This document shows, piece after piece, positions 1 to 64,000 of a DNA stretch of 64,000 bases. Under the pieces are notes generated by a model. It searched no databases, was not told the DNA's origin, and saw only the letters and a program-made list of their open reading frames with translations. Both the position numbers and the translations under genes were made by a program. Every line of letters starts with the position of its first letter. Position 1 is the stretch's first letter. Source of the stretch: Gammaproteobacteria bacterium (GTDB lineage: Bacteria; Pseudomonadota; Gammaproteobacteria; Pseudomonadales; Azotimanducaceae); the NCBI GenBank assembly GCA_026706385.1, contig JAPOYV010000114.1, positions 1 to 64,000 on the forward strand. The letters are read 5' to 3'.

Positions 1-245
1 AGCTCGGGATCCTGCTCCGGACGGTGGTGCTCGATATGGCAGCCCCGGCACAGCACTTCGCAGTTTCCACGGTCGAAGCATCGCCGCTCCGCTTCCTCGG
101 GCGAGTCGGCATCCGCCAGTCTGTCGCGGTGGTGGACCTCGAGCGCGCTGCCGACCGCGCCGCACCGCTCGCACCGCTCGCCACGCTCCACGATGATGCC
201 GGCGCGGAACCGGCGCCATCGCGCCGTCTGTCTCGGGCCGCTCAC
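1..245 (-). CDS. HNH endonuclease, phage type (partial, 3' end outside window)
   Basis: This small phage nuclease gene usually sits beside the terminase and assists DNA packaging and cos cleavage. The frame opens with GTG at 245-243, overlapping the terminase stop (244-242) in a GTGA junction, and runs off the window after 81 codons. The visible protein has a CxxC pair (CERC), a HH doublet (EVHHRD), then N-C-EVLC-xx-CH (near residues 63-72), the layout of a zinc-stabilised HNH/ββα-metal fold. It is the last visible gene of the leftward structural cassette, and the GTGA overlap suggests translational coupling to the terminase. Family assignment is firm; the role in packaging is inferred from position. 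Confidence 0.8.
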   Translation of the reverse strand, partial: MSGPRQTARWRRFRAGIIVERGERCERCGAVGSALEVHHRDRLADADSPEEAERRCFDRGNCEVLCRGCHIEHHRPEQDPE

Positions 246-1672
246 AGTTCGTAGACCACGGCCTGACGCCCCGTCGGCGCTCGCGCCCGCCGGCGTTCGG
301 CTTCCCCGGCGGCCAGCACCAGCGCGGCGGCCACGTCGTCGCGCGCCGTGTTGTTCGACCCGTCCCGCTTGATGAGCCTGACGTTCCCCGAATCGTCCGG
401 CTTGACCAGTGCGGCCGACAGCGAAGCCGTGATGAGTCCGACGCTTTCTCCGCGGCACGACAGCGGCCCGTCCTTCGCCCACTTCCGCAGGGCGCGGATG
501 TCGAAGCCGGCTTCCGACCATCGCGTCTGCCGGGACTTCACCCGGCAGCGCGGCTTGGAGTCCAGAAGCTCGTGGATGCGGAAGCGGTCGCAGACCACGA
601 CCGAAGGATCGCCCCACATGTCGGCTATCGCACTGGTGAGCATGGCGACCGGCGGCACCCGCAAGCCTTCGGCGACCATCAGCCGGCCAGTGGCCTGCAG
701 TTTCCGGTAGGTGCCCGCCGGCACCCGGTCCCGCTTTTCCTGAGCTTCAAGATCGGGCACGCCGGGCGCGACGGCCACGGCCTCCAGCCGGCCCGACGGC
801 CACATGGCGACTGCCGCCGACCAGGCGCGGCCGCCCCCGAGGTCGATGCCGACCGCCGGCTTGCCCGCCGGCAGGGCTTCGGCGCGCCGGCGTGTCCGCT
901 GCCAGTCGTCCACGTCCAGCAACATGGTCGACTCGTCGGCGCTCGGCACGTTGAGCCGGTAGGACATGAAGCGCGCCCGCAGGCGGGAGTCGCGGCGCGC
1001 CGTGTCGCGTTCCTCCAGGAGCTTGGCGCGGAACTTGGCATCGATGTTCGACAGCGGGTTGCACCGCCGGATTTCCGGCCATTGGTCCCAGCGGTCGCGG
1101 TCGCCGCACAACGCCTGCACGTACTGCGAGCCGTGCGACCCGTCCCGGATGATTTCATGCCACCAGCCGTCGAACGCCGGCGCGAGGGTGCCGATGAGTA
1201 CCGCCTTCAGCGGACTGCCGGGCTTTCCCTTCGCGGTGTCGATGGCGTCCCAAAGTAGCTGTCCGCCGTTGACTTCCCAGGCCCCGGGTTCGTCGCAGAT
1301 CGCGTAGGGGCAGTTCACCAGCCCCATCGCCGTCTTGCCGTTGGAGCCGATTACACGCAAGCGCGTCCCGGTGTCCGGGTGCGTGATCGCGCAGCGGGTC
1401 GCGCTGTCGAGGAACCGGTACTCGCCCGTTGGCTCCAACCACGACCTGGCGAAGCGGAAGACGATGCGCGCCTGTTCGATGGATGCCGCGCACAACACCG
1501 ACTCGGTACCGGCGACGAACAGCCGGTCGGTCGGCGTCAGGACGCGGGCGACGAGGTGGCCGGCCAGCGCGGACTTGCCGTTGCCGCGCGGTATCGACAG
1601 GGCGGCCGTGTCAACGTAGGGGTCGGTGGCTTCCCTGATGAACTGCCGCTGGAAGGGTCGCAACTGGAGCAT
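242..1672 (-). CDS. Phage terminase large subunit
   Basis: This is the ATP-driven DNA packaging motor and headful/cos nuclease of a tailed-phage-like particle, 476 residues. The N-terminal ATPase half has a Walker A (PRGNGKS, residues 28-34) and a Walker B followed by the catalytic carboxylate (YAICDEPG, D127/E128). The C-terminal RNase-H-like nuclease half shows acidic residues in the expected spacing: GIDLGGG (D277), VVCDRF (D362) and ARDDVA (D445/D446). It lies downstream of the portal gene with an 89-base gap and overlaps the HNH gene. No small terminase subunit is seen in the window; it may lie to the left. Confidence 0.92.
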   Translation of the reverse strand: MLQLRPFQRQFIREATDPYVDTAALSIPRGNGKSALAGHLVARVLTPTDRLFVAGTESVLCAASIEQARIVFRFARSWLEPTGEYRFLDSATRCAITHPDTGTRLRVIGSNGKTAMGLVNCPYAICDEPGAWEVNGGQLLWDAIDTAKGKPGSPLKAVLIGTLAPAFDGWWHEIIRDGSHGSQYVQALCGDRDRWDQWPEIRRCNPLSNIDAKFRAKLLEERDTARRDSRLRARFMSYRLNVPSADESTMLLDVDDWQRTRRRAEALPAGKPAVGIDLGGGRAWSAAVAMWPSGRLEAVAVAPGVPDLEAQEKRDRVPAGTYRKLQATGRLMVAEGLRVPPVAMLTSAIADMWGDPSVVVCDRFRIHELLDSKPRCRVKSRQTRWSEAGFDIRALRKWAKDGPLSCRGESVGLITASLSAALVKPDDSGNVRLIKRDGSNNTARDDVAAALVLAAGEAERRRARAPTGRQAVVYEL

Positions 1673-1761
1673 GACGGATTACACAGAGCAGAACCCCGGC
1701 GATAGCCCCCCCTTGGAGGTTCCCGAAGGGGGCGGAGAGGGGTGCCCCCATGCCTTCGCGG

Positions 1762-2844
1762 TCAGTCCGCCGTGTCGGCCATGAAGCCGGCGAGCTTCAA
1801 CGCCTGCTCGGCATCGACGCCACTCTCGGCGGCGGCTGCCAGAGCCTGCACGATGGCGAGCGCGGCGCGTGCCCGTCCGGCGGTGTCCGATGCGTGGATG
1901 GACTCGGTGTCCAGCGTCACAGGGGTATCGAGCTTCGCGCTCAGTTCGGCGGCGATCCGCCTGGCGAACGGGTCGAGACTGCCGTATGCGAACTGTCGAT
2001 AGCCTTCCCTTCGTGCCGTGCCGTCCGCTGTTTCGTGGATCATCGACGGGCTGATGCCGCACGCCTGAATGATGGACAGGGACACGGCGTCGCGCACGGT
2101 CGGCAGGCTCGCGGGATAGTTGGCGCCGAAGCGGTGGGCCTGCCATTCGGAACGTACGGACGTGGTGCGGTCCTCGCTGACTTTGTACGGCGACTCCACC
2201 AGATGCACCTTGCCGCGCGATTTCCTGATGCGCTCGGCGAGATTGGCAAAGAAGCCGTCCTCGGGCGGGTCGCTTGTCGGGATGAGCGAGCCGACCGGCG
2301 ACCCGGCCTCGTCGCCTAGCGCGCGCTCCAGTTCGCCGGCGAGCTTCGCGGTCGCGGGCGAGTTGGCGATGGGCGAAACGCCGCGCCAAGGACGGCGCGG
2401 GTCCGTGGCCCACATGAAATGGCAGGCGGCGGTGGCCGGCAGCACCCGCGTCCTCGTGTTCGTCGGGCCGTAGTGCGTGACGCGGTACGACCAGGACTCG
2501 GGCACGTGCGTACCGCCGCGAACGTCGAAGTCGCCGGCGACCGACAGCCTCGGCGCCATCATCGCGTCGTCGTACTCGACGGCGAAGACGAGCTCCCCCC
2601 GCCTGACGCACCAGCGGCCTATCAGGCTGAGCACGTCGGGGGTGACGGTACGGGCGAGGCCGGCGGGTTCCACCCGGCACGCGGCCAGCGAGTCGGCGTA
2701 GATGCGCGCGCACGATTCGAGCGCGGCCACGCCCAGGATCGTGTTCTTGGTGCCCTCGGCGGTGGCGAGGTCGCCGCTCAAGAGTTGCAACGTGTACCCG
2801 TCCAACGCCTCGCGCCGCTCGGGCCTCCGGGCGAACGGCCACAT
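1762..2844 (-). CDS. Phage portal protein, HK97-type
   Basis: The portal forms the dodecameric ring at the capsid vertex through which DNA enters. ATG at 2844-2842 overlaps the TGA of the adaptor gene (2846-2844) in a TGATG junction; this fixes the start, although the frame stays open much further upstream without protein-like sequence. The 360-residue product begins MWPFARRPERRE. It contains portal-like stretches such as a phospho-ring start (TKNTILGVAALESCARIYADS), HFMWATDPRRPWRGVSPI and a C-terminal GISPSMIH segment. Length is near the usual 350-450. Its order after protease and adaptor is reversed relative to the standard HK97 cassette. Confidence 0.88.
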   Translation of the reverse strand: MWPFARRPERREALDGYTLQLLSGDLATAEGTKNTILGVAALESCARIYADSLAACRVEPAGLARTVTPDVLSLIGRWCVRRGELVFAVEYDDAMMAPRLSVAGDFDVRGGTHVPESWSYRVTHYGPTNTRTRVLPATAACHFMWATDPRRPWRGVSPIANSPATAKLAGELERALGDEAGSPVGSLIPTSDPPEDGFFANLAERIRKSRGKVHLVESPYKVSEDRTTSVRSEWQAHRFGANYPASLPTVRDAVSLSIIQACGISPSMIHETADGTARREGYRQFAYGSLDPFARRIAAELSAKLDTPVTLDTESIHASDTAGRARAALAIVQALAAAAESGVDAEQALKLAGFMADTAD

Positions 2845-3422
2845 CAGCCGATCACCTGAGTATCGGCGCGGACGGCGAACCGCCTGACCGCCGCCCGCAC
2901 GTTCGGCTTGGCGAGCGGTCGGCCGCCGGTGCCGCGTTCGCCCTGCCCGCTTCTGAACCGCCACATCGCGAGGCTCAGGACGGCCTCCTGTATCGCGTAG
3001 CGGCCTTGCGCCGGGTCGGAGTGGTAGGACACCCGCGCTTCCCCGTTCGCCAGCGTGCCGCCGAGATACACGTCGTAGCGGCCTCTCAGGCGCACGTCCG
3101 CCGCCGGGATCTCCGTCTCCGCGTCGCCTGCAACGACGAACACGCGCGGCTTGTCCTCGTCCACCACGCTCGCGGGCGCGGACAGCCGCATCCGGCGTTC
3201 GAGGGAGTCGTACCAGTCGTGCCGTTCCTGCTTGGCCAGCCCCATGCCGAGCGCGGCGGCGACCTCCTCGACGGCGGCGTTGTACGCCCGCCCGAGCGCG
3301 TCTTCGTGGTCCCTGTTGGATGCGTCCAGCCCGGCGGCGCGGCGCAGCGTCGGCATGTCGATGCCGTCGTAGGTGTACGACTCGCACTCGGTGCGCCCGA
3401 GGATCGGGAGCCCTACAGCCAC
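2844..3422 (-). CDS. Phage head-tail adaptor (gp6-like connector)
   Basis: This 192-residue protein probably forms the adaptor ring that docks beneath the portal. It starts with GTG at 3422 and overlaps the last ten bases of the protease gene. The sequence is helix-rich at the start (MPTLRRAAGLDASNRDHEDALGRAYN), then has a beta-rich region and a helical segment RYAIQEAVLSLAMWRFR that resembles the helical bundle of gp6/phiE125 gp8 connectors. No diagnostic motif is visible, so the call rests mainly on size, helix content and its place between protease and portal. Confidence 0.6.
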   Translation of the reverse strand: MAVGLPILGRTECESYTYDGIDMPTLRRAAGLDASNRDHEDALGRAYNAAVEEVAAALGMGLAKQERHDWYDSLERRMRLSAPASVVDEDKPRVFVVAGDAETEIPAADVRLRGRYDVYLGGTLANGEARVSYHSDPAQGRYAIQEAVLSLAMWRFRSGQGERGTGGRPLAKPNVRAAVRRFAVRADTQVIG

Positions 3423-3895
3423 AGGACGGCGCTCCGCTTCCAGGGTGGCAGTTGCGACCGCCGGACTTCGGCAGAGTTGCCGTATGCGGCATCGTCAACG
3501 AGGCCCGCGCCGACCAGGCGGGCCGCGCGGATTTCGCGCAAACCGTCCCGGCGCCCCTCGTCGATGGCGACGAACTCGGCAGAGAAGCCGCGCAAGGTGC
3601 CGTTACGCACCATGACGGCAGCGTCGCGCCCCGCCGTGGTGTCGGGAAGGTCGAAGGCGATACGAACGTCCCGGCCTTCCAACAGCGGCGTACAGCGCAT
3701 TACAGGGCGCTTGCGGTCATGCGCGAGATTCAGGACAACGCCATCGTCGGGCCAACTCAGCGAGCCGGGCGCGAAGACTTCCCGGCGGTCGCGGGCGCGT
3801 TCCCCGTAGGTGAGCAGGACGCCCGACAAGTGGCCGGGCGAGAGCCGGGCTTGGTCGGCCCGGTACTCGATGGCGCAACGAATCTCGATGTTCAT
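3413..3895 (-). CDS. HK97-family prohead protease (peptidase S78)
   Basis: This serine protease matures the prohead by cleaving scaffold domains. ATG at 3895-3893 overlaps the TGA of the preceding NTPase gene (3894-3892), which supports this start over a longer upstream reading. The 160-residue protein has the family signature: an LSGVLLTYGE opening strand, FAPGSL, LNLAHDRKRP with the probable catalytic His59, and LRGFSAEF with the probable catalytic Ser105. An EIRAARLVGAGLVDDAAYG segment matches the usual EVSLVxxPAxPxA region. It is followed by adaptor and portal. Confidence 0.88.
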   Translation of the reverse strand: MNIEIRCAIEYRADQARLSPGHLSGVLLTYGERARDRREVFAPGSLSWPDDGVVLNLAHDRKRPVMRCTPLLEGRDVRIAFDLPDTTAGRDAAVMVRNGTLRGFSAEFVAIDEGRRDGLREIRAARLVGAGLVDDAAYGNSAEVRRSQLPPWKRSAVLWL

Positions 3896-4329
3896 GGTCG
3901 AAGCCTCGCGTACCAGCGGGCGATGGCGCTCTCGCACTGTGCGGACAACTGCCCGGTCACCGCGTCGGCGAGCCTGGCGGCCACCACGTCGCGGCCCGGG
4001 TCGAATACGCGCTCGCTTGCGCCGTCGCCGAGCAGATCAAGCAGGAAGCGCCGGCGCTCGGGATCCCCGTCCGAGTTGGTCAGCACGACGGACATGTCGC
4101 GGTTGACCGCCCCGGTCACGACCGCGCGCCTGACGTACTCGGCGAGCGGCAGAATCCAGTCGGGACGCACCGGATAGCGACCGTCGCCAGCGCGCTCGAG
4201 CAGCAGCAGCGCGACAACGATGGACTGGAAGTCGGCGGCGACCGCCGGACCTTCCAGTTGGGCGAGCAGTTGCCGCGCGAGTTGCGACTTGCCCGCGCCG
4301 GCAGGGCCGCTCAGCAGGACGCCCGCCAC
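3892..4329 (-). CDS. Small P-loop NTPase embedded in the capsid cassette
   Basis: A 145-residue protein with a clear Walker A (GPAGAGKS, residues 8-15) and a QSIVVALLLLE helix. A possible Walker B/sensor strand, MSVVLTNSDGDPERR, follows near residues 79-93. It starts with GTG at 4329, six bases after the capsid stop, and overlaps the protease by ATGA, so it is embedded in one translationally coupled block. The family is an AAA/P-loop NTPase; its substrate is unknown. A kinase-like or assembly-chaperone role is possible. It is not a canonical HK97 morphogenesis gene. Confidence 0.7.
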   Translation of the reverse strand: MAGVLLSGPAGAGKSQLARQLLAQLEGPAVAADFQSIVVALLLLERAGDGRYPVRPDWILPLAEYVRRAVVTGAVNRDMSVVLTNSDGDPERRRFLLDLLGDGASERVFDPGRDVVAARLADAVTGQLSAQCESAIARWYARLRP

Positions 4330-4335
4330 GGTCGG

Positions 4336-5619
4336 TCAGTCGGCGACGAACTTGACGCGCGCGAAGTTGGAAGCGCGCGGGAGGGCGAAGTTCCAATAGT
4401 GCGAGAGGGTCAGCAGCACCTGGCCGGACTTCGCCGCCGTGTACGGGTCGCGGATGAGGCTCGCGCTGTTCCAGACCGCCGCCACGCCGGCCCCGGCGAG
4501 GCCCCGGGCGCGTCCGACGAACGCGCCCCAGTCGCCCGCCTCCGTCGCCGTTTCGATGTCGCCGCGCACCGAACACGCCAGCCCGTTGGCCCGGAGGAAG
4601 GCGAGCAGCGTCTGGTTCTCGGCGGCGGCGTTCGCGATCGTGCCGGCCCACAGGTTGTGGGCGCCGACCGTCAGCACGCAACGCAGGTCCGAAGTCATGC
4701 TCGCGTGCTTGCCGTCCACCAGCCCGAGGAACGCGGCCAGCGTCTCCGCGGCCTTGATCTTGTCCGCCTGCTTGATCTGCGCGTCCACCACGCCGGCGGC
4801 CGTCGTGAGGCCGGCGATGTCGGCGGTGTTCTTGTCCGACCCGGCGTCGCCGACGAACACGGCCCGGTCGACGCCTTCCGTGAGCGCCGCCGACAGGTCG
4901 CGCCTGAGCGCGCCTTCGAGGTCGGGAATCCGCAGCCGGTCCTCCTCGTTGAAGGTCAGGTGGACGGCGTTCCGCGTCGGCTTGATGTCGGTGACGCCGA
5001 TCGTCCACGCCGCCTCCACGGCGTCTTCGGACTTGGCGCGCTGCGCGGCGCTCGCCCCCGCCGTGGTCACCGGGTAGGCCGCGACGCCCGCGCCGACGGA
5101 ATCGAACGTGACCCCGACCCGCATGGCCGCCGTGTCCGAGAACAACCTATCGAGCCAGCGTTTTTGGCTCTCGGCGGTGTCGACCGCCGTCTGCGCCCGG
5201 TCCTCGACGTTGCGTTGCCGGACTTCGGGAGGAGGCGCGAGCAGTTCCAGCGGAAACGCGGCGACCGCCTGCAGTTCGACCGCCGCGTTGTACTCGGCTT
5301 CCCGACCGTCGACCGCGCGCTGCTCGATCGCGGCGGCGACGTAGTTGCCGAGCCGGATGGACTCGCGCAGTTCCCGGCGCTCGCGCGCTTCGGCATCCTC
5401 GCCCTCGGGCTGGTTCGGAAACTCGCGGGCGCGCTGTTCCGCGTCCCGAGCCTCCACCAGTTCGGCGGCGCGGATCTCGGTGTCGAACTGGCCCATGCGC
5501 GCGGTGATCGTCTCGACCTCGGTGCGTTCGTCGTCGGTCAGTTCGTCCTTGCCGACGAGGGCGGCGAGACGGCTCCGCTTTTCGGCCTGTTCCTGCTTCA
5601 GCTTGTCCGATTTCAGCAT
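4336..5619 (-). CDS. HK97-fold major capsid protein
   Basis: This 427-residue protein is the main shell subunit. Residues 1 to about 75 form a charged, heptad-rich coiled coil (start MLKSDKLKQEQAEKRSRLAA), typical of the delta/scaffold domain removed by the S78 protease. The remainder has HK97-family features: a central VGVTFDSVGAGVAAYPV, a spine-helix region LEGALRRDLSAALTEGVDRAVFVGD, and the C-terminal GRARGLAGAGVAAVWNSASLIRDPYT segment. A GGGAG ribosome-binding site lies just upstream of ATG 5619. It is the first gene of the leftward block, opposite to the usual portal-protease-capsid order. Confidence 0.9.
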   Translation of the reverse strand: MLKSDKLKQEQAEKRSRLAALVGKDELTDDERTEVETITARMGQFDTEIRAAELVEARDAEQRAREFPNQPEGEDAEARERRELRESIRLGNYVAAAIEQRAVDGREAEYNAAVELQAVAAFPLELLAPPPEVRQRNVEDRAQTAVDTAESQKRWLDRLFSDTAAMRVGVTFDSVGAGVAAYPVTTAGASAAQRAKSEDAVEAAWTIGVTDIKPTRNAVHLTFNEEDRLRIPDLEGALRRDLSAALTEGVDRAVFVGDAGSDKNTADIAGLTTAAGVVDAQIKQADKIKAAETLAAFLGLVDGKHASMTSDLRCVLTVGAHNLWAGTIANAAAENQTLLAFLRANGLACSVRGDIETATEAGDWGAFVGRARGLAGAGVAAVWNSASLIRDPYTAAKSGQVLLTLSHYWNFALPRASNFARVKFVAD

Positions 5620-5690
5620 CGGCGCTCCCGGTTGGTGGGTTTGGCCGAATAGTAGTGGATTTCGCCATGTGCGGGGCCATAATCGCCGCC

Positions 5691-5969
5691 ATGTCCGTGG
5701 TCACCGCTTGGCTGCCCGACCGGGCGCGCGTCACCGCCCGGGTGCTGCGTCCGGCGCCGGCAGGGGTGTACGGGACGGAGCGCACCGGCGACCTGCCGGA
5801 AGCGACGATGAGGCTTTCGCTGCCGATCACCCGGTCCACGTCCCGCGTCCGGGGCGGCGACTACATCGAGATTGGCGCGACCCGCTGGGAGCCGCCCCGC
5901 AAGCTGCAGGTCTATCAGGTGGAGACGCGGGACGGGCGCGTTGTGGTCAGCCTGACCGGACGCCGATGA
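5691..5969 (+). CDS. Small beta-rich protein between capsid and integrase, unknown function
   Basis: This 92-residue protein is encoded opposite to every other gene of the phage-like element. ATG 5691 is chosen; an in-frame ATG at 5655 would add 12 residues. The sequence alternates charged and hydrophobic residues (VTARVLR, MRLSLPIT, DYIEIGATRWE, KLQVYQVETRDGRVVVSL) as in a small beta-barrel or head-closure protein, but I recognise no family. Its last 23 bases overlap the integrase 3' end tail-to-tail. It could be a decoration protein, a regulator or a moron. Confidence 0.5.
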   Translation: MSVVTAWLPDRARVTARVLRPAPAGVYGTERTGDLPEATMRLSLPITRSTSRVRGGDYIEIGATRWEPPRKLQVYQVETRDGRVVVSLTGRR

Positions 5970-7167
5970 CGATGAAGTCGGCCCACTTCGCCATGACCGC
6001 GCGGCGGCGCTCGATGTAGTCGCTTCGCTTGTACGCCTGCTCGACGGCGTTGCCTATCTCGTGCGCCAGACACAGTTCGGCAAGCTCGCGGTCTATGCCC
6101 TGCTCACCGGCCCACGTGCGGAAGGACGCCCTGAATCCGTGCGGCGAACAGTTCCCGACACCAGCGGCCCGCAGGCTTTCGGACGCGCGAGCCGTCCGCA
6201 TCCGCGTGCCGTCCCTCGGCGACGGGAACACCAGCGGCCCTTGGCCGGATTCGCGGGCGCGTCGGAACACGTCCTTTGCGGCATCGGTCAGCGGCACATG
6301 ATGTTCGCGGTTCGCCTTCATGCGTTCCGCCGGTATGACCCAGATGTCGGATTCGATCTCGGCCCACGCCGCCCCGAAGGCTTCGCCGGCCCGCACTCCG
6401 GTCAGCACCATGAGTTCCAGCGCAAGCGCCCTGCTCAGGTAACGGCGGTCGGACTCGCCCCACTCGCGCACCTTCGCAACGGCGTTCGCGACCGCTTCGG
6501 GACGCAACGACTTGTGCGGCGTGTGCTTGAGCGGCTTCTTGGGCATTACGGCGGTTATGTCCTCGAAAGGATTGGTGGCCGTCCGAAGGCCGTTGACGAT
6601 TGCCCATCGCACCGCTTGCGTGAGCCTCATGCGGACTGCCCGCCCCATCGTCGGCGAGGGCAGGGACTGGATGGCGAGCAACGCTTCCCGCGCGGTGACC
6701 TCCGCTACTGGACGGGCCAAGAGTTCGGGCAGGTGTCGGCGGACTGCCAACCAGTCCCGCGTTTGGTTGGCCCGGGATGTCGGCTTCCACTCGGCACTAC
6801 GAAGGTTCACGACCTCGACTAGGCAATCGTCAACCGTCGCGGTGCCGGCGGCGATGCGTTCCTGCCGTGGCGGCCGCACGGCGGGTTTCGGTTGTCGCGG
6901 TCGGCGCGGATCAATGCCCACCTTCGACTTGTGCCAATTCTCCTCGGCGAGCTTCCGCGCATCGATGAGTCCGACCGCCGGGTAACCGCCGAGTCCGATG
7001 TTGGTGATCTTCCCCTGGATGAGCAGCCGTTGAGTCCAGGTTCTGGTGCCGGTCGGCAGGACGCGGAGCGCCAGACCGTGGCCGTTGCGACCGTCGCCCA
7101 AGGTGTACGTCCTTTTGAGGGGTTTCGCGCCTTCGCAGCGCGCCGGCGTGAGTGCCTTGGTTCTCAT
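5947..7167 (-). CDS. Tyrosine-type integrase (P4-like, DUF4102 arm domain)
   Basis: This recombinase integrates and excises the element. ATG 7167 is preferred because an AAGGA ribosome-binding site precedes it and the protein then starts MRTKALTPARCEGAKP, as DUF4102 integrases do. The 406 residues comprise an N-terminal arm-binding domain (TLGDGRNGHGLALRV), a SAM-like core-binding domain (about 110-210) and the catalytic domain. Catalytic residues visible are R259 (LTGVRAGEA), H343 and R346 (PHGFRAS), H369 (LAHEIG) and Y379 (EQAYKRSD). The gene lies at the right edge of the element, reading inward. Confidence 0.92.
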   Translation of the reverse strand: MRTKALTPARCEGAKPLKRTYTLGDGRNGHGLALRVLPTGTRTWTQRLLIQGKITNIGLGGYPAVGLIDARKLAEENWHKSKVGIDPRRPRQPKPAVRPPRQERIAAGTATVDDCLVEVVNLRSAEWKPTSRANQTRDWLAVRRHLPELLARPVAEVTAREALLAIQSLPSPTMGRAVRMRLTQAVRWAIVNGLRTATNPFEDITAVMPKKPLKHTPHKSLRPEAVANAVAKVREWGESDRRYLSRALALELMVLTGVRAGEAFGAAWAEIESDIWVIPAERMKANREHHVPLTDAAKDVFRRARESGQGPLVFPSPRDGTRMRTARASESLRAAGVGNCSPHGFRASFRTWAGEQGIDRELAELCLAHEIGNAVEQAYKRSDYIERRRAVMAKWADFIVIGVRSG

Positions 7168-7214
7168 GGTTGGGTTCCTTCCGTTTCGCGTGTTTTCGCG
7201 TGTGTTACTTTGGC

Positions 7215-7244
7215 TGGCGTCCACTGGCGTCCAGCGGCGTCTAA
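7215..7244. repeat. Three tandem 10-bp repeats upstream of the integrase
   Basis: The units TGGCGTCCAC (7215-7224), TGGCGTCCAG (7225-7234) and CGGCGTCTAA (7235-7244) sit 48-77 bases upstream of the integrase start, with a partial fourth unit GGCGTT after them. A 10-bp period places every copy on the same DNA face. Integrase arm sites, an excisionase site or an operator controlling integrase are all plausible; the function is inferred. Confidence 0.7.
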
Positions 7245-7258
7245 GGCGTTGATTATAA

Positions 7259-8077
7259 GGCGCGGACTGCCGTTTAGGTAGCTTCTACTACACGGTCCCG
7301 GACGGCCACAATCCCGCGGGTTTCTCGTTCAGCACCGCGCGCCGCCACGAGATCCTGGAGATCGCCCGCGCCGAGGGCTTGCTGATCGTGGAGGACGCCC
7401 CCTACGTCTACATCAGCTACGCCGAACGGTCGGAGCGGCCGCAGCCTTTCGTCGCCCTCGACGCGGCACGGACGGTACACCTGTTCACCGGCTCCAAGAT
7501 TGGGTTGCCGGGTCCGCGCGTGGGCTTCGCCTATTCGGAGGCGGTCGTCGAAATCGAGAACGGCGAACGGGCACCGCTCGCCGACCTCTTGCTCACCGAA
7601 GCCAGCGCCGACATCCTGTTCCACAACCCCCAGGCGCTCCGCTCGTTCGAGTCTCTTCTGTTCGACGAGGCGTTCCAACGCCGCGACTCCCTCTGGCCCG
7701 TGGCCGAGAAGAAGCTCGCTGTCTACCGCGAGAACCGGACGGTCTTGCTTGACGGACTTGAGGCCAAGTTAGGCGCTCACCCTGACCGGTTCCGCTGGAC
7801 GGAGCCGCAAGCCGGGTTCTTCAGCGTATTCACGTTCCTCGACCCCGATGTCACCACCGACGACGCGTTCGTTTCCAGGCTCGTTGCCGAGCACGGCGTC
7901 GTCGTGATTCCCATGTACGACTTCTACCCGCCTGATGCGCGGCGCCGCAACCCGCGGGCCGGGTTGAACCAGTTGCGCCTGTCGTTCTGCTTCACGGAAA
8001 GCGTTGGCAAGAAGCGCGTTGCGGACCTGACCGCGGCGGTCGCAGCGTTCGCCGACGCGGCGCTTGCGATCGGTTGA
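7259..8077 (+). pseudogene. 5'-truncated PLP-dependent class I/II aminotransferase
   Basis: Only the last 273 codons of a fold-type I aminotransferase remain. The frame opens just after a TAA at 7256 and begins to look like aminotransferase at about 7283 (FYYTVPDGHNPAGFSFS), with no proper start codon; TTG 7379 is internal. Visible landmarks are the NP.G loop (HNPAG), the cofactor Asp region (LIVEDAPYVYISY), the PLP lysine (FTGSKIGLPGPR) and the C-terminal substrate arginine region (NQLRLSFCF). The residues are like Aro8/2-aminoadipate or valine-pyruvate aminotransferases. The missing 5' half would lie beyond the phage-like element if that element inserted into this gene. Confidence 0.75.
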
Positions 8078-8106
8078 GATAGGGTCCTAGCGGACTGCTG
8101 GGGTCG

Positions 8107-8598
8107 CTACGGCGTGGCGCCGTCGTCGCAACGGCAGTTGGTCTTGCGCTCCGTGCGAACGCGCACCCAGACCAGTTCGCGCTCCGGATCCAGCGGGTAG
8201 ATCTTCGTGGTCTCGACGCGGCCCGCGTCCGTACGGCGCCATGACTCGTCGATGTCCTGTGTCGCGACTTCGCCGTCCGAACCCCGGGTCCGGACTCGCA
8301 CCGTGTAGTCGCCGTTCGACTTCGCGCAGCCGTCGTGCTCAACGGTCGTCTCGACGCGGACCTTGTCGTACATCGGCACGTAGGAGATCGACACGTCGGC
8401 CCGACAGTCGGGCTGGGGCAAGGTGGACTTCAGCTCAAGCTTGTACTCGTGGCGGATTTCGCCGCCCAGTTCGAGCGACTGCTCCTTCTCCCGTTCGAAC
8501 AGGGTCCTCTTGACCGAGCGTTCCGGTGCGGCAGAAGCTGCTACGGACAGAAGGATGGTGGCGACGAGCCCCGCGAGGCATGCTCGGCAGCCGTTCAC
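8107..8598 (-). CDS. Secreted/periplasmic protein of unknown function
   Basis: A 163-residue protein starting with GTG at 8598, immediately after the coq4 TGA with no gap. Residues 1-23 form a signal peptide (LAGLVATILLSVAASA with a likely cleavage after ASA). The mature part is beta-rich (DVSISYVPMYDKVRVETTVEH, DYTVRVRTRG) with four cysteines that could form disulfides, ending TNCRCDDGATP. I do not recognise the family. It is probably the third gene of the carbonic anhydrase-coq4 transcript. Confidence 0.7.
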   Translation of the reverse strand: MNGCRACLAGLVATILLSVAASAAPERSVKRTLFEREKEQSLELGGEIRHEYKLELKSTLPQPDCRADVSISYVPMYDKVRVETTVEHDGCAKSNGDYTVRVRTRGSDGEVATQDIDESWRRTDAGRVETTKIYPLDPERELVWVRVRTERKTNCRCDDGATP

Positions 8599-9303
8599 TC
8601 AGGCGGCGTCGCGATAGGCGCGCGCGGGTGGCCGAATCGCCAACTGCCGGCGCACGTCGGCCACGGGGAGACGCAGCAGCCGTTCCCAGTCCTGTTCCGG
8701 CAGCCAACTGGCGTGGCGCCCCGCCTGGTACGCCGTCCAGACCGCTTTAGGTACCCGGGCGCCGGCCCTCTGGAGACCCTTCATAGTCCCGACCAGGGCG
8801 ATGAGTCCCAGGCCCTTGTTGCCGGTCTGCGCGTAGGTGAAGGCTAGCAGGCAGACCTCGCCGAACGGATCGCGACCGTAGCCGGTCAGCGTATGCCATA
8901 GATCGTGCTGCTCCCGCATCCGCTCGGCGTAGCGCCTCATGTCGGCATCGTCAAAGCGCGTATGCGAGCCACCGGCCATGCTGGCCTCGACGAGTCCATC
9001 GGCGGAGAGGTTCTCGCGGTAGACGAAGTCGTGGTATGTCCGGCCAAGCGTCCCCGCCGGTAGCTTCGCGAGCCGAACGCGGTCGCGGAGCGTGTCAAGC
9101 AGATCGATCCGCTCGGCGAGTACGCGGCGTCCGACCCGGGTCGATTTGAACCTGAGGGCACCACGACGAAGCGAAGGCCGGCCCAGGGCACGGGTGACTT
9201 CGAATACGCGCGGCGTGTCATCCGGATCGGCCACGAGTTGGCGAAGGGCGTGCAGCGTGGCACGTACCCGATCGACGCGGTCTGCGCGCGCTGCCACGGT
9301 CAC
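8599..9303 (-). CDS. Coq4-family protein (ubiquinone biosynthesis)
   Basis: Coq4-type proteins support ubiquinone assembly. The protein carries the hallmark metal motif HDLWH followed eleven residues later by Glu (HDLWHTLTGYGRDPFGE), then LLAFTYAQTGNKGLGLIALVG. Start: GTG 9303-9301 overlaps the carbonic anhydrase TGA in GTGA; GTG 9297 is an alternative. At about 234 residues it matches the family. The frame stays open to 9858 but that part reads through carbonic anhydrase and is not protein-like. Whether it acts in quinone synthesis here is inferred from the family. Confidence 0.82.
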   Translation of the reverse strand: MTVAARADRVDRVRATLHALRQLVADPDDTPRVFEVTRALGRPSLRRGALRFKSTRVGRRVLAERIDLLDTLRDRVRLAKLPAGTLGRTYHDFVYRENLSADGLVEASMAGGSHTRFDDADMRRYAERMREQHDLWHTLTGYGRDPFGEVCLLAFTYAQTGNKGLGLIALVGTMKGLQRAGARVPKAVWTAYQAGRHASWLPEQDWERLLRLPVADVRRQLAIRPPARAYRDAA

Positions 9304-9797
9304 GTGACCTCGGCCAGGCGTCCCGTTTCGACGTCGTAGACGAAACCGCGGACGCGGTTGCGGACCGGGATGAACGGGCAGGCTTCGATGCGGCGGATGG
9401 ACTGGCGGACGTCCTCCTCGACGTCGGGGAACGCCTCCATGGCGAACGTCGGTCGGAGTCCCGTGTCTGCCTCGATGGCGGCCTTCACGTCGTCGTCCTT
9501 GAACGTCACCATGCCGCAGTCCGTGTGATGCAGGAGGATGATCTCCTCGGTGCCTAGGAGGCGCTGCGAGATCACAAGCGAGCGGATGACGTCGTCGCTG
9601 ACCACGCCCCCGGCGTTGCGGATCACGTGGGCGTCGCCCTCCTCGAGACCCAGTAGACGCGCGGGATCCATGCGGGCGTCCATGCAAGCGACGACGGCGG
9701 TCTTGCCGGCCGGTGGCAATGGCAGCTCGCCCTTGTCGAAGGCTTCGGCGTAACTCGCGTTGTTGGCGAGGCATGCCTCGGTGAATGAATCGGACAT
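9300..9797 (-). CDS. Beta-class carbonic anhydrase
   Basis: Interconverts CO2 and bicarbonate. The 165-residue protein shows the beta-class zinc site: Cys and Asp/Arg dyad in VACMDARMD, and the His/Cys pair in LLHHTDCGMV. This short form lacks the N-terminal extension of plant-type enzymes. ATG 9797 gives MSDSFTEACLANN; longer readings are not supported. It leads a likely three-gene operon with coq4 and a secreted protein, divergent from the hypothetical gene at 9887. Confidence 0.93.
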   Translation of the reverse strand: MSDSFTEACLANNASYAEAFDKGELPLPPAGKTAVVACMDARMDPARLLGLEEGDAHVIRNAGGVVSDDVIRSLVISQRLLGTEEIILLHHTDCGMVTFKDDDVKAAIEADTGLRPTFAMEAFPDVEEDVRQSIRRIEACPFIPVRNRVRGFVYDVETGRLAEVT

Positions 9798-9886
9798 GGC
9801 TGGCCCCGGCAGTGTGCTTGACGCGGCCAATATAGAACTTCGTCGCGCTAACATCCATACGAGTTGGGGTGAGGAGACAGCGCGAA

Positions 9887-10867
9887 ATGGCAACCGATGA
9901 TGTCCGGGAAACCGTTCGTCGTCATCTGCGCTACGGTCTGTCGCTACCCGAGCGCGCCGTGCGCAGCACCGCCGGCATCGTCGGCGGCGCATTGCGGGAG
10001 TCGGCCGCGGTCCTGCTGCCGCGCGCCTTTCGCGATGCCAAGACGTATCGGGTCTTCGTCGGCCAGATGCTGGACTTCATGGCGGAGGACATGGGCGGCG
10101 TAGAGCGTTCATCTGCATCCCGGGACGACCGGGTGGACGACTACGTTGCGCGCAAGACCGTGGGCAACTTCGTGGAACTCGCGAGCCTCGCCACCGTCCA
10201 CGTGTCGCCGATGCTCATCCTTGCCCTGGTGAGCGACATCGCCTACGGGTCGAAGGCGTACCTTCGCGAGTTTGCCGAGGAGCTCGAGAGGCGCGGCGTC
10301 ATCGAGGACGCCGCGCGGGTCCAGAAGGCGGACGACCTGCTCGAGGTGGTGGCCGATGCCAGCCAACGCACCGCGACGGCGTTCGACACGCCGCCTCTGT
10401 CCGTGGAGGGCTTGCGGCAGACGGTTCGCGAAACCCGCGAGTCGCTCGCGGAGGTGGATGTCGCCAGCGTTCTCCCGGAGGTCGAATTGCGTCGCCTGTG
10501 GGACCGCATCGGCGACACCGCGCAACGCCAGGGCGTGAGCGCGTTCGACGTCTCCGGCCTGGTGACGTTGAGCTCGCTGAAACAAGTAGGGAAGTTGGGC
10601 AGCGGTGCCCTGTCGAGTGTCCAGGCCGCGGGCACGTTGCTCGACCGGCATGTCTTCGACCACTACCGGGAGGTGCTCGGCGAGATCGAAAACAGGGGCT
10701 TCTACCCGAGTTTGGCAGACGTGAGCCGACCGTATACGGAGGCCGTGTGGCGCAACTTCGCCGCGGACCGACCCACGTTGACCGAGGAGTTCCTCGCCAC
10801 CGGAGGTGTCCGGCGCTCTTGGCGCCAGGCGCGCGAGTGGGTCAGGCGGCGTCGGGAGGGCTCCTAG
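9887..10867 (+). CDS. Conserved-looking hypothetical protein, helix-rich
   Basis: A 326-residue protein starting MATDDVRETVRRHLRYGLS at ATG 9887, with GAGGAGA upstream. It is predominantly helical and charged, with short hydrophobic stretches (NFVELASLATVHVSPMLILALVSDIAYG) that could be one amphipathic or membrane-associated hairpin. No signal peptide, metal motif or nucleotide motif is seen. It converges on the PhyH gene at 10842 with a 26-base overlap. I do not recognise the family. The TAG stop is followed directly by a hairpin. Confidence 0.7.
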   Translation: MATDDVRETVRRHLRYGLSLPERAVRSTAGIVGGALRESAAVLLPRAFRDAKTYRVFVGQMLDFMAEDMGGVERSSASRDDRVDDYVARKTVGNFVELASLATVHVSPMLILALVSDIAYGSKAYLREFAEELERRGVIEDAARVQKADDLLEVVADASQRTATAFDTPPLSVEGLRQTVRETRESLAEVDVASVLPEVELRRLWDRIGDTAQRQGVSAFDVSGLVTLSSLKQVGKLGSGALSSVQAAGTLLDRHVFDHYREVLGEIENRGFYPSLADVSRPYTEAVWRNFAADRPTLTEEFLATGGVRRSWRQAREWVRRRREGS

Positions 10868-11681
10868 GCGCGTCGCCTGGCGGCGACGCGTAGTCAGGCC
10901 AATACGTGCGGTAGTGCACGGCGAGCGGCTCGCCGATGAAGAACCCCCGGACCATCAGCCGCGGCTTGGATTGCACGTTGGGCCCAGGTGCGTGGAGCAG
11001 GCGGGCATCCGCGAGGACCACGTCACCCGGCTCGCCCGTCAACTCGACAACGCGCACGTCAACGCCTTCCACCCGATGCTCCTTGGCCAGGAACGCCGTC
11101 CGCTCGGCACTGTCGTCGCGGAGCAGGACGTTGAAGTACGGCTTCTTCCGCAGTGCCCGTTTGAATGCCTTGGAGCGTAACTCCTTACCCGGCATATCGA
11201 GAAGCCTATGCGAGCCGGCCACGAACAGCGTGCCGCCGCCGCCCGCGGTTGTCTGGTCGAGGAAGCCGAGTGCGATGACACCCGGCACGCCGGGCTCCGC
11301 GACCCGAGGTGCGTCCGTGTGCCAGACCTGTCGCGGTACCGACCACCGGGTGACCGGTCCCATTGCGCTTTGGCCGGGCAGCGTCACAAGGAGCAGCGCC
11401 CGGTGGCGTGCAACGGCTTGGCCGCCGAGCAGGTGGGTGGCGACGGCGCAGAGTTGGTCGGTGTAGATCGCCCCGAGGTGGGGCATCAACGCCCGGGTGG
11501 CCCTCTTGCGGCGGTGTTTGAACTCGATCTGGGGCACGTCGGGATCACCGAGCCCCGCATCCCGCAAGGCTCTCCGCACGCGTCCGGCGAGCGGTCGCCA
11601 GATGTCGTCCGGAAGTACGCCGGGCAAGTGCAGCAACCCGTCTTTCGCGAAGGTCTGCCTCTGGACGTCGGAGAGCATCAT
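10842..11681 (-). CDS. Phytanoyl-CoA dioxygenase (PhyH) family protein
   Basis: A non-haem Fe(II)/2-oxoglutarate-dependent oxygenase, 279 residues, substrate unknown. The HxD iron ligands are in VWHTDAP and the distal His in DARLLHAPGPN, followed by a conserved Arg (LMVRGFF) for 2-oxoglutarate. A double ATG at 11681/11678 begins MMLSDVQRQTFAKDGLLHLPGV, the usual family opening. It is divergently transcribed from the SDR at 11739 with a 57-base shared promoter region. Many marine bacteria carry multiple PhyH paralogues acting on small alcohols, lipids or phosphonates, so a specific role cannot be assigned. Confidence 0.85.
   Translation of the reverse strand: MMLSDVQRQTFAKDGLLHLPGVLPDDIWRPLAGRVRRALRDAGLGDPDVPQIEFKHRRKRATRALMPHLGAIYTDQLCAVATHLLGGQAVARHRALLLVTLPGQSAMGPVTRWSVPRQVWHTDAPRVAEPGVPGVIALGFLDQTTAGGGGTLFVAGSHRLLDMPGKELRSKAFKRALRKKPYFNVLLRDDSAERTAFLAKEHRVEGVDVRVVELTGEPGDVVLADARLLHAPGPNVQSKPRLMVRGFFIGEPLAVHYRTYWPDYASPPGDAPRSPPDAA
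10865..10890. repeat. TAG-associated palindromic element, copy 1
   Basis: The TAG stop of the 9887 gene (10865-10867) is followed by a perfect 9-bp inverted repeat, CGCGTCGCC (10869-10877) and GGCGACGCG (10882-10890), with a 4-base loop. It lies inside the 3' end of the convergent PhyH gene. It could terminate transcription of the hypothetical gene. Its sequence and position match copies at 17617 and 27762. Confidence 0.6.
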
Positions 11682-11738
11682 CGGTCGGACAACGCGCAGT
11701 ATGCTAAAGGTGAGCTCAGGGAAGGGAGGGTAGCAACC

Positions 11739-12506
11739 ATGGCAAATCGAACCGTTCTTGTCACCGGGGGCGCGCGGGGTATCGGCAAGGGCATCGCGCG
11801 CGCGTTCGGTGAAGCCGGCGACAACGTGATGATCGCCGATCTGGCCGATCCCGAAGGCTGGCGCTATGCACTGGCTTCGGAGTCGGAGCTCAAGGCGACG
11901 GCGGCGGAACTCGGGGTGGAGGCCACGCCTGTCGATGTCACCGACGCGTCGTCGTGCGCCGCCGCCGTCGAGGCGACGATCGGCGCCTTCGGTGGTCTGG
12001 ATGTGCTGGTGAACAATGCCGGCGTTGTCGACAGCGGGCCGCTCGCCGAGTTCTCTGAGGAACGCTGGGACCGGATCTTCGCCGTCAACGTCAAGGGCAT
12101 CTTCCTGATGACGCGTGCGGCGGTGGGGGCGCTGCGCGGCTCGGACAACGCCGCGGTCGTCAACACCGCGTCGATCGCCGGCAAGCGCGGTGCGCCGCGC
12201 ATGGCCGCCTACTGCGGCTCGAAGTTCGCGGTGGTGGGCATCACCCAGTCGTTCGCGCTGGAACTCGCGCCGGACGGGATCCGGGTCAACGCACTGTGTC
12301 CCGGGATGGTCGGTACGGCGATGTGGCACGACCACCTGATGGCGAACCGGGCCGAGAGCGACTTCGATGCGCGCATGCGCGAGATGATCCCCCTAGGTCG
12401 GGCACAGACCGTGGACGACATGGGCCAGGCCGCCGTGTTCCTGGCGACGGCGCCGAATGTGAGCGGCATCGCGTTGAACGTGGCCGGCGCCTACGAGATG
12501 CACTGA
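11739..12506 (+). CDS. Short-chain dehydrogenase/reductase (SDR)
   Basis: A classical NAD(P)-dependent SDR of 255 residues. It has the cofactor loop TGGARGIG (near residues 9-16), the structural NNAG (LVNNAGVVD), the catalytic Ser (NTASIAGKRG) and the YxxxK pair (YCGSK). The C-terminal SGIALNVAGAYEMH is typical. ATG 11739 has a strong GGGAGGG ribosome-binding site at 11724-11730. The DoxX gene follows after 23 bases, suggesting one transcript. Substrate unknown. Confidence 0.9.
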   Translation: MANRTVLVTGGARGIGKGIARAFGEAGDNVMIADLADPEGWRYALASESELKATAAELGVEATPVDVTDASSCAAAVEATIGAFGGLDVLVNNAGVVDSGPLAEFSEERWDRIFAVNVKGIFLMTRAAVGALRGSDNAAVVNTASIAGKRGAPRMAAYCGSKFAVVGITQSFALELAPDGIRVNALCPGMVGTAMWHDHLMANRAESDFDARMREMIPLGRAQTVDDMGQAAVFLATAPNVSGIALNVAGAYEMH

Positions 12507-12529
12507 CCCAGGATCCCAAGGACAAGCCC

Positions 12530-13132
12530 ATGTCACTGCTGAATACAACTGAGAAAACCTACGACGGTGCTCTCCAGGCAATCACGCCGCTTGACGGCAT
12601 CGCGCCGCTCCTCCTGCGGCTGATCCTCGCACCGGTCATGATGCAGGCCGGCTGGAACAAGCTGGTGGGTTTCGAGGGTACGGTGCAGTGGTTCGGCAAC
12701 GGCCTGGGGATGCCGTTTCCGGAACTGATGGCGGCGCTCGCCATGGGCGCGGAACTCGGCGGCGGCGTCCTGCTCCTGATCGGTCTCGGCACGCGCATCG
12801 TGGCCATTCCGCTGATGGTCACCATGCTCGTCGCCGCGCTCGCCGTGCACTGGGACAACGGCTGGCTCGTGCTGTCGGACTCGAGCAGTTGGCTTGCCAA
12901 CGATCGCGTGATGGAAGCCGCCGAGCGCAAGGCCGCCGCCATCGCGATCCTGCGCGAGCACGGCGACTACCGCTGGCTCACCGGGCGCGGCAGCATCACG
13001 ATCCTCAACAACGGGATCGAGTTCGCCGCGATGTACTTCGTGATGCTCCTGTCGCTGCTCTTCACCGGCGGTGGCCGGTACACCAGCGTCGACGACGCGA
13101 TACGGCGCTGGCGGTCGACGCGGCGAAGCTGA
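12530..13132 (+). CDS. DoxX-family membrane protein
   Basis: A 200-residue inner-membrane protein with about four transmembrane helices: APLLLRLILAPVMMQAGW, ELMAALAMGAELGGGVLLLIGLG, IVAIPLMVTMLVAALAVHW and GIEFAAMYFVMLLSLLF. The sequence GWNKLVGFEG and the spacing of helices are typical of DoxX/SURF4-like proteins linked to redox homeostasis. A charged loop of about 50 residues (near residues 110-155) separates helices three and four, longer than in minimal DoxX proteins. Likely cotranscribed with the SDR. Confidence 0.85.
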   Translation: MSLLNTTEKTYDGALQAITPLDGIAPLLLRLILAPVMMQAGWNKLVGFEGTVQWFGNGLGMPFPELMAALAMGAELGGGVLLLIGLGTRIVAIPLMVTMLVAALAVHWDNGWLVLSDSSSWLANDRVMEAAERKAAAIAILREHGDYRWLTGRGSITILNNGIEFAAMYFVMLLSLLFTGGGRYTSVDDAIRRWRSTRRS

Positions 13133-13157
13133 GCGGCAAGCACCGCGCAATCGGCGG

Positions 13158-15245
13158 TCACACGGCGCTGATTCGCACCGCCTGAGTCGCCGTTCGACCC
13201 TCGTCGATCAAGAGCGCGACGCCGCCTTCCACCAAGCTCGAGTCCTCTGCGGTGAGCACCGTCTCACCGTCGATGCTCCCCGTGATGTCCGATCCGCGCA
13301 CCGCGATCTCGAACTGGTAGGTTCGATAGAGTTCGAGCGCACACTCGGTCTCGGCGAGTATCGTCGTGCCGTCGAGTTCGCGCACCAACTGCGCCTTGCC
13401 GTCGTCGGTCAGCACCAGGGCGAAGTAGCGACGCATGCCTTGTACACGGGCCGCGATGCCGACCCGGCGGACCAGGTGCGGCGTGATGTCGGCGCTCGCC
13501 CGGTAGTCCTGCCAGTCGCGGCTGCCGTGGAGCAGGAGCCCGGTGCCGCGGTTGTGGACCAAGCGGAACGACTCGCCCCAGCGCGGCAGGTACTGGTCGA
13601 CGCCGTTCACCCAGGCCCGGTGCCACATCGTGCCGGGCAGACGCGACAGGGTGACCTCCGGCGTGCCTTGCCAGTCCAGGTGGTCCAAGTACAACGTGCC
13701 GCCGGCCGGCGCCGAGACGATCGAGACGCCGACCGCCGCGACCGGGTAGCCACCGACATCCGGGACGGTCCACGTCAAATCGGCCTTGTCGCCCGGCTCG
13801 AGAGTCGTCGTCGGGCTGCGGAGGGTCTGCAGGTCGTCGTCCGCGTTGAAGACGCGAATGCAGATGGCGACGCCGACCGCGTCGTCGGTCGTCTTGGCGA
13901 GTTCCACGGATGCGCGGATGGTCTGCCCGGGGCAGAGCGACGGGCTGGCCATCAGGCCGTAGCCGCGGCGCTCGAAGTAACGGGCCGTATCCAGCGAGTC
14001 GACGAACGTCGAGGTGGTGGCGCGGGCCGTCGTCCCGGGCTCGAGACGGTCGAAGCGAACGGTGAGGTTCTTGCCTTCGCGGTTCTCCACGGCACATTCG
14101 TGGCCCGTGAAGCCTTGCACGGCGCCCGGATAGGAGAAGTGGTAGCGCGCGCCGCCCTTGGGCGGTTCGAACTCGGAACCGTTGAGGGTGCGGCCCATCC
14201 GGCTGATCCTGGTCGCCTGGGTGACCGCGTCGCTGACCCCACCGCCGCTGTCGGCGCTGGGCAGGTAGCAGATGTCGGATACGGGGCCGCGCCAGTCCGG
14301 CCCGGCGTCGATCCCGGAGAGACCGTGCTGGATGCCGAGCAGGCAGCCGAGGTTGCCGGAGTTGCAGTCGGTGTCCCAGCCCGACGTGTTGACGATCATC
14401 AGGGCGCGCTGGAAATCGTCGTTGCCGTGCAACAGGCCGTGGATGATGAGACCGTGGTTGGGCACCATGTGGCAGTTGCCGCCGTACTTGTCGTAGCCGT
14501 AGTTGGCCTTGATCTCGGCGAATGTCGCGCGCCAGTCGTCGCCGTGCTTCGCATGCCAGCCCCGGATGTCGCCGATCATCCGATACAGGACGCTGTCGCC
14601 CGGGATCTGGCTGACGCCGATGTCGATGAGCTTGTTGGTGTCCGACTCCTCGAACGCTGCGGCCTCCATCGCCGCGAGGACCTGGGCGCCGTAGACCGCC
14701 TCGCCGTCGTGGGACACGCTGGCGGCGCGGCGGGCGAGATCCGCGGCCTGGTCGGGATCGCCCGGAGACACCATCGCCCAGCCGTCAATGAAGATCTGCG
14801 CGCCGATCTGTTCGGCCACCACCTTGCCGTTTACAGCGATCGAGCCGCTCGCGGGGGCGTCGATGCCCGACGACAAGCGCATGTACGCCGTATGCTCGGT
14901 CGAGTTGCCGAGGCCCCCCCACCACAGGATCGTGCGGTTCTCGATCAGGTAGTTGAGCCACGTCTGGCCGATCTGCTTCGGCGTCAGTTGGGGATCGCAG
15001 TTGTAGTCCTCGAGCGCCCGGATGAAGGTGAACGTCCCGCTGATGTCGTCGTCGGTGACGATCAAGGGGACGTCGAGCTTGTCGTGGACGTAGTAGTCGA
15101 TCTCCCCGAGGCGTTCTTCGATGCGTTCATTGGGCCACCCCTCGAAGGGGCGGCCGAGGTAGACGCCGATGATCTTGCCGAGCACGCCGGCGTAGACGCG
15201 CTCCTCGTAGTCGGCGGGTAGGGTGGCTGGCACGGGCTTCTCCAA
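13158..15245 (-). CDS. ADP-ribosylglycohydrolase family protein with extended C-terminus
   Basis: The 695-residue protein has an N-terminal ADP-ribosylglycohydrolase fold: YAGVLGKIIGVYLGRPFEGW, TDDDISGTF with the first metal-binding acidic cluster, and SGWDTDCNSGNLG with the second. After about residue 370 follow beta-rich regions resembling a concanavalin/LamG-type module (GTMWHRAWVNGVDQY, ASADITPHLVRRVGIAARV). There is no signal peptide. The metal motifs look intact, but the C-terminal module suggests a carbohydrate-type rather than ADP-ribosyl-protein substrate. Proteins of this architecture occur in sugar-catabolic loci. No sugar genes adjoin it here. Confidence 0.85.
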   Translation of the reverse strand: MEKPVPATLPADYEERVYAGVLGKIIGVYLGRPFEGWPNERIEERLGEIDYYVHDKLDVPLIVTDDDISGTFTFIRALEDYNCDPQLTPKQIGQTWLNYLIENRTILWWGGLGNSTEHTAYMRLSSGIDAPASGSIAVNGKVVAEQIGAQIFIDGWAMVSPGDPDQAADLARRAASVSHDGEAVYGAQVLAAMEAAAFEESDTNKLIDIGVSQIPGDSVLYRMIGDIRGWHAKHGDDWRATFAEIKANYGYDKYGGNCHMVPNHGLIIHGLLHGNDDFQRALMIVNTSGWDTDCNSGNLGCLLGIQHGLSGIDAGPDWRGPVSDICYLPSADSGGGVSDAVTQATRISRMGRTLNGSEFEPPKGGARYHFSYPGAVQGFTGHECAVENREGKNLTVRFDRLEPGTTARATTSTFVDSLDTARYFERRGYGLMASPSLCPGQTIRASVELAKTTDDAVGVAICIRVFNADDDLQTLRSPTTTLEPGDKADLTWTVPDVGGYPVAAVGVSIVSAPAGGTLYLDHLDWQGTPEVTLSRLPGTMWHRAWVNGVDQYLPRWGESFRLVHNRGTGLLLHGSRDWQDYRASADITPHLVRRVGIAARVQGMRRYFALVLTDDGKAQLVRELDGTTILAETECALELYRTYQFEIAVRGSDITGSIDGETVLTAEDSSLVEGGVALLIDEGRTATQAVRISAV

Positions 15246-15293
15246 GACGGACGGTTGACCCTATAGTATCGCCGGTCGGCAAGAGGATCGGAC

Positions 15294-16256
15294 ATGGCGC
15301 GCAAGCCCAGCAAGGTATTCGAGATGCCGGACCTCGCCGAGGCCGGCCAAGTCGTCTCGGCCCGCGAGATCGAGTTCTTCGTCGCCAACGGCTTCCTGGT
15401 GAAGCGGGGTCTTCTTGCGCGCAACGCTGTCGCGGAAGCTCTGGATCAAGCCTGGGCGCACCTTCTGGAAAACGTGCCGATGGACCCCGCCGCGCCGGCG
15501 CTCACCCCCGGCGACCCGTCGAGTTGGCGGGATCCGGCGTGGGGCCCGCTGTCGGCCCCCGACAAGGCCGGACTGTACGCAGGCCGCCAACGGGTCTACC
15601 ACGGCGGTGCGACCGTGAAGCTGCACGACCTCGGAAGCGCGGGGTTCCTTGTCGACCTGCTGCCGAACAACTCCGACGTGCGTGCGGTCGGGATCGCACT
15701 GCTCGGCGACTTGCGTGCCAGCGAGCGCACGCGGGGGGTCTACGCGCTCTTCCCGACGAGTGTCCCTGACGACGAACGCGGTCGGGCCAGGCGCGACGCG
15801 ACGGCGCTCGGCCCGCACACGGACCGGGTCTGCCAGCAACTGAACGTCTGCGCCTACTTGAGCGACGTCAAGCCGCGCAACGGCGGCTTCACGGTCTACC
15901 CGGGCAGCCACAAGGTGATGTTCCGTGCTCACCGCTACGCGGCCAACTGGTCGCCGCAACCCGACTTCCGCGATGCCCTGAAGCGGGTGGTGGACGAGAT
16001 CCAACCGTTCGAACTCGTCGGCGATGCGGGCGACGTGATCTTCTGGCACGGCCGAACCGTGCATTCGAGCGGCATCCACACCGGCGACGACATCCGTTGG
16101 GCCGTGTTCGCGGACTTCACGCGCGACTTCGCCACGCTCGGCGCGGACGAACACAGGGCGGCTGGGCAGTACGAATGGTTCAAGGACGCGAAACTGTTTC
16201 GCGACGACGCGTTGGCCGGGGACGACATGTGGCAACACTGGTCACTCGGCGCTTAA
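15294..16256 (+). CDS. Phytanoyl-CoA dioxygenase (PhyH) family protein
   Basis: A 320-residue Fe(II)/2-oxoglutarate oxygenase. Iron ligands are visible as HTD in LGPHTDRVCQQLNV and the distal His in WHGRTVHSSGIHTGDD; the Arg of DDIRWAVFADF would bind 2-oxoglutarate. It opens with the family's AREIEFFVANGFLVKRGLL helix-strand. ATG 15294 is preceded by AAGAGGA. Divergent from the ADP-ribosylglycohydrolase gene by 48 bases that include TATAGT-like promoter sequence. Substrate unknown. Confidence 0.85.
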   Translation: MARKPSKVFEMPDLAEAGQVVSAREIEFFVANGFLVKRGLLARNAVAEALDQAWAHLLENVPMDPAAPALTPGDPSSWRDPAWGPLSAPDKAGLYAGRQRVYHGGATVKLHDLGSAGFLVDLLPNNSDVRAVGIALLGDLRASERTRGVYALFPTSVPDDERGRARRDATALGPHTDRVCQQLNVCAYLSDVKPRNGGFTVYPGSHKVMFRAHRYAANWSPQPDFRDALKRVVDEIQPFELVGDAGDVIFWHGRTVHSSGIHTGDDIRWAVFADFTRDFATLGADEHRAAGQYEWFKDAKLFRDDALAGDDMWQHWSLGA

Positions 16257-16269
16257 GCGAACTCGACCC

Positions 16270-17619
16270 ATGCTGCTGACGTTGACGACGACGCATCGTC
16301 CAGCCACGGACCTTGGCTACCTGCTGCACAAGAACCCGGCCCGGGTCCAGACCTTCGACCTCGCCTTCGGCCAGGCGCACGTCTTCTACCCCGAGGCATC
16401 CGACCATCGCTGCACGGCAGCCCTCCTGCTTGACGTGGATCCGATCGCCCTGGTGCGTGGACGCGGCGCCCACTTGACGGACTACGTCAACGACCGACCG
16501 TACGCCGCCTCGTCGTTCCTGAGCGTGGCTATCGCGCGCGTTTTTGGCAGCGCGCTCGGCGGCCGCAGCACCGAGCGGCCCGAGCTTGTTGACGAGGCGC
16601 TGCCGCTCTCGGCAACCGTGGCGGCGTTGCCATGCGGCAACGAGGCGCGCGTGCGTGGGCTGTTCGAGCCGCTCGGCTACGAGGTGACGGTCCGGCCGGC
16701 GGATACGGCCACCACCGCGGGCCGCTATCGGGACGTCACGTTGACCGCGCCGATGCGGCTTCGCGAACTCCTGACGCATCTCTACGTGCTGATTCCGGTG
16801 CTCGACAACCGCAAGCACTACTGGGTGGACGACGCCGAGGTCGAGAAGCTCATCGCGCGTGGCAAGGGCTGGCTGGAAGCCCACCCCGAACGTGACTTCA
16901 TCGTGCGCCGCTATCTGAAGCACCAGCGTGGCTTGGCTGACGCGGCGATTGCGCGTTTGTCGGTGGACGAGGTGGCACCAGACGCCGAACCCGAAGATAG
17001 CGACGTCCCCGACGCACCACTCAACGAGGTCCGCATGGAGTCCGTCGTGCGCGCGCTCGAAGCGAGCGGTGCGGTGCGCGTGCTGGACTTGGGCTGCGGC
17101 GAAGGCCGGCTACTCAAGGCACTGCTCCGGGTGGGACAGTTCCACGAAATTATCGGCGTGGATGCTTCCGCTACGGCCCTGAAAAACGCCGAGCGCCGAC
17201 TGCGTCTCGATCGGTTGCCCGAGGTTAAGCGTCAGCGCGTCACCTTGATGCAAGGCGCTATGACCTATCGCGATGCCCGTTTGGCCGGCTACGACGCGGC
17301 CGCCGTCGTCGAAGTCGTGGAACACTTGGAGCCTGACCGGGTGCCGGCCTTCGAACGCGTGCTGTTCGAGTTCGCTCGACCGGGGACGGTGGTCGTGACC
17401 ACGCCGAACCGCGAGTACAACGCTAACTACCCGAATATTGCGGACGGGGCCCTGCGCCATCCGGACCACCGCTTCGAGTGGACGCGTGAAGAATTTGCCG
17501 CCTGGTCCGAACGGGTGGCCAAGGCGCACGGATACCGCGTGCAAGTCGAACCGGTGGGCGAAGTCGACGCACGCCTCGGCGCGCCCACGCAGATGGCGAT
17601 CTTCGAGCGATGCAACTAG
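16270..17619 (+). CDS. hen1: Bacterial Hen1: RNA 3'-terminal ribose 2'-O-methyltransferase
   Basis: Hen1 methylates the 2'-OH at the 3' end of cleaved RNA before Pnkp reseals it, making the repaired RNA resistant to re-cleavage. The 449-residue protein has the bacterial N-terminal half (residues 1 to about 240, start MLLTLTTTHRPATDLGYLLH) that activates the Pnkp ligase. The C-terminal methyltransferase has SAM motif LDLGCGEGRL, metal ligands in EVVEHLEPDR, and the HPDHRFEWTREEF signature. Full length for the family. It is separated from pnkp by 61 bases that hold two hairpins. Assignment is very secure; activity is inferred from intact motifs. Confidence 0.95.
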   Translation: MLLTLTTTHRPATDLGYLLHKNPARVQTFDLAFGQAHVFYPEASDHRCTAALLLDVDPIALVRGRGAHLTDYVNDRPYAASSFLSVAIARVFGSALGGRSTERPELVDEALPLSATVAALPCGNEARVRGLFEPLGYEVTVRPADTATTAGRYRDVTLTAPMRLRELLTHLYVLIPVLDNRKHYWVDDAEVEKLIARGKGWLEAHPERDFIVRRYLKHQRGLADAAIARLSVDEVAPDAEPEDSDVPDAPLNEVRMESVVRALEASGAVRVLDLGCGEGRLLKALLRVGQFHEIIGVDASATALKNAERRLRLDRLPEVKRQRVTLMQGAMTYRDARLAGYDAAAVVEVVEHLEPDRVPAFERVLFEFARPGTVVVTTPNREYNANYPNIADGALRHPDHRFEWTREEFAAWSERVAKAHGYRVQVEPVGEVDARLGAPTQMAIFERCN

Positions 17620-17664
17620 GCGCGTCCTTCGGACGCGATTGAGAAATGCTTGCGCTATTTCTCC
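17617..17664. repeat. TAG-associated double-hairpin element, copy 2, between hen1 and pnkp
   Basis: Starting at the hen1 TAG stop there are two hairpins: CGCGTCC-TTC-GGACGCG (17621-17637) and a perfect 7-bp stem GAGAAAT (17641-17647) with ATTTCTC (17657-17663). The order and sequence closely match the inverted copy downstream of thiO (27715-27762) and partly copy 1. It fills most of the hen1-pnkp spacer and could modulate expression of the downstream gene. No uridine run follows, so full termination is unlikely. Confidence 0.6.
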
Positions 17665-17680
17665 CACCGGAGTCAGAAAC

Positions 17681-20260
17681 ATGCCACCTGCCAGTCAACA
17701 TTCGGCGCTCTCAACGCAACTGGAGATCCCCGACTATTGCCTGGTCGTGCTCATCGGTGCCTCGGGGTCCGGCAAGTCCACCTTCGCGCACAAGCATTTT
17801 GCCGCCACCGAAGTGATCTCGTCCGACACCTGCCGGGGCCTAGTGAGCGACGACCCCACTGATCAAGCCGCAACCAAGGACGCCTTCGAGGTTCTGGAAT
17901 TCATCGCGAGGAAGCGGCTCGCCGCTAGGCGCCTGACCGTGATCGATGCCACCAGCGTCCGCCGCGAGGACCGCGCGCACCTCGTGCGCCTAGCCCGCGA
18001 GTTCCACGCCCTGGCCGTGGCCATCGTCTTCGATCTGCCCGAAGCCAAGTGCCATGCGCGCAATGCCGGGCGGCCGGATCGCGACTTCGGCCCCCACGTG
18101 GTGCGCAACCAGGTCCGGTCGCTGCGACGCTCCATCAAACGGCTTGGGCGGGAGGGATTTCGCTACCGGTACCGTTTCCAGTCCGGGGAGGAGGCGGATG
18201 CGGCGGTCATTGCCCGCCAGCCACTGTGGACCGACCGGCGCGCTGAAACCGGTCCGTTCGACATCATCGGCGACGTCCACGGTTGTTTCGATGAGCTCGT
18301 TCGCTTGCTGGGCGAGCTCGGGTATCGCATCCGCGAGAATGGTGACGGCTACGCCGTCTCGCACCCGGACGGCCGCCGAATCGTATTCCTCGGTGACCTG
18401 ATCGACCGCGGCCCGGGAATCGTCGATTGCCTGCGCTTGGCGATGGATGCCGTCGACCAAGGCGTCGCCCTCTGCGTCCCGGGCAACCACGAGGCGAAGC
18501 TCTTGCGCAAACTGCGCGGTCGGAACGTCCAGTTGACCCACGGCCTAGACGCGACCGTGGCGCAGATGGAGACGCAGCCGGGCGCATTCCACGAGCGCGT
18601 GGCGTCCTTCATCGACGGGCTTGTCAGCCACTACGTCCTCGATGGGGGAAAGCTCGTCGTCGCCCATGCCGGGATGCGAGCGGATCTGATGAACCGCTCG
18701 TCGGGCGCCGTGCGTGCGTTCGCGCTGTTCGGCGAGACCACGGGGGAGACCGACGAATTCGGGTTTCCCGTGCGCTACGACTGGGCCGCCGAATACCGCG
18801 GCGATGCGGCGGTCGTCTACGGCCATACGCCGGTGACCGAGGCGGCGTGGGTCAACCGGACGATCTGCGTCGATACGGGCTGCGTCTTCGGCGGGACCCT
18901 GACGGCGTTGCGCTATCCGGAACGCGAGCTCGTATCGGTCCCGGCCGCGCGGACCTACTACGAGCCGGTGGGGCCGAAGCCGGGCGACGACCGTCCGGGC
19001 AGTGACGATGCCGGTGTCCTAGACATGGACGACGTCCGCGGGAAGCGAGTTCTCACGACGCGTTGGCAGCGCAGCATCACCGTACGCGCGGAGAACGCGG
19101 CGGCGGCCTTGGAGGTGATGAGCCGGTTCGCGGTCGATCCGCGCTGGCTCATCTACCTGCCGCCGACGATGTCCCCATGCGCCACGAGCGATCGGGGCGG
19201 TCTTCTCGAGCATCCGGCCGAAGCGTTTCAGTACTACCGCGCCAACGGGGTGACCGAGGTCATCTGCGAGGAAAAGCACATGGGTTCGAGGGCAATTGCC
19301 GTGGTGTGTCGCGACGCGGACGCCGCGTCCAGCCGTTTCGGCGTGGCGGGAGGCCAGGCAGGAGTCATCTATACGCGGACGGGTAGGGCGTTCTTCTCCG
19401 CCCGCGGCCAGGACGGATTCGAATCGGCTCTCCTCGCGCGCTTGCGCGACGCCGCAGACCGTAGCGACCTTTGGCGCCGGTTCGAGACCGACTGGTTCTG
19501 CCTCGACTGTGAACTCATGCCGTGGTCGGCGAAGGCGGGCGACCTCGTCAAATCACACTACCAACCCGTCGCCGACGCGGCATCGATCGGCTTGACCGCC
19601 GCCACCGCAGCCCTTGACATGGCCACCGCGAGTGGCTTGGACAGCACCGCGCTGCTCGCGCGATTCGAGGCGCGCTCGGCCATGGCCCGGCACTATGCGC
19701 GGGCCTTTGGTCACTACAACTGGCCCGTGAAGTCGGTCGACGATCTGAAGCTCGCGCCCTTCCACCTGCTGGCGACGGAAGGCGTTGTCCACTTCGACAA
19801 GGACCACGGCTGGCATATGGACGAGCTTGCGCAGCTCTGCGGCGACGACCCGGTCTGTGCGGCGACGGCCTACCGGCGCGTTGAACTGTCGGACGAGTCG
19901 AGCTGCGCTGCGGCGGAGGCCTGGTGGGAGGAGCTGACCGCCAACGGGGGCGAAGGCATGGTGGTCAAGCCGTGGCAGTTCGTCGTGGCCGGGGACAAGG
20001 GCATCGTGCAGCCGGCGGTCAAGTGCCGTGGTGGGGAATACCTGCGGATCATCTACGGGCCGGAGTACACGGCCGAGGAACACCTGGCACGCCTCAAGCA
20101 GCGCAACCTCGGGGCCAAACGTTCCCTGGCACGACGCGAGTTCGCCCTTGGCCTCGAAGCGCTGGCGCGTTTCGTCGAGCGCGAACCCTTAAGGCGGGTC
20201 CACGAGTGCGTCTTCGGCGTGTTGGCGATGGAGTCCGAGCCGGTGGACCCTCGCCTGTGA
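17681..20260 (+). CDS. pnkp: Pnkp: polynucleotide kinase-phosphatase-ligase (RNA repair)
   Basis: This trifunctional enzyme heals and seals broken RNA. ATG 17681 gives 859 residues, the usual bacterial length. Three modules are seen in order: a 5'-kinase with P-loop GASGSGKST (residues 26-34); a binuclear 2',3'-phosphatase with GDVHGCFDE (about 195), GDLIDRGPG and PGNHEAK; and a C-terminal adenylyltransferase with nucleotidyl Lys in EEKHMGSRA (about K532) and the late motif VKCRGGEYLRIIYGPEY. Ligase activity of such proteins requires partner Hen1, encoded just upstream. No motif appears damaged. A strong hairpin terminator follows. Confidence 0.96.
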   Translation: MPPASQHSALSTQLEIPDYCLVVLIGASGSGKSTFAHKHFAATEVISSDTCRGLVSDDPTDQAATKDAFEVLEFIARKRLAARRLTVIDATSVRREDRAHLVRLAREFHALAVAIVFDLPEAKCHARNAGRPDRDFGPHVVRNQVRSLRRSIKRLGREGFRYRYRFQSGEEADAAVIARQPLWTDRRAETGPFDIIGDVHGCFDELVRLLGELGYRIRENGDGYAVSHPDGRRIVFLGDLIDRGPGIVDCLRLAMDAVDQGVALCVPGNHEAKLLRKLRGRNVQLTHGLDATVAQMETQPGAFHERVASFIDGLVSHYVLDGGKLVVAHAGMRADLMNRSSGAVRAFALFGETTGETDEFGFPVRYDWAAEYRGDAAVVYGHTPVTEAAWVNRTICVDTGCVFGGTLTALRYPERELVSVPAARTYYEPVGPKPGDDRPGSDDAGVLDMDDVRGKRVLTTRWQRSITVRAENAAAALEVMSRFAVDPRWLIYLPPTMSPCATSDRGGLLEHPAEAFQYYRANGVTEVICEEKHMGSRAIAVVCRDADAASSRFGVAGGQAGVIYTRTGRAFFSARGQDGFESALLARLRDAADRSDLWRRFETDWFCLDCELMPWSAKAGDLVKSHYQPVADAASIGLTAATAALDMATASGLDSTALLARFEARSAMARHYARAFGHYNWPVKSVDDLKLAPFHLLATEGVVHFDKDHGWHMDELAQLCGDDPVCAATAYRRVELSDESSCAAAEAWWEELTANGGEGMVVKPWQFVVAGDKGIVQPAVKCRGGEYLRIIYGPEYTAEEHLARLKQRNLGAKRSLARREFALGLEALARFVEREPLRRVHECVFGVLAMESEPVDPRL

Positions 20261-20292
20261 TGCAGCCGGGACGTCCGGGTGCCCGGGTCAAG

Positions 20293-20322
20293 CCGGGTTC
20301 GCCACCACAGCGGCGAACCCGG
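20293..20322 (+). terminator. Intrinsic-type terminator after pnkp
   Basis: A perfect 11-bp inverted repeat (CCGGGTTCGCC at 20293-20303, GGCGAACCCGG at 20312-20322) with an 8-base loop is followed by TTGTT. It lies 33 bases after the pnkp stop and would end the hen1-pnkp transcript. It may also act on the opposite strand, where the decayed receptor gene ends at 20340. Confidence 0.75.
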
Positions 20323-20339
20323 TTGTTAAAGGACCGGGA

Positions 20340-20876
20340 CTACATGCCTACCGACACGCTCAGGGCGAGCGTGCGGGGCCGCAAGATGGCGTAGTAGGCG
20401 ACGAACTGGTCGCGCCAGTCCCTGATGTCCGGGCGCGATGGCCAACCCGGATGGTTCGGCGTCTGCCAGACGATCGCCCGGTCGTCGAACACGTCGGCGT
20501 AGATACCCATCGCCTCGATACCAATGACCTCCGACTCCCCGATGTTGATCAGCGAACGCCCCGACTGTTGGTAGCGGCCTTGGGTCGCCGCGTAGTCGCG
20601 GAACGTCGGCGACTGCATGTCCGCCCAATCGATCCGGTAGATGCTGCCGTTTAACACCAGGCGGTCGTCCTGCCTCCAGGAACTGGCGCTTCGGGTCGTC
20701 CAGATCCAGGCGGTTGATCTGAACGGCGTGGATGTCGGTTTCCGACGACACGGCCCAAGTGCTCTGCGGGCGTCCGACGACCCGGGGTCGGGCTTGTTGC
20801 TGATGTAGCGCGCCGACGGCGACCTTGTCGGCAGCGTCGCGGCGTGCCGCGGTGACGGTCATCCTCGTCGGCGACC
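20340..20876 (-). pseudogene. Frameshifted remnant of a TonB-dependent receptor C-terminus
   Basis: The stretch 20340-20657 encodes an intact reading of a TonB-type beta-barrel end: DDRLVLNGSIYRIDWADMQ, a SLINIGESEVIGIEAMG strand pair, then YAILRPRTLALSVSVGM, which resembles the usual final strand (PRTxxLxxxYxF) but ends in Met. Upstream the homologous text jumps between frames: RYISNKPDPGSSDAR is in the same frame as the end, while WAVSSETDIHAVQINRLDLDDPKRQF is in another. At least two frameshifts are therefore needed, and the plug and most of the barrel are absent. A decayed gene is the simplest reading. Family assignment rests on C-terminal pattern only. Confidence 0.5.
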
Positions 20877-20891
20877 TGCTACGATCGGGGG

Positions 20892-21734
20892 ATGTCGACG
20901 CGCAGGCTGAGCTACCGGGTGCAAAGGGAGCACATGGGCGGCGGACCGGCCCGCCGCGATGTGACCGTATGCGCGACACCGGGAGAGTTGGCAGCGCTTG
21001 ATCGCGACGGGTTCCTCATCCGCGAGTCGGTGATCGAAGGCGACTGGCTGCTGGCCTTGAAGGCGGCGCTGGACCGTGTTGCCGAGACGGAACGCCACGT
21101 TCGACGACCTACGGTCGGCGACGATGACCTCCCCGCGCGTTCCTGGGGCGTCATCCTCCGCCACTTGCTGGACAAGGACGCCGTCTTCCACGACTTGCTC
21201 ACCTGGCCGCCGGCGCTGTCCGTTGCACGGGCGATGATGGGACCGTTGGTGCGCCTCCGGGGTCTGTCGGCGCGCATATCGTTTGCCGGCGCGGAAGCCC
21301 AGGACACGCCGTGGCACCAACACCTGCGCGTCGTCCCGAACCCGCTACCGCCGTGGTTTTCCCGACCGCACGCCATCGACTGCCTGATCTATCTCGACGA
21401 CCTGGACGACTCGACGGGCGTGCTCTCGCTGGTACCGGGTTCACACCACTGGCTTGATCGCGAGCCACCGCAGTTGCGCTACGCGCCGGTACCGGGCGAG
21501 CAGACGTTGCGGCTGGCGGCGGGCAGCATGGTGATCATTCACGCCAACCTGTGGCACCGGGCGCTACCGACCCGGGCGGGCCAACGCCGCGTGCTCATCC
21601 TCTCGTATACGCCGTGCTGGCTGCGCGAGTCCCCCCACGGCGGCCCGCCGCCCGCTGACGGCCTGACCGCGGACCTACTGGCCGACGGCGATCCGGAAAT
21701 ACGGGAGTTGCTGGGGCTCGAAGGCCACTCTTGA
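20892..21734 (+). CDS. PhyH-family oxygenase-like protein with HxH in place of HxD
   Basis: A 280-residue protein with PhyH architecture: LAALDRDGFLIRESVIEGDWL opening, LIYLDDLDDSTGVLSLVPGSHHW, and distal His in IIHANLWHRALPTRAGQRRVL with the 2-oxoglutarate Arg nearby. The first iron motif, normally WHxD, reads WHQH (His142, His144), so the carboxylate ligand is replaced by histidine. This may alter metal binding or mark a distinct subfamily. The start is ATG 20892; ATG 20934 (MGGGPARRD) is an alternative. It is divergent from the receptor remnant. Confidence 0.8.
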   Translation: MSTRRLSYRVQREHMGGGPARRDVTVCATPGELAALDRDGFLIRESVIEGDWLLALKAALDRVAETERHVRRPTVGDDDLPARSWGVILRHLLDKDAVFHDLLTWPPALSVARAMMGPLVRLRGLSARISFAGAEAQDTPWHQHLRVVPNPLPPWFSRPHAIDCLIYLDDLDDSTGVLSLVPGSHHWLDREPPQLRYAPVPGEQTLRLAAGSMVIIHANLWHRALPTRAGQRRVLILSYTPCWLRESPHGGPPPADGLTADLLADGDPEIRELLGLEGHS

Positions 21735-21767
21735 GGGAACCTGGGCGGGCCAGCGCAATCCGCGCCT

Positions 21768-22619
21768 TTATCCCATCAACGGCAGATTGGCGAAGAACCG
21801 GACCTCGACGCTGACGCGTTCCTGCGAGCCCTCCGAACCGGGGACGGGCACCGCCGTGTGCAGGGTCGGGCAGAACACTTCGCCGTCGGCCGGGTGCGAG
21901 TCGTAGGTGGTGAAGACCAGTGCCTCGTCGCGGGTCATCGCGGCGTAGTAGTACCAGCGCTGTGCGTCGTTGGGTTTGCAGTAGTGGGCGTTGAAGGGCC
22001 TCGGCTTGGCGTTGGGGTTGAGGTCGTACTCGAGGTCGTCCCGGTCGATTGAAGTGCGGTCGCATACCGCTAGGGGGAAGCGGGCCAACGGCTGCGGTGA
22101 CACCGACCGCCAGATGTTGATGCCGAGCACGCGCCGATCGGTCGGCATGCCCTGGATCTCGGTGAACTTTTCCGTGACCGTGGTGCGGTCCGCGCTCAAG
22201 GAATCCGCATAGTCGTTGTGAACGGCCGCTGCGCAGGGACCGTACTGAACGCCCCGGTCCCAGTAGTGCTCCTTGATCTGCTCGTTGCGGATGGTGTGAC
22301 TGCGCGTTGGCGGCACCACCGCGTCGGGCAGCAGTTTCTGGAGGAGGGAGCGCGACTCCTCGTAGTAGACGGCGGCAACCTCGTCGATGTCCGTCCAGTC
22401 CGTGACCGCCGAGGGCGCACGGACGAGCAGGAAGCCGCGCCCGTTCGCGAGGAGTTCCGCCGAGTCGATGGGTTCCGCCAGGACGCCGTGGAGTGTGCGC
22501 GCGTCGCGAATCGGTGTGGGCCTACCAAGCCGCGCGGCTGCAAAGGCCCTCCGCTGCCCCTCCGTGCCCTGGTGTTGGGACACGGGATTGGCGAAGTTCA
22601 GCTTGCCGACAAAGTCCAC
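21768..22619 (-). CDS. CmcJ/NvfI-family oxidoreductase
   Basis: A 283-residue enzyme of the family that includes cephamycin CmcJ and fungal NvfI. Recognisable blocks are AAAVHNDYADS (family AHVDY, probable metal ligands), LGINIWRSVSPQPLARFPLAVCD (family INVWRP...PLALCD), QRWYYYAAMTRDEALVFTTYDS and the distal CPTLHTAVPVPG. The substrate is unknown. The neighbouring PhyH gene converges on it with 33 bases between. The annotated ATG gives MDFVGKLNFANPVSQHQG, the usual start of the family. Confidence 0.8.
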   Translation of the reverse strand: MDFVGKLNFANPVSQHQGTEGQRRAFAAARLGRPTPIRDARTLHGVLAEPIDSAELLANGRGFLLVRAPSAVTDWTDIDEVAAVYYEESRSLLQKLLPDAVVPPTRSHTIRNEQIKEHYWDRGVQYGPCAAAVHNDYADSLSADRTTVTEKFTEIQGMPTDRRVLGINIWRSVSPQPLARFPLAVCDRTSIDRDDLEYDLNPNAKPRPFNAHYCKPNDAQRWYYYAAMTRDEALVFTTYDSHPADGEVFCPTLHTAVPVPGSEGSQERVSVEVRFFANLPLMG

Positions 22620-22627
22620 GTGAATCT

Positions 22628-22798
22628 CTACGGGCGAACAAGCGCCATGCTCTCAGATGGCGAAAAGCGAGTCCATGTCGATGTAAGCCGCTGGCCCAAG
22701 AGATCGAACCACGCGTCCTTCACCCGCCGGCCTAGCGCCTTGCGGATCAGTTCGGAGATGAACTGTCCGGCGGACTTGCGAGGCCGGTACACCGGCTA
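22628..22798 (-). pseudogene. Possible decayed VapB-type antitoxin fragment
   Basis: The gap between the CmcJ-like gene (starts 22619) and the methyltransferase (ends 22895) has no intact gene. One frame on the - strand reads VYRPRKSAGQFISELIRKAL followed by GRRVKDAWFDLL, which resembles the second helix and tail of ribbon-helix-helix antitoxins (RKSxGxVISELxRxAL...GFxxLP). No start codon precedes it: a TAG lies immediately upstream, and no PIN toxin follows. The match is short, so this is a weak call. Confidence 0.25.
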
Positions 22799-22894
22799 AG
22801 CCACAACCGTCTGCAACGCCACGAAACGCCGACAGTGCCCTCGGGCAACGACGGCGCGTCGTATAGCGCAATCAAGCTATTGGTCACGGGCTGC

Positions 22895-23968
22895 TCACGG
22901 TCTAATGTCGTAGAAACTATTGATCGCGTTACCGTATTCCAAGGTCTCGAAGCGCCTGAAACCGGCCTCGGCCGACATGCGCCGAGCGACCTCCTCGTTG
23001 AAACCGAGGGTTCCGAGGCCAGCGCCGTCGGGCGTGGACAGGCTCGCCGACATGCACACGGTCACCGAGAATCCGTAGAGCAGCGCCGCCATCGGGTGTT
23101 CGGCGAGATTCTGCTCGAAGGTCGGGAAGCTGCGGATATCGGCGCACAGCCACGCCCCATCGTCTTTCAACGCTCGGCGGATCGCACGCAGAAGCTCGGC
23201 CGGGTGGGTGGTGTCGTGGACCACGTCGAGCGTCGAGACGAGGTCGAACGTTGGCTGCGCCGGCAACGGCTCGTCGGCCGGGTCCACGACGCGCACGTTG
23301 GACAGACCCGCGCTGGCGACGTTCGCTGTCGCGCGTTCGATGGCGTGGCGCGAGGTGTCGTAGCCGGTGAACGAGGAGTTGGGAAACGCCTTTGCCATCG
23401 AGATCAGCGCAGTCCCGGAGCCGCAGCCGACATCGGCCGCCGCGGCACCGTCTGTAAGCTTGTCGACCACTCCGGGCAACTCCGGCAGCAGCTTGGGCAC
23501 AAGTTCCTCCCGCTGCATGTAGCCCGACATCCGCTCGATGCCGCACGCGCAAGCCGGACCGTGGTCGTCGTAGGAGAGGCCCAGCCCGGTGCGGAAAGCG
23601 TCCGGCAGCTTCGGGATGGCGGGGTAGGTAGCGGTGACAGCGCCGAAGCCGCTGGCGAAGAAGAACGGGTGGCCTTCCTCGGCGAGCACGATCCCGGCTT
23701 CAGGACTCAGGCCGAATCGCCCGTCGACGTAGTCGACTTGCCCGACGCAAGCTTGGTGACGCAGCCACTCGCGTAGCCAGCGTTCGTGCAAACCGGTGTG
23801 GTCGGCCAACTCTTCGCTGGTGGCCGGGCCGACCGCCTTTAAGGCCTTGTAAAGGCCAAGTTGGTCGCCGAGCGACGACAAGGCGCAATTGAAGCCGGCC
23901 GCCACCTGACCGCCGATGGTCTTGAGAAATGCCTCGAGCTTGTCGCGGTCTACTTCGGTCTCTGTCAT
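22895..23968 (-). CDS. Class I SAM-dependent methyltransferase with N-terminal winged helix
   Basis: A 357-residue protein like mycobacterial Rv2258c-type methyltransferases. Residues 1-100 form a winged-helix domain (LGLYKALKAVGPATSEELAD, LHERWLREWLRHQACVG). The catalytic domain has SAM motif I AAADVGCGSGTAL, the acidic loop GYDTSRHAIERA and the DLVSTLDVVHDTTHP motif. Such proteins methylate small molecules and often dimerise through the N-domain. The substrate is unknown. It ends close to the DUF3500 gene on the same strand (22 bases), so the two may share a transcript. Confidence 0.85.
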   Translation of the reverse strand: MTETEVDRDKLEAFLKTIGGQVAAGFNCALSSLGDQLGLYKALKAVGPATSEELADHTGLHERWLREWLRHQACVGQVDYVDGRFGLSPEAGIVLAEEGHPFFFASGFGAVTATYPAIPKLPDAFRTGLGLSYDDHGPACACGIERMSGYMQREELVPKLLPELPGVVDKLTDGAAAADVGCGSGTALISMAKAFPNSSFTGYDTSRHAIERATANVASAGLSNVRVVDPADEPLPAQPTFDLVSTLDVVHDTTHPAELLRAIRRALKDDGAWLCADIRSFPTFEQNLAEHPMAALLYGFSVTVCMSASLSTPDGAGLGTLGFNEEVARRMSAEAGFRRFETLEYGNAINSFYDIRP

Positions 23969-23990
23969 GTTTCCTTCCTAAGCGGTTGAT

Positions 23991-25025
23991 TCATTTGCTC
24001 GCAACGGCCCCGTGGTGGTGACGTAGGTGTGCGGCTAGAAGGCTTTGCCCGAAGTCGTCGCCGGGCCTGTGCCACACGGCGTGCACGTGGTCGCCGCCCG
24101 CGGTGTTGTCGATCTCGAGTAGCACGCCTTGGCCTTGGATCCTCATGTAAAAGGAGAACGGGGGATCTTCGCGTGCCACGAAGGCGAAGTGCAGGCCGTC
24201 GCGCGCCGCGTCGATCTCCGCGAGGCGTTCCGTGGCGATGGCCTCGTTCCAGAACGTCGCGAACTCGCGGAGCAGTGCGAGCAACTGCTCTTGCTGCGCC
24301 GCCGTCATGCGCGGGAAGGGCAGTCCGACCGGGGCGGGGCTGGTGAGCGTCGGCACCTGTCCGACCATGTGCCCCCGGCCGGTCTTGAACGGCAGCGTCG
24401 CCAGGTCGCGCTGATCGTCATCGAGGCTGGCGTAGAGTTCCCGGGCAAGCGCTTCCTCCTTGCCGAGTGCTGCGACGCCGGCGGACGGGAGTCCGGCCGG
24501 AACCTTGCGCGGCTGGGCACCGAGGAACAACGGCAGACTGGCTGCGGGCCTGTCCGGCACGGCCGTGATGTTGAGCGACAGGTGATGGCCTTCGTAGCGG
24601 TAGCCCCAAGGTGCGTCGGTGGCCGGTGTACCGAAGAACGCCCAGAGGTAGCGGCCTGGATCGCGGAAACCCTCGGGTCGGGACTGGCCGGCTTCCAACG
24701 CCCGAACATCGCGTTCCAGCAGACGGATCGCGCGGACCTTGGCGAAGCCGCGCGATGACAGTGTCAGGGCGAGCAGATCCTCCCCCGCCTGGTACTTGCC
24801 GCCTTCCAGACCACCGTGGCGCAGGCCATCGAGGTCGACCGGCGCGTAGTGGATGTCCAGTCGCTCGGGGTTGGCGAAGGGCCATGTGGCTTGCTCATGT
24901 TCATCGCCGCTCAAGGTTGCGAGAAAGCCTGCGGCGGCATCGCCGAGCGGGGTCTGCGCGGCTGCCGGGGCTGCAGCCGCGACGATTGTGGCGAACGCCA
25001 AAGCTGACGCGGTCGGTGGATGCAT
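23991..25025 (-). CDS. DUF3500 secreted protein
   Basis: A 344-residue exported protein: ATG 25025 gives the signal peptide MHPPTASALAFATIVAAAAP with cleavage after AAAQ/AQT. DUF3500 landmarks are present in order: TWPFANPERLDIHYAPVDLDGL, YQAGEDLLALTLSSRG, RDPGRYLWAFFGTP, WGYRYEGHHLSLN, and the C-terminal YMRIQGQGVLLEIDN then HVHAVWHRPGDDFG. The GHHLSLN and HxHxxxH motifs suggest metal binding, but no activity is established for the family. It precedes the methyltransferase on the - strand. Confidence 0.85.
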   Translation of the reverse strand: MHPPTASALAFATIVAAAAPAAAQTPLGDAAAGFLATLSGDEHEQATWPFANPERLDIHYAPVDLDGLRHGGLEGGKYQAGEDLLALTLSSRGFAKVRAIRLLERDVRALEAGQSRPEGFRDPGRYLWAFFGTPATDAPWGYRYEGHHLSLNITAVPDRPAASLPLFLGAQPRKVPAGLPSAGVAALGKEEALARELYASLDDDQRDLATLPFKTGRGHMVGQVPTLTSPAPVGLPFPRMTAAQQEQLLALLREFATFWNEAIATERLAEIDAARDGLHFAFVAREDPPFSFYMRIQGQGVLLEIDNTAGGDHVHAVWHRPGDDFGQSLLAAHLRHHHGAVASK

Positions 25026-25138
25026 GGCTTCTCCCGGTGGCTGCAACGGCCCTTTGCACCGGACCATAGCATTGGCGGATCGTGAAGCCACACGCGCGCG
25101 TGTTAGGCTCGCGCGCCGACACCCAAGGAGACGCTTCC

Positions 25139-25609
25139 ATGTCCGATGCCATGCAAGACGCGCTTGAGACGTTGAGCGCAAGGATCGACGTGCCGGGCAC
25201 GCCCAGCGATTGGTTCGAAGTCACCCAGGACCGCATCAACGACTTCGCCGACGTGACCCTCGACCACCAGTGGATTCACATCGATGAGGAGCGCGCCAAA
25301 GCCGGCCCGTTCGGAACGACTATCGCCCACGGCCACCTGACGCTGTCGATGATGGGACATCTGCCCCGCGCCGTCGCCGAGAGTACCCCGAGGCTCGAAG
25401 GCCAGAAGCTGTCGATCAACTACGGTTTCGACCGCGTCCGCTTCCCGGCACCGGTTCCTGTCGGCGCCCGGATTCGGACCACCAGCACGCTGAAGCGTGC
25501 TGAGGTCAAGGGCGGCATGATCGAGACCATGAACGAGGTCGTGGTCGAGGTGGAAGGGCAGGAGAAGCCCTGCTGCGTGGCCGAGAGTCTTGGGCGGTTG
25601 GTGTTCTGA
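25139..25609 (+). CDS. MaoC-family hot-dog hydratase
   Basis: A 156-residue single hot-dog domain enzyme. The hydratase-2 motif is intact: DVTLDHQWIHIDEERAKAGPFGTTIAHG, carrying the catalytic Asp and His. Such proteins hydrate enoyl-CoA esters. ATG 25139 is preceded by AAGGAG at 25125-25130. It is divergent from the DUF3500 gene and converges on thiG with 28 bases between stops. Confidence 0.9.
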   Translation: MSDAMQDALETLSARIDVPGTPSDWFEVTQDRINDFADVTLDHQWIHIDEERAKAGPFGTTIAHGHLTLSMMGHLPRAVAESTPRLEGQKLSINYGFDRVRFPAPVPVGARIRTTSTLKRAEVKGGMIETMNEVVVEVEGQEKPCCVAESLGRLVF

Positions 25610-25637
25610 TCCGAGTGCGCCGAGTGGCGAGGCGTGC

Positions 25638-26483
25638 CTACTCGTTCGTGGTTTGCCAGAACGGCGTGCCCACCACGGGCGTTGAAGGATGCGCGGTTTC
25701 GCTCTCCGCCATGGCGCCGGCCTTGAACGCCAGGCGTCCCGCTGCCACGGCCTTGCCGAATGCCGCCGCCATGCGCACGGGATCGTCGGCCCTGGCCACT
25801 GCGGTATTCAGCAACACGCCGTCGAAACCCATCTCCAGCACGCGCGCGGCATGGGACGGCAAACCGAGGCCAGCGTCGACGACGAGGGACACGTCGGGGA
25901 GCCTCGCGCGCAACGTTTCCAAGGCATAGGGATCCGTCAGCCCTTTGCCGGTGCCGATCGGCGCGCCCCAGGGCATCACGACTTCGCAACCGAGATCGCG
26001 CAGGCGTGTGCATACGACGAGGTCGTCCGTGGTGTAGGCGAACACCTTGAAGGAGAGCTTCACGAGTTGGCGAGCGGCATCGATCAGTTCGTACGGGTCG
26101 GGTTGCAGGTTGTAGTCGTCACCGGTGACCTCGAGCTTCAACCAGTCGGTCTCGAAGATCTCGCGGCTCATCCGGGCCAGGGTCACCGCCTCCTTGGCGG
26201 AATGGCAGCCTGCGGTGTTGGGCAGCAGTCGGCAGCCTAAGCCCTTGATGTGGTCCCAGATGGAGCCGCCACCGAGTTGCTCCGGGGACTGCCGGCGCAA
26301 CGACAGTGTCAACACGTCCGCGCCTGAGGCCTTGACCGCGTCCGCCATCACTGCTGGCGACGGATACCGGGCGGTCCCGAGCAGCAGCCGGCTTTGCAGC
26401 GTCTGCCCATAGACCTGCCACGGGTCGGGCTCCGACACCCCCGCAGGTGACGGGAAATCGACGTTGACCAGGGCTTCGCTCAA
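25638..26483 (-). CDS. thiG: Thiazole synthase ThiG
   Basis: ThiG builds the thiazole phosphate ring of thiamine from dehydroglycine, deoxyxylulose phosphate and ThiS thiocarboxylate. The 281-residue TIM barrel has the imine-forming Lys in [50 protein letters not shown] and KAGAMAES. The best start is TTG 26483, one base after the thiS stop; this leaves a short N-terminal extension before [21 protein letters not shown], where typical ThiG homology starts. Last gene of the riboswitch-controlled thiC-O-S-G block. Confidence 0.95.
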
Positions 26484-26484
26484 T

Positions 26485-26682
26485 TCAACCCCCTTGCATC
26501 GCGGACAGGATGTCGAGCCGGTCCTCGCTTCGGACCTGGTAGGACCGCCACTCGGTCTTCGCCACGAACGTCTCGTTGACGGCAACGACGACCTTCCGGT
26601 CGCCGAAGCCGAGTGCTTCGACGATCTCCGCCAAGAGATCGGTGTCTATGCGGATGCGGTCGCCGTTGACGAATACATGCAT
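26485..26682 (-). CDS. thiS: Sulfur carrier protein ThiS
   Basis: A 65-residue ubiquitin-fold sulfur carrier: [20 protein letters not shown] at the start and the C-terminal Gly-Gly (SAMQGG) that is adenylated and thiocarboxylated. It overlaps the 3' end of thiO by 37 bases and ends one base before thiG. No thiF is in the window, so its activating enzyme (ThiF or MoeB) is presumably elsewhere. Confidence 0.94.
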
Positions 26683-27662
26683 CGTTCGATCTCCTCGATG
26701 GCCTGCTGCGCGACGGCGGGCGCGATCAGGAACCCGTGCCGATAGAGGCCGTTGACGCGCAACACGCCCCGGCGCCACTCGACCCGCGGCAGGTTGTCCG
26801 GATACGCCGGACGCAGGCCGGCGCACAGCTCGGTGATCTCCGCTTCGGCGAAACCGGGGTGCAGAGCGAACGCGGCGGAGAGCAGCTCGAGTGCACTGCG
26901 CACAGTCGTTGCCTGGGTGGACTCGCTTTCGAGTTGCGTCGCGCCGACGACGTAGTGCCGACCGGGCCGCGGCGCGACGTAGAGTTGGTAGCGCGGATGC
27001 ATCAGACGGACGGGGCGGGTCAGGTCCACTTCGGGCGCGTGCAGCCGAATGGCCTCGCCGCGCACGCCGCGTAGTTCGGCGAAGTCGGCGCCGACGCCTC
27101 GGCAATCGACAACGAGCGCATCCCCGCTGGGATGCGCCGCGAGGCGCACGGGGTCGACGCACTTGCCGAAGCGGATCGTCCCGCAGCGGCCCTCGAGGGC
27201 CGCTAGCAGGGCGCGGTTATCCAACCAACCCTCGTGCGGCAGGTAGAGCCCGCGTTCGAATCGTCCTGCCAATGCGGGCTCGAGTTCCGCGACGCCGGCG
27301 GCGTTGAGCCATTTCGCTTCGGTTTCGCGGTGGGCCCCAAGGGACCTGTAGAACTTGTCGAGCAACGGTCCGTCCGGCCCGTGCGCCACGAGTAGCGAGC
27401 CGTCGATGCCGTAGGGCACGCCGAGTTCATCGAGCATGGCGGGCCAGGCGCTTAAGCTCTGCTGGCCCATGGCGAAGACCGCGTCGTCGGAATCCGGCAA
27501 TTCGCTGGTCGGTGCCAGCATCGCGGCCGCGACGTGGGCGGCGCTCGCCGGAGCGTGGCGCGGCGTGCGCTCGTAGAGCGTCACGTCGGCACCGCGCTTG
27601 ACGAGCTGCCAGCCGATCAACCGGCCCATGAGGCCGGCGCCAGCGATCGCGACCGTGGGCAT
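26646..27662 (-). CDS. thiO: Glycine oxidase ThiO
   Basis: An FAD-dependent amine oxidase that makes the iminoacetate for ThiG under aerobic conditions. The 338 residues start at ATG 27662 with the Rossmann motif VAIAGAGLMGRLIGWQL. The DAO fold includes AAHVAAAMLAPTSE, LPHEGWLDNRALLAAL, HYVVGATQLESES and the C-terminal GLYRHGFLIAPA. Using ThiO instead of the radical-SAM ThiH fits an aerobic lifestyle. It is coupled to thiS by overlap. Confidence 0.94.
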   Translation of the reverse strand: MPTVAIAGAGLMGRLIGWQLVKRGADVTLYERTPRHAPASAAHVAAAMLAPTSELPDSDDAVFAMGQQSLSAWPAMLDELGVPYGIDGSLLVAHGPDGPLLDKFYRSLGAHRETEAKWLNAAGVAELEPALAGRFERGLYLPHEGWLDNRALLAALEGRCGTIRFGKCVDPVRLAAHPSGDALVVDCRGVGADFAELRGVRGEAIRLHAPEVDLTRPVRLMHPRYQLYVAPRPGRHYVVGATQLESESTQATTVRSALELLSAAFALHPGFAEAEITELCAGLRPAYPDNLPRVEWRRGVLRVNGLYRHGFLIAPAVAQQAIEEIERCMYSSTATASA

Positions 27663-27714
27663 TAGTTTGCTCGACTGCTCTTCATGTTGCAGTTGATCAG
27701 TTTCTCCGCCGCCG

Positions 27715-27759
27715 GGAGAATGCGGAGCATTCTCCATCGCGTGGCGTAGCGACGCGCGC

Positions 27760-27762
<3 letters not shown>
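27715..27762 (-). repeat. TAG-associated double-hairpin element, copy 3, between thiC and thiO
   Basis: Reading on the - strand, the thiC TAG stop (27762-27760) begins a stretch that closely resembles copy 2: a GCGCGCGTCG... stem closing with CGCGATGG, then a perfect 9-bp hairpin GGAGAATGC / GCATTCTCC (27715-27735, 3-base loop). It occupies about half of the 97-base thiC-thiO gap, interrupting an operon that is otherwise tightly packed. Confidence 0.6.
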
Positions 27763-29812
<2,050 letters not shown>

Positions 29813-29847
29813 TTGATGCGTCGAGTATAGGGGCGGTGCCCCGGTCG

Positions 29848-30471
29848 TCAACCGGTTAGGTTGACGTACGCAGCGACCGCGTCCCGCGGGTCTTCTGTCG
29901 CAATGCCTGAGACCGTGGCGACGCCATAGGCGCCAGCCTCCAAACAGTCGTGTGTGCGTTCAAGGGAGACGCCGCCAAGTGCGTAGACGGGCAAGCCCGT
30001 GGTCGCGACAGCGCGTCCGAGGGCATCGAGGCCGACGGCGTCCGTCGGCTTCCACGACGGAGAAAAGACGGGACTGTAGATCAGCGCCGTGGCGGCGGCA
30101 CGCTCGGCCTTGCGGATCGCCGCGATGGAATGGACGGCCGCGCTCCGGAACCCTGGCCCACCCACCGCGGCCTTGGCTGGGATTCGCGCTTCCGGCCAAT
30201 GCACGCCGTCGTAGCCGAGTTCGGCAGCCAGGTTGTCGGGGCCGTTGAGGACCAAGGGAGCCGGACTGTCCATGATGCGACGGGCTTCCCCAATGGCATG
30301 GACGAAATCCCCACCTTTGAGGGCGGGTGCACGCACTTGGACGATGAATCGATGCTGGCCGGCGGCGTCGTTCAGTTGTCGGAGAAGGCCGAGCCACGGC
30401 CCTAGGCCGCCCATGTAGGCCACGTCGGCGATCACGTAGAGCCGTGGATACCCGTGCTTCGCGGCCGACAC
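29848..30471 (-). CDS. Second thiamine-phosphate synthase-like protein (ThiE/TenI family)
   Basis: A 207-residue TIM-barrel protein related to ThiE. It starts with GTG 30471, three bases after the thiE stop. Blocks include RLYVIADVAYMGG, FIVQVRAPALKGGDF, LVLNGPDNLAAELGYDGVHWPE and VYALGGVSLERTHDCLEAGAYGVATVSGI. Several substrate residues of ThiE are changed (QFREK is QVRAP; GLHLG is GVHWPE), so it may be a TenI-like thiazole tautomerase or a divergent synthase rather than a second ThiE. Third gene of thiD-thiE-thiE2. Confidence 0.8.
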   Translation of the reverse strand: MSAAKHGYPRLYVIADVAYMGGLGPWLGLLRQLNDAAGQHRFIVQVRAPALKGGDFVHAIGEARRIMDSPAPLVLNGPDNLAAELGYDGVHWPEARIPAKAAVGGPGFRSAAVHSIAAIRKAERAAATALIYSPVFSPSWKPTDAVGLDALGRAVATTGLPVYALGGVSLERTHDCLEAGAYGVATVSGIATEDPRDAVAAYVNLTG

Positions 30472-30474
30472 GTC

Positions 30475-31098
30475 CTAGCCAAGCAAAGCCGTGCGACAGG
30501 CACGGGTCGCACCGACCGGGTCGTCGGCGTTAACGACCTCGGACAGCACGGCGACGCCGTGGGCGCCTGTCTGCATGGTCTCGGGTATGCGCGTCGCGGT
30601 GATTCCGCCGATCGCTACGACCGGTTTCGGCGTCCCGCAGGCGATCCTGGCCAGCGCCTCGAGCCCCAACGCCGGCGCTGGACTCGCCTTCGACTGCGTG
30701 CCGTAGACGGGGCCGACGCCGAGGTAGTCGACGTCCGTTTCGGCCACGGCCATGGCTTCGTCGTAGCTGTTCGCCGTGCCGCCGATTAGCACGGCGTTGC
30801 CGAGGATCCGTCGGGCGGAGGCGACGTCGAGATCGTTGCGCCCGAGGTGCAATCCGCCGGCCCGCGCGCTCAAGGCCACATCCGCCCGGTCGTCGATTAC
30901 GGCCACGGCGTTCGCCTCTCGGCAGGCCGCCACAATGGCACGGCCCACGTTGAGGAGCTGTCGCGTGGTCCAAGGGCGCTTCTCGCGGAACTGCACGGCA
31001 TCAGCGCCGCCGGCGAGAGCAAGTCGTGCCAATGCCAAATGGCCGTAGCGGTCCTGTACGGTCTCGTCGGTGATGACATGCAGGCGCGGCACGTCCAT
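30475..31098 (-). CDS. thiE: Thiamine-phosphate synthase ThiE
   Basis: Joins HMP diphosphate and thiazole phosphate. The 207-residue TIM barrel has ADAVQFREKRPW, NAVAVIDDRADVALSARAGGLHLGRNDL, DYLGVGPVYGTQSK and PVVAIGGITATRIPETMQTGAHGVAVLSEV, all canonical. ATG 31098 is used; GTG 31107 overlaps the thiD stop as GTGA and would add three residues. It is translationally linked to thiD and the second ThiE-like gene. Confidence 0.94.
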   Translation of the reverse strand: MDVPRLHVITDETVQDRYGHLALARLALAGGADAVQFREKRPWTTRQLLNVGRAIVAACREANAVAVIDDRADVALSARAGGLHLGRNDLDVASARRILGNAVLIGGTANSYDEAMAVAETDVDYLGVGPVYGTQSKASPAPALGLEALARIACGTPKPVVAIGGITATRIPETMQTGAHGVAVLSEVVNADDPVGATRACRTALLG

Positions 31099-31103
31099 GG
31101 CGT

Positions 31104-31889
31104 TCACGCCGTTCGCATCGCATGGAAGTGATCGAGCAGGCGGTCGCCGGTAGCGGCACTGTGACGGATGGCGCTGCCCACGTAGTCCTTCGCGTTTGCC
31201 ACGGCCTCGACGAGGGAGTACCCCCGGCCCAGGAGCGTCGCGATGGTTGCGGACAGCGTGCAGCCGGTGCCGCGTGGCCGGGCATTGGCAACGAAATCGC
31301 CCTGAAAGACCAGCGTACCGCCGGGGTGGACGAGCAGGTCGGTCGCAGGGGATGCGGCCAGGTGACCGCCCTTGATCAGCACCGCGCCGCAACCGTGCCG
31401 GAGGATGATCTCGCCGGCGGCATGCGCGTCGGCGACCGAGGTTATGCTCAACCCGGCGAGCCGTTCGGCCTCGCCCACATTCGGTGTGACAAGGGCGGCA
31501 AGCGGGAACAGGTCGCGCACCATCGCATCCACGCCCGGGGACTCAAGCAACGTGTGGCCGGATGTCGAGACGATCACCGGGTCGAGCACGTAGTTCGGCG
31601 GTCGCCACGCCTTTAGTCTGCCGGCCACCGCGGCGACCCGTTCGGCGTCCACGAGCATCCCGCTCTTCACGGCCGCGATCTCGAAACTCGTGCGGACGGC
31701 GTCGATCTGTGCCGTCACCACGTCCGCCGGGACAGGCACCGTGGCCGTCACCGCGTCCGCGCTTTGGGCCGTTACGGCGGTCAGGGCGGTGACCCCGTAG
31801 CCGCCATGGGCCGCGATGGACTTCAGGTCGGCCTGGATTCCCGAGGCCGCTCCGGAGTCCGAGCCGGCGATGGTCAGCACGCAGTTCAC
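31104..31889 (-). CDS. thiD: Hydroxymethylpyrimidine/phosphomethylpyrimidine kinase ThiD
   Basis: Phosphorylates HMP and HMP phosphate. The 261-residue ribokinase-fold enzyme begins VLTIAGSDSGAASGIQADLKS and has GGYGVTALTAVTAQ, VLDPVIVSTSGHTLL, LVTPNVGEAERLAG, and the anion hole ARPRGTGCTLSATIATLLG with catalytic Asp replaced as in many ThiD (GTGC). First gene of the upper thi block; its promoter region is shared with the divergent yjbQ gene (65 bases). Confidence 0.95.
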   Translation of the reverse strand: MNCVLTIAGSDSGAASGIQADLKSIAAHGGYGVTALTAVTAQSADAVTATVPVPADVVTAQIDAVRTSFEIAAVKSGMLVDAERVAAVAGRLKAWRPPNYVLDPVIVSTSGHTLLESPGVDAMVRDLFPLAALVTPNVGEAERLAGLSITSVADAHAAGEIILRHGCGAVLIKGGHLAASPATDLLVHPGGTLVFQGDFVANARPRGTGCTLSATIATLLGRGYSLVEAVANAKDYVGSAIRHSAATGDRLLDHFHAMRTA

Positions 31890-31954
31890 GACCTTCGACA
31901 GGTGACAGTCAAGCTGTTGGGCTATTGTAGCGGTCTGTACTGACGGCCTTATTC

Positions 31955-32377
31955 ATGAACACGGAACTGTCGATCGCAGTCAACGGGCAGGGCCTCTACG
32001 AGATCACGTCGGATGTCGCGGCGGTGGTTAAGTCGAGCGGCCTTAACGACGGGCTTGCGACGGTGTACATCCGCCATACGTCGGCGAGCCTCGTCATCCA
32101 GGAGAACGCCGACCCCGCCGTGCAACGGGACCTCGAGGCCTTCCTTGCCCGGGTCGTCCCGGAAGGCGACTCAGCCGACAACCCGGTGCCCTATACGCAC
32201 GTCGAAGAGGGTGCCGACGACATGCCCGCCCACATCAAGAGCGCGCTAACGCAGACCCACCTGTCGATACCGGTCGTGGACGGACGCTTGGCGCTCGGGA
32301 CGTGGCAGGGCGTCTTCCTGTGGGAACACCGGCATCGTGCGAACCAGCGCCGGGTCATCGTGAACCTGCTGAGCTGA
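31955..32377 (+). CDS. yjbQ: YjbQ/UPF0047 family protein
   Basis: A 140-residue protein of the UPF0047 family, annotated in some databases as a secondary thiamine-phosphate synthase on the basis of complementation. Conserved blocks are TVYIRHTSASLVIQENADP, THVEEGADDMPAHIKSALT, LSIPVVDGRLALGTWQGVFLWEHR and RRVIVNLL. It is divergent from thiD, and this genomic link supports a thiamine-related role without proving it. It ends two bases before the amidohydrolase start. Confidence 0.9.
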   Translation: MNTELSIAVNGQGLYEITSDVAAVVKSSGLNDGLATVYIRHTSASLVIQENADPAVQRDLEAFLARVVPEGDSADNPVPYTHVEEGADDMPAHIKSALTQTHLSIPVVDGRLALGTWQGVFLWEHRHRANQRRVIVNLLS

Positions 32378-32379
32378 CC

Positions 32380-33531
32380 ATGCCCGTCTACAGCAATCTG
32401 CGCATTTGGGACGGCATTGCCGACGGCTACCTTGACGCCGACTCGATCGCAGTCGAAGGCGAGCGGATCGCCGCCATCGGGCACTCGCACGGCGGTCGGG
32501 ACTGCAGCGGCTTGACGGTGGTCCCCGGGTTGATCGACGCGCACGTGCACATGGTGCTCGACCCGGATTTGATGTCCGTCGCCGAGCAGTTGGCACAGGA
32601 CGACGACATGCTTCGGGAGAAGATGGTTCTCCGCGCCGAAGCGATGGTCCAGGCCGGCATCACGACCGCGCGCGACCTAGGCGGCGGCAATTGGCTGGAG
32701 TTGGAATTGCGTGATCGCATCAGCGCCGGCGAGATTGTGGGTCCGCGCCTGCTTTGCGCGGGTCAGCCGGTGACGTCGGTCGGCGGTCACTGCCACTTCT
32801 GGGGCGGCGAAGCTCCCGACGTCGACGCCGCCAGGGCGATCATTCGACGCCAGCAGGAGCACGGCGTTGATCTCATCAAGCTCATGGCGACCGGCGGCAT
32901 GCAGACGCCCGGCAGCCAGCCCAAGGACGCCCAGTTCGACGCCGCCGAGACCAAGGCGATCGTCGCCGCGGCCAACGCCCTCGGGCTCAACGTGGCCGCG
33001 CATTGCCACGGCACGCCGGGCATCGAGAACGCGGCCCACGCGGGTGTCCGCACCATCGAGCACTGCTCGTGGATCGGCGAGAGCGGCGCCCGTGAGCCGT
33101 ACGATCCCGCCGTGGCGGCGGAAATCGCCCGCCGAGGCGTCTGGATCTCGCCGACGGTCAACGCGGGATGGGCGCGGTTCGGCGCCGAGTTTGCGGCCCG
33201 GGTCACGGAGAACATGCGCGGGATGAAAGCGGCCGGATGCCGGCTGATTGCATCCACCGATGCCGGCATTCCCCGCGTCCGGCACGAGGACTTGGCGAAG
33301 GCATTGCCGGTGTTCGCGCGACTGGCGGAGATGTCGCCGCTCGAGGCCTTGAAATCCGCCACGAGTGCCAGCGCCGACGCCTTGGAACTCGGGCACGTGA
33401 CCGGCGCGCTGCGAGTAGGCTTGGCCGCCGACCTCGTCTTGGTTGAAGGCGACCCGTTGACCGACCTAGGTGTCCTGCAAAGGCCCGCGCTCGTCGTCTG
33501 CCGGGGACGCGAGGTCGCGGGGTGTCGCTAG
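32380..33531 (+). CDS. Amidohydrolase (imidazolonepropionase/prolidase-like)
   Basis: A 383-residue metal-dependent hydrolase. Metal ligands of the amidohydrolase barrel are visible: HVHM (VVPGLIDAHVHMVLD), Lys/His in DLIKLMATGG and NVAAHCHG, TIEHCSWIG, and the late Asp in LIASTDAGIP. The N- and C-terminal parts form the beta-sandwich. ATG 32380 starts two bases after the yjbQ stop, so they may be cotranscribed. The sequence type is close to Xaa-Pro dipeptidase/carboxylate amidohydrolases; the substrate is unknown. Confidence 0.88.
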   Translation: MPVYSNLRIWDGIADGYLDADSIAVEGERIAAIGHSHGGRDCSGLTVVPGLIDAHVHMVLDPDLMSVAEQLAQDDDMLREKMVLRAEAMVQAGITTARDLGGGNWLELELRDRISAGEIVGPRLLCAGQPVTSVGGHCHFWGGEAPDVDAARAIIRRQQEHGVDLIKLMATGGMQTPGSQPKDAQFDAAETKAIVAAANALGLNVAAHCHGTPGIENAAHAGVRTIEHCSWIGESGAREPYDPAVAAEIARRGVWISPTVNAGWARFGAEFAARVTENMRGMKAAGCRLIASTDAGIPRVRHEDLAKALPVFARLAEMSPLEALKSATSASADALELGHVTGALRVGLAADLVLVEGDPLTDLGVLQRPALVVCRGREVAGCR

Positions 33532-33631
33532 AGGACGCCAGGTAAGACCGTATGGTGGCACCCGGACGACACCGGTTGCTGAAGCGATGTCCTGCGGCGA
33601 TGCTCGGCTAAGGCAGACACCCGGAGTCGCC

Positions 33632-34597
33632 ATGACGGCGTCCATGACAGCCACCCGCCGAACGGTTCGCCGCTTGGCACTCTGCGCCACGCTCGCATGT
33701 TGTCCGGCCGCACCCGTGGACGGTCGCAACGGGGCCGAGGCGGAGGAGGGCGAGACGATGTCAATGAAAAACGATGGCCCGATCGGCCACCTGCCCGGCT
33801 CACGCTTCCGGGATTGCCCGCAGTGTCCCGAAATGGTCGTTCTGCCGCCGGGAACCTTCTTGATGGGCTCGCCCGATACCGAATCGGGGCGCCACGCGAA
33901 CGAGGGACCGGTCCATCGTGTAACCATCGAACATGCGTTCGCGATGGGCGTCCACGAGGTGACGTTCGAAGAGTGGGACGCCTGCGTCGAGTCCGGTGGC
34001 TGCGACGGCTATCGACCGAAGCAGCGTTTCTTCGGGCGCAACATGGGCGGGGCGCAGCATCCGGTGACACGCGTTGGCTGGGAGGATGTGCCCGCCTACC
34101 TGGCGTGGCTCTCACAAGAGACCGGCGCGCGCTACCGCCTGCCGAGCGAGGCCGAGTGGGAATACGCCGCCCGGGGCGGCACGCCGACCCCGTACTACAC
34201 CGGCAACACGATGTCCCAGGAGGAGGCCAACTACGGACGGTATTTCGTCGGTCGGCCGGTCCCGGTCGGCAGCTACCCGGCGAATCACTTCGGCCTCCAC
34301 GACATGCTCGGCAACGTGGCCGAATGGTGCGAGGACTGTTGGAACGAGAACTACGTGGGCGCGCCGGCGGACGGCAGCGCTTGGCGATCCGGCAACTGCG
34401 ACCGACGCGTCCTGCGCGGTGGCCATTGGGCGAGCGACGCGGAGGGCTTTCGCACGGGCATCACGCCCCGTGGACTGCGCGCTGCGAGCCGTGCTTTCGG
34501 ACCGCCTCCGCCGAACCGGATCCGACGGATGCTCAAGGAGGGTTCACGCGACGTCGTGATCGGGTTCCGCGTGGTGAGGGATCTCCAAACCGACTAG
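33632..34597 (+). CDS. Formylglycine-generating-enzyme-like (SUMF1) exported protein
   Basis: A 321-residue protein starting at ATG 33632 (GGAG eight bases upstream) with a signal-like N-terminus (VRRLALCATLACCPAAP). The SUMF1/FGE domain is complete: MVVLPPGTFLMGSPDTESGR, GVHEVTFEEWDAC, YRLPSEAEWEYAARGG, FGLHDMLGNVAEWCEDCW, RRVLRGGHWASD and the final GFRVVRD. Such domains activate sulfatases or act as non-catalytic sensors and transferases. The true FGE active site uses two cysteines; cysteines are present but I cannot confirm equivalence. No sulfatase gene adjoins. Confidence 0.85.
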   Translation: MTASMTATRRTVRRLALCATLACCPAAPVDGRNGAEAEEGETMSMKNDGPIGHLPGSRFRDCPQCPEMVVLPPGTFLMGSPDTESGRHANEGPVHRVTIEHAFAMGVHEVTFEEWDACVESGGCDGYRPKQRFFGRNMGGAQHPVTRVGWEDVPAYLAWLSQETGARYRLPSEAEWEYAARGGTPTPYYTGNTMSQEEANYGRYFVGRPVPVGSYPANHFGLHDMLGNVAEWCEDCWNENYVGAPADGSAWRSGNCDRRVLRGGHWASDAEGFRTGITPRGLRAASRAFGPPPPNRIRRMLKEGSRDVVIGFRVVRDLQTD

Positions 34598-34629
34598 AGT
34601 TAGCGCCTTTTCACAATTGAAATCATAAT

Positions 34630-35121
34630 ATGATGGACAGTCGCCTATTGCACCCGGCACAGTCGCTGCGCACACTACTTCTGCTGGTCCGGACTTTGTT
34701 CGTCTGCGGAGATGAGCGATGGGTCTTGAAGTGGTCGCCCTGGGCGCCTCGTACATCGTTGGCACTCGGTGTGTTCCTGTGGCGCGTGTTTTCGCGCATG
34801 TACGACCAGATCGAGGTGAGATTCGACAAGGTCGACCAGCGGTTCGACAAGGTCGACGAGCGATTCTATGGGGTCGATGAGCGATTCGATAAGGTCGATG
34901 AGCGATTCGATCGTGTCGAGGGCCGGATCGATGGGGTCGAGCGTCGGGTAGACGCGGTCGAAGGCCGCATGGGCACACTTGAGGGTCGAATCGGGTCGCT
35001 TGAGGACAAGGTCGACGGGCTGGCAGCCGACCACCAGAGTCTGGCGCGGGAGCTATCGGAGTTCCGCGGCGAGATGCGTGGGCGTTTGGCAGCCGTTCTG
35101 CCGGGGACGACCGAGGTCTAG
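34630..35121 (+). CDS. Repeat coiled-coil protein with N-terminal hydrophobic segment
   Basis: A protein of up to 163 residues; the first part (residues 1-56) holds a hydrophobic segment ([14 protein letters not shown]) that could be a membrane anchor, and ATG 34798 is an alternative start. From residue 64 there are about ten heptads of the form RFDKVDE, drifting to RVDAVEG and RIGSLED, a textbook parallel coiled coil. An AT-rich stretch precedes the gene, with no clear ribosome-binding site. The function is unknown. Its 3' end overlaps the extended reading of the ABC ATPase on the - strand. Confidence 0.65.
34819..35028 (+). repeat. 21-bp tandem coding repeats (heptads)
   Basis: About ten head-to-tail 21-bp units (consensus like CGATTCGACAAGGTCGATGAG) encode the heptads of the coiled-coil protein. 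The first five units are nearly identical and the later ones diverge, so unit number could vary by slippage or recombination without changing frame. Confidence 0.8.
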
Positions 35122-35988
35122 GCGTCGTCTAGCGGCCGGTCGTGCACGGAAGGGGGCTTGGCGGCGACCGTCACGCATACAAGTGGCAGGCCACCAAGGA
35201 CGAGCCTTGAGGCCGGAGGTCCGGATTGTCGGTGCGGCAGTGTGGCATGGCCTGCGGGCACCGGGTATGGAAGCGGCAGCCCGGAGGTACATGACGCCGA
35301 TGCGGTCGCTGATGTGTCGAACCACCGCGAGGTCGTGGGCTATGAAGAGGTAGGTCAGCCCAAGTTCGTCCTGGAGATCCATCAGCAGGTTCACCACCTG
35401 CGCTTGGATGGAGACGTCGAGGGCGGACACTGGCTCGTCGCAGATGATGAGGCTCGGTTCGAGCGCGAGCGCGCGGGCGATGCCGATGCGCTGGCGCTGG
35501 CCGCCGGAGAACTCGTGGGGATAGCGGTCCGCCATGTCCGGCAGGAGGCCGACGAGGTCCATCAGTTCCCGGACCCGTTCCCGGTAGGCGGTCCTGTCGT
35601 CGGCGAGGCCATGGACCACCAAGGGTTCGCCGATGATGTCGCGGGCGCGCATGCGCGGATTGAGGGAACCGAACGGGTCCTGGTAGACCATCTGCATTCG
35701 GCGGCGCAGAGGACGCAGTTCGCCAACGCCCAAGTCCGTGATGTCGCGGCCCTCGAATACGATCCGACCGGACGTCGCGCGCAACATGCGCAGGATGGCG
35801 AGCGCGGTCGTCGACTTGCCGCAGCCGCTCTCGCCGACCAGTCCGAAGGTCTCGCCGCGCCTGAGTTCGAAACTGACACCGTCGACCGCCTTGACCGAGC
35901 CGACCTCGCGCTGGAACACGACCCCCCGTATGACGGGAAAGTGCACCGCGAGATCGGTCACGCTGAGCAAAGGTGTTTGGTCGTTCAT
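35053..35988 (-). CDS. Peptide ABC transporter ATP-binding protein (OppF/DppF-like), C-terminus damaged
   Basis: The ATPase core is complete: Walker [11 protein letters not shown]-loop [11 protein letters not shown], signature [17 protein letters not shown], Walker [13 protein letters not shown] and H-loop IAHDLAVV. After DRIGVMYL the frame enters unrelated text ([18 protein letters not shown]...) and ends at 35053, inside the opposite coiled-coil gene. The correct OppF ending survives in another frame (35171-35284), so a deletion with frameshift removed the segment between. ATG 35988 overlaps the preceding ATPase stop as ATGA. The catalytic core may still work with its partner; the C-terminal domain is lost. 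Confidence 0.85.
35171..35284 (-). pseudogene. Out-of-frame OppF C-terminal tail
   Basis: In the -1 frame relative to the ATPase reading, 37 codons encode [20 protein letters not shown] followed by [17 protein letters not shown] and TGA. This is the conserved cysteine-bearing C-terminal motif of OppF/DppF proteins (GCRFHxRCPxA...C...VACH). It begins exactly where the main frame leaves homology, marking a deletion junction near 35284. Confidence 0.8.
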
Positions 35989-36965
35989 AGCCGGATGCAA
36001 GCGGCTAGCCGGCCAATGCCTGCTGGTTCCAGGCTCGGCGTTGCTTCGCGGCAGGCACCCGTTGCGCGTTCGCAGCGCGGCGCGAAGGCGCACCCCGGTG
36101 GTAGCCGGGCGAGATCCGGGGGCTGGCCGTCGATGGTCTTGAGCCGGCGACCGATCGACCCCTCCACGCCTGGAATCGATGCCATGAGTCCTTGCGTATA
36201 GGGGTGGCGCGGCGCGCCGTAGAGGTCTGCCGCGCTGGCCGTCTCGACAATGCGGCCTGCGTACATCACCGCCACCCGATCCGCGTAGCGGGCGACGACG
36301 CCGAGGTCGTGGGTGATGAGGATCAGCGCCGAGTTGGCTTCGCGGGTCAACTCCTTGAGCAGGGCAAGAATTTGCGCCTGCACGGTGACGTCGAGAGCCG
36401 TGGTGGGTTCGTCGGCGATGATGAGCTTCGGTCGGCAGGCGAGTGCCATGGCGATCATCGTGCGCTGGCGCATGCCGCCCGAGAACTGGTGCGGATAGTC
36501 CTTGAGACGTGCCGGCGCATCGGGGATCCGACTGTGGTCGAGAAGACGCTCGGCCTCCCGCAAGGCGTCCTCCCAGGGCGTACCGCGATGCAGTCGAATC
36601 GGCTCCGCGACCTGCTTGCCGATGGTCAGGACCGGGTTCAACGACGACATCGGCTCCTGGAAGATCATGGCGATCCGGTCGCCGCGGATCGAGCGGATCG
36701 CCCGAGTGCCGAGGTCCAGGAGGTTTTCGCCGTCGAACACGACCCGCCCGCTGTCAATGGACCCGGCGGCGTCCAAGAGCCGCAGCAGCGATAGCGCTGT
36801 CACGCTCTTCCCGGAGCCTGACTCGCCGACGATGGCCAACGTCTCGCCGGCATCCACGTGGAACGACACGCCATCGACCGCGCGCACGATGCCGCGGTCG
36901 GTCCGGAACGAGACCGACAGGTCTTGGACGTCCAGGAGAGGCCCGGCCAGGTTCGCGTCCGCCAT
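35985..36965 (-). CDS. Peptide ABC transporter ATP-binding protein (OppD/DppD-like)
   Basis: A 326-residue ATPase of a binding-protein-dependent peptide importer. All motifs are intact: [12 protein letters not shown] (Walker A), [13 protein letters not shown] (Q-loop), [17 protein letters not shown] (signature), [12 protein letters not shown] (Walker B), [10 protein letters not shown] (H-loop), and the C-terminal [19 protein letters not shown] cysteine motif. It overlaps the binding-protein gene by TGATG (ATG 36965) and the next ATPase by ATGA. It would pair with the damaged OppF-like subunit. Confidence 0.94.
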
Positions 36966-38674
36966 CAAAAGCCCATGGCCCGTTTCATATCGTGGTCGAT
37001 CCAGATCCGCGCGTAGATCGGCCCCGGTCGCACCGCGCCGGCGCGCAGTTCGCCGCCGTAGTTGCGCACCCACGGCCACCACGCGGTGTAGTTGTAGACC
37101 GTCGGCAGCCAGATCGAGGGCGCCTCGTCGAGGAGCTTCACGGTGAGTTCGCGCGTCAAGGCCACGCGGTCCGCTTCCTCCCGCGTCAGCATGAGACGGT
37201 CGATCGCGGCGTCGAACTCCGGCACGTTGTAGACCGAAGGATTCCAGGTATGACCCGTGATGAACTTGCGGATCGACGTGGTCGGGTTGGTGTGGCCGTT
37301 GTTCATGAAGTAGCCGGGGCCGTGGTTCTCGGTCGTCATCATCGACAGGAACGCCGCGTATTCGAGCGGCTCGATCTCCATGCGCACGCCAACCTTCGCG
37401 AGGTACGAGTCGAGCAGCGGAATCAGGTCCATATTGCTCGGGCTGCAGGTGCAGACCTGAACCTTGAAGCTGAACCCGTCGCCGTGACCGGCTTCGGCGA
37501 GCAGGGCGCGGGCCTTGTCGGGGTGGTAGCCGAAGAGTTCCTGTACGGATTCCGGCATCTCCTCGAGGGACTGGTAGTAGTCGCCGAAGCCGGGGTGCTG
37601 CGGGTAGGCCATGAGTTCGGCATGGCCGCCGTAGAACAGGTCGACGATTTCCTGCTGGTTCACCGCCATGTTCAGCGCTCGCCGGACACGGACGTCGTCG
37701 AACGGCGGCATGTCCATGCGCATGGAGACGAAGTTGCCGGCCGTGGCGAGCCACCGTGACCATTGCAGTTCCGGGGTCGACTCCCGCAAGTGGTCCACGG
37801 CGATCCAGCGGATCGACTCCAGGATGTCGATCTTCGCCGTGCGGATCGCCGTGAGGTACGTCGCCTCGTCCTTGATGATGCGGTACTTCACCTCGTCGAC
37901 GAACGGGACCGGGTAGTCGCGCCCGCCTATGCGTTCGCTGTCCCAGTAGCCAGCATTCTTCGTATAGGTATGCGAATTGCCCTGGATGTAGCCGGTCAGT
38001 TCGAACGGCCCTGTGCCGACCACGGTGCGCCAGTCCTTGCGGTCCACGGTATCGGTCTCGCGCGGGACGATGAACGAGTGGTAGCCGTAGCCGAAGCGGT
38101 AGGGCCATTCGGCGTTGAACTCGTTGAAGCGGAACACGACGGTGTGGTCGTCGCGGGCCTCCACGGCGGCGAGATAGTCCCAGTAGTCGCTCTGCGCCTT
38201 CTTCGGGCTGTCGTTCACCAGGTGGAACGAGTACACGACGTCGTGGGCGTCGAGCTCCCGCGCGTCCATGACCCCGGGACGGTCCATGAACATGATCCCG
38301 CGTCGCAGGTGGACGACAAGCGTACTTTGGTCTTCCCACTCCCAGTGCTCAGCGAGTTCGCCGCGTAGGGCATCGTAGGGGATGTGCGCTTCGGCGATGA
38401 AGCGCTGCGTACCGCCCTTGTGCACGCTTAGGTCCAGGTCCGCGGCGAACAGCTGCTCACGAATCAGGCCGTAGTCGTGGTTGTTCTTCCACGTCCAATC
38501 CACGGGGTCCCAGGACAGCGCGGACAGCGTGATGTAGACGGTACCGATGTTCAGGCTGCCGCCGTATTGCGGCTCGACGCTCGGTTCGGGAACCGTGGCC
38601 GAGCGTTCCGGCGTGCAGGCGCCGAGCGCTGCCGCCGCGCACGTGACGGCCATGAGTCGCCGTGCGTGCGTCAC
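36965..38674 (-). CDS. Peptide ABC transporter substrate-binding lipoprotein (OppA/DppA-like)
   Basis: A 569-residue extracytoplasmic solute-binding protein (family 5). GTG 38674 overlaps the permease stop as GTGA and gives an arginine-bearing signal peptide with lipobox LGAC (VTHARRLMAVTCAAAALGAC); ATG 38653 is an alternative with a shorter n-region. Family features include STLVVHLRRGIMFMDRPGVMDARELDAHDVVYSF-type loops, VVGTGPFELTGYIQGNSHTYTKNAGYW and VRRALNMAVNQQEIVDLFYGGHAE. Secreted to the periplasm and membrane-anchored. Its ligand is unknown. Confidence 0.93.
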   Translation of the reverse strand: MTHARRLMAVTCAAAALGACTPERSATVPEPSVEPQYGGSLNIGTVYITLSALSWDPVDWTWKNNHDYGLIREQLFAADLDLSVHKGGTQRFIAEAHIPYDALRGELAEHWEWEDQSTLVVHLRRGIMFMDRPGVMDARELDAHDVVYSFHLVNDSPKKAQSDYWDYLAAVEARDDHTVVFRFNEFNAEWPYRFGYGYHSFIVPRETDTVDRKDWRTVVGTGPFELTGYIQGNSHTYTKNAGYWDSERIGGRDYPVPFVDEVKYRIIKDEATYLTAIRTAKIDILESIRWIAVDHLRESTPELQWSRWLATAGNFVSMRMDMPPFDDVRVRRALNMAVNQQEIVDLFYGGHAELMAYPQHPGFGDYYQSLEEMPESVQELFGYHPDKARALLAEAGHGDGFSFKVQVCTCSPSNMDLIPLLDSYLAKVGVRMEIEPLEYAAFLSMMTTENHGPGYFMNNGHTNPTTSIRKFITGHTWNPSVYNVPEFDAAIDRLMLTREEADRVALTRELTVKLLDEAPSIWLPTVYNYTAWWPWVRNYGGELRAGAVRPGPIYARIWIDHDMKRAMGF

Positions 38675-39570
38675 TGGCTCCCCCGCATGCGTGGGTCGAG
38701 GAGATCGCGCAACGCATCGCCGTAGACGTTGATCGCGTACACGACGATGGTCAGACACAACCCCGGGGCCAATGCGAGCCAGGCGCCGAGGTACATATAC
38801 GTGCGACCCGTGCCGCTGAGCATGCTGCCCCAGGTGGGCGCTGGCGGCGGCACGCCAAGGCCGAGGAACGACAAGCCCGCCTCGGTCAGGATCACGGCCC
38901 CGATGCGCGTGGTGAACAGCACGATCACCACTGGCATGACGTTGGGGACGATGTGGCGGATCAGGACGTGCCATGTCCGTGCGCCTATGGACTGCGCGGC
39001 ATGGGTGTACATGTTCTCCTTCACCGAGATCACCGCGCCGCGCACGATGCGCGAGCCGGCGATGCCGTAGAGCAATCCGAGCACCACCACGATCTGCACG
39101 ACACCGGGGCCGACGACCGAGATGATGACGATCAGGAGCACGAGGTCGGGGAAGGTCATCCAGGCATCGACGCCCCGTTGAACGACCATGTCGGTCTTGC
39201 CGCCGAAGTAGCCGGACACGACGCCAATGGCCAGCGACACGACGGTCGCGAACCCGGCGGCTAGGAACGCCACGATCATGGAGAGCTGCGCCCCGATCAG
39301 GATCCGCGACAGGACGTCCCGGCCGAGGTGGTCGGTACCCAGCGGGAAGTCCCAGGACGGCGCTTCCAGGCGGTGCGCCATGTTGGTCTCGTTGACGCCG
39401 TACGGGGCAAGGAAGTCCGCGAAGATCCCGCACAGAAGGAACACCAGGAACACCGCACCGCCCACGGCACCGAGCGGTTTTTCGCGCACGAGGCGGACCA
39501 GGAACGTGATCAGGGCCGGGCGTGGCCCGGCCAGCGTCGTCAACGGGGGCGCGTAGGCTAAGTCGCTCAT
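38671..39570 (-). CDS. Peptide ABC transporter permease (OppC/DppC-like)
   Basis: A 299-residue permease with a typical N-terminal helix (LGAVGGAVFLVFLLCGIFADFLAP), FPLGTDHLGRDVLSRILIGAQLSM, and the EAA loop (ENMYTHAAQSIGARTWHVLIRHIVPN) that contacts the ATPases. Six membrane segments are visible. It overlaps the OppB-like gene by ATGA at 39570-39567 and the binding-protein gene by GTGA, so synthesis of all subunits is coupled. Confidence 0.94.
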   Translation of the reverse strand: MSDLAYAPPLTTLAGPRPALITFLVRLVREKPLGAVGGAVFLVFLLCGIFADFLAPYGVNETNMAHRLEAPSWDFPLGTDHLGRDVLSRILIGAQLSMIVAFLAAGFATVVSLAIGVVSGYFGGKTDMVVQRGVDAWMTFPDLVLLIVIISVVGPGVVQIVVVLGLLYGIAGSRIVRGAVISVKENMYTHAAQSIGARTWHVLIRHIVPNVMPVVIVLFTTRIGAVILTEAGLSFLGLGVPPPAPTWGSMLSGTGRTYMYLGAWLALAPGLCLTIVVYAINVYGDALRDLLDPRMRGSQ

Positions 39571-40517
39571 TGGTGACGGACCTTCGGGTCCAACCAGCCG
39601 TAGCTCAGGTCGACCACCAGGTTGATCAGCAGGATGCTGGCACCGGCAACGAGGAAGACGCCCGAGACCACCGGATAGTCGCGCTGGAAGACCGCCTCGA
39701 GGAGCAGGAGGCCCATGCCCGGGACGACGAAGATCTGCTCGAAAATCACCGCGCCGCCGATCAGGAGCGGTGCCTGCAAGCCGATCAGCGTGACCACGGG
39801 GATCAGGCCGTTGCGAAGGGCGTGGCGAAGGATCAGCAGCGCTTCACCGACGCCCTTGGCGCGCGCCGTGCGAATGTAGTCCTGGCGCAGCACCTCCAGC
39901 ATCATGGTGCGGGTCATGCGCATCGTGACCGCCGACATCGACAGTCCCAGCAGGATGGCGGGCACGATCAGGTGATGAAGGTTCCTGACGGGGTCTTCGA
40001 GAAACGGCGTGTATTCCAATTCGGGTGCCCACCGCCACCAGACCGACGGGAACACCATGACCAGCGTGCCGAGCCAAAAGCCGGGTACGGCAAGCATGAC
40101 CAGGGAGAAGGATCGCGCGACGTAGTCGCCAGCCGTGTCCTGGCGAATGGCGGAATAGACGCCGATGGGCAACGCCACCGTCAGCGCAACGATTAGCGCC
40201 AGGAACCCCAGCTCGAAAGTGATCGGCATCGTTGCCAGCAGTTGCTCGGTGACCGGGACGTTGTTCCACAGCGAGCGGCCGAAGTCGCCGGTGACCACGT
40301 TGCCGAGCCAGGTGAAATACTGCACGTAGACCGGCTGGTCGAGGCCCAGCGCGGCCTCAATGCGGGCTCGGTCCTGGCCGGTCGCGATGTCGTTCTGCGC
40401 CAGCATCAGGTCGATGACATCGCCAGGGATGAGCCGCATCGACACGAAGACGATGAGGCTGACGAACAAGAGCGTCGGCACGAGCGCGAGCAGTCGGCGG
40501 GCGATGTAGGCTTGCAT
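39567..40517 (-). CDS. Peptide ABC transporter permease (OppB/DppB-like)
   Basis: A 316-residue permease and the first gene of the importer operon. It opens MQAYIARRLLALVPTLLFVSLIVF, has GLDQPVYVQYFTWLGNVVTGDFGRSL, and the EAA loop (MLEVLRQDYIRTARAKGVGEALLILRHALRNGLIPV) before the last helices. The C-terminus SYGWLDPKVRHQ is the usual ending. The operon order is B-C-A-D-F, unlike the E. coli A-B-C-D-F order. Confidence 0.94.
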   Translation of the reverse strand: MQAYIARRLLALVPTLLFVSLIVFVSMRLIPGDVIDLMLAQNDIATGQDRARIEAALGLDQPVYVQYFTWLGNVVTGDFGRSLWNNVPVTEQLLATMPITFELGFLALIVALTVALPIGVYSAIRQDTAGDYVARSFSLVMLAVPGFWLGTLVMVFPSVWWRWAPELEYTPFLEDPVRNLHHLIVPAILLGLSMSAVTMRMTRTMMLEVLRQDYIRTARAKGVGEALLILRHALRNGLIPVVTLIGLQAPLLIGGAVIFEQIFVVPGMGLLLLEAVFQRDYPVVSGVFLVAGASILLINLVVDLSYGWLDPKVRHQ

Positions 40518-40694
40518 GCGGTCCGGCTTTGAGCGGGCGCGAAGGGCGCAGTGTGTCCGATACGGCCGGGCGCGGGCAAGGCTTGCCTCGCCCGTTCACA
40601 CCCTTGATCCCTGTCGACTGGAAGAACAAGATGGCGAACGTGCCGCATGCGGCGGGTTGCGAAGGTCACCGCAGACGTCAGGAGGTGCCGGTGA

Positions 40695-40991
40695 ACACAC
40701 ATCCACCAGGCGAATATCCTTCTGGGCAGATTGGCGCTCGCCGAGGCCGATCTCGCGACCGCCAAGGGTCACCTGCTGGCTGCCGGCAAGGTCTCGGGTG
40801 CGCCCACGCTGGGCAGGTTCGGCCCTAACATGCGCCTCGCGGCGGATCTGCTAGGGCGCGGTGAGCGGCAGGTCGTCCTGGAGTGTTTCGAACTGTGTGC
40901 GAACTTCTGGTCCAGCGACAAGCTCAAGGACTGGGCGGCGTTGGTCCGGGGCGGGCGCACACCGGACTTCGGGGCTAACTTGGTCTACTAA
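40695..40991 (+). pseudogene. C-terminal fragment of a TPR-like conserved protein
   Basis: Following an in-frame TGA at 40692, a frame without a standard start encodes HQANILLGRLALAEADLATA, then LLAAGKVSGAPTLGRFGPNM, a LLGRGERQVVLECFELCANFW helix pair and the end GRTPDFGANLVY. This resembles the C-terminal module of a family of small proteins ending in PDFGANL, so the 5' part has been lost; TTG 40731 could only give a partial domain. The stretch 40518-40694 before it holds no gene that I can support. Confidence 0.45.
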
Positions 40992-41007
40992 CGTTCGGGT
41001 GATTGGT

Positions 41008-41919
41008 ATGAGAATCGGTTTCATCGGCCTCGGCGGCATCGGCAAGCCCATGGCCATCAATGTCGCCAAGGCGGGTTTCGAGCTGACGGTCCACGATCTG
41101 CGCGACCAGCCACTCGAGGAGCTCCGCCAGCACGGCGCCCGCATCGCCGCCAATGCTCGGGAGGTCGCGGCGGCGTCGGACATCGTCCTGGCTTCGCTGC
41201 CGTCCAACGAAGCAAGCTCGGACGTGGCACTCGGCGCGGACGGAGTTTTGGCCGGTGCCAAGGCGGGCGACATCTACATCGAGCTCAGCACGATCAGCCC
41301 CGAGGTCGTTCACGTGATTGCCGCGCGCGCCGCGGAGAAGGAGATCACGGTATTGGACGCCCCCGTGAGCGGCAGCGTCGAACAGCGACGCGAAGGGACT
41401 TTGTCGGTCATGGTGGGCGGCGACCCCGCCGCCCTGAACCGGGCTATGCCCGTGCTCCAGGCGTTCGGCGAGAGAGTCTTCCACGTCGGCGAGAGCGGCG
41501 CCGGAGCCACCGTGAAGCTGGTCAACAACCTGCTCGCCGGCATCGGCATGGTGGCGACCATGGAAGCCCTGGTGCTGGGCGTAAAGGCCGGATTGAGCAT
41601 CGAGGTCTTGCAGGACGTGATCAGCGCCAGCAGCGGCGGCAGCCCGATGTTCCGCTCGATGGTCGAGCGCATCACCACGCTAAGCCCGGACCCGCCGCCC
41701 GGGCAGACGGCCGACATGGGGCTCCACACCATTGCCAAGGACATGAAGCTGGCAGTGGAACTGGCCCAGCAGGTCGCAGCGCCGCTGTTGCTCGGAACGT
41801 CCGCCACGCAACCGTTCGTCGCTGGCTTGGCCCGTGGATGGGCGGACAAGGAACTCTGGGCGATCATGGAGATCTTCGAGGAGATGGGTGGAGTCCGGGT
41901 GCGCCCGACGGAGCTGTAG
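41008..41919 (+). CDS. Beta-hydroxyacid dehydrogenase (3-hydroxyisobutyrate dehydrogenase-like)
   Basis: A 303-residue NAD(P)-dependent oxidoreductase. It starts at ATG 41008 with the Rossmann motif IGFIGLGGIGKPMAINVAKAG, followed by the substrate motif LDAPVSGSVEQRREGTLSVMVGG and the catalytic Lys in GAGATVKLVNNLL. The C-terminal helical domain begins near residue 165 (ATMEALVLGVKAGLS). Family members oxidise 3-hydroxyisobutyrate, tartronate semialdehyde and similar acids; the exact substrate is unknown. Confidence 0.92.
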   Translation: MRIGFIGLGGIGKPMAINVAKAGFELTVHDLRDQPLEELRQHGARIAANAREVAAASDIVLASLPSNEASSDVALGADGVLAGAKAGDIYIELSTISPEVVHVIAARAAEKEITVLDAPVSGSVEQRREGTLSVMVGGDPAALNRAMPVLQAFGERVFHVGESGAGATVKLVNNLLAGIGMVATMEALVLGVKAGLSIEVLQDVISASSGGSPMFRSMVERITTLSPDPPPGQTADMGLHTIAKDMKLAVELAQQVAAPLLLGTSATQPFVAGLARGWADKELWAIMEIFEEMGGVRVRPTEL

Positions 41920-41980
41920 AGCAGATCCCGCGCCGACGTAACCCAGGGGGCGGTCGCCGTGCGGCTGTCGTGTTGGACGA

Positions 41981-41998
41981 CTATAGCTATTCGAATAG
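41981..41998. promoter_or_regulatory. Palindromic operator upstream of mazEF
   Basis: A perfect 12-bp palindrome CTATTCGAATAG (41987-41998), preceded by CTATAG (41981-41986), lies 27 bases upstream of the antitoxin start in an AT-richer patch. Ribbon-helix-helix antitoxins commonly bind such sites to repress their own operon; this role is inferred. Confidence 0.6.
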
Positions 41999-42025
41999 GC
42001 ACTGTCCCAATGATAGAGTATGTGG

Positions 42026-42274
42026 ATGAAGATCATACAAATGACCATGGACAATGACCTCGTCGAGCGCGTTGATGCGCGCGTGAAGGCCCTTGGAACG
42101 ACGCGCTCGGCCTTTGCGAGAGATGCCTTGCGGGATGCGCTCAAACGGCTCGATGAGAAGGAACTCGAAGAACGGCATGTGGCCGGCTACAAGCGTGATC
42201 CCGTCCAACCGGGTGAGTTCGACATTCCGGAAGATGATCATGCTTGGGGCGACGGAGCATGGAGCTCTGACTGA
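42026..42274 (+). CDS. mazE: Ribbon-helix-helix antitoxin (MazE-like)
   Basis: An 82-residue antitoxin. ATG 42026 gives MKIIQMTMDNDLVERVDARV, the standard opening of this antitoxin group; ATG 42020 would add two residues. Residues 1-45 form a ribbon-helix-helix DNA-binding domain (TTRSAFARDALRDALKRL) and the acidic tail (FDIPEDDHAWGDGAWSSD) would bind and neutralise the toxin. It overlaps the toxin start as TGATG at 42272-42276. Likely autorepressor with the palindrome upstream. Confidence 0.88.
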   Translation: MKIIQMTMDNDLVERVDARVKALGTTRSAFARDALRDALKRLDEKELEERHVAGYKRDPVQPGEFDIPEDDHAWGDGAWSSD

Positions 42275-42588
42275 TGCTGCGCGGCGAGGTCCGTTGGTAC
42301 GAGTTCGCCCCGCCGGATAAGCGTCGCCCCGTCGTGGTCCTCACCCGAGACTCGGTCATTGCGAGTCTGGGGGAAGTCACCGTCGCCCCGGTTACTACCC
42401 ACATCCGGGAGATTCCGAGCGAAGTCGTGCTCTCTCGAGACGACGGCCTGCCGCGCGAGTGCGCCGTGAACTGCGACCACCTGCAGACCGTACCGCGCGG
42501 ACGTTTGGGTGCCACGATTTCGCGGCTCTCGAGGGAGAAGATGGTGCGGGTTGCTACGGCGATTCGGTTTGCACTCAACCTAGACTGA
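42274..42588 (+). CDS. mazF: MazF/PemK-type endoribonuclease toxin
   Basis: A 104-residue toxin that cleaves mRNA or stable RNA at specific sequences. Family features: MLRGEVRWYEFAPPDKRRPVVVLTRD (RGEVWxxxx...KxRPxxVL), VTVAPVTTHIREIPSEVVL and ECAVNCDHLQTVPRGRLG, with conserved Arg and Thr of the MazF active site. It is coupled by TGATG to its antitoxin. The genome also encodes Hen1-Pnkp about 22 kb away, a system that repairs toxin-cleaved RNA. Confidence 0.92.
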   Translation: MLRGEVRWYEFAPPDKRRPVVVLTRDSVIASLGEVTVAPVTTHIREIPSEVVLSRDDGLPRECAVNCDHLQTVPRGRLGATISRLSREKMVRVATAIRFALNLD

Positions 42589-42711
42589 CGCCACCGTCAT
42601 CCGCGACCCCCCCCGAGTTGCCGTGCGGGTCACACGGTAGGCACAGCGGGAACGGCTGTCGCATGGGCAAACATCACCGCAAGCGGCGTCGGCGGGGCGA
42701 TCACCGATGAC

Positions 42712-44295
42712 CTATTCTATCGGCGCGGGCTTCAGACGCACGATCCGACCACCGGTTTGGTGCTCGAGCAAGAGGTATATCCAACCGCGCTCGTCGACGT
42801 CGATGTCGCGAATCCGGGCGAGATCCTCCAACAGAAGCTCCTCCCCGACGACGCGACCGTCCTCGACCTCGACGCGAACGAGATCGGACGCCTTTAGCGA
42901 TCCAATCAGCAAATCCCCTTGCCACTCCGGGAAGGCCGCACCTTCGTAAACGACAAGATTCGACACGGCGATCGACGGCGCCCATGCCTTTGCCGCGCGC
43001 TCCGTGTCCTCGAGTTCGATCTCACTCCGAGCACGTCCCCAGGCAACCTCGGTACCGTCATAGTTCAGCCCGGCCGAAAAGAGTGGCCACCCGTAGTTCC
43101 GGCCTGGCAGCAATCTGTTGAGCTCGTCACCACCCCGCGGTCCATGCTCGGTGTTCCATGCATTGCGGGTCTCGTGATCGTATGCGAGACCTTGAGGGGC
43201 CCGGTGACCGTAGGTCCAGATCGTGCTCAACGCACCGGGCACGCCAACGAACGGGTTGTCTGCTGGGATCCGCCCGTCGTCGTGCAAGCGATGCGTCTTG
43301 CCATACGCGGTGCCAAGATCCTGAATGCCGTCCATGCTGCGCATGCCGGCGGTGATGAACACATGGCCGTTGTCATCGAACGCGATCCGGCCACCCGTGA
43401 CGGCATCGCCCCAGGTGCTGGCGTCGTAGGTTGGTGCCTGCCAGATCTTTTCCTCGTCGACCCAGTGGCCATCGCGGATACGCCCGCGCACGAGTACGTT
43501 GCGCGAGGTGAGAGGATTCTGTTCGCTTGCATCTACGGTGCCACATGCGCTGCAGCGTTCCGTGTAATGAAGATAGAGCCACCGGTTCTCGGCGAATTCC
43601 GGATGCAGCGCCACATCCAGCATCCAACCGGCACCGCGTTTGGCATCGCCCTCGTAAGGTCGGTCGGGGGCATCCAGATCGGTACGCGGTGTGCCTGCCA
43701 CGTAGTCCGAAATCCGGCCCGCGGGCGACACGATCCGCATGCCAGGCGTAGTCTCCGTCACAAGGATCGATCCGTCCGGTCGCACGGCAATCGAGTAGGG
43801 TTTCGGGTACGCAGCCGCCTGGCCGCCCAAGCCTTCCGCGACAAGCTCGATTGTGACGGTATGCAATTGCGTCGTCAGAGGCCCGGACGGGAGCGTCCAC
43901 TCGCTGCCGTCCGGGATGTACTGTGCCATGAGGTGGTCTACGGAAAGGCGGGTGCGATGTTCGGCGATCAACAGCGCCAACGCCTTGATTGCCTGGTCGT
44001 CAAGCGCGTCCGTCCAGGCCGGCATTCCCTTCGCTGGATTGCCATTGGCGATACTGGCAACAATCGCATCGATCGAGTCGCCGTCGACAAGCTCGCGACC
44101 GACGAGTGCAACCCCCTGCGCCGCACCCTCAAACCCGTCGCCGTGGCAAACTGCGCAGTGCTCAGCATAGATAGACCGACTGAACTCAGCCGCGTGAGCG
44201 GGCGCGACGATCAGCAGAAGCACCGTCAAGGCGCGAAGTGTGTTTGCGTACTCGATGCCGCCGTTCCTCAACCTGCGCAGAACCGTCCGCTCCAC
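42712..44295 (-). CDS. Cytochrome c-PQQ-dependent sugar dehydrogenase fusion
   Basis: An exported two-domain dehydrogenase of about 527 residues. After a signal peptide (LRALTVLLLIVAPAHA) comes a cytochrome c domain with CAVCHG, then a six-bladed soluble aldose dehydrogenase-type propeller: PYSIAVRPDGSILVTET, WLYLHYTER, HVFITAGMRSMDG, IWTYGHRAPQGLAYD, EHGPRGGDELNRLLPGRNYGWP. The start is uncertain; GTG 44295 is chosen because no ATG gives a signal peptide of normal length, and the ATG at 44427 would add 44 residues. The PQQ dehydrogenase would pass electrons to the fused haem. Substrate unknown. Confidence 0.82.
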   Translation of the reverse strand: MERTVLRRLRNGGIEYANTLRALTVLLLIVAPAHAAEFSRSIYAEHCAVCHGDGFEGAAQGVALVGRELVDGDSIDAIVASIANGNPAKGMPAWTDALDDQAIKALALLIAEHRTRLSVDHLMAQYIPDGSEWTLPSGPLTTQLHTVTIELVAEGLGGQAAAYPKPYSIAVRPDGSILVTETTPGMRIVSPAGRISDYVAGTPRTDLDAPDRPYEGDAKRGAGWMLDVALHPEFAENRWLYLHYTERCSACGTVDASEQNPLTSRNVLVRGRIRDGHWVDEEKIWQAPTYDASTWGDAVTGGRIAFDDNGHVFITAGMRSMDGIQDLGTAYGKTHRLHDDGRIPADNPFVGVPGALSTIWTYGHRAPQGLAYDHETRNAWNTEHGPRGGDELNRLLPGRNYGWPLFSAGLNYDGTEVAWGRARSEIELEDTERAAKAWAPSIAVSNLVVYEGAAFPEWQGDLLIGSLKASDLVRVEVEDGRVVGEELLLEDLARIRDIDVDERGWIYLLLEHQTGGRIVRLKPAPIE

Positions 44296-44458
44296 ACAAT
44301 ATATACACGCAAACAACGTTAGCGATGGTGGACCGAACAGTCGACTTCTGCTCTGAGTGAATACTCGTCGAGCGGATCGGCAATCGGTCGCGTGGGACAA
44401 GGGCAAGGGCATCGGGTTACATTGCACGCCTACTCAACGCAAGCGATGAGGAGTGCGC

Positions 44459-45670
44459 ATGGCCGAACTCGACGGACCGGCATTGGACGGACTGCGAATC
44501 CTCGACATGACCCAGTACGAGGCGGGAACCTCGTGCACGCAGGCGCTGGCCTGGCTCGGCGCGGATGTTGTCAAGGTCGAGGCACCGGAGCACGGCGACC
44601 CGGGGCGGGCGGTGGGTCGCAGCGCCAACATGGAGTACTCCGCCTACTTCTGCAACTGGAACGCCAACAAGCGGAGCGTCGCCATCAACCTCCGCGAGCC
44701 CCAGGGCCATGCGCTGTTCATGAGTCTGCTGCCACGCTTCGACGTCTTCGTCGAGAACTACGGCCCTGGCGTGATCGAACGCCTCGGCCTTGACTACGCC
44801 ACGCTGAAGTCGGCGCATCCGCCGCTGATCCACGCCCGCCTGAAGGGCTTCGGCACGTCGGGGCCGTATTCCGGTTTCAAGAGCTACGACATGATCGCGC
44901 AGGCCGCGGCGGGCGCCTTCTCCGTGACCGGGGAGGCCGACCGGCCGCCGGTCATTCCGGGCCCGACCACCGGCGACTCCGGGACCGGCGTGCAACTCGC
45001 CATGGCGATCTTGGCGGCCTACGTGCAGCGGCTCCGTACCGGCACGGGCCAGCAGATCGAAATCTCCATGCAGGAGGCCATGACTTATTTCATGCGCACG
45101 CGCGTCTCCGGTTCGAAGTGGGGCGAGCGGGCCGCGCCCCGCAACGGCGGATCGGGTGGGCTGCCGCCGGTGGACCTATACCCGTGCAAGCCGTTCGGGC
45201 CCAACGACTGGGTCTACCTGATGCCCATCACGGCCGGCCACTGGGACGACCTCTGCGTCGCCTTGGATCGTCCGGACCTGTTGGTCGACGACCGCTTCAC
45301 GGACATGCAAGCGCGCATCGCGAACGGTGCCACCTTGTACGAGGAAGTGGCCCAATGGACGCGCGAGCGCACCAAGCAGGAGGTGATGGAGACGCTCGGC
45401 GGCGCAGGCGTGCCGTGCTCGGCCTGCCTGGACACCCGCGAATTGCACACCGATCCGCACCTCGTGGCGCGCGGCTTCGTGCACACGGTCGATCACCCCA
45501 TGCACGGCCCTGTGCGCTTGCTGGGGTTCGCCCCCCGGATGTCCGAGTCCGACGTGCCGATCGCGCGGGCACCACTGCTCGGGGAGCACACCGCCGAGGT
45601 GCTTGGCGGCGAATTGGGGCTTGAGTCCGACGACTTGGACGGCCTCCGCAAGGCTGGGGTGATCCGATGA
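44459..45670 (+). CDS. CaiB/BaiF family CoA-transferase
   Basis: A class III CoA-transferase of 403 residues. Motifs: ILDMTQYEAGTSCTQALAWLGADVVKVE at the start, LKGFGTSGPYSGFKSYDMIAQAAAG, and the catalytic Asp region GPTTGDSGTGVQLAMAILAA. ATG 44459 is chosen; GTG 44453 is six bases upstream. It overlaps the following SDR by ATGA. The pair suggests CoA-activated acid metabolism, with the acyl-CoA dehydrogenase nearby. Confidence 0.93.
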   Translation: MAELDGPALDGLRILDMTQYEAGTSCTQALAWLGADVVKVEAPEHGDPGRAVGRSANMEYSAYFCNWNANKRSVAINLREPQGHALFMSLLPRFDVFVENYGPGVIERLGLDYATLKSAHPPLIHARLKGFGTSGPYSGFKSYDMIAQAAAGAFSVTGEADRPPVIPGPTTGDSGTGVQLAMAILAAYVQRLRTGTGQQIEISMQEAMTYFMRTRVSGSKWGERAAPRNGGSGGLPPVDLYPCKPFGPNDWVYLMPITAGHWDDLCVALDRPDLLVDDRFTDMQARIANGATLYEEVAQWTRERTKQEVMETLGGAGVPCSACLDTRELHTDPHLVARGFVHTVDHPMHGPVRLLGFAPRMSESDVPIARAPLLGEHTAEVLGGELGLESDDLDGLRKAGVIR

Positions 45671-46434
45671 GCGCACAGCCAGTCTGCCTCGTCATCGGTG
45701 CTGGCGCGGGCATCGGCGGCACGGTCGGCAAGCGGTTCGCCCGGGAGGGTTATCACGCCGTCCTTTGCCGCCGCAGCGATGGCGCAGGTCTCGCCAAGCT
45801 CGTCGAGGCGATCGAAGGGGAGGGCGGCCAGGCGTCCGGCTTTCTCATGAACGCGATCGAAGACAGCGCGATCGAAGACCGCGTCGCCCATGTGGAGGCG
45901 GAGATCGGCCCGATCGAGGTCGTGATCTACAACCTCGGCGCGCAGATCGGCAACCGGGCCTTGTCCGATACCAGCGACAAGGCGTTCGAGATGGGCTGGC
46001 GGCTCGCCACGTTCGGGTTGTTCCGCCTCGCCAAGGCCGTGTGTCCATTGATGGTGGATCGAGGCCGCGGCACGATGATCGTGACCTCCGCGACCGCGGC
46101 CGTCCGCGGCAACGCCGGCCAACACTCACATGCCGCCGCAATGGGCGGGCGACGCCTGCTGTGCCAGACCCTGAACGCCGAGCTTTCGCCGAAGAACATC
46201 CACGTCGCCCACGTCGTGGTCGACGGCTCGGTAGATGCACCCGACACCTTGGGCAGGATGCTCGGACCGGAGCGATTCCAGGCCTTAAGAGAGACGAAGG
46301 GCGCCGAGGACGGGCTCATGCTGCCGGAGCGGATCGCCGACACCTACTGGCACATCGCGCAGCAGCATCGCTCGGTTTGGACCCACGAACTGGACGTCCG
46401 GTCGTTCTCGGATTTGCCGTGGTGGAACCACTGA
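45667..46434 (+). CDS. SDR-fold protein lacking the catalytic YxxxK
   Basis: A 255-residue Rossmann protein with cofactor loop GAGAGIGGTVGKRFAREG, an altered NNAG motif (YNLGAQ) and a central Ser in TSATAAVRG. Where the catalytic Tyr and Lys should lie, the sequence is QHSHAAAMGGRRLL: Tyr is His and Lys is Met in the most natural alignment. The C-terminus (IADTYWHIAQQHRSVWTHELDVRS) is family-like. It overlaps the CoA-transferase by ATGA. It may be non-catalytic or use a different mechanism. Confidence 0.8.
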   Translation: MSAQPVCLVIGAGAGIGGTVGKRFAREGYHAVLCRRSDGAGLAKLVEAIEGEGGQASGFLMNAIEDSAIEDRVAHVEAEIGPIEVVIYNLGAQIGNRALSDTSDKAFEMGWRLATFGLFRLAKAVCPLMVDRGRGTMIVTSATAAVRGNAGQHSHAAAMGGRRLLCQTLNAELSPKNIHVAHVVVDGSVDAPDTLGRMLGPERFQALRETKGAEDGLMLPERIADTYWHIAQQHRSVWTHELDVRSFSDLPWWNH

Positions 46435-46476
46435 GCGCCCGCGAACACGTGGGCCGGCGCTGGACGCTAGAGCCCG

Positions 46477-47031
46477 CTACACGCTGAGTCTGGTGTACCG
46501 GCCGGGCTTGTAGCCATGCAGGTGCCGCGCTGCGGCAGCGACTTCCTCGTCGTCCGGGTCGGTTTCCCAGACCGCCGGCCCCATGTCTTCCCGCGCCGCG
46601 GTCAGTTCGCCGTCGAGACCGAGGATCGAGTCGGCCAAGGCCACGATGCGTCGATTCGGCCACGCGTAAGGTGACGCTTTGCGCAGTGCAATCGCGGATC
46701 TTCGGGGGTCGCCGGAGTGCAACACGTGCGCGATCAACGCCACTGCGGTCGAGCGGCTGACGCCCGCGTGGCAGTGGATCAGCAGCGGGGCTTCCCCGTC
46801 CCAGGTGCGAAGGAACCCGATCAGTTCCGCGATGTGAGTGGCCTCGGGCAGCACTTCGCCAGGTTGGGCCTCGACGATGTCGTGGACGGGGCAGCGGTGG
46901 TGCCGGGCCGGATCGACTCCTGGTGGCGTGGGAGGCTGCGCATTCGGCTGGATGATCGAGACGAGGTCGCGCACGCCGAATTGCGGCACGAGATGGGGCA
47001 TGTCAGCGAGGCTTGAAACGTAGATCGTCAC
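46477..47031 (-). CDS. Tyrosine/dual-specificity protein phosphatase
   Basis: A 184-residue phosphatase with the P-loop CHAGVSRST (HCHAGVSRSTAVALIAH, CxxxxxR) carrying the nucleophilic Cys and Arg. An upstream PVHDIVEAQPGEV acid loop may supply the general acid. GTG 47031 is the only reasonable start (VTIYVSSLADMPHLV); no good ATG exists near it. Bacterial proteins of this type are often annotated as tyrosine phosphatases acting on unknown proteins. It lies convergent with the SDR and divergent from the acyl-CoA dehydrogenase. Confidence 0.85.
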   Translation of the reverse strand: MTIYVSSLADMPHLVPQFGVRDLVSIIQPNAQPPTPPGVDPARHHRCPVHDIVEAQPGEVLPEATHIAELIGFLRTWDGEAPLLIHCHAGVSRSTAVALIAHVLHSGDPRRSAIALRKASPYAWPNRRIVALADSILGLDGELTAAREDMGPAVWETDPDDEEVAAAARHLHGYKPGRYTRLSV

Positions 47032-47173
47032 CGATGGTCCTTGGCGTGCGCCGCCCTGTACTTGCGGCGCTCTCGAGGATTGTACTTGGTCTCCGGGCGG
47101 GGGCTTGCACGGGGCTGGAAACACCGTCAAGGTAGCCATTGTCCAAGAGGCACCGAGGGAGAGCGAACCACCG

Positions 47174-48343
47174 ATGAGTTTCCGAGAGGAAGTCCGTGAC
47201 TGGCTGGAGGACAACTGCCCACCGAGCATGCGCGACGGCAAGGCTGGCAGCACCGGTGGCGGTCGCCGTGCGACGTATCCGAACCCGGAACTGAAGGTTT
47301 GGTTGGACCGTATGGCGGAGCGGGGCTGGACGGCGCCGATGTGGCCCTCGGCCTATGGCGGCGGCGGTCTGGACCGCGACCAGAACAACGTCCTCAACGA
47401 GGAAATGCGCCGCATCGGTACCAACTATCCGCACAGCGGCATGGGCCTGTCTATGATCGGCCCGGCGCTCCTCGAGTTCGGAACCGAGGAGCAAAAGCAG
47501 GAGCATCTGCCGAAGATCGTGCGCGGCGACATCTGGTGGTGCCAGGGCTACAGCGAGCCCGGCTCCGGCTCCGATCTCGCGAGCCTGCAAACGAAGGCGG
47601 TCGAGGACGGCGACGACTACGTCATCAACGGCTCGAAAATCTGGACATCCGGTGCCAACTTCGCCGACTGGATGTTCTGCCTGGTGCGCACGAACCCAGA
47701 CGTGTCCAAGCACGAGGGCATCTCGTTCATCCTGTTCGACATGGAAACGCCCGGCGTCTCCGTGAAACCGATCAAGCTCATCAGCGGCATGTCGCCGTTC
47801 TGCCAGACCTTCCTCGACGATGTGCGCGTGCCGAAGCGCAACGTCGTCGGCGAGTTGAACCAGGGCTGGACCGTGGGCAAGCGGCTCCTGCAGTACGAGC
47901 GCACGTCCATCGGCGGCATGGGGGGCAGCACGGCGCGGACCGGCTACGGACTCGCGGAACTCGCGAAGCGGTACGTCGGGGACGAGGGCGGCAAGATCGC
48001 GGATCCGACGACGCGCGCGGATGTGATCGAGCACCGGATCACGGACATCGCCTACGGGCTCACGGTGCGCCGTAGCGGCGAGGAAATGCGGTCGGGCAAG
48101 GCGCCGACGTTCCTATCGTCGATGTTCAAGCTCTACGGTACCGAGCAGAACAAGCGCCGGCTGGACCTGTCGCTCGGCATCATGGGCAATCAGATGCTCG
48201 GCTGGGAAGGCGATGGGTTCGAACCGCGGGAACTTGGGACGACCCGGGAGTGGCTGCGTTCGAAGGCCAACTCGATCGAAGGCGGGACCTCCGAGGTGCA
48301 ACTCAACATCATCGCAAAACGCATTCTGGGGTTGCCGGACTGA
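47174..48343 (+). CDS. Acyl-CoA dehydrogenase
   Basis: A 389-residue FAD enzyme oxidising acyl-CoA thioesters. Signatures: WCQGYSEPGSGSDLASLQTKA (FAD/substrate loop), DYVINGSKIWTSGANFADWMFCLVRT, DVRVPKRNVVGELNQGW and the C-terminal SNSIEGGTSEVQ-type ANSIEGGTSEVQLNIIAKRILGLP. ATG 47174 starts MSFREEVRDWLED; the longer reading is not needed. The CaiB-type transferase upstream may activate its substrate. Likely cotranscribed with the MBL gene (32-base gap). Confidence 0.93.
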   Translation: MSFREEVRDWLEDNCPPSMRDGKAGSTGGGRRATYPNPELKVWLDRMAERGWTAPMWPSAYGGGGLDRDQNNVLNEEMRRIGTNYPHSGMGLSMIGPALLEFGTEEQKQEHLPKIVRGDIWWCQGYSEPGSGSDLASLQTKAVEDGDDYVINGSKIWTSGANFADWMFCLVRTNPDVSKHEGISFILFDMETPGVSVKPIKLISGMSPFCQTFLDDVRVPKRNVVGELNQGWTVGKRLLQYERTSIGGMGGSTARTGYGLAELAKRYVGDEGGKIADPTTRADVIEHRITDIAYGLTVRRSGEEMRSGKAPTFLSSMFKLYGTEQNKRRLDLSLGIMGNQMLGWEGDGFEPRELGTTREWLRSKANSIEGGTSEVQLNIIAKRILGLPD

Positions 48344-48375
48344 AACCACGGCAACGCAAAACTAGGAGGGGGACG

Positions 48376-49356
48376 ATGAAGAGGATCTTTCCGATAGCAC
48401 TCGCTTTGGCCGTCACGTCGGCATGTGCCCAAGAGGCCGAAGAGCCAGCGCCGGCGAGCGAGGAGCCGCTCAACCTCGAACAGTTGCTTGAGCGGTTCAA
48501 CTGGGACCTCGACGCGGTCGAGATCACGACCGAGCAAGTCGGCGAGCGCCTGTACGTGCTGTTCGGTGCCGGCGGCAACATCGCCGTATCGGTTGGCGAA
48601 CAGGGTGTTCTCGTGGTGGACGACATGTTCCCGGAGGTCATTCCCAAGGTGGAGGCTGCGATTCGGGAGATCGGCGGTGAAGGTGCCGACGGCAAGATCG
48701 ACTTCGCCATCAACACCCACTGGCACTTCGACCATGCCGAGGGCGACCTGGCCCTCGGTCCCGGGGGGACCTGGATCGCCGCGCATGCGAACTCCGCGGC
48801 TATGATGGCCAAGGAGAACATCCTCAACATGGTCATCACGCAGTACCGCCAACCGCCGTATCCGCCAGCCGCGCGACCAGCGATCGTCTACGACGACCGC
48901 ATGCGCTTCGACTTCAACGGCGAAGAGATCGACCTCGTGCACGCCGGCCCCGCGCACACGGCCGGCGACACGGCGGTGATCTTCAAGGGTCACAACGCCG
49001 TGCATTTCGGGGACGTGTTCAACAACACGGGCTACCCGTTCATCGACGTGGACAGCGGCGGCGGCATCAACGGCATGATCGCCTTCTGCCAGGCCATCCT
49101 GGACGAGATCGGCCCCGACGCCATCGTGATTCCCGGCCATGGTCCGGTCACCGACAGCGCCACCTTGCAGGCGTATATCGACATGCTGACCACCGTCCGC
49201 GACCGCGTGGCGGCGCAGATGGCCGAGGGCAAGAGCCTGATGGCCGTGGTCGCCTCCAACGTCACGAACGACCTCGAGGAACGCTACGGACCGGTGACCA
49301 ATTCGCTCGGGTTCGTGGATCGGGTCTACACCAGCCTGCAGCGCGACGCCGAGTAG
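48376..49356 (+). CDS. Metallo-beta-lactamase-fold hydrolase, exported lipoprotein
   Basis: A 326-residue MBL-fold protein with a signal peptide and lipobox-like LAVTSAC at the N-terminus (MKRIFPIALALAVTSAC). The metal site is intact: INTHWHFDHAEGD (HxHxDH), HTAGDTAVIF and VIPGHGPV. ATG 48376 is preceded by a strong GGAGGGGG. The family covers lactonases, lactamases and quorum-quenching enzymes; no specific substrate can be named. Confidence 0.92.
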   Translation: MKRIFPIALALAVTSACAQEAEEPAPASEEPLNLEQLLERFNWDLDAVEITTEQVGERLYVLFGAGGNIAVSVGEQGVLVVDDMFPEVIPKVEAAIREIGGEGADGKIDFAINTHWHFDHAEGDLALGPGGTWIAAHANSAAMMAKENILNMVITQYRQPPYPPAARPAIVYDDRMRFDFNGEEIDLVHAGPAHTAGDTAVIFKGHNAVHFGDVFNNTGYPFIDVDSGGGINGMIAFCQAILDEIGPDAIVIPGHGPVTDSATLQAYIDMLTTVRDRVAAQMAEGKSLMAVVASNVTNDLEERYGPVTNSLGFVDRVYTSLQRDAE

Positions 49357-49367
49357 GTCCGAGCGCC

Positions 49368-50126
49368 ATGTGGCTGCGGTTGCGGCAGATCGCCTTCGTC
49401 GCCGAGCACTTGGCGCCGGTGGAGGCGGATTTGATCGACGTGCTCGGCGTCAAGGTGTGCTTCAACGACCCCGGCGTCGGCACGTTCGGCCTGCACAACG
49501 CCTTGTACCCGGTGGGCAGCCAGTTCATCGAGGTCGTCGCACCCATCGATCCGGCCGAGGACACCGCCGGCAAGCGCTACCTGGATCGACGCGGCGGCGA
49601 CGGCGGTTACATGGTCATCACCCAGTGCGACGACCAGGCCCCGCGCCGAGCGAAGCTCCGAGAGCTGAACATCCGCCTCGTGAGCGACCATGCGGGCTCA
49701 TCGTTCGTGAACATGCAACTGCATCCCAAGGACACCGGCGGCTCGTTCTTCGAGATCGACCAGATGATCGGAGAGGGCGCCGACGACCCGGCCGGACCCT
49801 GGCATCCCGCTGGTCCCAACTGGGAAGCCGGGCGGACGGACCGCGTCCGCGGCATCGCCGCGGCCGTTATGCAGTGCGACGATCCGGACGCCGTGGCCGC
49901 CCGCTGGTCGGCGATCGCGGGGATTCCGCTGCGCGGGAACGTGCTGCCGCTTCAGAACGCCGAGCTGCGCTTCGTGTCCTGCGCGGATGGCCGGCCGGAG
50001 GGCCTCGCGGAACTGGACATCGTCGCTGGCGACCCTGACGCCGTGCTCGCTGCGGCGGACCGCCGGGGGGTGCGTAGCGGGGAGTCGCAGGTCTCGATCT
50101 GCGGGATGCGGCTGAACCTGGTCTAA
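49368..50126 (+). CDS. VOC/glyoxalase-like domain protein
   Basis: A 252-residue protein with two vicinal-oxygen-chelate-like halves: LRQIAFVAEHLAPVEADLIDVLG, FGLHNALYPVGSQFIEVVAPI in the first, and VMQCDDPDAVAARWSAIAG and AELRFVSC in the second. Metal ligands are not clear-cut in both halves. It starts twelve bases after the MBL stop, suggesting one transcript from the acyl-CoA dehydrogenase. Substrate unknown. Confidence 0.8.
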   Translation: MWLRLRQIAFVAEHLAPVEADLIDVLGVKVCFNDPGVGTFGLHNALYPVGSQFIEVVAPIDPAEDTAGKRYLDRRGGDGGYMVITQCDDQAPRRAKLRELNIRLVSDHAGSSFVNMQLHPKDTGGSFFEIDQMIGEGADDPAGPWHPAGPNWEAGRTDRVRGIAAAVMQCDDPDAVAARWSAIAGIPLRGNVLPLQNAELRFVSCADGRPEGLAELDIVAGDPDAVLAAADRRGVRSGESQVSICGMRLNLV

Positions 50127-50158
50127 CGCCGTTGGCCTAGGTGTAGGCCAACGGCGTT
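50125..50158. terminator. Bidirectional hairpin terminator
   Basis: A perfect 14-bp inverted repeat, AACGCCGTTGGCCT (50125-50138) and AGGCCAACGGCGTT (50145-50158), with a 6-base loop, lies between the convergent VOC gene and the D-aminoacylase gene. It begins at the VOC stop codon. No U-tract follows on either strand, so rho-independent function is plausible but not certain. Confidence 0.7.
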
Positions 50159-50210
50159 GGTTGTGGACGCGAAACGCTAGGCGTCGAGGACTTACGCGTA
50201 CCGCGCGCCT

Positions 50211-51860
50211 TCAGTTGCGCAGGACGCGCCCCGCGCGCTCGCCGGTCAGTTCGTCGTCCCTGAGCACCACGGTCCCGTTGCAGACCGTCGCGTGGTAGCC
50301 GGCCGCGCGCTGGATGAAGCGGGGCGCGCCGAACGGGAAGTCGTGGACGATCTCCGGCATGCGTTCTTCGAGCCGGCCGATATCGAAGACGTTGACGTCC
50401 GCCCGTTTGCCCACTTCCAGCGTGCCGCGATCGGCTAGGCCCAGCACCCCGGCCGGAACGGCGCTGATGCGGCGCACGGCTTCCTGGATGGCGTAGACGC
50501 CGCTGTCGCGGTGCCAATGCGAGAGGATGAACGTCGACCAGCCGGAGTCGATCATCTGGCTGACGTGCGCGCCCGCATCGCCCAGGCCGGGCATGGCCCA
50601 CTCGGTGCGGATCAGCTCCTCGAGGGCCGACAGGTTCACGTTGAAGCCGCGCAGATGGAATAGCGCCTTGCCGTCGGTCTCGTCGGTGATCTTGAGCCAG
50701 GTCTCCACCGGATGCTCGCCGGCGGCCTGCGCCTTGTGGAAGAGGCTCTCCTCCATGTGCTGCGTATAGCGTGGCCGCGCCTGATCGCCCATGTAGAACC
50801 AGCGCTTGGTGCCTTCTGCCACCTGGTCTCCTTGGGCTTTCACCTCGTCGACGAGACGCCGCCGGGTCTCTGGGTCGCGAATCGCCGCCAGGCGTCCCGC
50901 GAGATCCCTCTTGCGCAACTCGTTCCATGCCTCGGTGCGGAAGAAATTGTTGGTGCTTAAGCCGCCGACACCGCCACCGCTGCGCGGAACGGTGACCGAG
51001 GTCACGTTGAGCCCCTCGGCGCGCATGGCCAGAACCCGCTCGTTCGTGCGCTCGACGCCCATTTCCGCCGCCATGCTGAACAGCGCGCCACGCGCCGTGC
51101 GTGCCTCGTCGGCGATCAGATCGAATTCGGCGTCGAAGTCCCGGAAGTCGGACACCGTCTGCATGATGCCCCCGTGCTTGCCCACTTCCCGGGCGACGGC
51201 GCGCAGTTCATCGCGATCCGCGAACGTGCCGGGGATCGAACGGCCGTCCGGCAGGCGGTGGCCAGGAAGGCGGTTCGTCGAGAAGCCGACGGCGCCTTCC
51301 TTGACGGATTGCCCGGCAAGCTCGGCGATCTGGCGGACCTCGTCCTCCGTGGCCGGTTCTTCGACGGCGCGTTCGCCCATGACGTAGAAGCGCACCGCAC
51401 AGTGGCCGACGAGGCCGGCGATGTTGATGGACGGTCCCAACGCCTCGAGCGCGTCCAAGTAGCCACCGTAGGACTCCCAGTTCCACGGCAGGCCGTGCAG
51501 GATCGCGTTCTTGGGAATGTCCTCGACGGTCTCCATCATGCCCGCGAGGAACTCGCGGTCCGACGCCCGGCATGGGGCGAAGGTGACGCCGCAGTTGCCG
51601 AGCAGGGCGGTCGTGACGCCGTGCCAGGACACCGAAGTGACTTGCGGATCCCAGCCGATCTGGGCGTCCAGGTGCGTATGAAGGTCGATGAAGCCTGGCG
51701 ACACGTTCAGGCCGTCGGCTTGGATCTCCTCTCGGCCCGAGCCTTCGACCTTGCCGATCTCGGTGATGGTGTCGCCGTCGATGGCGATGTCGGCCGAATA
51801 CGGCTCGGCCCCGGTACCGTCGACGACGCTGCCGCCTCGGATGACCACGTCATGGCTCAT
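50211..51860 (-). CDS. N-acyl-D-amino-acid deacylase family amidohydrolase
   Basis: A 549-residue D-aminoacylase-type amidohydrolase. Features: VVIRGGSVVDGTGAEPYSADIAIDG, the metal HxH of FIDLHTHLDAQIGWDPQ, the bridging Cys in LLGNCGVTFAPC, GHCAVRFYVMGE, GAVGFSTNRL and LGDAGAHVSQM. It removes acyl groups from N-acyl-D-amino acids or related compounds. A GGGAGGG ribosome-binding site precedes ATG 51860. The C-terminal NVFDIGRLEERMPEIVHDFPFGAPRFIQRAAGYHATVCNG is standard. Confidence 0.92.
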   Translation of the reverse strand: MSHDVVIRGGSVVDGTGAEPYSADIAIDGDTITEIGKVEGSGREEIQADGLNVSPGFIDLHTHLDAQIGWDPQVTSVSWHGVTTALLGNCGVTFAPCRASDREFLAGMMETVEDIPKNAILHGLPWNWESYGGYLDALEALGPSINIAGLVGHCAVRFYVMGERAVEEPATEDEVRQIAELAGQSVKEGAVGFSTNRLPGHRLPDGRSIPGTFADRDELRAVAREVGKHGGIMQTVSDFRDFDAEFDLIADEARTARGALFSMAAEMGVERTNERVLAMRAEGLNVTSVTVPRSGGGVGGLSTNNFFRTEAWNELRKRDLAGRLAAIRDPETRRRLVDEVKAQGDQVAEGTKRWFYMGDQARPRYTQHMEESLFHKAQAAGEHPVETWLKITDETDGKALFHLRGFNVNLSALEELIRTEWAMPGLGDAGAHVSQMIDSGWSTFILSHWHRDSGVYAIQEAVRRISAVPAGVLGLADRGTLEVGKRADVNVFDIGRLEERMPEIVHDFPFGAPRFIQRAAGYHATVCNGTVVLRDDELTGERAGRVLRN

Positions 51861-51917
51861 CAGGTCCCTCCCCTAGTGCCAATGCCAATCTGCCGACCAT
51901 ACGCCAATCGCGGGCGG

Positions 51918-52775
51918 TTAGCCAATTTGGCCGGTGGCAAGAGCCCTGATCGAGAACAGGAACGCAATGCTCCCGTCGCGCTCGGTGAGCCGCCACCAGC
52001 CGTCCCGACGGCGCATTTGCGGGAAGGCCTGGTACGGCGCCACCGGGAATTCGTTCAGGAATTCGATCGTCAGACCAGCACGGAGGAGGGCGTTGACGAC
52101 TTCGGAAAGGCTGTGCTGCCACTCGTAGACCGGCGTCTTGATCGGTGTCGTCCCCGCGTATGTCGGCCTTTCCCCGTCGTCGAGTATCCCCGCCGGATCC
52201 GGGAAGTACGGGTACACCGGCCGCAGATCCGTCGCACCGTCGGGGTCCTGAACGGCGTCGAACACCAGGGACATGGGATGGACGTCCAGCATGTAGAACG
52301 TCCCGCCGGGCTTGAGGAAGCGCGCGACGATGGCGGCCCAGGCGTCAAGGTCCGGTAGCCAGCAGATCGCGCCGACGCCCGTGTAGACGACGTCGAACCG
52401 TTCGTCGATCAGGTCGGGCAAGTCGTAGACATTCGCACGTATGAACCGGACACCGAGCCCCAACTCGTCGTTCAGCTCCCGGGCAAGGTCGATGGCGGCG
52501 TCCGAAATGTCGACGCCGGTCGCCGTGGCACCGAGGCGTGCCCAGGACATGGTGTCCATGCCGAAGTGGCACTGCAGGTGCAGGATCGACTTGCCGGCGA
52601 CGGCGCCGACTTCCGACGTCTCGATGTTCGTAAGCGTGATCCGGCCGGCCTTGAAGCCCGCCACGTCGTAGAAATCGGACGCCGCGTGGACCGGCGTGCG
52701 TTCGTTCCAGTTGCGCCGGGTCAGCGCGAAGCGTTCGGCCAACGACGGGCCGTTGGCGGCGTCATTCCCCGACAA
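51918..52775 (-). CDS. Class I SAM-dependent methyltransferase
   Basis: A methyltransferase of up to 285 residues with SAM motif ILHLQCHFGMDTMSWARLGATATGVDIS and LKPGGTFYMLDVHPM. No ATG begins the protein; TTG 52775 (LSGNDAANGPSLAERF) overlaps the esterase end by 14 bases, and TTG 52742 (LAERFALTRRNWNERT) is an alternative. The WNERTPVHAASDFYDV opening is seen in related small-molecule methyltransferases. Substrate unknown. Confidence 0.78.
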   Translation of the reverse strand: MSGNDAANGPSLAERFALTRRNWNERTPVHAASDFYDVAGFKAGRITLTNIETSEVGAVAGKSILHLQCHFGMDTMSWARLGATATGVDISDAAIDLARELNDELGLGVRFIRANVYDLPDLIDERFDVVYTGVGAICWLPDLDAWAAIVARFLKPGGTFYMLDVHPMSLVFDAVQDPDGATDLRPVYPYFPDPAGILDDGERPTYAGTTPIKTPVYEWQHSLSEVVNALLRAGLTIEFLNEFPVAPYQAFPQMRRRDGWWRLTERDGSIAFLFSIRALATGQIG

Positions 52776-53586
52776 GGTGGGTCTTGAAGAACGCGACCAT
52801 CTCCGCCTGTGCCCGCTCGCGGTCGGCACCCCGGAAGCCATGGCCCGCCCCTTCGATGACCACCATGCGGTTCTCGACACCGGCTTGCGTCAGCGCCTTG
52901 TTCATCCGTTCGCTGTTGCTCAACGGGACGAGTTCGTCGACATCGCCGTGAATGAGCAGGACCGGGGGGTCGTCTTCGGAGACGAACTGGATCGGGGAGA
53001 TGTCCGCGGCCAGTTCGGGATCGAAGTCCAGCGCCGGGAACCTCTCGTTGGGGCCGGCGATGCCGCGCAGGTCGACCGGCGGGAAGTAGGCGACCACGGC
53101 GTGGACGCGATTGGAGTGCGTGAGCACCGGCTGTTCCGCGGCCGGATCGCCCGGGTCGCTCGCGAGACCGAGCATCAGCGACAGGTGGCCGCCGGCGCTG
53201 CCGCCGTAGACGCCGAGGCGTTCAGGATCGATGCCGAAGTCGCTCGCGTGGGCACGGACGTGCCGAACCGCTCGCCGTACGTCTGCGACCGCGTCCGGAA
53301 CCTTGAAGCGAGGTGCGCTGCCGTGGTGCACGGCGAACATCGTGAAGCCCGCATCGAGGAGGTGCTGGAACGTGCGTTGGCGGCGTTCGGGCGGTTGCCA
53401 CCGCGAGAACCAGCCGCCGCTCACCATGAACAGCACGCCGGCGCCGTTGGCTTGCTCCGGTTGGAATACGTCGTAGACCAGCGCCATGCCGGCCTTGTGG
53501 CCGTAGACGACGTCGGCGGTGACCGTGGCGGCCGAGGCGGGCGTAGCCGCCACGACCAGCGCGGTGGCGATCGCGAATAGGCGCAT
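52762..53586 (-). CDS. Exported alpha/beta-hydrolase (esterase/lipase-like)
   Basis: A 274-residue alpha/beta-hydrolase with a signal peptide (LFAIATALVVAATPASAA). Nucleophile motif GVYGGSAGGHLSLMLG, oxyanion-type MVSGGWFSRW, VLLIHGDVDELVPLS with the acid, and VIEGAGHGF with the His complete the triad. It lies upstream of the methyltransferase in the same transcript and is divergent from the ybdK gene. Confidence 0.88.
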   Translation of the reverse strand: MRLFAIATALVVAATPASAATVTADVVYGHKAGMALVYDVFQPEQANGAGVLFMVSGGWFSRWQPPERRQRTFQHLLDAGFTMFAVHHGSAPRFKVPDAVADVRRAVRHVRAHASDFGIDPERLGVYGGSAGGHLSLMLGLASDPGDPAAEQPVLTHSNRVHAVVAYFPPVDLRGIAGPNERFPALDFDPELAADISPIQFVSEDDPPVLLIHGDVDELVPLSNSERMNKALTQAGVENRMVVIEGAGHGFRGADRERAQAEMVAFFKTHLVGE

Positions 53587-53699
53587 GCGTGTGTCCCGAC
53601 TTGCTCAAAGGGCTGCGCATCATAGCCCATCGCCAACCGTCGACCGCCCGACGTTAGGGTTTACAATGCGCGGCCCGCGAGCCGGTAGACGAAATCCAC

Positions 53700-54833
53700 T
53701 TGCCCACGGATGACGTGCCGATCACGCTTGGCGTCGAGGAGGAGTTCTTCCTCGTCGATCCCGAGTCCCGCGATCTCATCGCCGACCCCGATCCGGCGAT
53801 CTTCGAAGCCTGCGCCGCCGCACGGGGGCCGCACAACGTCGTGCACGAGTTCCTGCGGTCCCAGATCGAGACCAGCACGCGCGTTTGCACGTCGATCGCC
53901 GACGTACGCGACGCGCTCATCGAAACCCGGTCCATCGTGATCGACGCGGCGGAGCGCCACGGTGCTCGGGCGATGGCCGCGTCCATGCACCCGTTCGCGG
54001 ACTGGCGCGAGCAGGCACCGACGGCCAAGGAACGCTACGAACGCTTCGCGATGACCTACCAGGAGGCGGTCCGCCGCCTGACCGTCGGCGGCATGCATAT
54101 CCATGCCGGGTTCGGCACGCCGGACTCGCGTATCCGCGTGATGACGGCCCTGCGCCGTCACCTGCCCGCGTTGCATGCCTTGTCCGGCTCGTCGCCGTTC
54201 AACGGCGGCCGGGAGACGGGTTTCAAGTCCTACCGCTTGACGGTTATGGGAGCCTTGCCGCGAACCAGCCTGCCGCCCCCGCTCGGCTCGCTACACGACT
54301 ACGAAGCGCTGGTCGAGGGCTACCGCGCGCTCGACTTCATAGGTGACGGCAGCGAACTGTGGTGGGACATGCGGCCCTCGGCGAGCTATCCGACGATCGA
54401 ACTCCGGATCTGCGACATCTGCACAGGTATCGAGGACGCCGTTGCCGTTGCCGCGCTGTACGCCTGCCTCGTGCGCAAGCTCGCTAGGCTCGATGCCGAA
54501 GGGGCGCTGCCGGCCGAACCGGCCACCGAGATCATCGCCGAGAACCGATGGCTCGCGGCGCGCTACGGCGTGCTCGCGTTTCTGGGCAACGTGGAAGGGG
54601 GCGGGCGAGTGGATATCGACGACTACGTCGGTGGACTGATCGACAACCTCGCCGAGGACGCACATGCCTTGGACTGCGAGGCGGAACTCGACCGGATCCG
54701 CGACATCATCCGTGAAGGCACATCGGCGGATCGGCAGATCGACCTCTACCGATTGCGCCGCCTGGAAGACGACGACGAAACCACGGCCCTGCGCGCGGTG
54801 GTCGACGCCATAGTGGCCGAGACGCGCCCTTGA
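53700..54833 (+). CDS. YbdK-type carboxylate-amine ligase (GCS2 family)
   Basis: A 377-residue enzyme of the glutamate-cysteine ligase 2 family, which forms gamma-glutamyl-type amide bonds. It starts at TTG 53700 (MPTDDVPITLGVEEEFFLVD). Motifs: GVEEEFFLVD, VGGMHIHAGFG, SGSSPFNGGRETGFKSYR, MRPSASYPTIELRICDI and AENRWLAARYG. A -10-like TACAAT lies about 30 bases upstream (53662-53667). Its stop overlaps the acylase TTG (54830-54833), the first link of a four-gene coupled chain. Confidence 0.88.
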   Translation: MPTDDVPITLGVEEEFFLVDPESRDLIADPDPAIFEACAAARGPHNVVHEFLRSQIETSTRVCTSIADVRDALIETRSIVIDAAERHGARAMAASMHPFADWREQAPTAKERYERFAMTYQEAVRRLTVGGMHIHAGFGTPDSRIRVMTALRRHLPALHALSGSSPFNGGRETGFKSYRLTVMGALPRTSLPPPLGSLHDYEALVEGYRALDFIGDGSELWWDMRPSASYPTIELRICDICTGIEDAVAVAALYACLVRKLARLDAEGALPAEPATEIIAENRWLAARYGVLAFLGNVEGGGRVDIDDYVGGLIDNLAEDAHALDCEAELDRIRDIIREGTSADRQIDLYRLRRLEDDDETTALRAVVDAIVAETRP

Positions 54834-57289
54834 GAAGGCCTGCTGCGACGGGCCGCATCGTGGCCCCGCGCTTGCTGATCCTGCTGAGCATCGCGTGGCT
54901 CGCGACGTCCGCCTGGGTTTGCATGGCGGATGAGAGCTACCGGGCCGAGATACGACGGACCGCCTACGGCATCCCCCACATCAAAGCCGAAGACTGGGCC
55001 AGCCTCGGCTATGGATACGGCTACGCGTATGCGCAGGACAATTACTGCGTCGCGATGCGCGGCATCGTCGAGGCAACGGGACGCTCCGCGGAGTTCTTTG
55101 GCGAGACACAGGGCGATGTCGCTGCGGACTTTGTCCTCCGTTTCGTGTTCGGGACCAAGGACGAGTTCCGCGAGACTTGGCAGACGGATGCAGACAGCCC
55201 GGCGGTCACGCTGACTCGCGGCTTCGCGGCCGGAATGAACCGCTACCTCGACGACACCGGCGTCGATGCGCTCCCGGCCGGGGCGAACGGATGCCGTGAT
55301 GCCGAATGGGTAGCGGAGATCGACGAGGTCGACTTGGCGATGATGCTGTCGCGACTCGCCCTGCAAGGCAGTTCCGACCAATCCATCGTACGCCGTGCGA
55401 TCTACAACGCTGCGGATTCGCCGACCGCCGCGGACGTCTCGGCGGTGGTCGACCTCGACCAACTGAGCCGCGACCTCGGGCGTTTCGCACGCTCGCTCGG
55501 CAATCCCGAGAACGGCAGCAACGCGATCGCCGTCGGCCGCGATCTCAGCCGCACCGGCAAGGGGCTGCTACTCGCCAATCCGCACCAGCCCTGGAGCGGC
55601 ACGACGAGCTTCTACCAGGTGCACCTGACGATTCCGGGCATGTACGACGTGGCCGGTGCCGCGTTGCACGGCCTGCCGCTGGTCGGCATCGGCTTCAACC
55701 GGGACATCGCGTGGACGCACACGGTGGCCTTCTCGACGCGCTTCACACTCTACGAACTGCAACTCAACCCGGACAACCGCCTTCAGTACCTCTACGACGG
55801 CAGCTACCGGAACATGACGGCCAACTCGGTGACCATCCAGGTCAAGCTGGCGGACGGTAGCCTGGAAGAGCGGCAGCGGACGTTCTACAGCTCGCATTTC
55901 GGTCCCATCGTCGATCTCGGCGAGGTGAGCAGCCTGTTGGCCGGCTGGCCGCTGTTCAACGGCACCGCCTACGCGATCCGCGACGCTAATCTCGAGCGCG
56001 GCGTATCGATGCTCGAGCAGTACATCGCGATGGGCCAGGCCGCGGACATGACGGCCTTCATCGAAGCGCTTGAGGGGATCGGCGTCCCCGTCTTCCACAC
56101 GCTGGCTGCGGATCGTTCCGGCGAGGCGTTCTACGGCGAAGTGGCCGCCGTGCCGCACCTCACGGCCACCCAGCTCGAGAGCTGCGCGCCGGGCGTCTGG
56201 GGCCTGTTGATCCGCTCGTTCACCAACGAGGCCGTGCTGACGCTCAAGGGCACGGACTCGGCGTGCGAATGGGGGATGGACAGCGATTCGCCGCCAGGCA
56301 CCAATCTCGCTGGCTACGCCGCGCGACCGACGTTGCGCACGACCGACTACGTGGCCAACAGCAACGACAGCCATTGGCTCAGCAACGCCACCATGCCGTT
56401 GACCGGCTATGGCACGCGGTACGGCTGGTTGGGTCGGGAGTACACGCAACAGATGCTGCGCACGCGCATCGGCCACCTGATGGTCGAGGAGCGCCGCAAC
56501 GCCACCGACGGCTTGAGCGCGTTCCCGGGGTTCACGCTGACGACCCTCAAGAGACTCCTGTACCGCAACCGAGTCTACGCGGCGGAACTGGTCTTGGACG
56601 ACGTGCTTGGCATCTGCGACGGGATTGCGATTAGCGTCGCCGCGAACACGCCCGCAGGCCGTGCCCGCCGGGCCTGCCAGGTGTTGCGCAGTTGGGATCG
56701 CAAGGTCGACCTGAACAGCCGTGGCGCGCAGGTGTTCACCGAGTTCTGGCAACGGATCCGCGCGCAGGCTGCCTCGGCGTTCACCAACGTCGTCGGTGCC
56801 AGCTTCTGGGGGACCGCCTTCGATCCGGCCGACCCGTTGAACACGCCGCGCGGCATCGACGTCGCCACCAACCGCGACCTGGTGATCGAGTCGCTGAGCC
56901 GCGCGGTGCTGGCGCTGCAAGCGGCTGAAGTCCCGCTCAACGCGCGTTGGCGCGACGTGCAGTACGTGACCCGGGGCGAGACCAGGATTCCCATCCACGG
57001 CGGTGACGGCAACATGGGCGTGTACGGCGCGATCTCGTCGGGTCTGCGCCCCGGGGGTTACACCGATGTCCGCGCGGGCAACTCCTACATCGTGGCGGTC
57101 ACCTGGGCCAACACCAAATGCCCCATCGCGCACACCGTGCTCGTGCCGGGCCAGTCGGACAATCCGGCGTCGCGCTACTACCGCGATCAGACGAGGCTCT
57201 ACAGCGCCAAGCGGTGGACCCGGTTCCCTTACTGCGAAGCGACGATTGCTAGAACGCAGCGCGGGAGAACGCTGGAGATCGAGGAATAG
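54830..57289 (+). CDS. Penicillin acylase-type Ntn hydrolase
   Basis: An 819-residue exported amide hydrolase. TTG 54830 overlaps the ybdK stop (TTGA) and is followed by a signal segment (IVAPRLLILLSIAWLATSAW). The precursor has the alpha-subunit text YRAEIRRTAYGIPHIKAEDWASLGYGYGYAYAQDN, then the autocleavage Gly-Ser in NPENGSNAIAVG (nucleophile about S230), and beta-subunit blocks such as GLPLVGIGFNRDIAWTHT, DYVANSNDSHWLSN and FPGFTLTTLKRLL. AHL and penicillin acylases share these. The native substrate is unknown, but the upstream ligase suggests an N-acyl or gamma-glutamyl amide. Confidence 0.9.
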   Translation: MRRPAATGRIVAPRLLILLSIAWLATSAWVCMADESYRAEIRRTAYGIPHIKAEDWASLGYGYGYAYAQDNYCVAMRGIVEATGRSAEFFGETQGDVAADFVLRFVFGTKDEFRETWQTDADSPAVTLTRGFAAGMNRYLDDTGVDALPAGANGCRDAEWVAEIDEVDLAMMLSRLALQGSSDQSIVRRAIYNAADSPTAADVSAVVDLDQLSRDLGRFARSLGNPENGSNAIAVGRDLSRTGKGLLLANPHQPWSGTTSFYQVHLTIPGMYDVAGAALHGLPLVGIGFNRDIAWTHTVAFSTRFTLYELQLNPDNRLQYLYDGSYRNMTANSVTIQVKLADGSLEERQRTFYSSHFGPIVDLGEVSSLLAGWPLFNGTAYAIRDANLERGVSMLEQYIAMGQAADMTAFIEALEGIGVPVFHTLAADRSGEAFYGEVAAVPHLTATQLESCAPGVWGLLIRSFTNEAVLTLKGTDSACEWGMDSDSPPGTNLAGYAARPTLRTTDYVANSNDSHWLSNATMPLTGYGTRYGWLGREYTQQMLRTRIGHLMVEERRNATDGLSAFPGFTLTTLKRLLYRNRVYAAELVLDDVLGICDGIAISVAANTPAGRARRACQVLRSWDRKVDLNSRGAQVFTEFWQRIRAQAASAFTNVVGASFWGTAFDPADPLNTPRGIDVATNRDLVIESLSRAVLALQAAEVPLNARWRDVQYVTRGETRIPIHGGDGNMGVYGAISSGLRPGGYTDVRAGNSYIVAVTWANTKCPIAHTVLVPGQSDNPASRYYRDQTRLYSAKRWTRFPYCEATIARTQRGRTLEIEE

Positions 57290-59736
57290 TGCTGCGGGCA
57301 CTCGATGCCGTCCTGGCCGTGGCGATCGCGGAGGCCCGTTTCGCGGCACGGTTGCCGCGCATGTGGGTGTTCGTGGCGCTCGGTTGCGGCAGCGTGCTCG
57401 CGGCCTACGGCTACTACTTCTACGTCCACGGCTACTTCTCGGCGCCGATGCCCGCGATGGCCTACTTCTCGCCCCGTTTCCAGGCAGCCGCCATCAACGT
57501 CTATCTGCTCTGGGTATTCCTAGTCGCGGCGGCGTTCGTCGCCTTCGATGTCGGTGAGCGCAACCAGCGCGAACGGATCGCGGAGGTCATCGACTGCCGA
57601 CCGGTCTCCAATCTGGCCTTGTTGGCCGGACGGCTCCTCGGGCTACTGCTTGTGTCCTGGGTGCCGATGCTCACGGTCGTCTTGGTCGTGCAACTGTTTG
57701 GATGGGGATCCCGGGCTGCGGGGTGGTGGCTGGGCGAGCCCGTTGAGCCGGTTGCGCAGACGGCATTCCTGCTGGTCGACGCCCTGCCGATCCTGACCTT
57801 CTGGATCGCGCTCGTGATGGCGCTTGCGGCGCTAGTTCGCAATCGCCTGTTCGTCATCCTGCTGGCCTCAGGCGTGCTGGGTCTGCAGATGTGGGCGTAT
57901 ACCTTCGTACCCGCGTACCTGTACACGGGGTTGTCGCCGCTGTCAGCGCAACTCGGATGGGCGTCGGACATCGTGCCGCGGTTCGTGGAGGCCGAGATAG
58001 GGATACAGCGTGGTGGGCTAGTCCTCCTCGCCACCGCGTTCGTATGCATTGCCGCAGTCGCGCAGCGCCGGGCGGACGGAGCGGCCGCGGCTCGGCGCGT
58101 CGGAATCGGGGCTGTGCTTGCGGCTGTTGGGGTTGTCGCTGTCGCTTGGGCGACCTTCACGGGCATTGACGACGTGCAGGTCCGCGAGCAATGGCGGGTC
58201 GCGCATGAAAAGGCGGGTGAAGGGCTCACGATACCCGATGTCGAAGACATGTCGGGCAGCATCGTCATCGTGCCGGGTGATCGGTTGGAAGTCGATGTCC
58301 GGATGGCGCTTGCGAAGCCTAGTGGCCTGAAAAGGCTCGTTTTCAGTCTCAACCCCGGCATGCTGATCGACGATCTCGCGATCGGCGGCCAAGCGGTGCC
58401 GTTCAGCCATGAAAATGGCTTGCTCATCGTGGACCTGCCGCCAGCGTTGGCGAGAGACGGCACGACCATGGCGCTACGAGCCGCCGGCGTCCCCGACGAA
58501 CGCTTTGCCTATCTCGACAGCGCTGTCGATTGGCGCCGCCGGCCTACGACCAACAATCTGGCGCTCCTCGGTACGGAATCGGCCTTGTTCGAGCGCCGGT
58601 TCGTGGCCCTGATGCCTGGGATTGCTTGGCTTCCTCGCGCAGGGCCTAACTTCGCACGGCCGCCCGACTTCCATGCTGTTGACCTGACCGTCGAATTGCC
58701 GCGTAACTGGCAGGTCGCTGGCCCGGGTCGTCGGGAGGACGCTGGCAACGACGCCCAGCTCTCGCGGGTCCGTTTCCGTCCCGAGGTGGCTGTGTCCGAA
58801 GTCGCGCTGCTTGCCGGTCGATTCGAACGCTTTGCGGCAACGGTCGGCGACGGCGTCGAGGCCGAGTTGCTGCTTCATCCGGGGCACTTGAAGACGCCCG
58901 AGTACTTCGCCGACGTCACGGAAACCGTCGTGACGGAAATCGAGCGACTGTTCGGCGAGGCCGACGCGCTCGGCATCCCGTATCCGTTGGGTGCCTTGAG
59001 CCTGGTTGAAGTCCCATCTCGTCTTCGCGCCTATCGCGGCGGATGGCGCATGGAGACCGCCATGGCGATGCCCGGTGTCCTCATGGTCAAGGAGCACGGC
59101 CTGCCGACCGCGCGCTTCGGCGGGCAGCTGGATGCCCGGGCCTTGGCGGAGGCAGACGACCGGGCGCGCGTCAAATTGGGCGAGCTATGGGTGCACACCA
59201 GCAACGACATCGTCGGTGGTGCGGACGTACACCGCGGGTTTGCACACAACCTCTTCCAGGCCTTCGCGCGCGCGAGCGGGCCCGGCGCGGACGCGGTGAA
59301 CTTCGTGTGTCTCGAATTGGCCTTTCGGCTGCTCACCCAGGCCAACTGGCGTTCCGCCCGGGATTTCAGTGCCCACCGGTTCGACAACAATGCGTACTTC
59401 GGGGCGGCTCTTGGACGAGCTGTCCAAGCCATGGCCGCGGGGAATATCGTCCCCTTGATCCTGTTCTTTCCTTACGTCGAACGCCACTCGGTCTGGACCG
59501 TGGCCAGCAGTACGTCGCTCGTGGCGCTCCCACGGCACCACGCAGCGAGATTGGCTGAGGATGCCATGCTTCTGCGTGCCTCGTCCGTCGCGCAGGCCAT
59601 GTACGACGGGCTGGGGCGTGCTGGCGCGGGCGCCGTACTGGCGGAGTTGCGTCGACGATTTGCAGGCCGGACGTTCGACGCGGACGATCTGGCATCGACT
59701 GCGCAGAGCGTTGGCGCGATCTCGAGGCGCTCTTAG
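57289..59736 (+). CDS. ABC-2-like permease fused to M1-peptidase-like ectodomain, copy 1 (N-terminal part, frameshifted)
   Basis: An 815-residue reading from GTG 57289, which overlaps the acylase stop as TAGTG. Residues 1-300 hold about six membrane helices (WVFVALGCGSVLAAYGYYFYVHGYF, VYLLWVFLVAAAFVAFDVGERNQRERI) as in ABC-2 permeases. The ectodomain looks like M1 aminopeptidases (SLVEVPSRLRAYRGGWRMETAMAMPGVLM) but the HExxH site is replaced by GFAHNLFQAF. The frame ends at ISRRS, where the paralogue downstream continues with LGDWL; the continuation is in another frame (59745-60728). So this gene is split, and may be non-functional or need recoding. Confidence 0.8.
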   Translation: MLRALDAVLAVAIAEARFAARLPRMWVFVALGCGSVLAAYGYYFYVHGYFSAPMPAMAYFSPRFQAAAINVYLLWVFLVAAAFVAFDVGERNQRERIAEVIDCRPVSNLALLAGRLLGLLLVSWVPMLTVVLVVQLFGWGSRAAGWWLGEPVEPVAQTAFLLVDALPILTFWIALVMALAALVRNRLFVILLASGVLGLQMWAYTFVPAYLYTGLSPLSAQLGWASDIVPRFVEAEIGIQRGGLVLLATAFVCIAAVAQRRADGAAAARRVGIGAVLAAVGVVAVAWATFTGIDDVQVREQWRVAHEKAGEGLTIPDVEDMSGSIVIVPGDRLEVDVRMALAKPSGLKRLVFSLNPGMLIDDLAIGGQAVPFSHENGLLIVDLPPALARDGTTMALRAAGVPDERFAYLDSAVDWRRRPTTNNLALLGTESALFERRFVALMPGIAWLPRAGPNFARPPDFHAVDLTVELPRNWQVAGPGRREDAGNDAQLSRVRFRPEVAVSEVALLAGRFERFAATVGDGVEAELLLHPGHLKTPEYFADVTETVVTEIERLFGEADALGIPYPLGALSLVEVPSRLRAYRGGWRMETAMAMPGVLMVKEHGLPTARFGGQLDARALAEADDRARVKLGELWVHTSNDIVGGADVHRGFAHNLFQAFARASGPGADAVNFVCLELAFRLLTQANWRSARDFSAHRFDNNAYFGAALGRAVQAMAAGNIVPLILFFPYVERHSVWTVASSTSLVALPRHHAARLAEDAMLLRASSVAQAMYDGLGRAGAGAVLAELRRRFAGRTFDADDLASTAQSVGAISRRS

Positions 59737-59744
59737 GCGACTGG

Positions 59745-60728
59745 TTGGGAGACAGGGGGCTTCCGGGCTATCTGGTTGACGAGGCGCACGTCGTCCGGCT
59801 TGCCGATGACGAGTCAGACGGGCAGCGTTACCAAGCGCGCGTGCACGTTCGGAACGACGAACCAGTCCCCGGCGTGGTTCATGTGTCCGCGGACCGTTGG
59901 GGGTTCCCGACGAGTGGCTCCGAACCAATTCGCATTCCCGGAATGACCTCGATCGAGGTGGGCCTAGTGTTGCCCGCACCGCCGAATCAGCTTTGGCTCC
60001 ACCCTTACGGGTCGCTCAACCGCACGGCTATCCGCATCGACTTGCCGTCCGAAATCGACGCGACGGATGCCGTGGACCAGGAAGCCTTCGTGGGCACCAG
60101 GCCGAGCGACTGGGTGCCGCGCAGTTCAGGGATCGTGGTCGATGACCTCGACGAGGGTTTCAAGACGATTGGCAACAGCCTCGGCAACCGCGTCGGCGCG
60201 CTGCGGCGGACGATCCGCTACTGGGAGATCGACGTGGACCAGGGGTTGCCGGTGATGGAACGGCGGCGCGGGGAGTGGATTCGCCGGGAAGTGCCGTCGG
60301 CCCGGGGCAAGTACCGCCACACGGCGGCCCTTGTTCGTGCCGGGAGCGGCGAGGACCAAGTGGCCTTCGAGGCGCATCTGGATGGTCCCGGTCGTTGGCA
60401 GTTGGACTACCACATCCCGAACAGGCACCTGCCGCCACCGCCGGGCCGGTCCGATGACTTCGCGGCCACCGTCTTCGACGCTTTGGGCAGCATGGACATG
60501 CGCCTTGAGAGCGGCGGCGTGGAAACAGCGATCGCGTTTGATGCGGGGGCCGCGGAGGTCGGCTGGAACAAGGTCGGCGAGTTTGATCTAGACCACCGCG
60601 ATGTGCGTCTCGTGGTCAGCAACCGGACCGACGGCGAGACGGTGGTCGCCGATGCGATCCGTTGGCAGCGCGTTCAACCCGGCGCCGTGAAACCCGCCGC
60701 CTTGGTGTCGCCTATAGGCTCGTCATGA
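59745..60728 (+). CDS. Continuation of copy 1 (C-terminal part after frameshift)
   Basis: A reading that extends upstream to about 59690 without a usual start codon; TTG 59745 is internal to the homology. From LEALLGDWLGDRGLPGYLVD it aligns throughout with the intact paralogue (LTRLLGDWLGATGMPGFLV...): GQRYQARVHVRNDEPVPG, PPNQLWLHPYGSLNRTAIRIDLP, RPSDWVPRSSGIVVDDLDEGF, GRWQLDYHIPNRHLPPP and ETAIAFDAGAAEVGWNKVG. The first two ORFs together span 3,440 bases, about 1,146 residues. Its stop overlaps the next ATG (60725-60728). Confidence 0.78.
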   Translation: MGDRGLPGYLVDEAHVVRLADDESDGQRYQARVHVRNDEPVPGVVHVSADRWGFPTSGSEPIRIPGMTSIEVGLVLPAPPNQLWLHPYGSLNRTAIRIDLPSEIDATDAVDQEAFVGTRPSDWVPRSSGIVVDDLDEGFKTIGNSLGNRVGALRRTIRYWEIDVDQGLPVMERRRGEWIRREVPSARGKYRHTAALVRAGSGEDQVAFEAHLDGPGRWQLDYHIPNRHLPPPPGRSDDFAATVFDALGSMDMRLESGGVETAIAFDAGAAEVGWNKVGEFDLDHRDVRLVVSNRTDGETVVADAIRWQRVQPGAVKPAALVSPIGSS

Positions 60729-63700
60729 CAGCGTGGGCGAGCTTCGATGCCATCGCGGCAATCGCCACTGCGGAGTTGCGCGGCGCAATCCGCCGGTGGC
60801 GGATCTGGCTGTGCGTCGGCGCGGGCGTTGCCACGCTGTTCGCAGTCTACGGCTTCTACGCCTACGCCCACGCCGAACTCTCCGGCGGGGAGGCGGCCAT
60901 GGCGTATTTCTCGCCGCGATTCGCTGCGTCATACGGCAATGTCTACGTGCTTTGGCTACTCCTTGTAGGGTTGTTGTTTCTCACATTCGACTTGACCCAC
61001 CGCAATCGGCGCGAGCGCATAGCCGAGGTACTCAATGCGCGCCCCGTGTCCAACATCGGGTTGCTGTCCGGTCGCCTGGTCGGCGTCGTGCTCGCGGCGT
61101 GGTTGCCGTTGGCGGTCGCATGTGGACTGATCCAACTGTTCGGCTTCGCGGCTCGCGAGATGGGCCTGCGTTTCGGCGAACCGGTCGAACCGGTTGCCGA
61201 AGCAGCGTTCGTCTTCGTCGACGCGCTACCCGTGATGGCGCTCTGGGTCGCCACCGTTCTTTTTGTCGACGCAACTGCGCGCCGCCGATGGGCCGTTCTG
61301 GCGGCGCTCATTGCATTGCTCCTCGCGCAGGTGTGGTCGCATGCGGCGGTGCCCGCATACCTCGCGGCCGCGAGTTCGCCACTGGCCGCGAACGTGGGTT
61401 GGGCTTCGGACATGCTGCCCCGCTTTTTGGACGCCACGACCGCCGTGCAGCGCGGCGCGAACCTGCTCCTCGCTGGCGCACTGGTGGCGTTCGCAGCGGT
61501 GGCCGACCATCGTCCAGACGGCGTTCCGCCCGCGCGTCGACTAGTGACCGGCCTGGCTCTGGCCGCGGTCGGCCTGGCGGCAATGTCGTGGCTTGGAATC
61601 CGGGGTGAGGCGAGCAATCGGATCCAGGACGAATGGCTCGCGGAGCATCGGCGGGCGACGGACATGGCCGGGCTGCCGGATGTGCAGCATTTGAAGGGCG
61701 TCGTGCGCGTGCTGCCTGGCGATCTCTTGAGCGTCGACGTGGTGCTGGAATTCGTACTCGACACAAGCCCTACTGCCGACGTTGCGTTCGGCCTCAACCC
61801 AGGCATGCGGATCGAGCATCTCCGCCTCGACGGCGAGTCCGTGTCCTATCAGCACGAGCACGGACTGCTGACAATAAAGTACGGATCGGTCTCGTCCGGC
61901 GACGCCAGCCACAGCCTTGCCCTGAGGGCCAGCGGGGCTCCGGATGAGCGTTTCGCGTACCTCGACAGCGCGGTCGATTGGCGCCTGCGGCCCGTCTCCA
62001 ATCGGCTTGGACTGCTCGGCACCGAGAGCATGATCTTCGACACCCGGTATGTCGCACTGATGCCGGGAGCCGATTGGCTGCCGCGCTCCGGGCCGAGTGT
62101 GGCAGCGCCGGAACGAGCACCGGACTTCTTCTCGTTGGACTTGGTCGTCGAGGTGCCCGACGGATGGTTGGTGGCCGGGCCGGGACGAGCACGCCGCGAT
62201 GCCGAACGGTCGGGCCGGTTTCGCTTTTCCCCCGGCGCACCGGTTACGGCCGTCGGCCTGTTCGCTGGTCCGTTTACGCGCTTCTCGACCCGGGTGCGTG
62301 ATGTCGACCTGGAGTTGCTGGTGCACCCGCCACACGGGGGGACCTTCCAGCTTTTTGCCGATGCGGGCGAGCCACTCTTGGCCGATCTGGACGAGTTGCT
62401 TCGTGAAGCGGACGGACTGGGTCTCGGCTATCCGTACGACGGCCTAACCGTGGTGGAGGTACCGGCGCGCCTCAGGACCTATGGCGGAGGCTGGCAGATG
62501 GGCTCGGCGATGGCGTTGCCGGGTGTGTTGTTGCTCAGGGAGTCGGGCTTTCCCACGGCCCGTTTCGATCTATTCGCGGACCGCGCCCGGTACGAGCAAT
62601 GGGAAGGTGGCGTTCTGGCCGCCAAGGCATGGGCACTCCGAGCCCACACGTACAACGACCGGGGCGGCGGTGACCTGCTCGCGGGTTTCGTGCAGCACCT
62701 TTTCGGGTTGCAGACCGCGGCGACCGGTTCCGGCGCGTCGGCCGTCGACATGGTCACCGAAGAGTTGGCGTTCCGCGTCGTGTCGGGGCGTAGCGACTAC
62801 CCGAATGCGAAGACGTTCACGGCGCACCACTTCGACAACAGCCCGTATTTCGGTGCCCCCCTAGGGGAACTGGTGCGAAGCGCAGCCGGTGGTTACATCG
62901 ACCAACTACCGCGCCTTTTCTATCCGTTCGTCGATCGTCCGTCCGTCTGGGAACTCGCCTCGCGCATACCACTTGCCGGTCTTGCGGAGCATGTTGACCA
63001 ACGCCTGGCAGCCGAGGCGTTGCTACTCCGGGGTACCGCGGTGGCGCGCTCCACGTACGACGGTCTGGGACGCCAAGGCGCGGCTTCCTTGTTGGCGGGC
63101 ATCCGAGGAGAAAACGAGGGCACGGGGTTCGACGTCGGCGTGATGGCTGCGGAACCGGAGTTGACTCGGTTGCTTGGTGATTGGCTCGGCGCGACGGGAA
63201 TGCCGGGTTTCCTAGTTTCGCGAGCGGAAGCCTACAGGCTGCCGGATGCCGACGATGGCACGCCGCGATACCAGTTGCTGGTCCATGTACGGAATGACGA
63301 GCCCGTGCCGGGACTTGTCCGAGTCTCCACGTTGCGCTGGAACGTCGCCCGTGGCGGCACAGAGCCGGTTCCAATCGATGGTCACGAGGCGCTCGAAATC
63401 GGCCTCGTGGTATCCACCCCGCCCAATCAGCTTTGGCTGCACTCGCATCTGTCGCTGAATCGGGCGTCCCTGCGGATCGAGTTGCCGGAAGATGTAGTGG
63501 ACGCCGTCTCCGAGGAAGAGCCGTTCGAAGGGGCACGTCCGTCCGATTGGCAACCAAAGTCGCTCGAAGGTGTCGTGATCGACGACTTGGATGGCGGATT
63601 CTCGCTGGAAGATGAGGGACTTGGCACCCGCCTTGAGGGGGGTGTTGGAGGCGCCTTTCGGCTGTGGGAGATCGAGCTCGACCAAGGCATCCCGGTCTGG

Positions 63701-64000
63701 GAGCGACAACGCGGGGAATGGTCGCGCCGGTCTACGCCCTCGGCTTGGGGAAAATACCGGCGCACCGCAGTGCAAGCGCGGGCGGGACCCGGTTCACGCC
63801 GGGTTGCATTCGCGGCGAATCTGCCGGAATCGGGCAGATGGCAACTCGACTACCACGTTCCCAATCGACATCTGCCAGCACCCGATGGCTACAGCGAAGA
63901 TGTCGCGATCACCTCGTTCGGCGTGCTGGGCGTTCTGGATATGCTCATCGCCAGCGCCAATGTGGAGACTCGGATCGCATTCGATGCCGGTGCGGCGGAG
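60725..64000 (+). CDS. ABC-2-like permease fused to M1-peptidase-like ectodomain, copy 2 (partial, runs off window)
   Basis: An uninterrupted reading of 1,092 codons from ATG 60725 (overlap ATGA with the copy 1 tail) to the window end. It parallels copy 1 throughout: MAYFSPRFAASYGNVYVLWLLLVGLLF in the membrane part, the SHLALRASGAPDERFAYLDSAVDWRLRPVSNRLGLLGTES-type ectodomain, and LVEVPARLRTYGGGWQMGSAM-like text in the peptidase-like region. The HExxH position reads LAGFVQHLFGL, so zinc peptidase activity is unlikely. About 55 further residues should follow outside the window. A linked ABC ATPase may lie downstream. Confidence 0.85.
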   Translation, partial: MTAWASFDAIAAIATAELRGAIRRWRIWLCVGAGVATLFAVYGFYAYAHAELSGGEAAMAYFSPRFAASYGNVYVLWLLLVGLLFLTFDLTHRNRRERIAEVLNARPVSNIGLLSGRLVGVVLAAWLPLAVACGLIQLFGFAAREMGLRFGEPVEPVAEAAFVFVDALPVMALWVATVLFVDATARRRWAVLAALIALLLAQVWSHAAVPAYLAAASSPLAANVGWASDMLPRFLDATTAVQRGANLLLAGALVAFAAVADHRPDGVPPARRLVTGLALAAVGLAAMSWLGIRGEASNRIQDEWLAEHRRATDMAGLPDVQHLKGVVRVLPGDLLSVDVVLEFVLDTSPTADVAFGLNPGMRIEHLRLDGESVSYQHEHGLLTIKYGSVSSGDASHSLALRASGAPDERFAYLDSAVDWRLRPVSNRLGLLGTESMIFDTRYVALMPGADWLPRSGPSVAAPERAPDFFSLDLVVEVPDGWLVAGPGRARRDAERSGRFRFSPGAPVTAVGLFAGPFTRFSTRVRDVDLELLVHPPHGGTFQLFADAGEPLLADLDELLREADGLGLGYPYDGLTVVEVPARLRTYGGGWQMGSAMALPGVLLLRESGFPTARFDLFADRARYEQWEGGVLAAKAWALRAHTYNDRGGGDLLAGFVQHLFGLQTAATGSGASAVDMVTEELAFRVVSGRSDYPNAKTFTAHHFDNSPYFGAPLGELVRSAAGGYIDQLPRLFYPFVDRPSVWELASRIPLAGLAEHVDQRLAAEALLLRGTAVARSTYDGLGRQGAASLLAGIRGENEGTGFDVGVMAAEPELTRLLGDWLGATGMPGFLVSRAEAYRLPDADDGTPRYQLLVHVRNDEPVPGLVRVSTLRWNVARGGTEPVPIDGHEALEIGLVVSTPPNQLWLHSHLSLNRASLRIELPEDVVDAVSEEEPFEGARPSDWQPKSLEGVVIDDLDGGFSLEDEGLGTRLEGGVGGAFRLWEIELDQGIPVWERQRGEWSRRSTPSAWGKYRRTAVQARAGPGSRRVAFAANLPESGRWQLDYHVPNRHLPAPDGYSEDVAITSFGVLGVLDMLIASANVETRIAFDAGAAE

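What the first reader, a model, noticed from the sequence alone, without database searches (positions are those of the whole stretch)
1..7244. Compact, tail-less-looking capsid cassette in reversed gene order beside an integrase
Capsid-NTPase-protease-adaptor-portal-terminase-HNH follow directly from a P4-type integrase, all on one strand, with no regulatory region, tail or lysis genes between. Canonical HK97-type order is terminase-portal-protease-capsid. Most junctions overlap (GTGA, TGATG, ATGA). This resembles capsid-forming phage satellites (for example cf-PICIs) more than a complete prophage, but the left end is outside the window.
Basis: partly seen in the sequence, partly recalled or inferred. 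Interest (0 to 1): 0.72.

Follow-up and report, generated by a model that had tools for sequence, protein, structure and literature searches.

The report
Capsid-making phage satellite lacking tail genes
The window starts inside a roughly 10-kb genetic parasite inserted in a bacterial gene, which carries the genes for its own virus-like shell and DNA-packing motor but no recognised tail genes, so it probably has to borrow a tail from another virus to spread.

Summary
Window 1-7282 is the right arm of an integrated element: integrase, HK97-fold capsid, P-loop NTPase, S78 protease, putative adaptor, portal, TerL and HNH, all on the minus strand. The window starts at a contig end. The element splits an aminotransferase gene at window 7283. 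The gene's other half, and the element's left arm, lie at the end of contig C47 (AlpA-like excisionase, O-like replication protein, ribbon-helix-helix protein, a small unknown). The ends share a 12-bp att core; joining the flanks restores the gene. No tail or lysis gene was recognised in either arm; a gap remains between them. Six related elements with marked ends or circular contigs (9.5-11.2 kb) hold head, packaging and mostly neck genes, no tail module. The window-clade capsid profile hits 14 of 14 cf-PICI-type islands (partly preselected) and 0 of 24 phage-type loci. Verdict: a capsid-forming satellite that works like a cf-PICI, from a divergent clade with relatives in Pseudomonadota, Chloroflexota and Acidobacteriota. 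Membership in the published cf-PICI family stays open. Several relatives fuse the head-tail adaptor to a long fibre-like protein, possibly a one-protein tail.

The parts
7283..7294 (.). attR core TTCTACTACACG; the same 12 bp forms attL on contig C47 (98954-98965)
   Evidence: breakpoint defined
7283..8077 (+). C-terminal part of the interrupted class I/II aminotransferase (host gene)
   Evidence: (PF00155 1.2e-12)
5947..7224 (-). P4-type tyrosine integrase
   Evidence: (phrog_1 9e-40; PF13356, PF00589)
5655..5969 (+). possible small gene (104 aa) on the opposite strand between integrase and capsid; function unknown
   Evidence: GC by codon position; no credible family hit
4336..5619 (-). major capsid protein, helical (delta-like) N-terminal region plus HK97 fold
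3892..4329 (-). P-loop NTPase in the head operon; homologues in C120 and L033
3413..3895 (-). S78 (HK97-type) prohead protease; aligned His and Ser kept
2844..3422 (-). putative head-tail adaptor (by position; homologue in C120)
   Evidence: no credible family hit
1762..2844 (-). portal protein
242..1672 (-). terminase large subunit
3..245 (-). HNH endonuclease, runs off the contig start

Best explanation
This is the right arm of an integrated capsid-forming phage satellite of roughly 10 kb. Shown: it sits between two 12-bp att cores inside an aminotransferase gene. One arm codes for an AlpA-like excisionase, an O-like replication initiator and a ribbon-helix-helix protein. The other codes for integrase, its own HK97-fold capsid, maturation protease, portal, a putative adaptor, and a TerL-HNH packaging pair. 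No tail or lysis gene was recognised. Inferred: when a helper phage grows, integrase and AlpA excise the circle and the Rep protein replicates it. TerL and HNH cut and package the satellite DNA into small heads made only of satellite proteins. The necks of these heads accept tails from the helper, which also lyses the cell. Integration splits, and so presumably inactivates, the aminotransferase; exact excision would restore it.
For: Split host gene, 12-bp core and restored reading frame; the gene is open at full length at 11 of 11 sites fetched from relatives (L006-L016). Left-arm genes: HTH_17 1.4e-8 and phrog_66 3e-6; HTH_36 1.4e-8 and phrog_1032 3e-11; NikA-like 3e-4, below Pfam's cut-off. 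HK97 fold of the capsid. No PF10145 tape measure in the genome. Related elements with marked ends: L034, between a tRNA-Sec gene and a 13-bp copy of its end, 9.96 kb; L032, 13-bp repeat, 10.94 kb; L033, 12-bp repeat, 10.63 kb (tentative: the repeat overlaps the integrase start). Circular contigs: L036 9.79 kb, L061 9.46 kb, L141 11.2 kb. All six have head and packaging genes, most have neck proteins, none shows a tail module. Two cf-PICI-type contigs read in full show capsid-protease-portal-HNH-TerS-TerL-connectors (L156, L163, labels partly my reading). The window-clade capsid profile hits 14 of 14 cf-type loci and 0 of 24 phage-type loci. Patchy distribution: capsid in 0 of 15 congeneric genomes, two copies in this one. 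dN/dS below 1 (integrase 0.38, portal 0.54, NTPase 0.66 against C120).
Against: The C47-C84 gap is unread. No small terminase and no Stl-like repressor was found. No helper, induction or particle has been shown. The capsid profiles do not reach the one solved cf-PICI capsid seen here (9gyi): not at E<=5 or E<=1, though I did not check that the sequence copy holds it. By fold 9gyi is tied with HK97-type and GTA capsids, with encapsulins slightly ahead. The 14 'cf-type' loci were chosen partly because a related capsid profile hit them, and I did not verify a capsid gene in each phage-type stretch. The reverse profile, from cf-type capsids, hits 4 of 24 phage-type loci (4e-15 to 2e-21), more strongly than the window (8e-10), and misses L032 and L033.
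Confidence: 0.8

Rival explanations
1. A minimal autonomous virus: the element makes a complete particle by itself, with a neck appendage instead of a tail.
For: Relatives carry an adaptor fused to a long fibre-like protein: L032 816 aa, L036 694 aa, L141 931 aa, and the adaptor frame runs off the contig end in L035, L062 and L063. Three circular contigs without an integrase hit.
Against: The window's adaptor (192 aa) has no fusion and is followed directly by the portal. No lysis gene was recognised among the ORFs scanned, though no lysis-specific search was run. Fibre hits in PHROGs are weak (0.0012 and 0.0078; none for L036) and lie on Ala-rich stalks. Neck proteins that would accept a tail are present in several members.
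Confidence: 0.07
2. A decaying remnant of an ordinary prophage that lost its tail and lysis genes.
For: Only head genes remain, and a contig break hides part of the element.
Against: The frames are open and dN/dS is below 1. The att core is intact. Elements of like content and size are seen in MAGs of three phyla, and 62 of the 80 viral contigs kept show TerL-HNH-capsid-protease-portal in one order.
Confidence: 0.06
3. A complete prophage whose tail and lysis module lies in the C47-C84 gap.
For: The gap is unread.
Against: No PF10145 tape measure in a 98% complete genome assembly (one tail family only). Bounded or circular relatives are 9.5-11.2 kb against 9.46 kb already seen here. The C47 end is unique in the assembly.
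Confidence: 0.04
4. A gene-transfer-agent-like or encapsulin-like domesticated shell.
For: Best structural neighbours include encapsulins and a native GTA capsid; the portal profile hits the GTA portal Rcc01684 at 2e-6.
Against: Integrase, att sites, excisionase and replication gene; capsid in 0 of 15 congeneric genomes; portal, terminase and protease are not needed by an encapsulin.
Confidence: 0.03

Closest known systems
Capsid-forming PICIs (cf-PICIs; described in passages of PMC10690885 and PMC10803314 and section 10 of PMC13230959; the primary paper of Alqurainy et al. 2023 was not read)
   Same: Own capsid, protease, portal, TerL and HNH, integrase, AlpA-type gene, no recognised tail genes; capsid-protease-portal-terminase order as on the cf-PICI-type contigs L156 and L163.
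   Different: About 10 kb against a reported mean of 14 kb (PMC10803314). No TerS found. HNH after TerL. A P-loop NTPase inside the head operon. A capsid that Pfam and PHROG models miss. Named hosts of close relatives (Rhodospirillaceae, Chloroflexi, Bryobacterales MAGs) are not among those listed in PMC10803314, though PMC10690885 calls cf-PICIs widely distributed across Bacteria.
cf-PISP satellite-plasmids of Vibrio (PMC13230959, section 10 read)
   Same: Tail-less capsid elements; the circular relatives L036, L061 (ColE2-type Replicase PF03090, 1.9e-29) and L141 look like episomal forms.
   Different: The window element is integrated and has integrase and att cores; no parA seen.
Streptomyces satellites MulchRoom and MiniFlayer (PMC10690885, passages)
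   Same: Capsid and packaging genes, dependence on a helper; one carries a tail-type adaptation for attaching to its helper, comparable to the adaptor-fibre fusions of relatives.
   Different: Said there to lack obvious replicases; no tblastn hit of the window TerL to a Streptomyces phage record.
HK97-type siphophages and R4C or GTA capsids
   Same: Fold and chemistry of head proteins; the capsid profile hits 8gta (R4C) at 1.3e-12, TerL hits 6z6d at 2.3e-15.
   Different: Reversed gene order, no recognised tail or lysis genes.

Membership tests
cf-PICI | Encodes major capsid, head maturation protease, portal and head-tail connectors | tested here: met
   adaptor by position only
cf-PICI | Large terminase and HNH | tested here: met
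cf-PICI | Small terminase | tested here: inconclusive
   no credible TerS hit in either arm; gap unread
cf-PICI | Integrase, AlpA-type regulator, replication gene, specific att site | tested here: met
cf-PICI | No tail or lysis genes | tested here: inconclusive
   none recognised in 9.46 kb read nor in six bounded or circular relatives; gap unread
cf-PICI | Sequence kinship with characterised cf-PICIs | tested here: inconclusive
   cf-type contigs hit 14 of 14, phage-type 0 of 24, with partly preselected loci; solved capsid 9gyi matched only by fold, no profile hit
cf-PICI | Induced by a helper phage and packaged with helper tails | not testable with these tools
   needs particles
ordinary prophage | Tail and lysis modules in the same element | tested here: inconclusive
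   not seen in what is assembled; gap unread
gene transfer agent | Vertically kept cluster without integrase or att sites (definition recalled) | tested here: not met
P4-like satellite | No capsid genes of its own, remodels helper capsid | tested here: not met
cf-PISP | Circular, with plasmid maintenance genes | tested here: not met
   integrated; relatives L036, L061 and L141 are circular contigs

The most novel reading that the evidence does not exclude
The window element belongs to a deep, cross-phylum clade of about 10-kb capsid elements in which some lineages have replaced borrowed tails. Their head-tail adaptor is fused to a fibre of about 600-830 residues, giving a one-protein tail (or a helper-docking fibre) on an HK97-fold head. 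These elements live either integrated or as integrase-less circles, and would bridge cf-PICIs, satellite-plasmids and the smallest conceivable tailed viruses. The window and C120 copies would be the tail-borrowing branch of the same clade.
Probability: 0.25. Interest if true: 0.8.

Novelty: new variant of a known kind. Interest (0 to 1): 0.55.

Why it matters
Capsid-forming satellites have mostly been described from a limited set of hosts. The window's capsid is missed by the Pfam, PHROG and NCBIfam models used here, so annotation with these models alone would miss it. Close relatives occur in MAGs of three phyla, and the best 80 of 549 terminase relatives retrieved from viral contigs sit on contigs of at most 18.3 kb, 62 of them with the whole gene set in one order. 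The adaptor-fibre fusions make it possible to ask directly whether a satellite can evolve its own minimal tail. The disrupted aminotransferase gives a ready marker for excision.

Tried and rejected
Capsid as a lone Pfam, PHROG or NCBIfam hit: none for the window protein (the only PHROG row was a family of unknown function at E 0.41). The first AlphaFold run with 4 rows was useless (pLDDT 45) and was replaced by a 77-row run (pLDDT 80.8).

Nucleotide link of a cf-PICI-type contig (L158) to E. coli genomes: none, so no named cf-PICI could be used as a yardstick. A capsid scan of viral contigs gave nothing, a TerL scan only L017, which is identical to part of L031, and a portal scan could not be run. 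tblastn of the window capsid and of the adaptor-fibre proteins of L032 and L036 to phage records: none. The L038 capsid (G032) is a weak, probably ordinary capsid and was not used. G410 (L059) shows only a partial capsid match and was not used. The second terminase scan also returned ordinary phages of 25-53 kb, so terminase similarity alone does not mark a satellite.

Rows dropped: L130 and L132 from the 77-row capsid alignment (75 were found, 73 used, plus window and L031-L033); L055 from the tree because my slice held a stop. The tree has long branches that meet, so only the window+L032+L033 group (100/100), the L039+L034 group (100/100) and the split of 13 from 72 rows (100/99) are quoted. 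The phage-type / cf-type split covers 38 of the 75 loci L141-L215; the rest were too short to class or not classed.
Full report
What is there. The window is the first 64 kb of contig C84 of a 5.1-Mb, 134-contig genome, so the element's left side is cut by the assembly. On the minus strand, from the integrase inward, lie integrase, capsid, P-loop NTPase, S78 protease, putative adaptor, portal, TerL and an HNH gene open at base 1. Four of seven junctions overlap. Gaps of 6, 89 and 327 nt separate capsid-NTPase, portal-TerL and integrase-capsid. The 327-nt stretch carries an opposite-strand ORF of 104 codons with a coding-like base pattern, so the claim of no regulatory space is not right.

Ends. 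Right of the integrase an aminotransferase class I/II gene begins in mid-gene. The closest relative genome has it whole (94% identical). The missing N-terminal half lies at C47:98369-98965, and C47 ends about 2.2 kb later, at 101130. Both junctions share TTCTACTACACG. Joining the flanks gives one open frame of 475 codons like the 463-residue intact protein. The two arms add up to about 9.46 kb plus an unread gap. The left arm reads AlpA-like HTH, O-like replication initiator, NikA/Arc-like protein and a 130-residue protein without Pfam or PHROG hits that looks secreted to me. No tail or lysis gene was recognised. A search of the whole assembly with one tape-measure family was empty, and the end of C47 occurs nowhere else in it.

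Relatives. A TerL scan of named genomes gave three integrated elements: L031 in a Rhodospirillaceae MAG, L032 in a Chloroflexi MAG and L033 in a Bryobacterales MAG, with TerL identities 66, 53 and 46%. I recall such bin names from sponge studies, but no call shows it. A capsid search found 6 of 206 genomes of the window's family, own included (one, G032, with a weak and probably ordinary capsid). None of the 15 other congeneric genomes has it, and the own genome has a second copy on C120 with the same order. In a phylum sample, 14 of 398 genomes hit, own included. Four others hit strongly, and all four show TerL, HNH, capsid, protease and portal together, with an integrase-profile hit nearby in three. 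In these 80, HNH is seen in 79, capsid in 78, protease in 75, portal in 63 and integrase in 22; all five head and packaging genes occur in 63, and in 62 of those in the order TerL, HNH, capsid, protease, portal. Median locus length is 9.5 kb. A second scan also returned ordinary phages.

Complete elements. L034 is bounded by a tRNA-Sec gene and a 13-bp copy of its end (9.96 kb). L032 has a 13-bp repeat (10.94 kb). L033 has a 12-bp repeat (10.63 kb), less sure because it overlaps the integrase start. L031 gave no convincing repeat. L036, L061 and L141 are contigs with exact terminal repeats of 55, 99 and 99 bp, i.e. circles of 9.79, 9.46 and 11.2 kb, without an integrase-profile hit. Their remaining genes include a VapE-like helicase, a ColE2-type replicase, head-completion, neck and HNH proteins. 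No tail module was seen. A weak major-tail-protein match in L033 (0.005) is the nearest thing to one, apart from the fibre fusions. Not every short ORF was scanned.

Order and kinship. The window, C120 and L037 run capsid, protease, adaptor, portal, TerL. Most relatives run TerL, HNH, capsid, protease, portal. Contigs L156 and L163 run integrase, capsid, protease, portal, HNH, a TerS-like protein, TerL, connectors, which matches the list of cf-PICI parts printed in PMC10690885; their portal, TerS and connector labels are my reading of the sequence. A capsid profile from five window-clade proteins hits 14 of 14 cf-type loci and 0 of 24 phage-type loci. The reverse profile, built from cf-type capsids, hits the window (8e-10), L031, L034, L036 and L039, but not L032 or L033, and hits 4 of 24 phage-type loci more strongly. 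In the capsid tree the window groups with L032 and L033 (100/100), and 13 divergent rows separate from 72 others (100/99), with long-branch warnings.

Adaptor-fibre fusions. In L032, L036 and L141 the adaptor domain continues into about 600-830 residues; Gly-rich or Ala-rich stalks are plain in L032 and L141, which share a DQVAR-Ala stalk that L036 lacks. In L035, L062 and L063 the adaptor frame runs off the contig. PHROG fibre matches are weak, and absent for L036; phage records show no homologue of the L032 and L036 proteins. The window, C120, L031, L033, L034 and L061 have plain adaptors. This is the most unusual part of the clade and is not explained by tail borrowing alone.

Intactness. 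The protease keeps the aligned His and Ser, and TerL keeps RGNGKS and CDEPGAW. dN/dS against C120 is 0.38 for integrase, 0.54 for portal and 0.66 for the NTPase. Synonymous change in TerL against L031 is saturated.

Literature seen. Passages of PMC10690885, PMC10803314, PMC12846349, PMC11389934, PMC13345588, PMC6092414 and PMC10187409; passages and section 10 of PMC13230959; abstract and outline of PMC12324425. What I saw of them does not describe this clade or adaptor-fibre fusions, and the listings of searches showed no such paper; most subscription journals are not held.

Verdict. A capsid-forming satellite that works like a cf-PICI, with its key functional step (tail borrowing from a helper) inferred. 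Membership in the published family remains open because TerS, induction and a named reference sequence could not be tested.

Noticed in passing
G000:C120 (locus L023 2495-8769): Second, divergent copy of the same kind of island in the same genome (integrase 61% identical), cut by the contig end inside TerL. Its integrase abuts a frame that reads like a MaoC-type dehydratase (my reading) and may be its target gene.
   Followed up: partly
L032:13555-16005, L036:7688-9772, L141:7958-10753; ends of L035, L062, L063: Head-tail adaptor fused to a long fibre-like protein.
   Followed up: partly
L036, L061, L141: Circular contigs of 9.5-11.2 kb with capsid, portal and terminase and no integrase-profile hit; L061 carries a ColE2-type replicase.
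   Followed up: partly
window 3892-4329; L033:13582-14043; C120 (L039:15330-15752): A P-loop NTPase sits between capsid and protease in three elements; role unknown.
   Followed up: no
C84 start, C120 end, G064:C48 end: The three elements with capsid-first order in the window's family all break in or next to TerL/HNH. Perhaps chance, perhaps mixed integrated and packaged DNA in the samples.
   Followed up: no
L034:1009-1101: Island inserted at a tRNA-Sec gene, another target for the same integrase type.
   Followed up: yes
L147 and L153 (IMG isolate 2890853298): Two cf-PICI-type islands recorded from one isolate.
   Followed up: no
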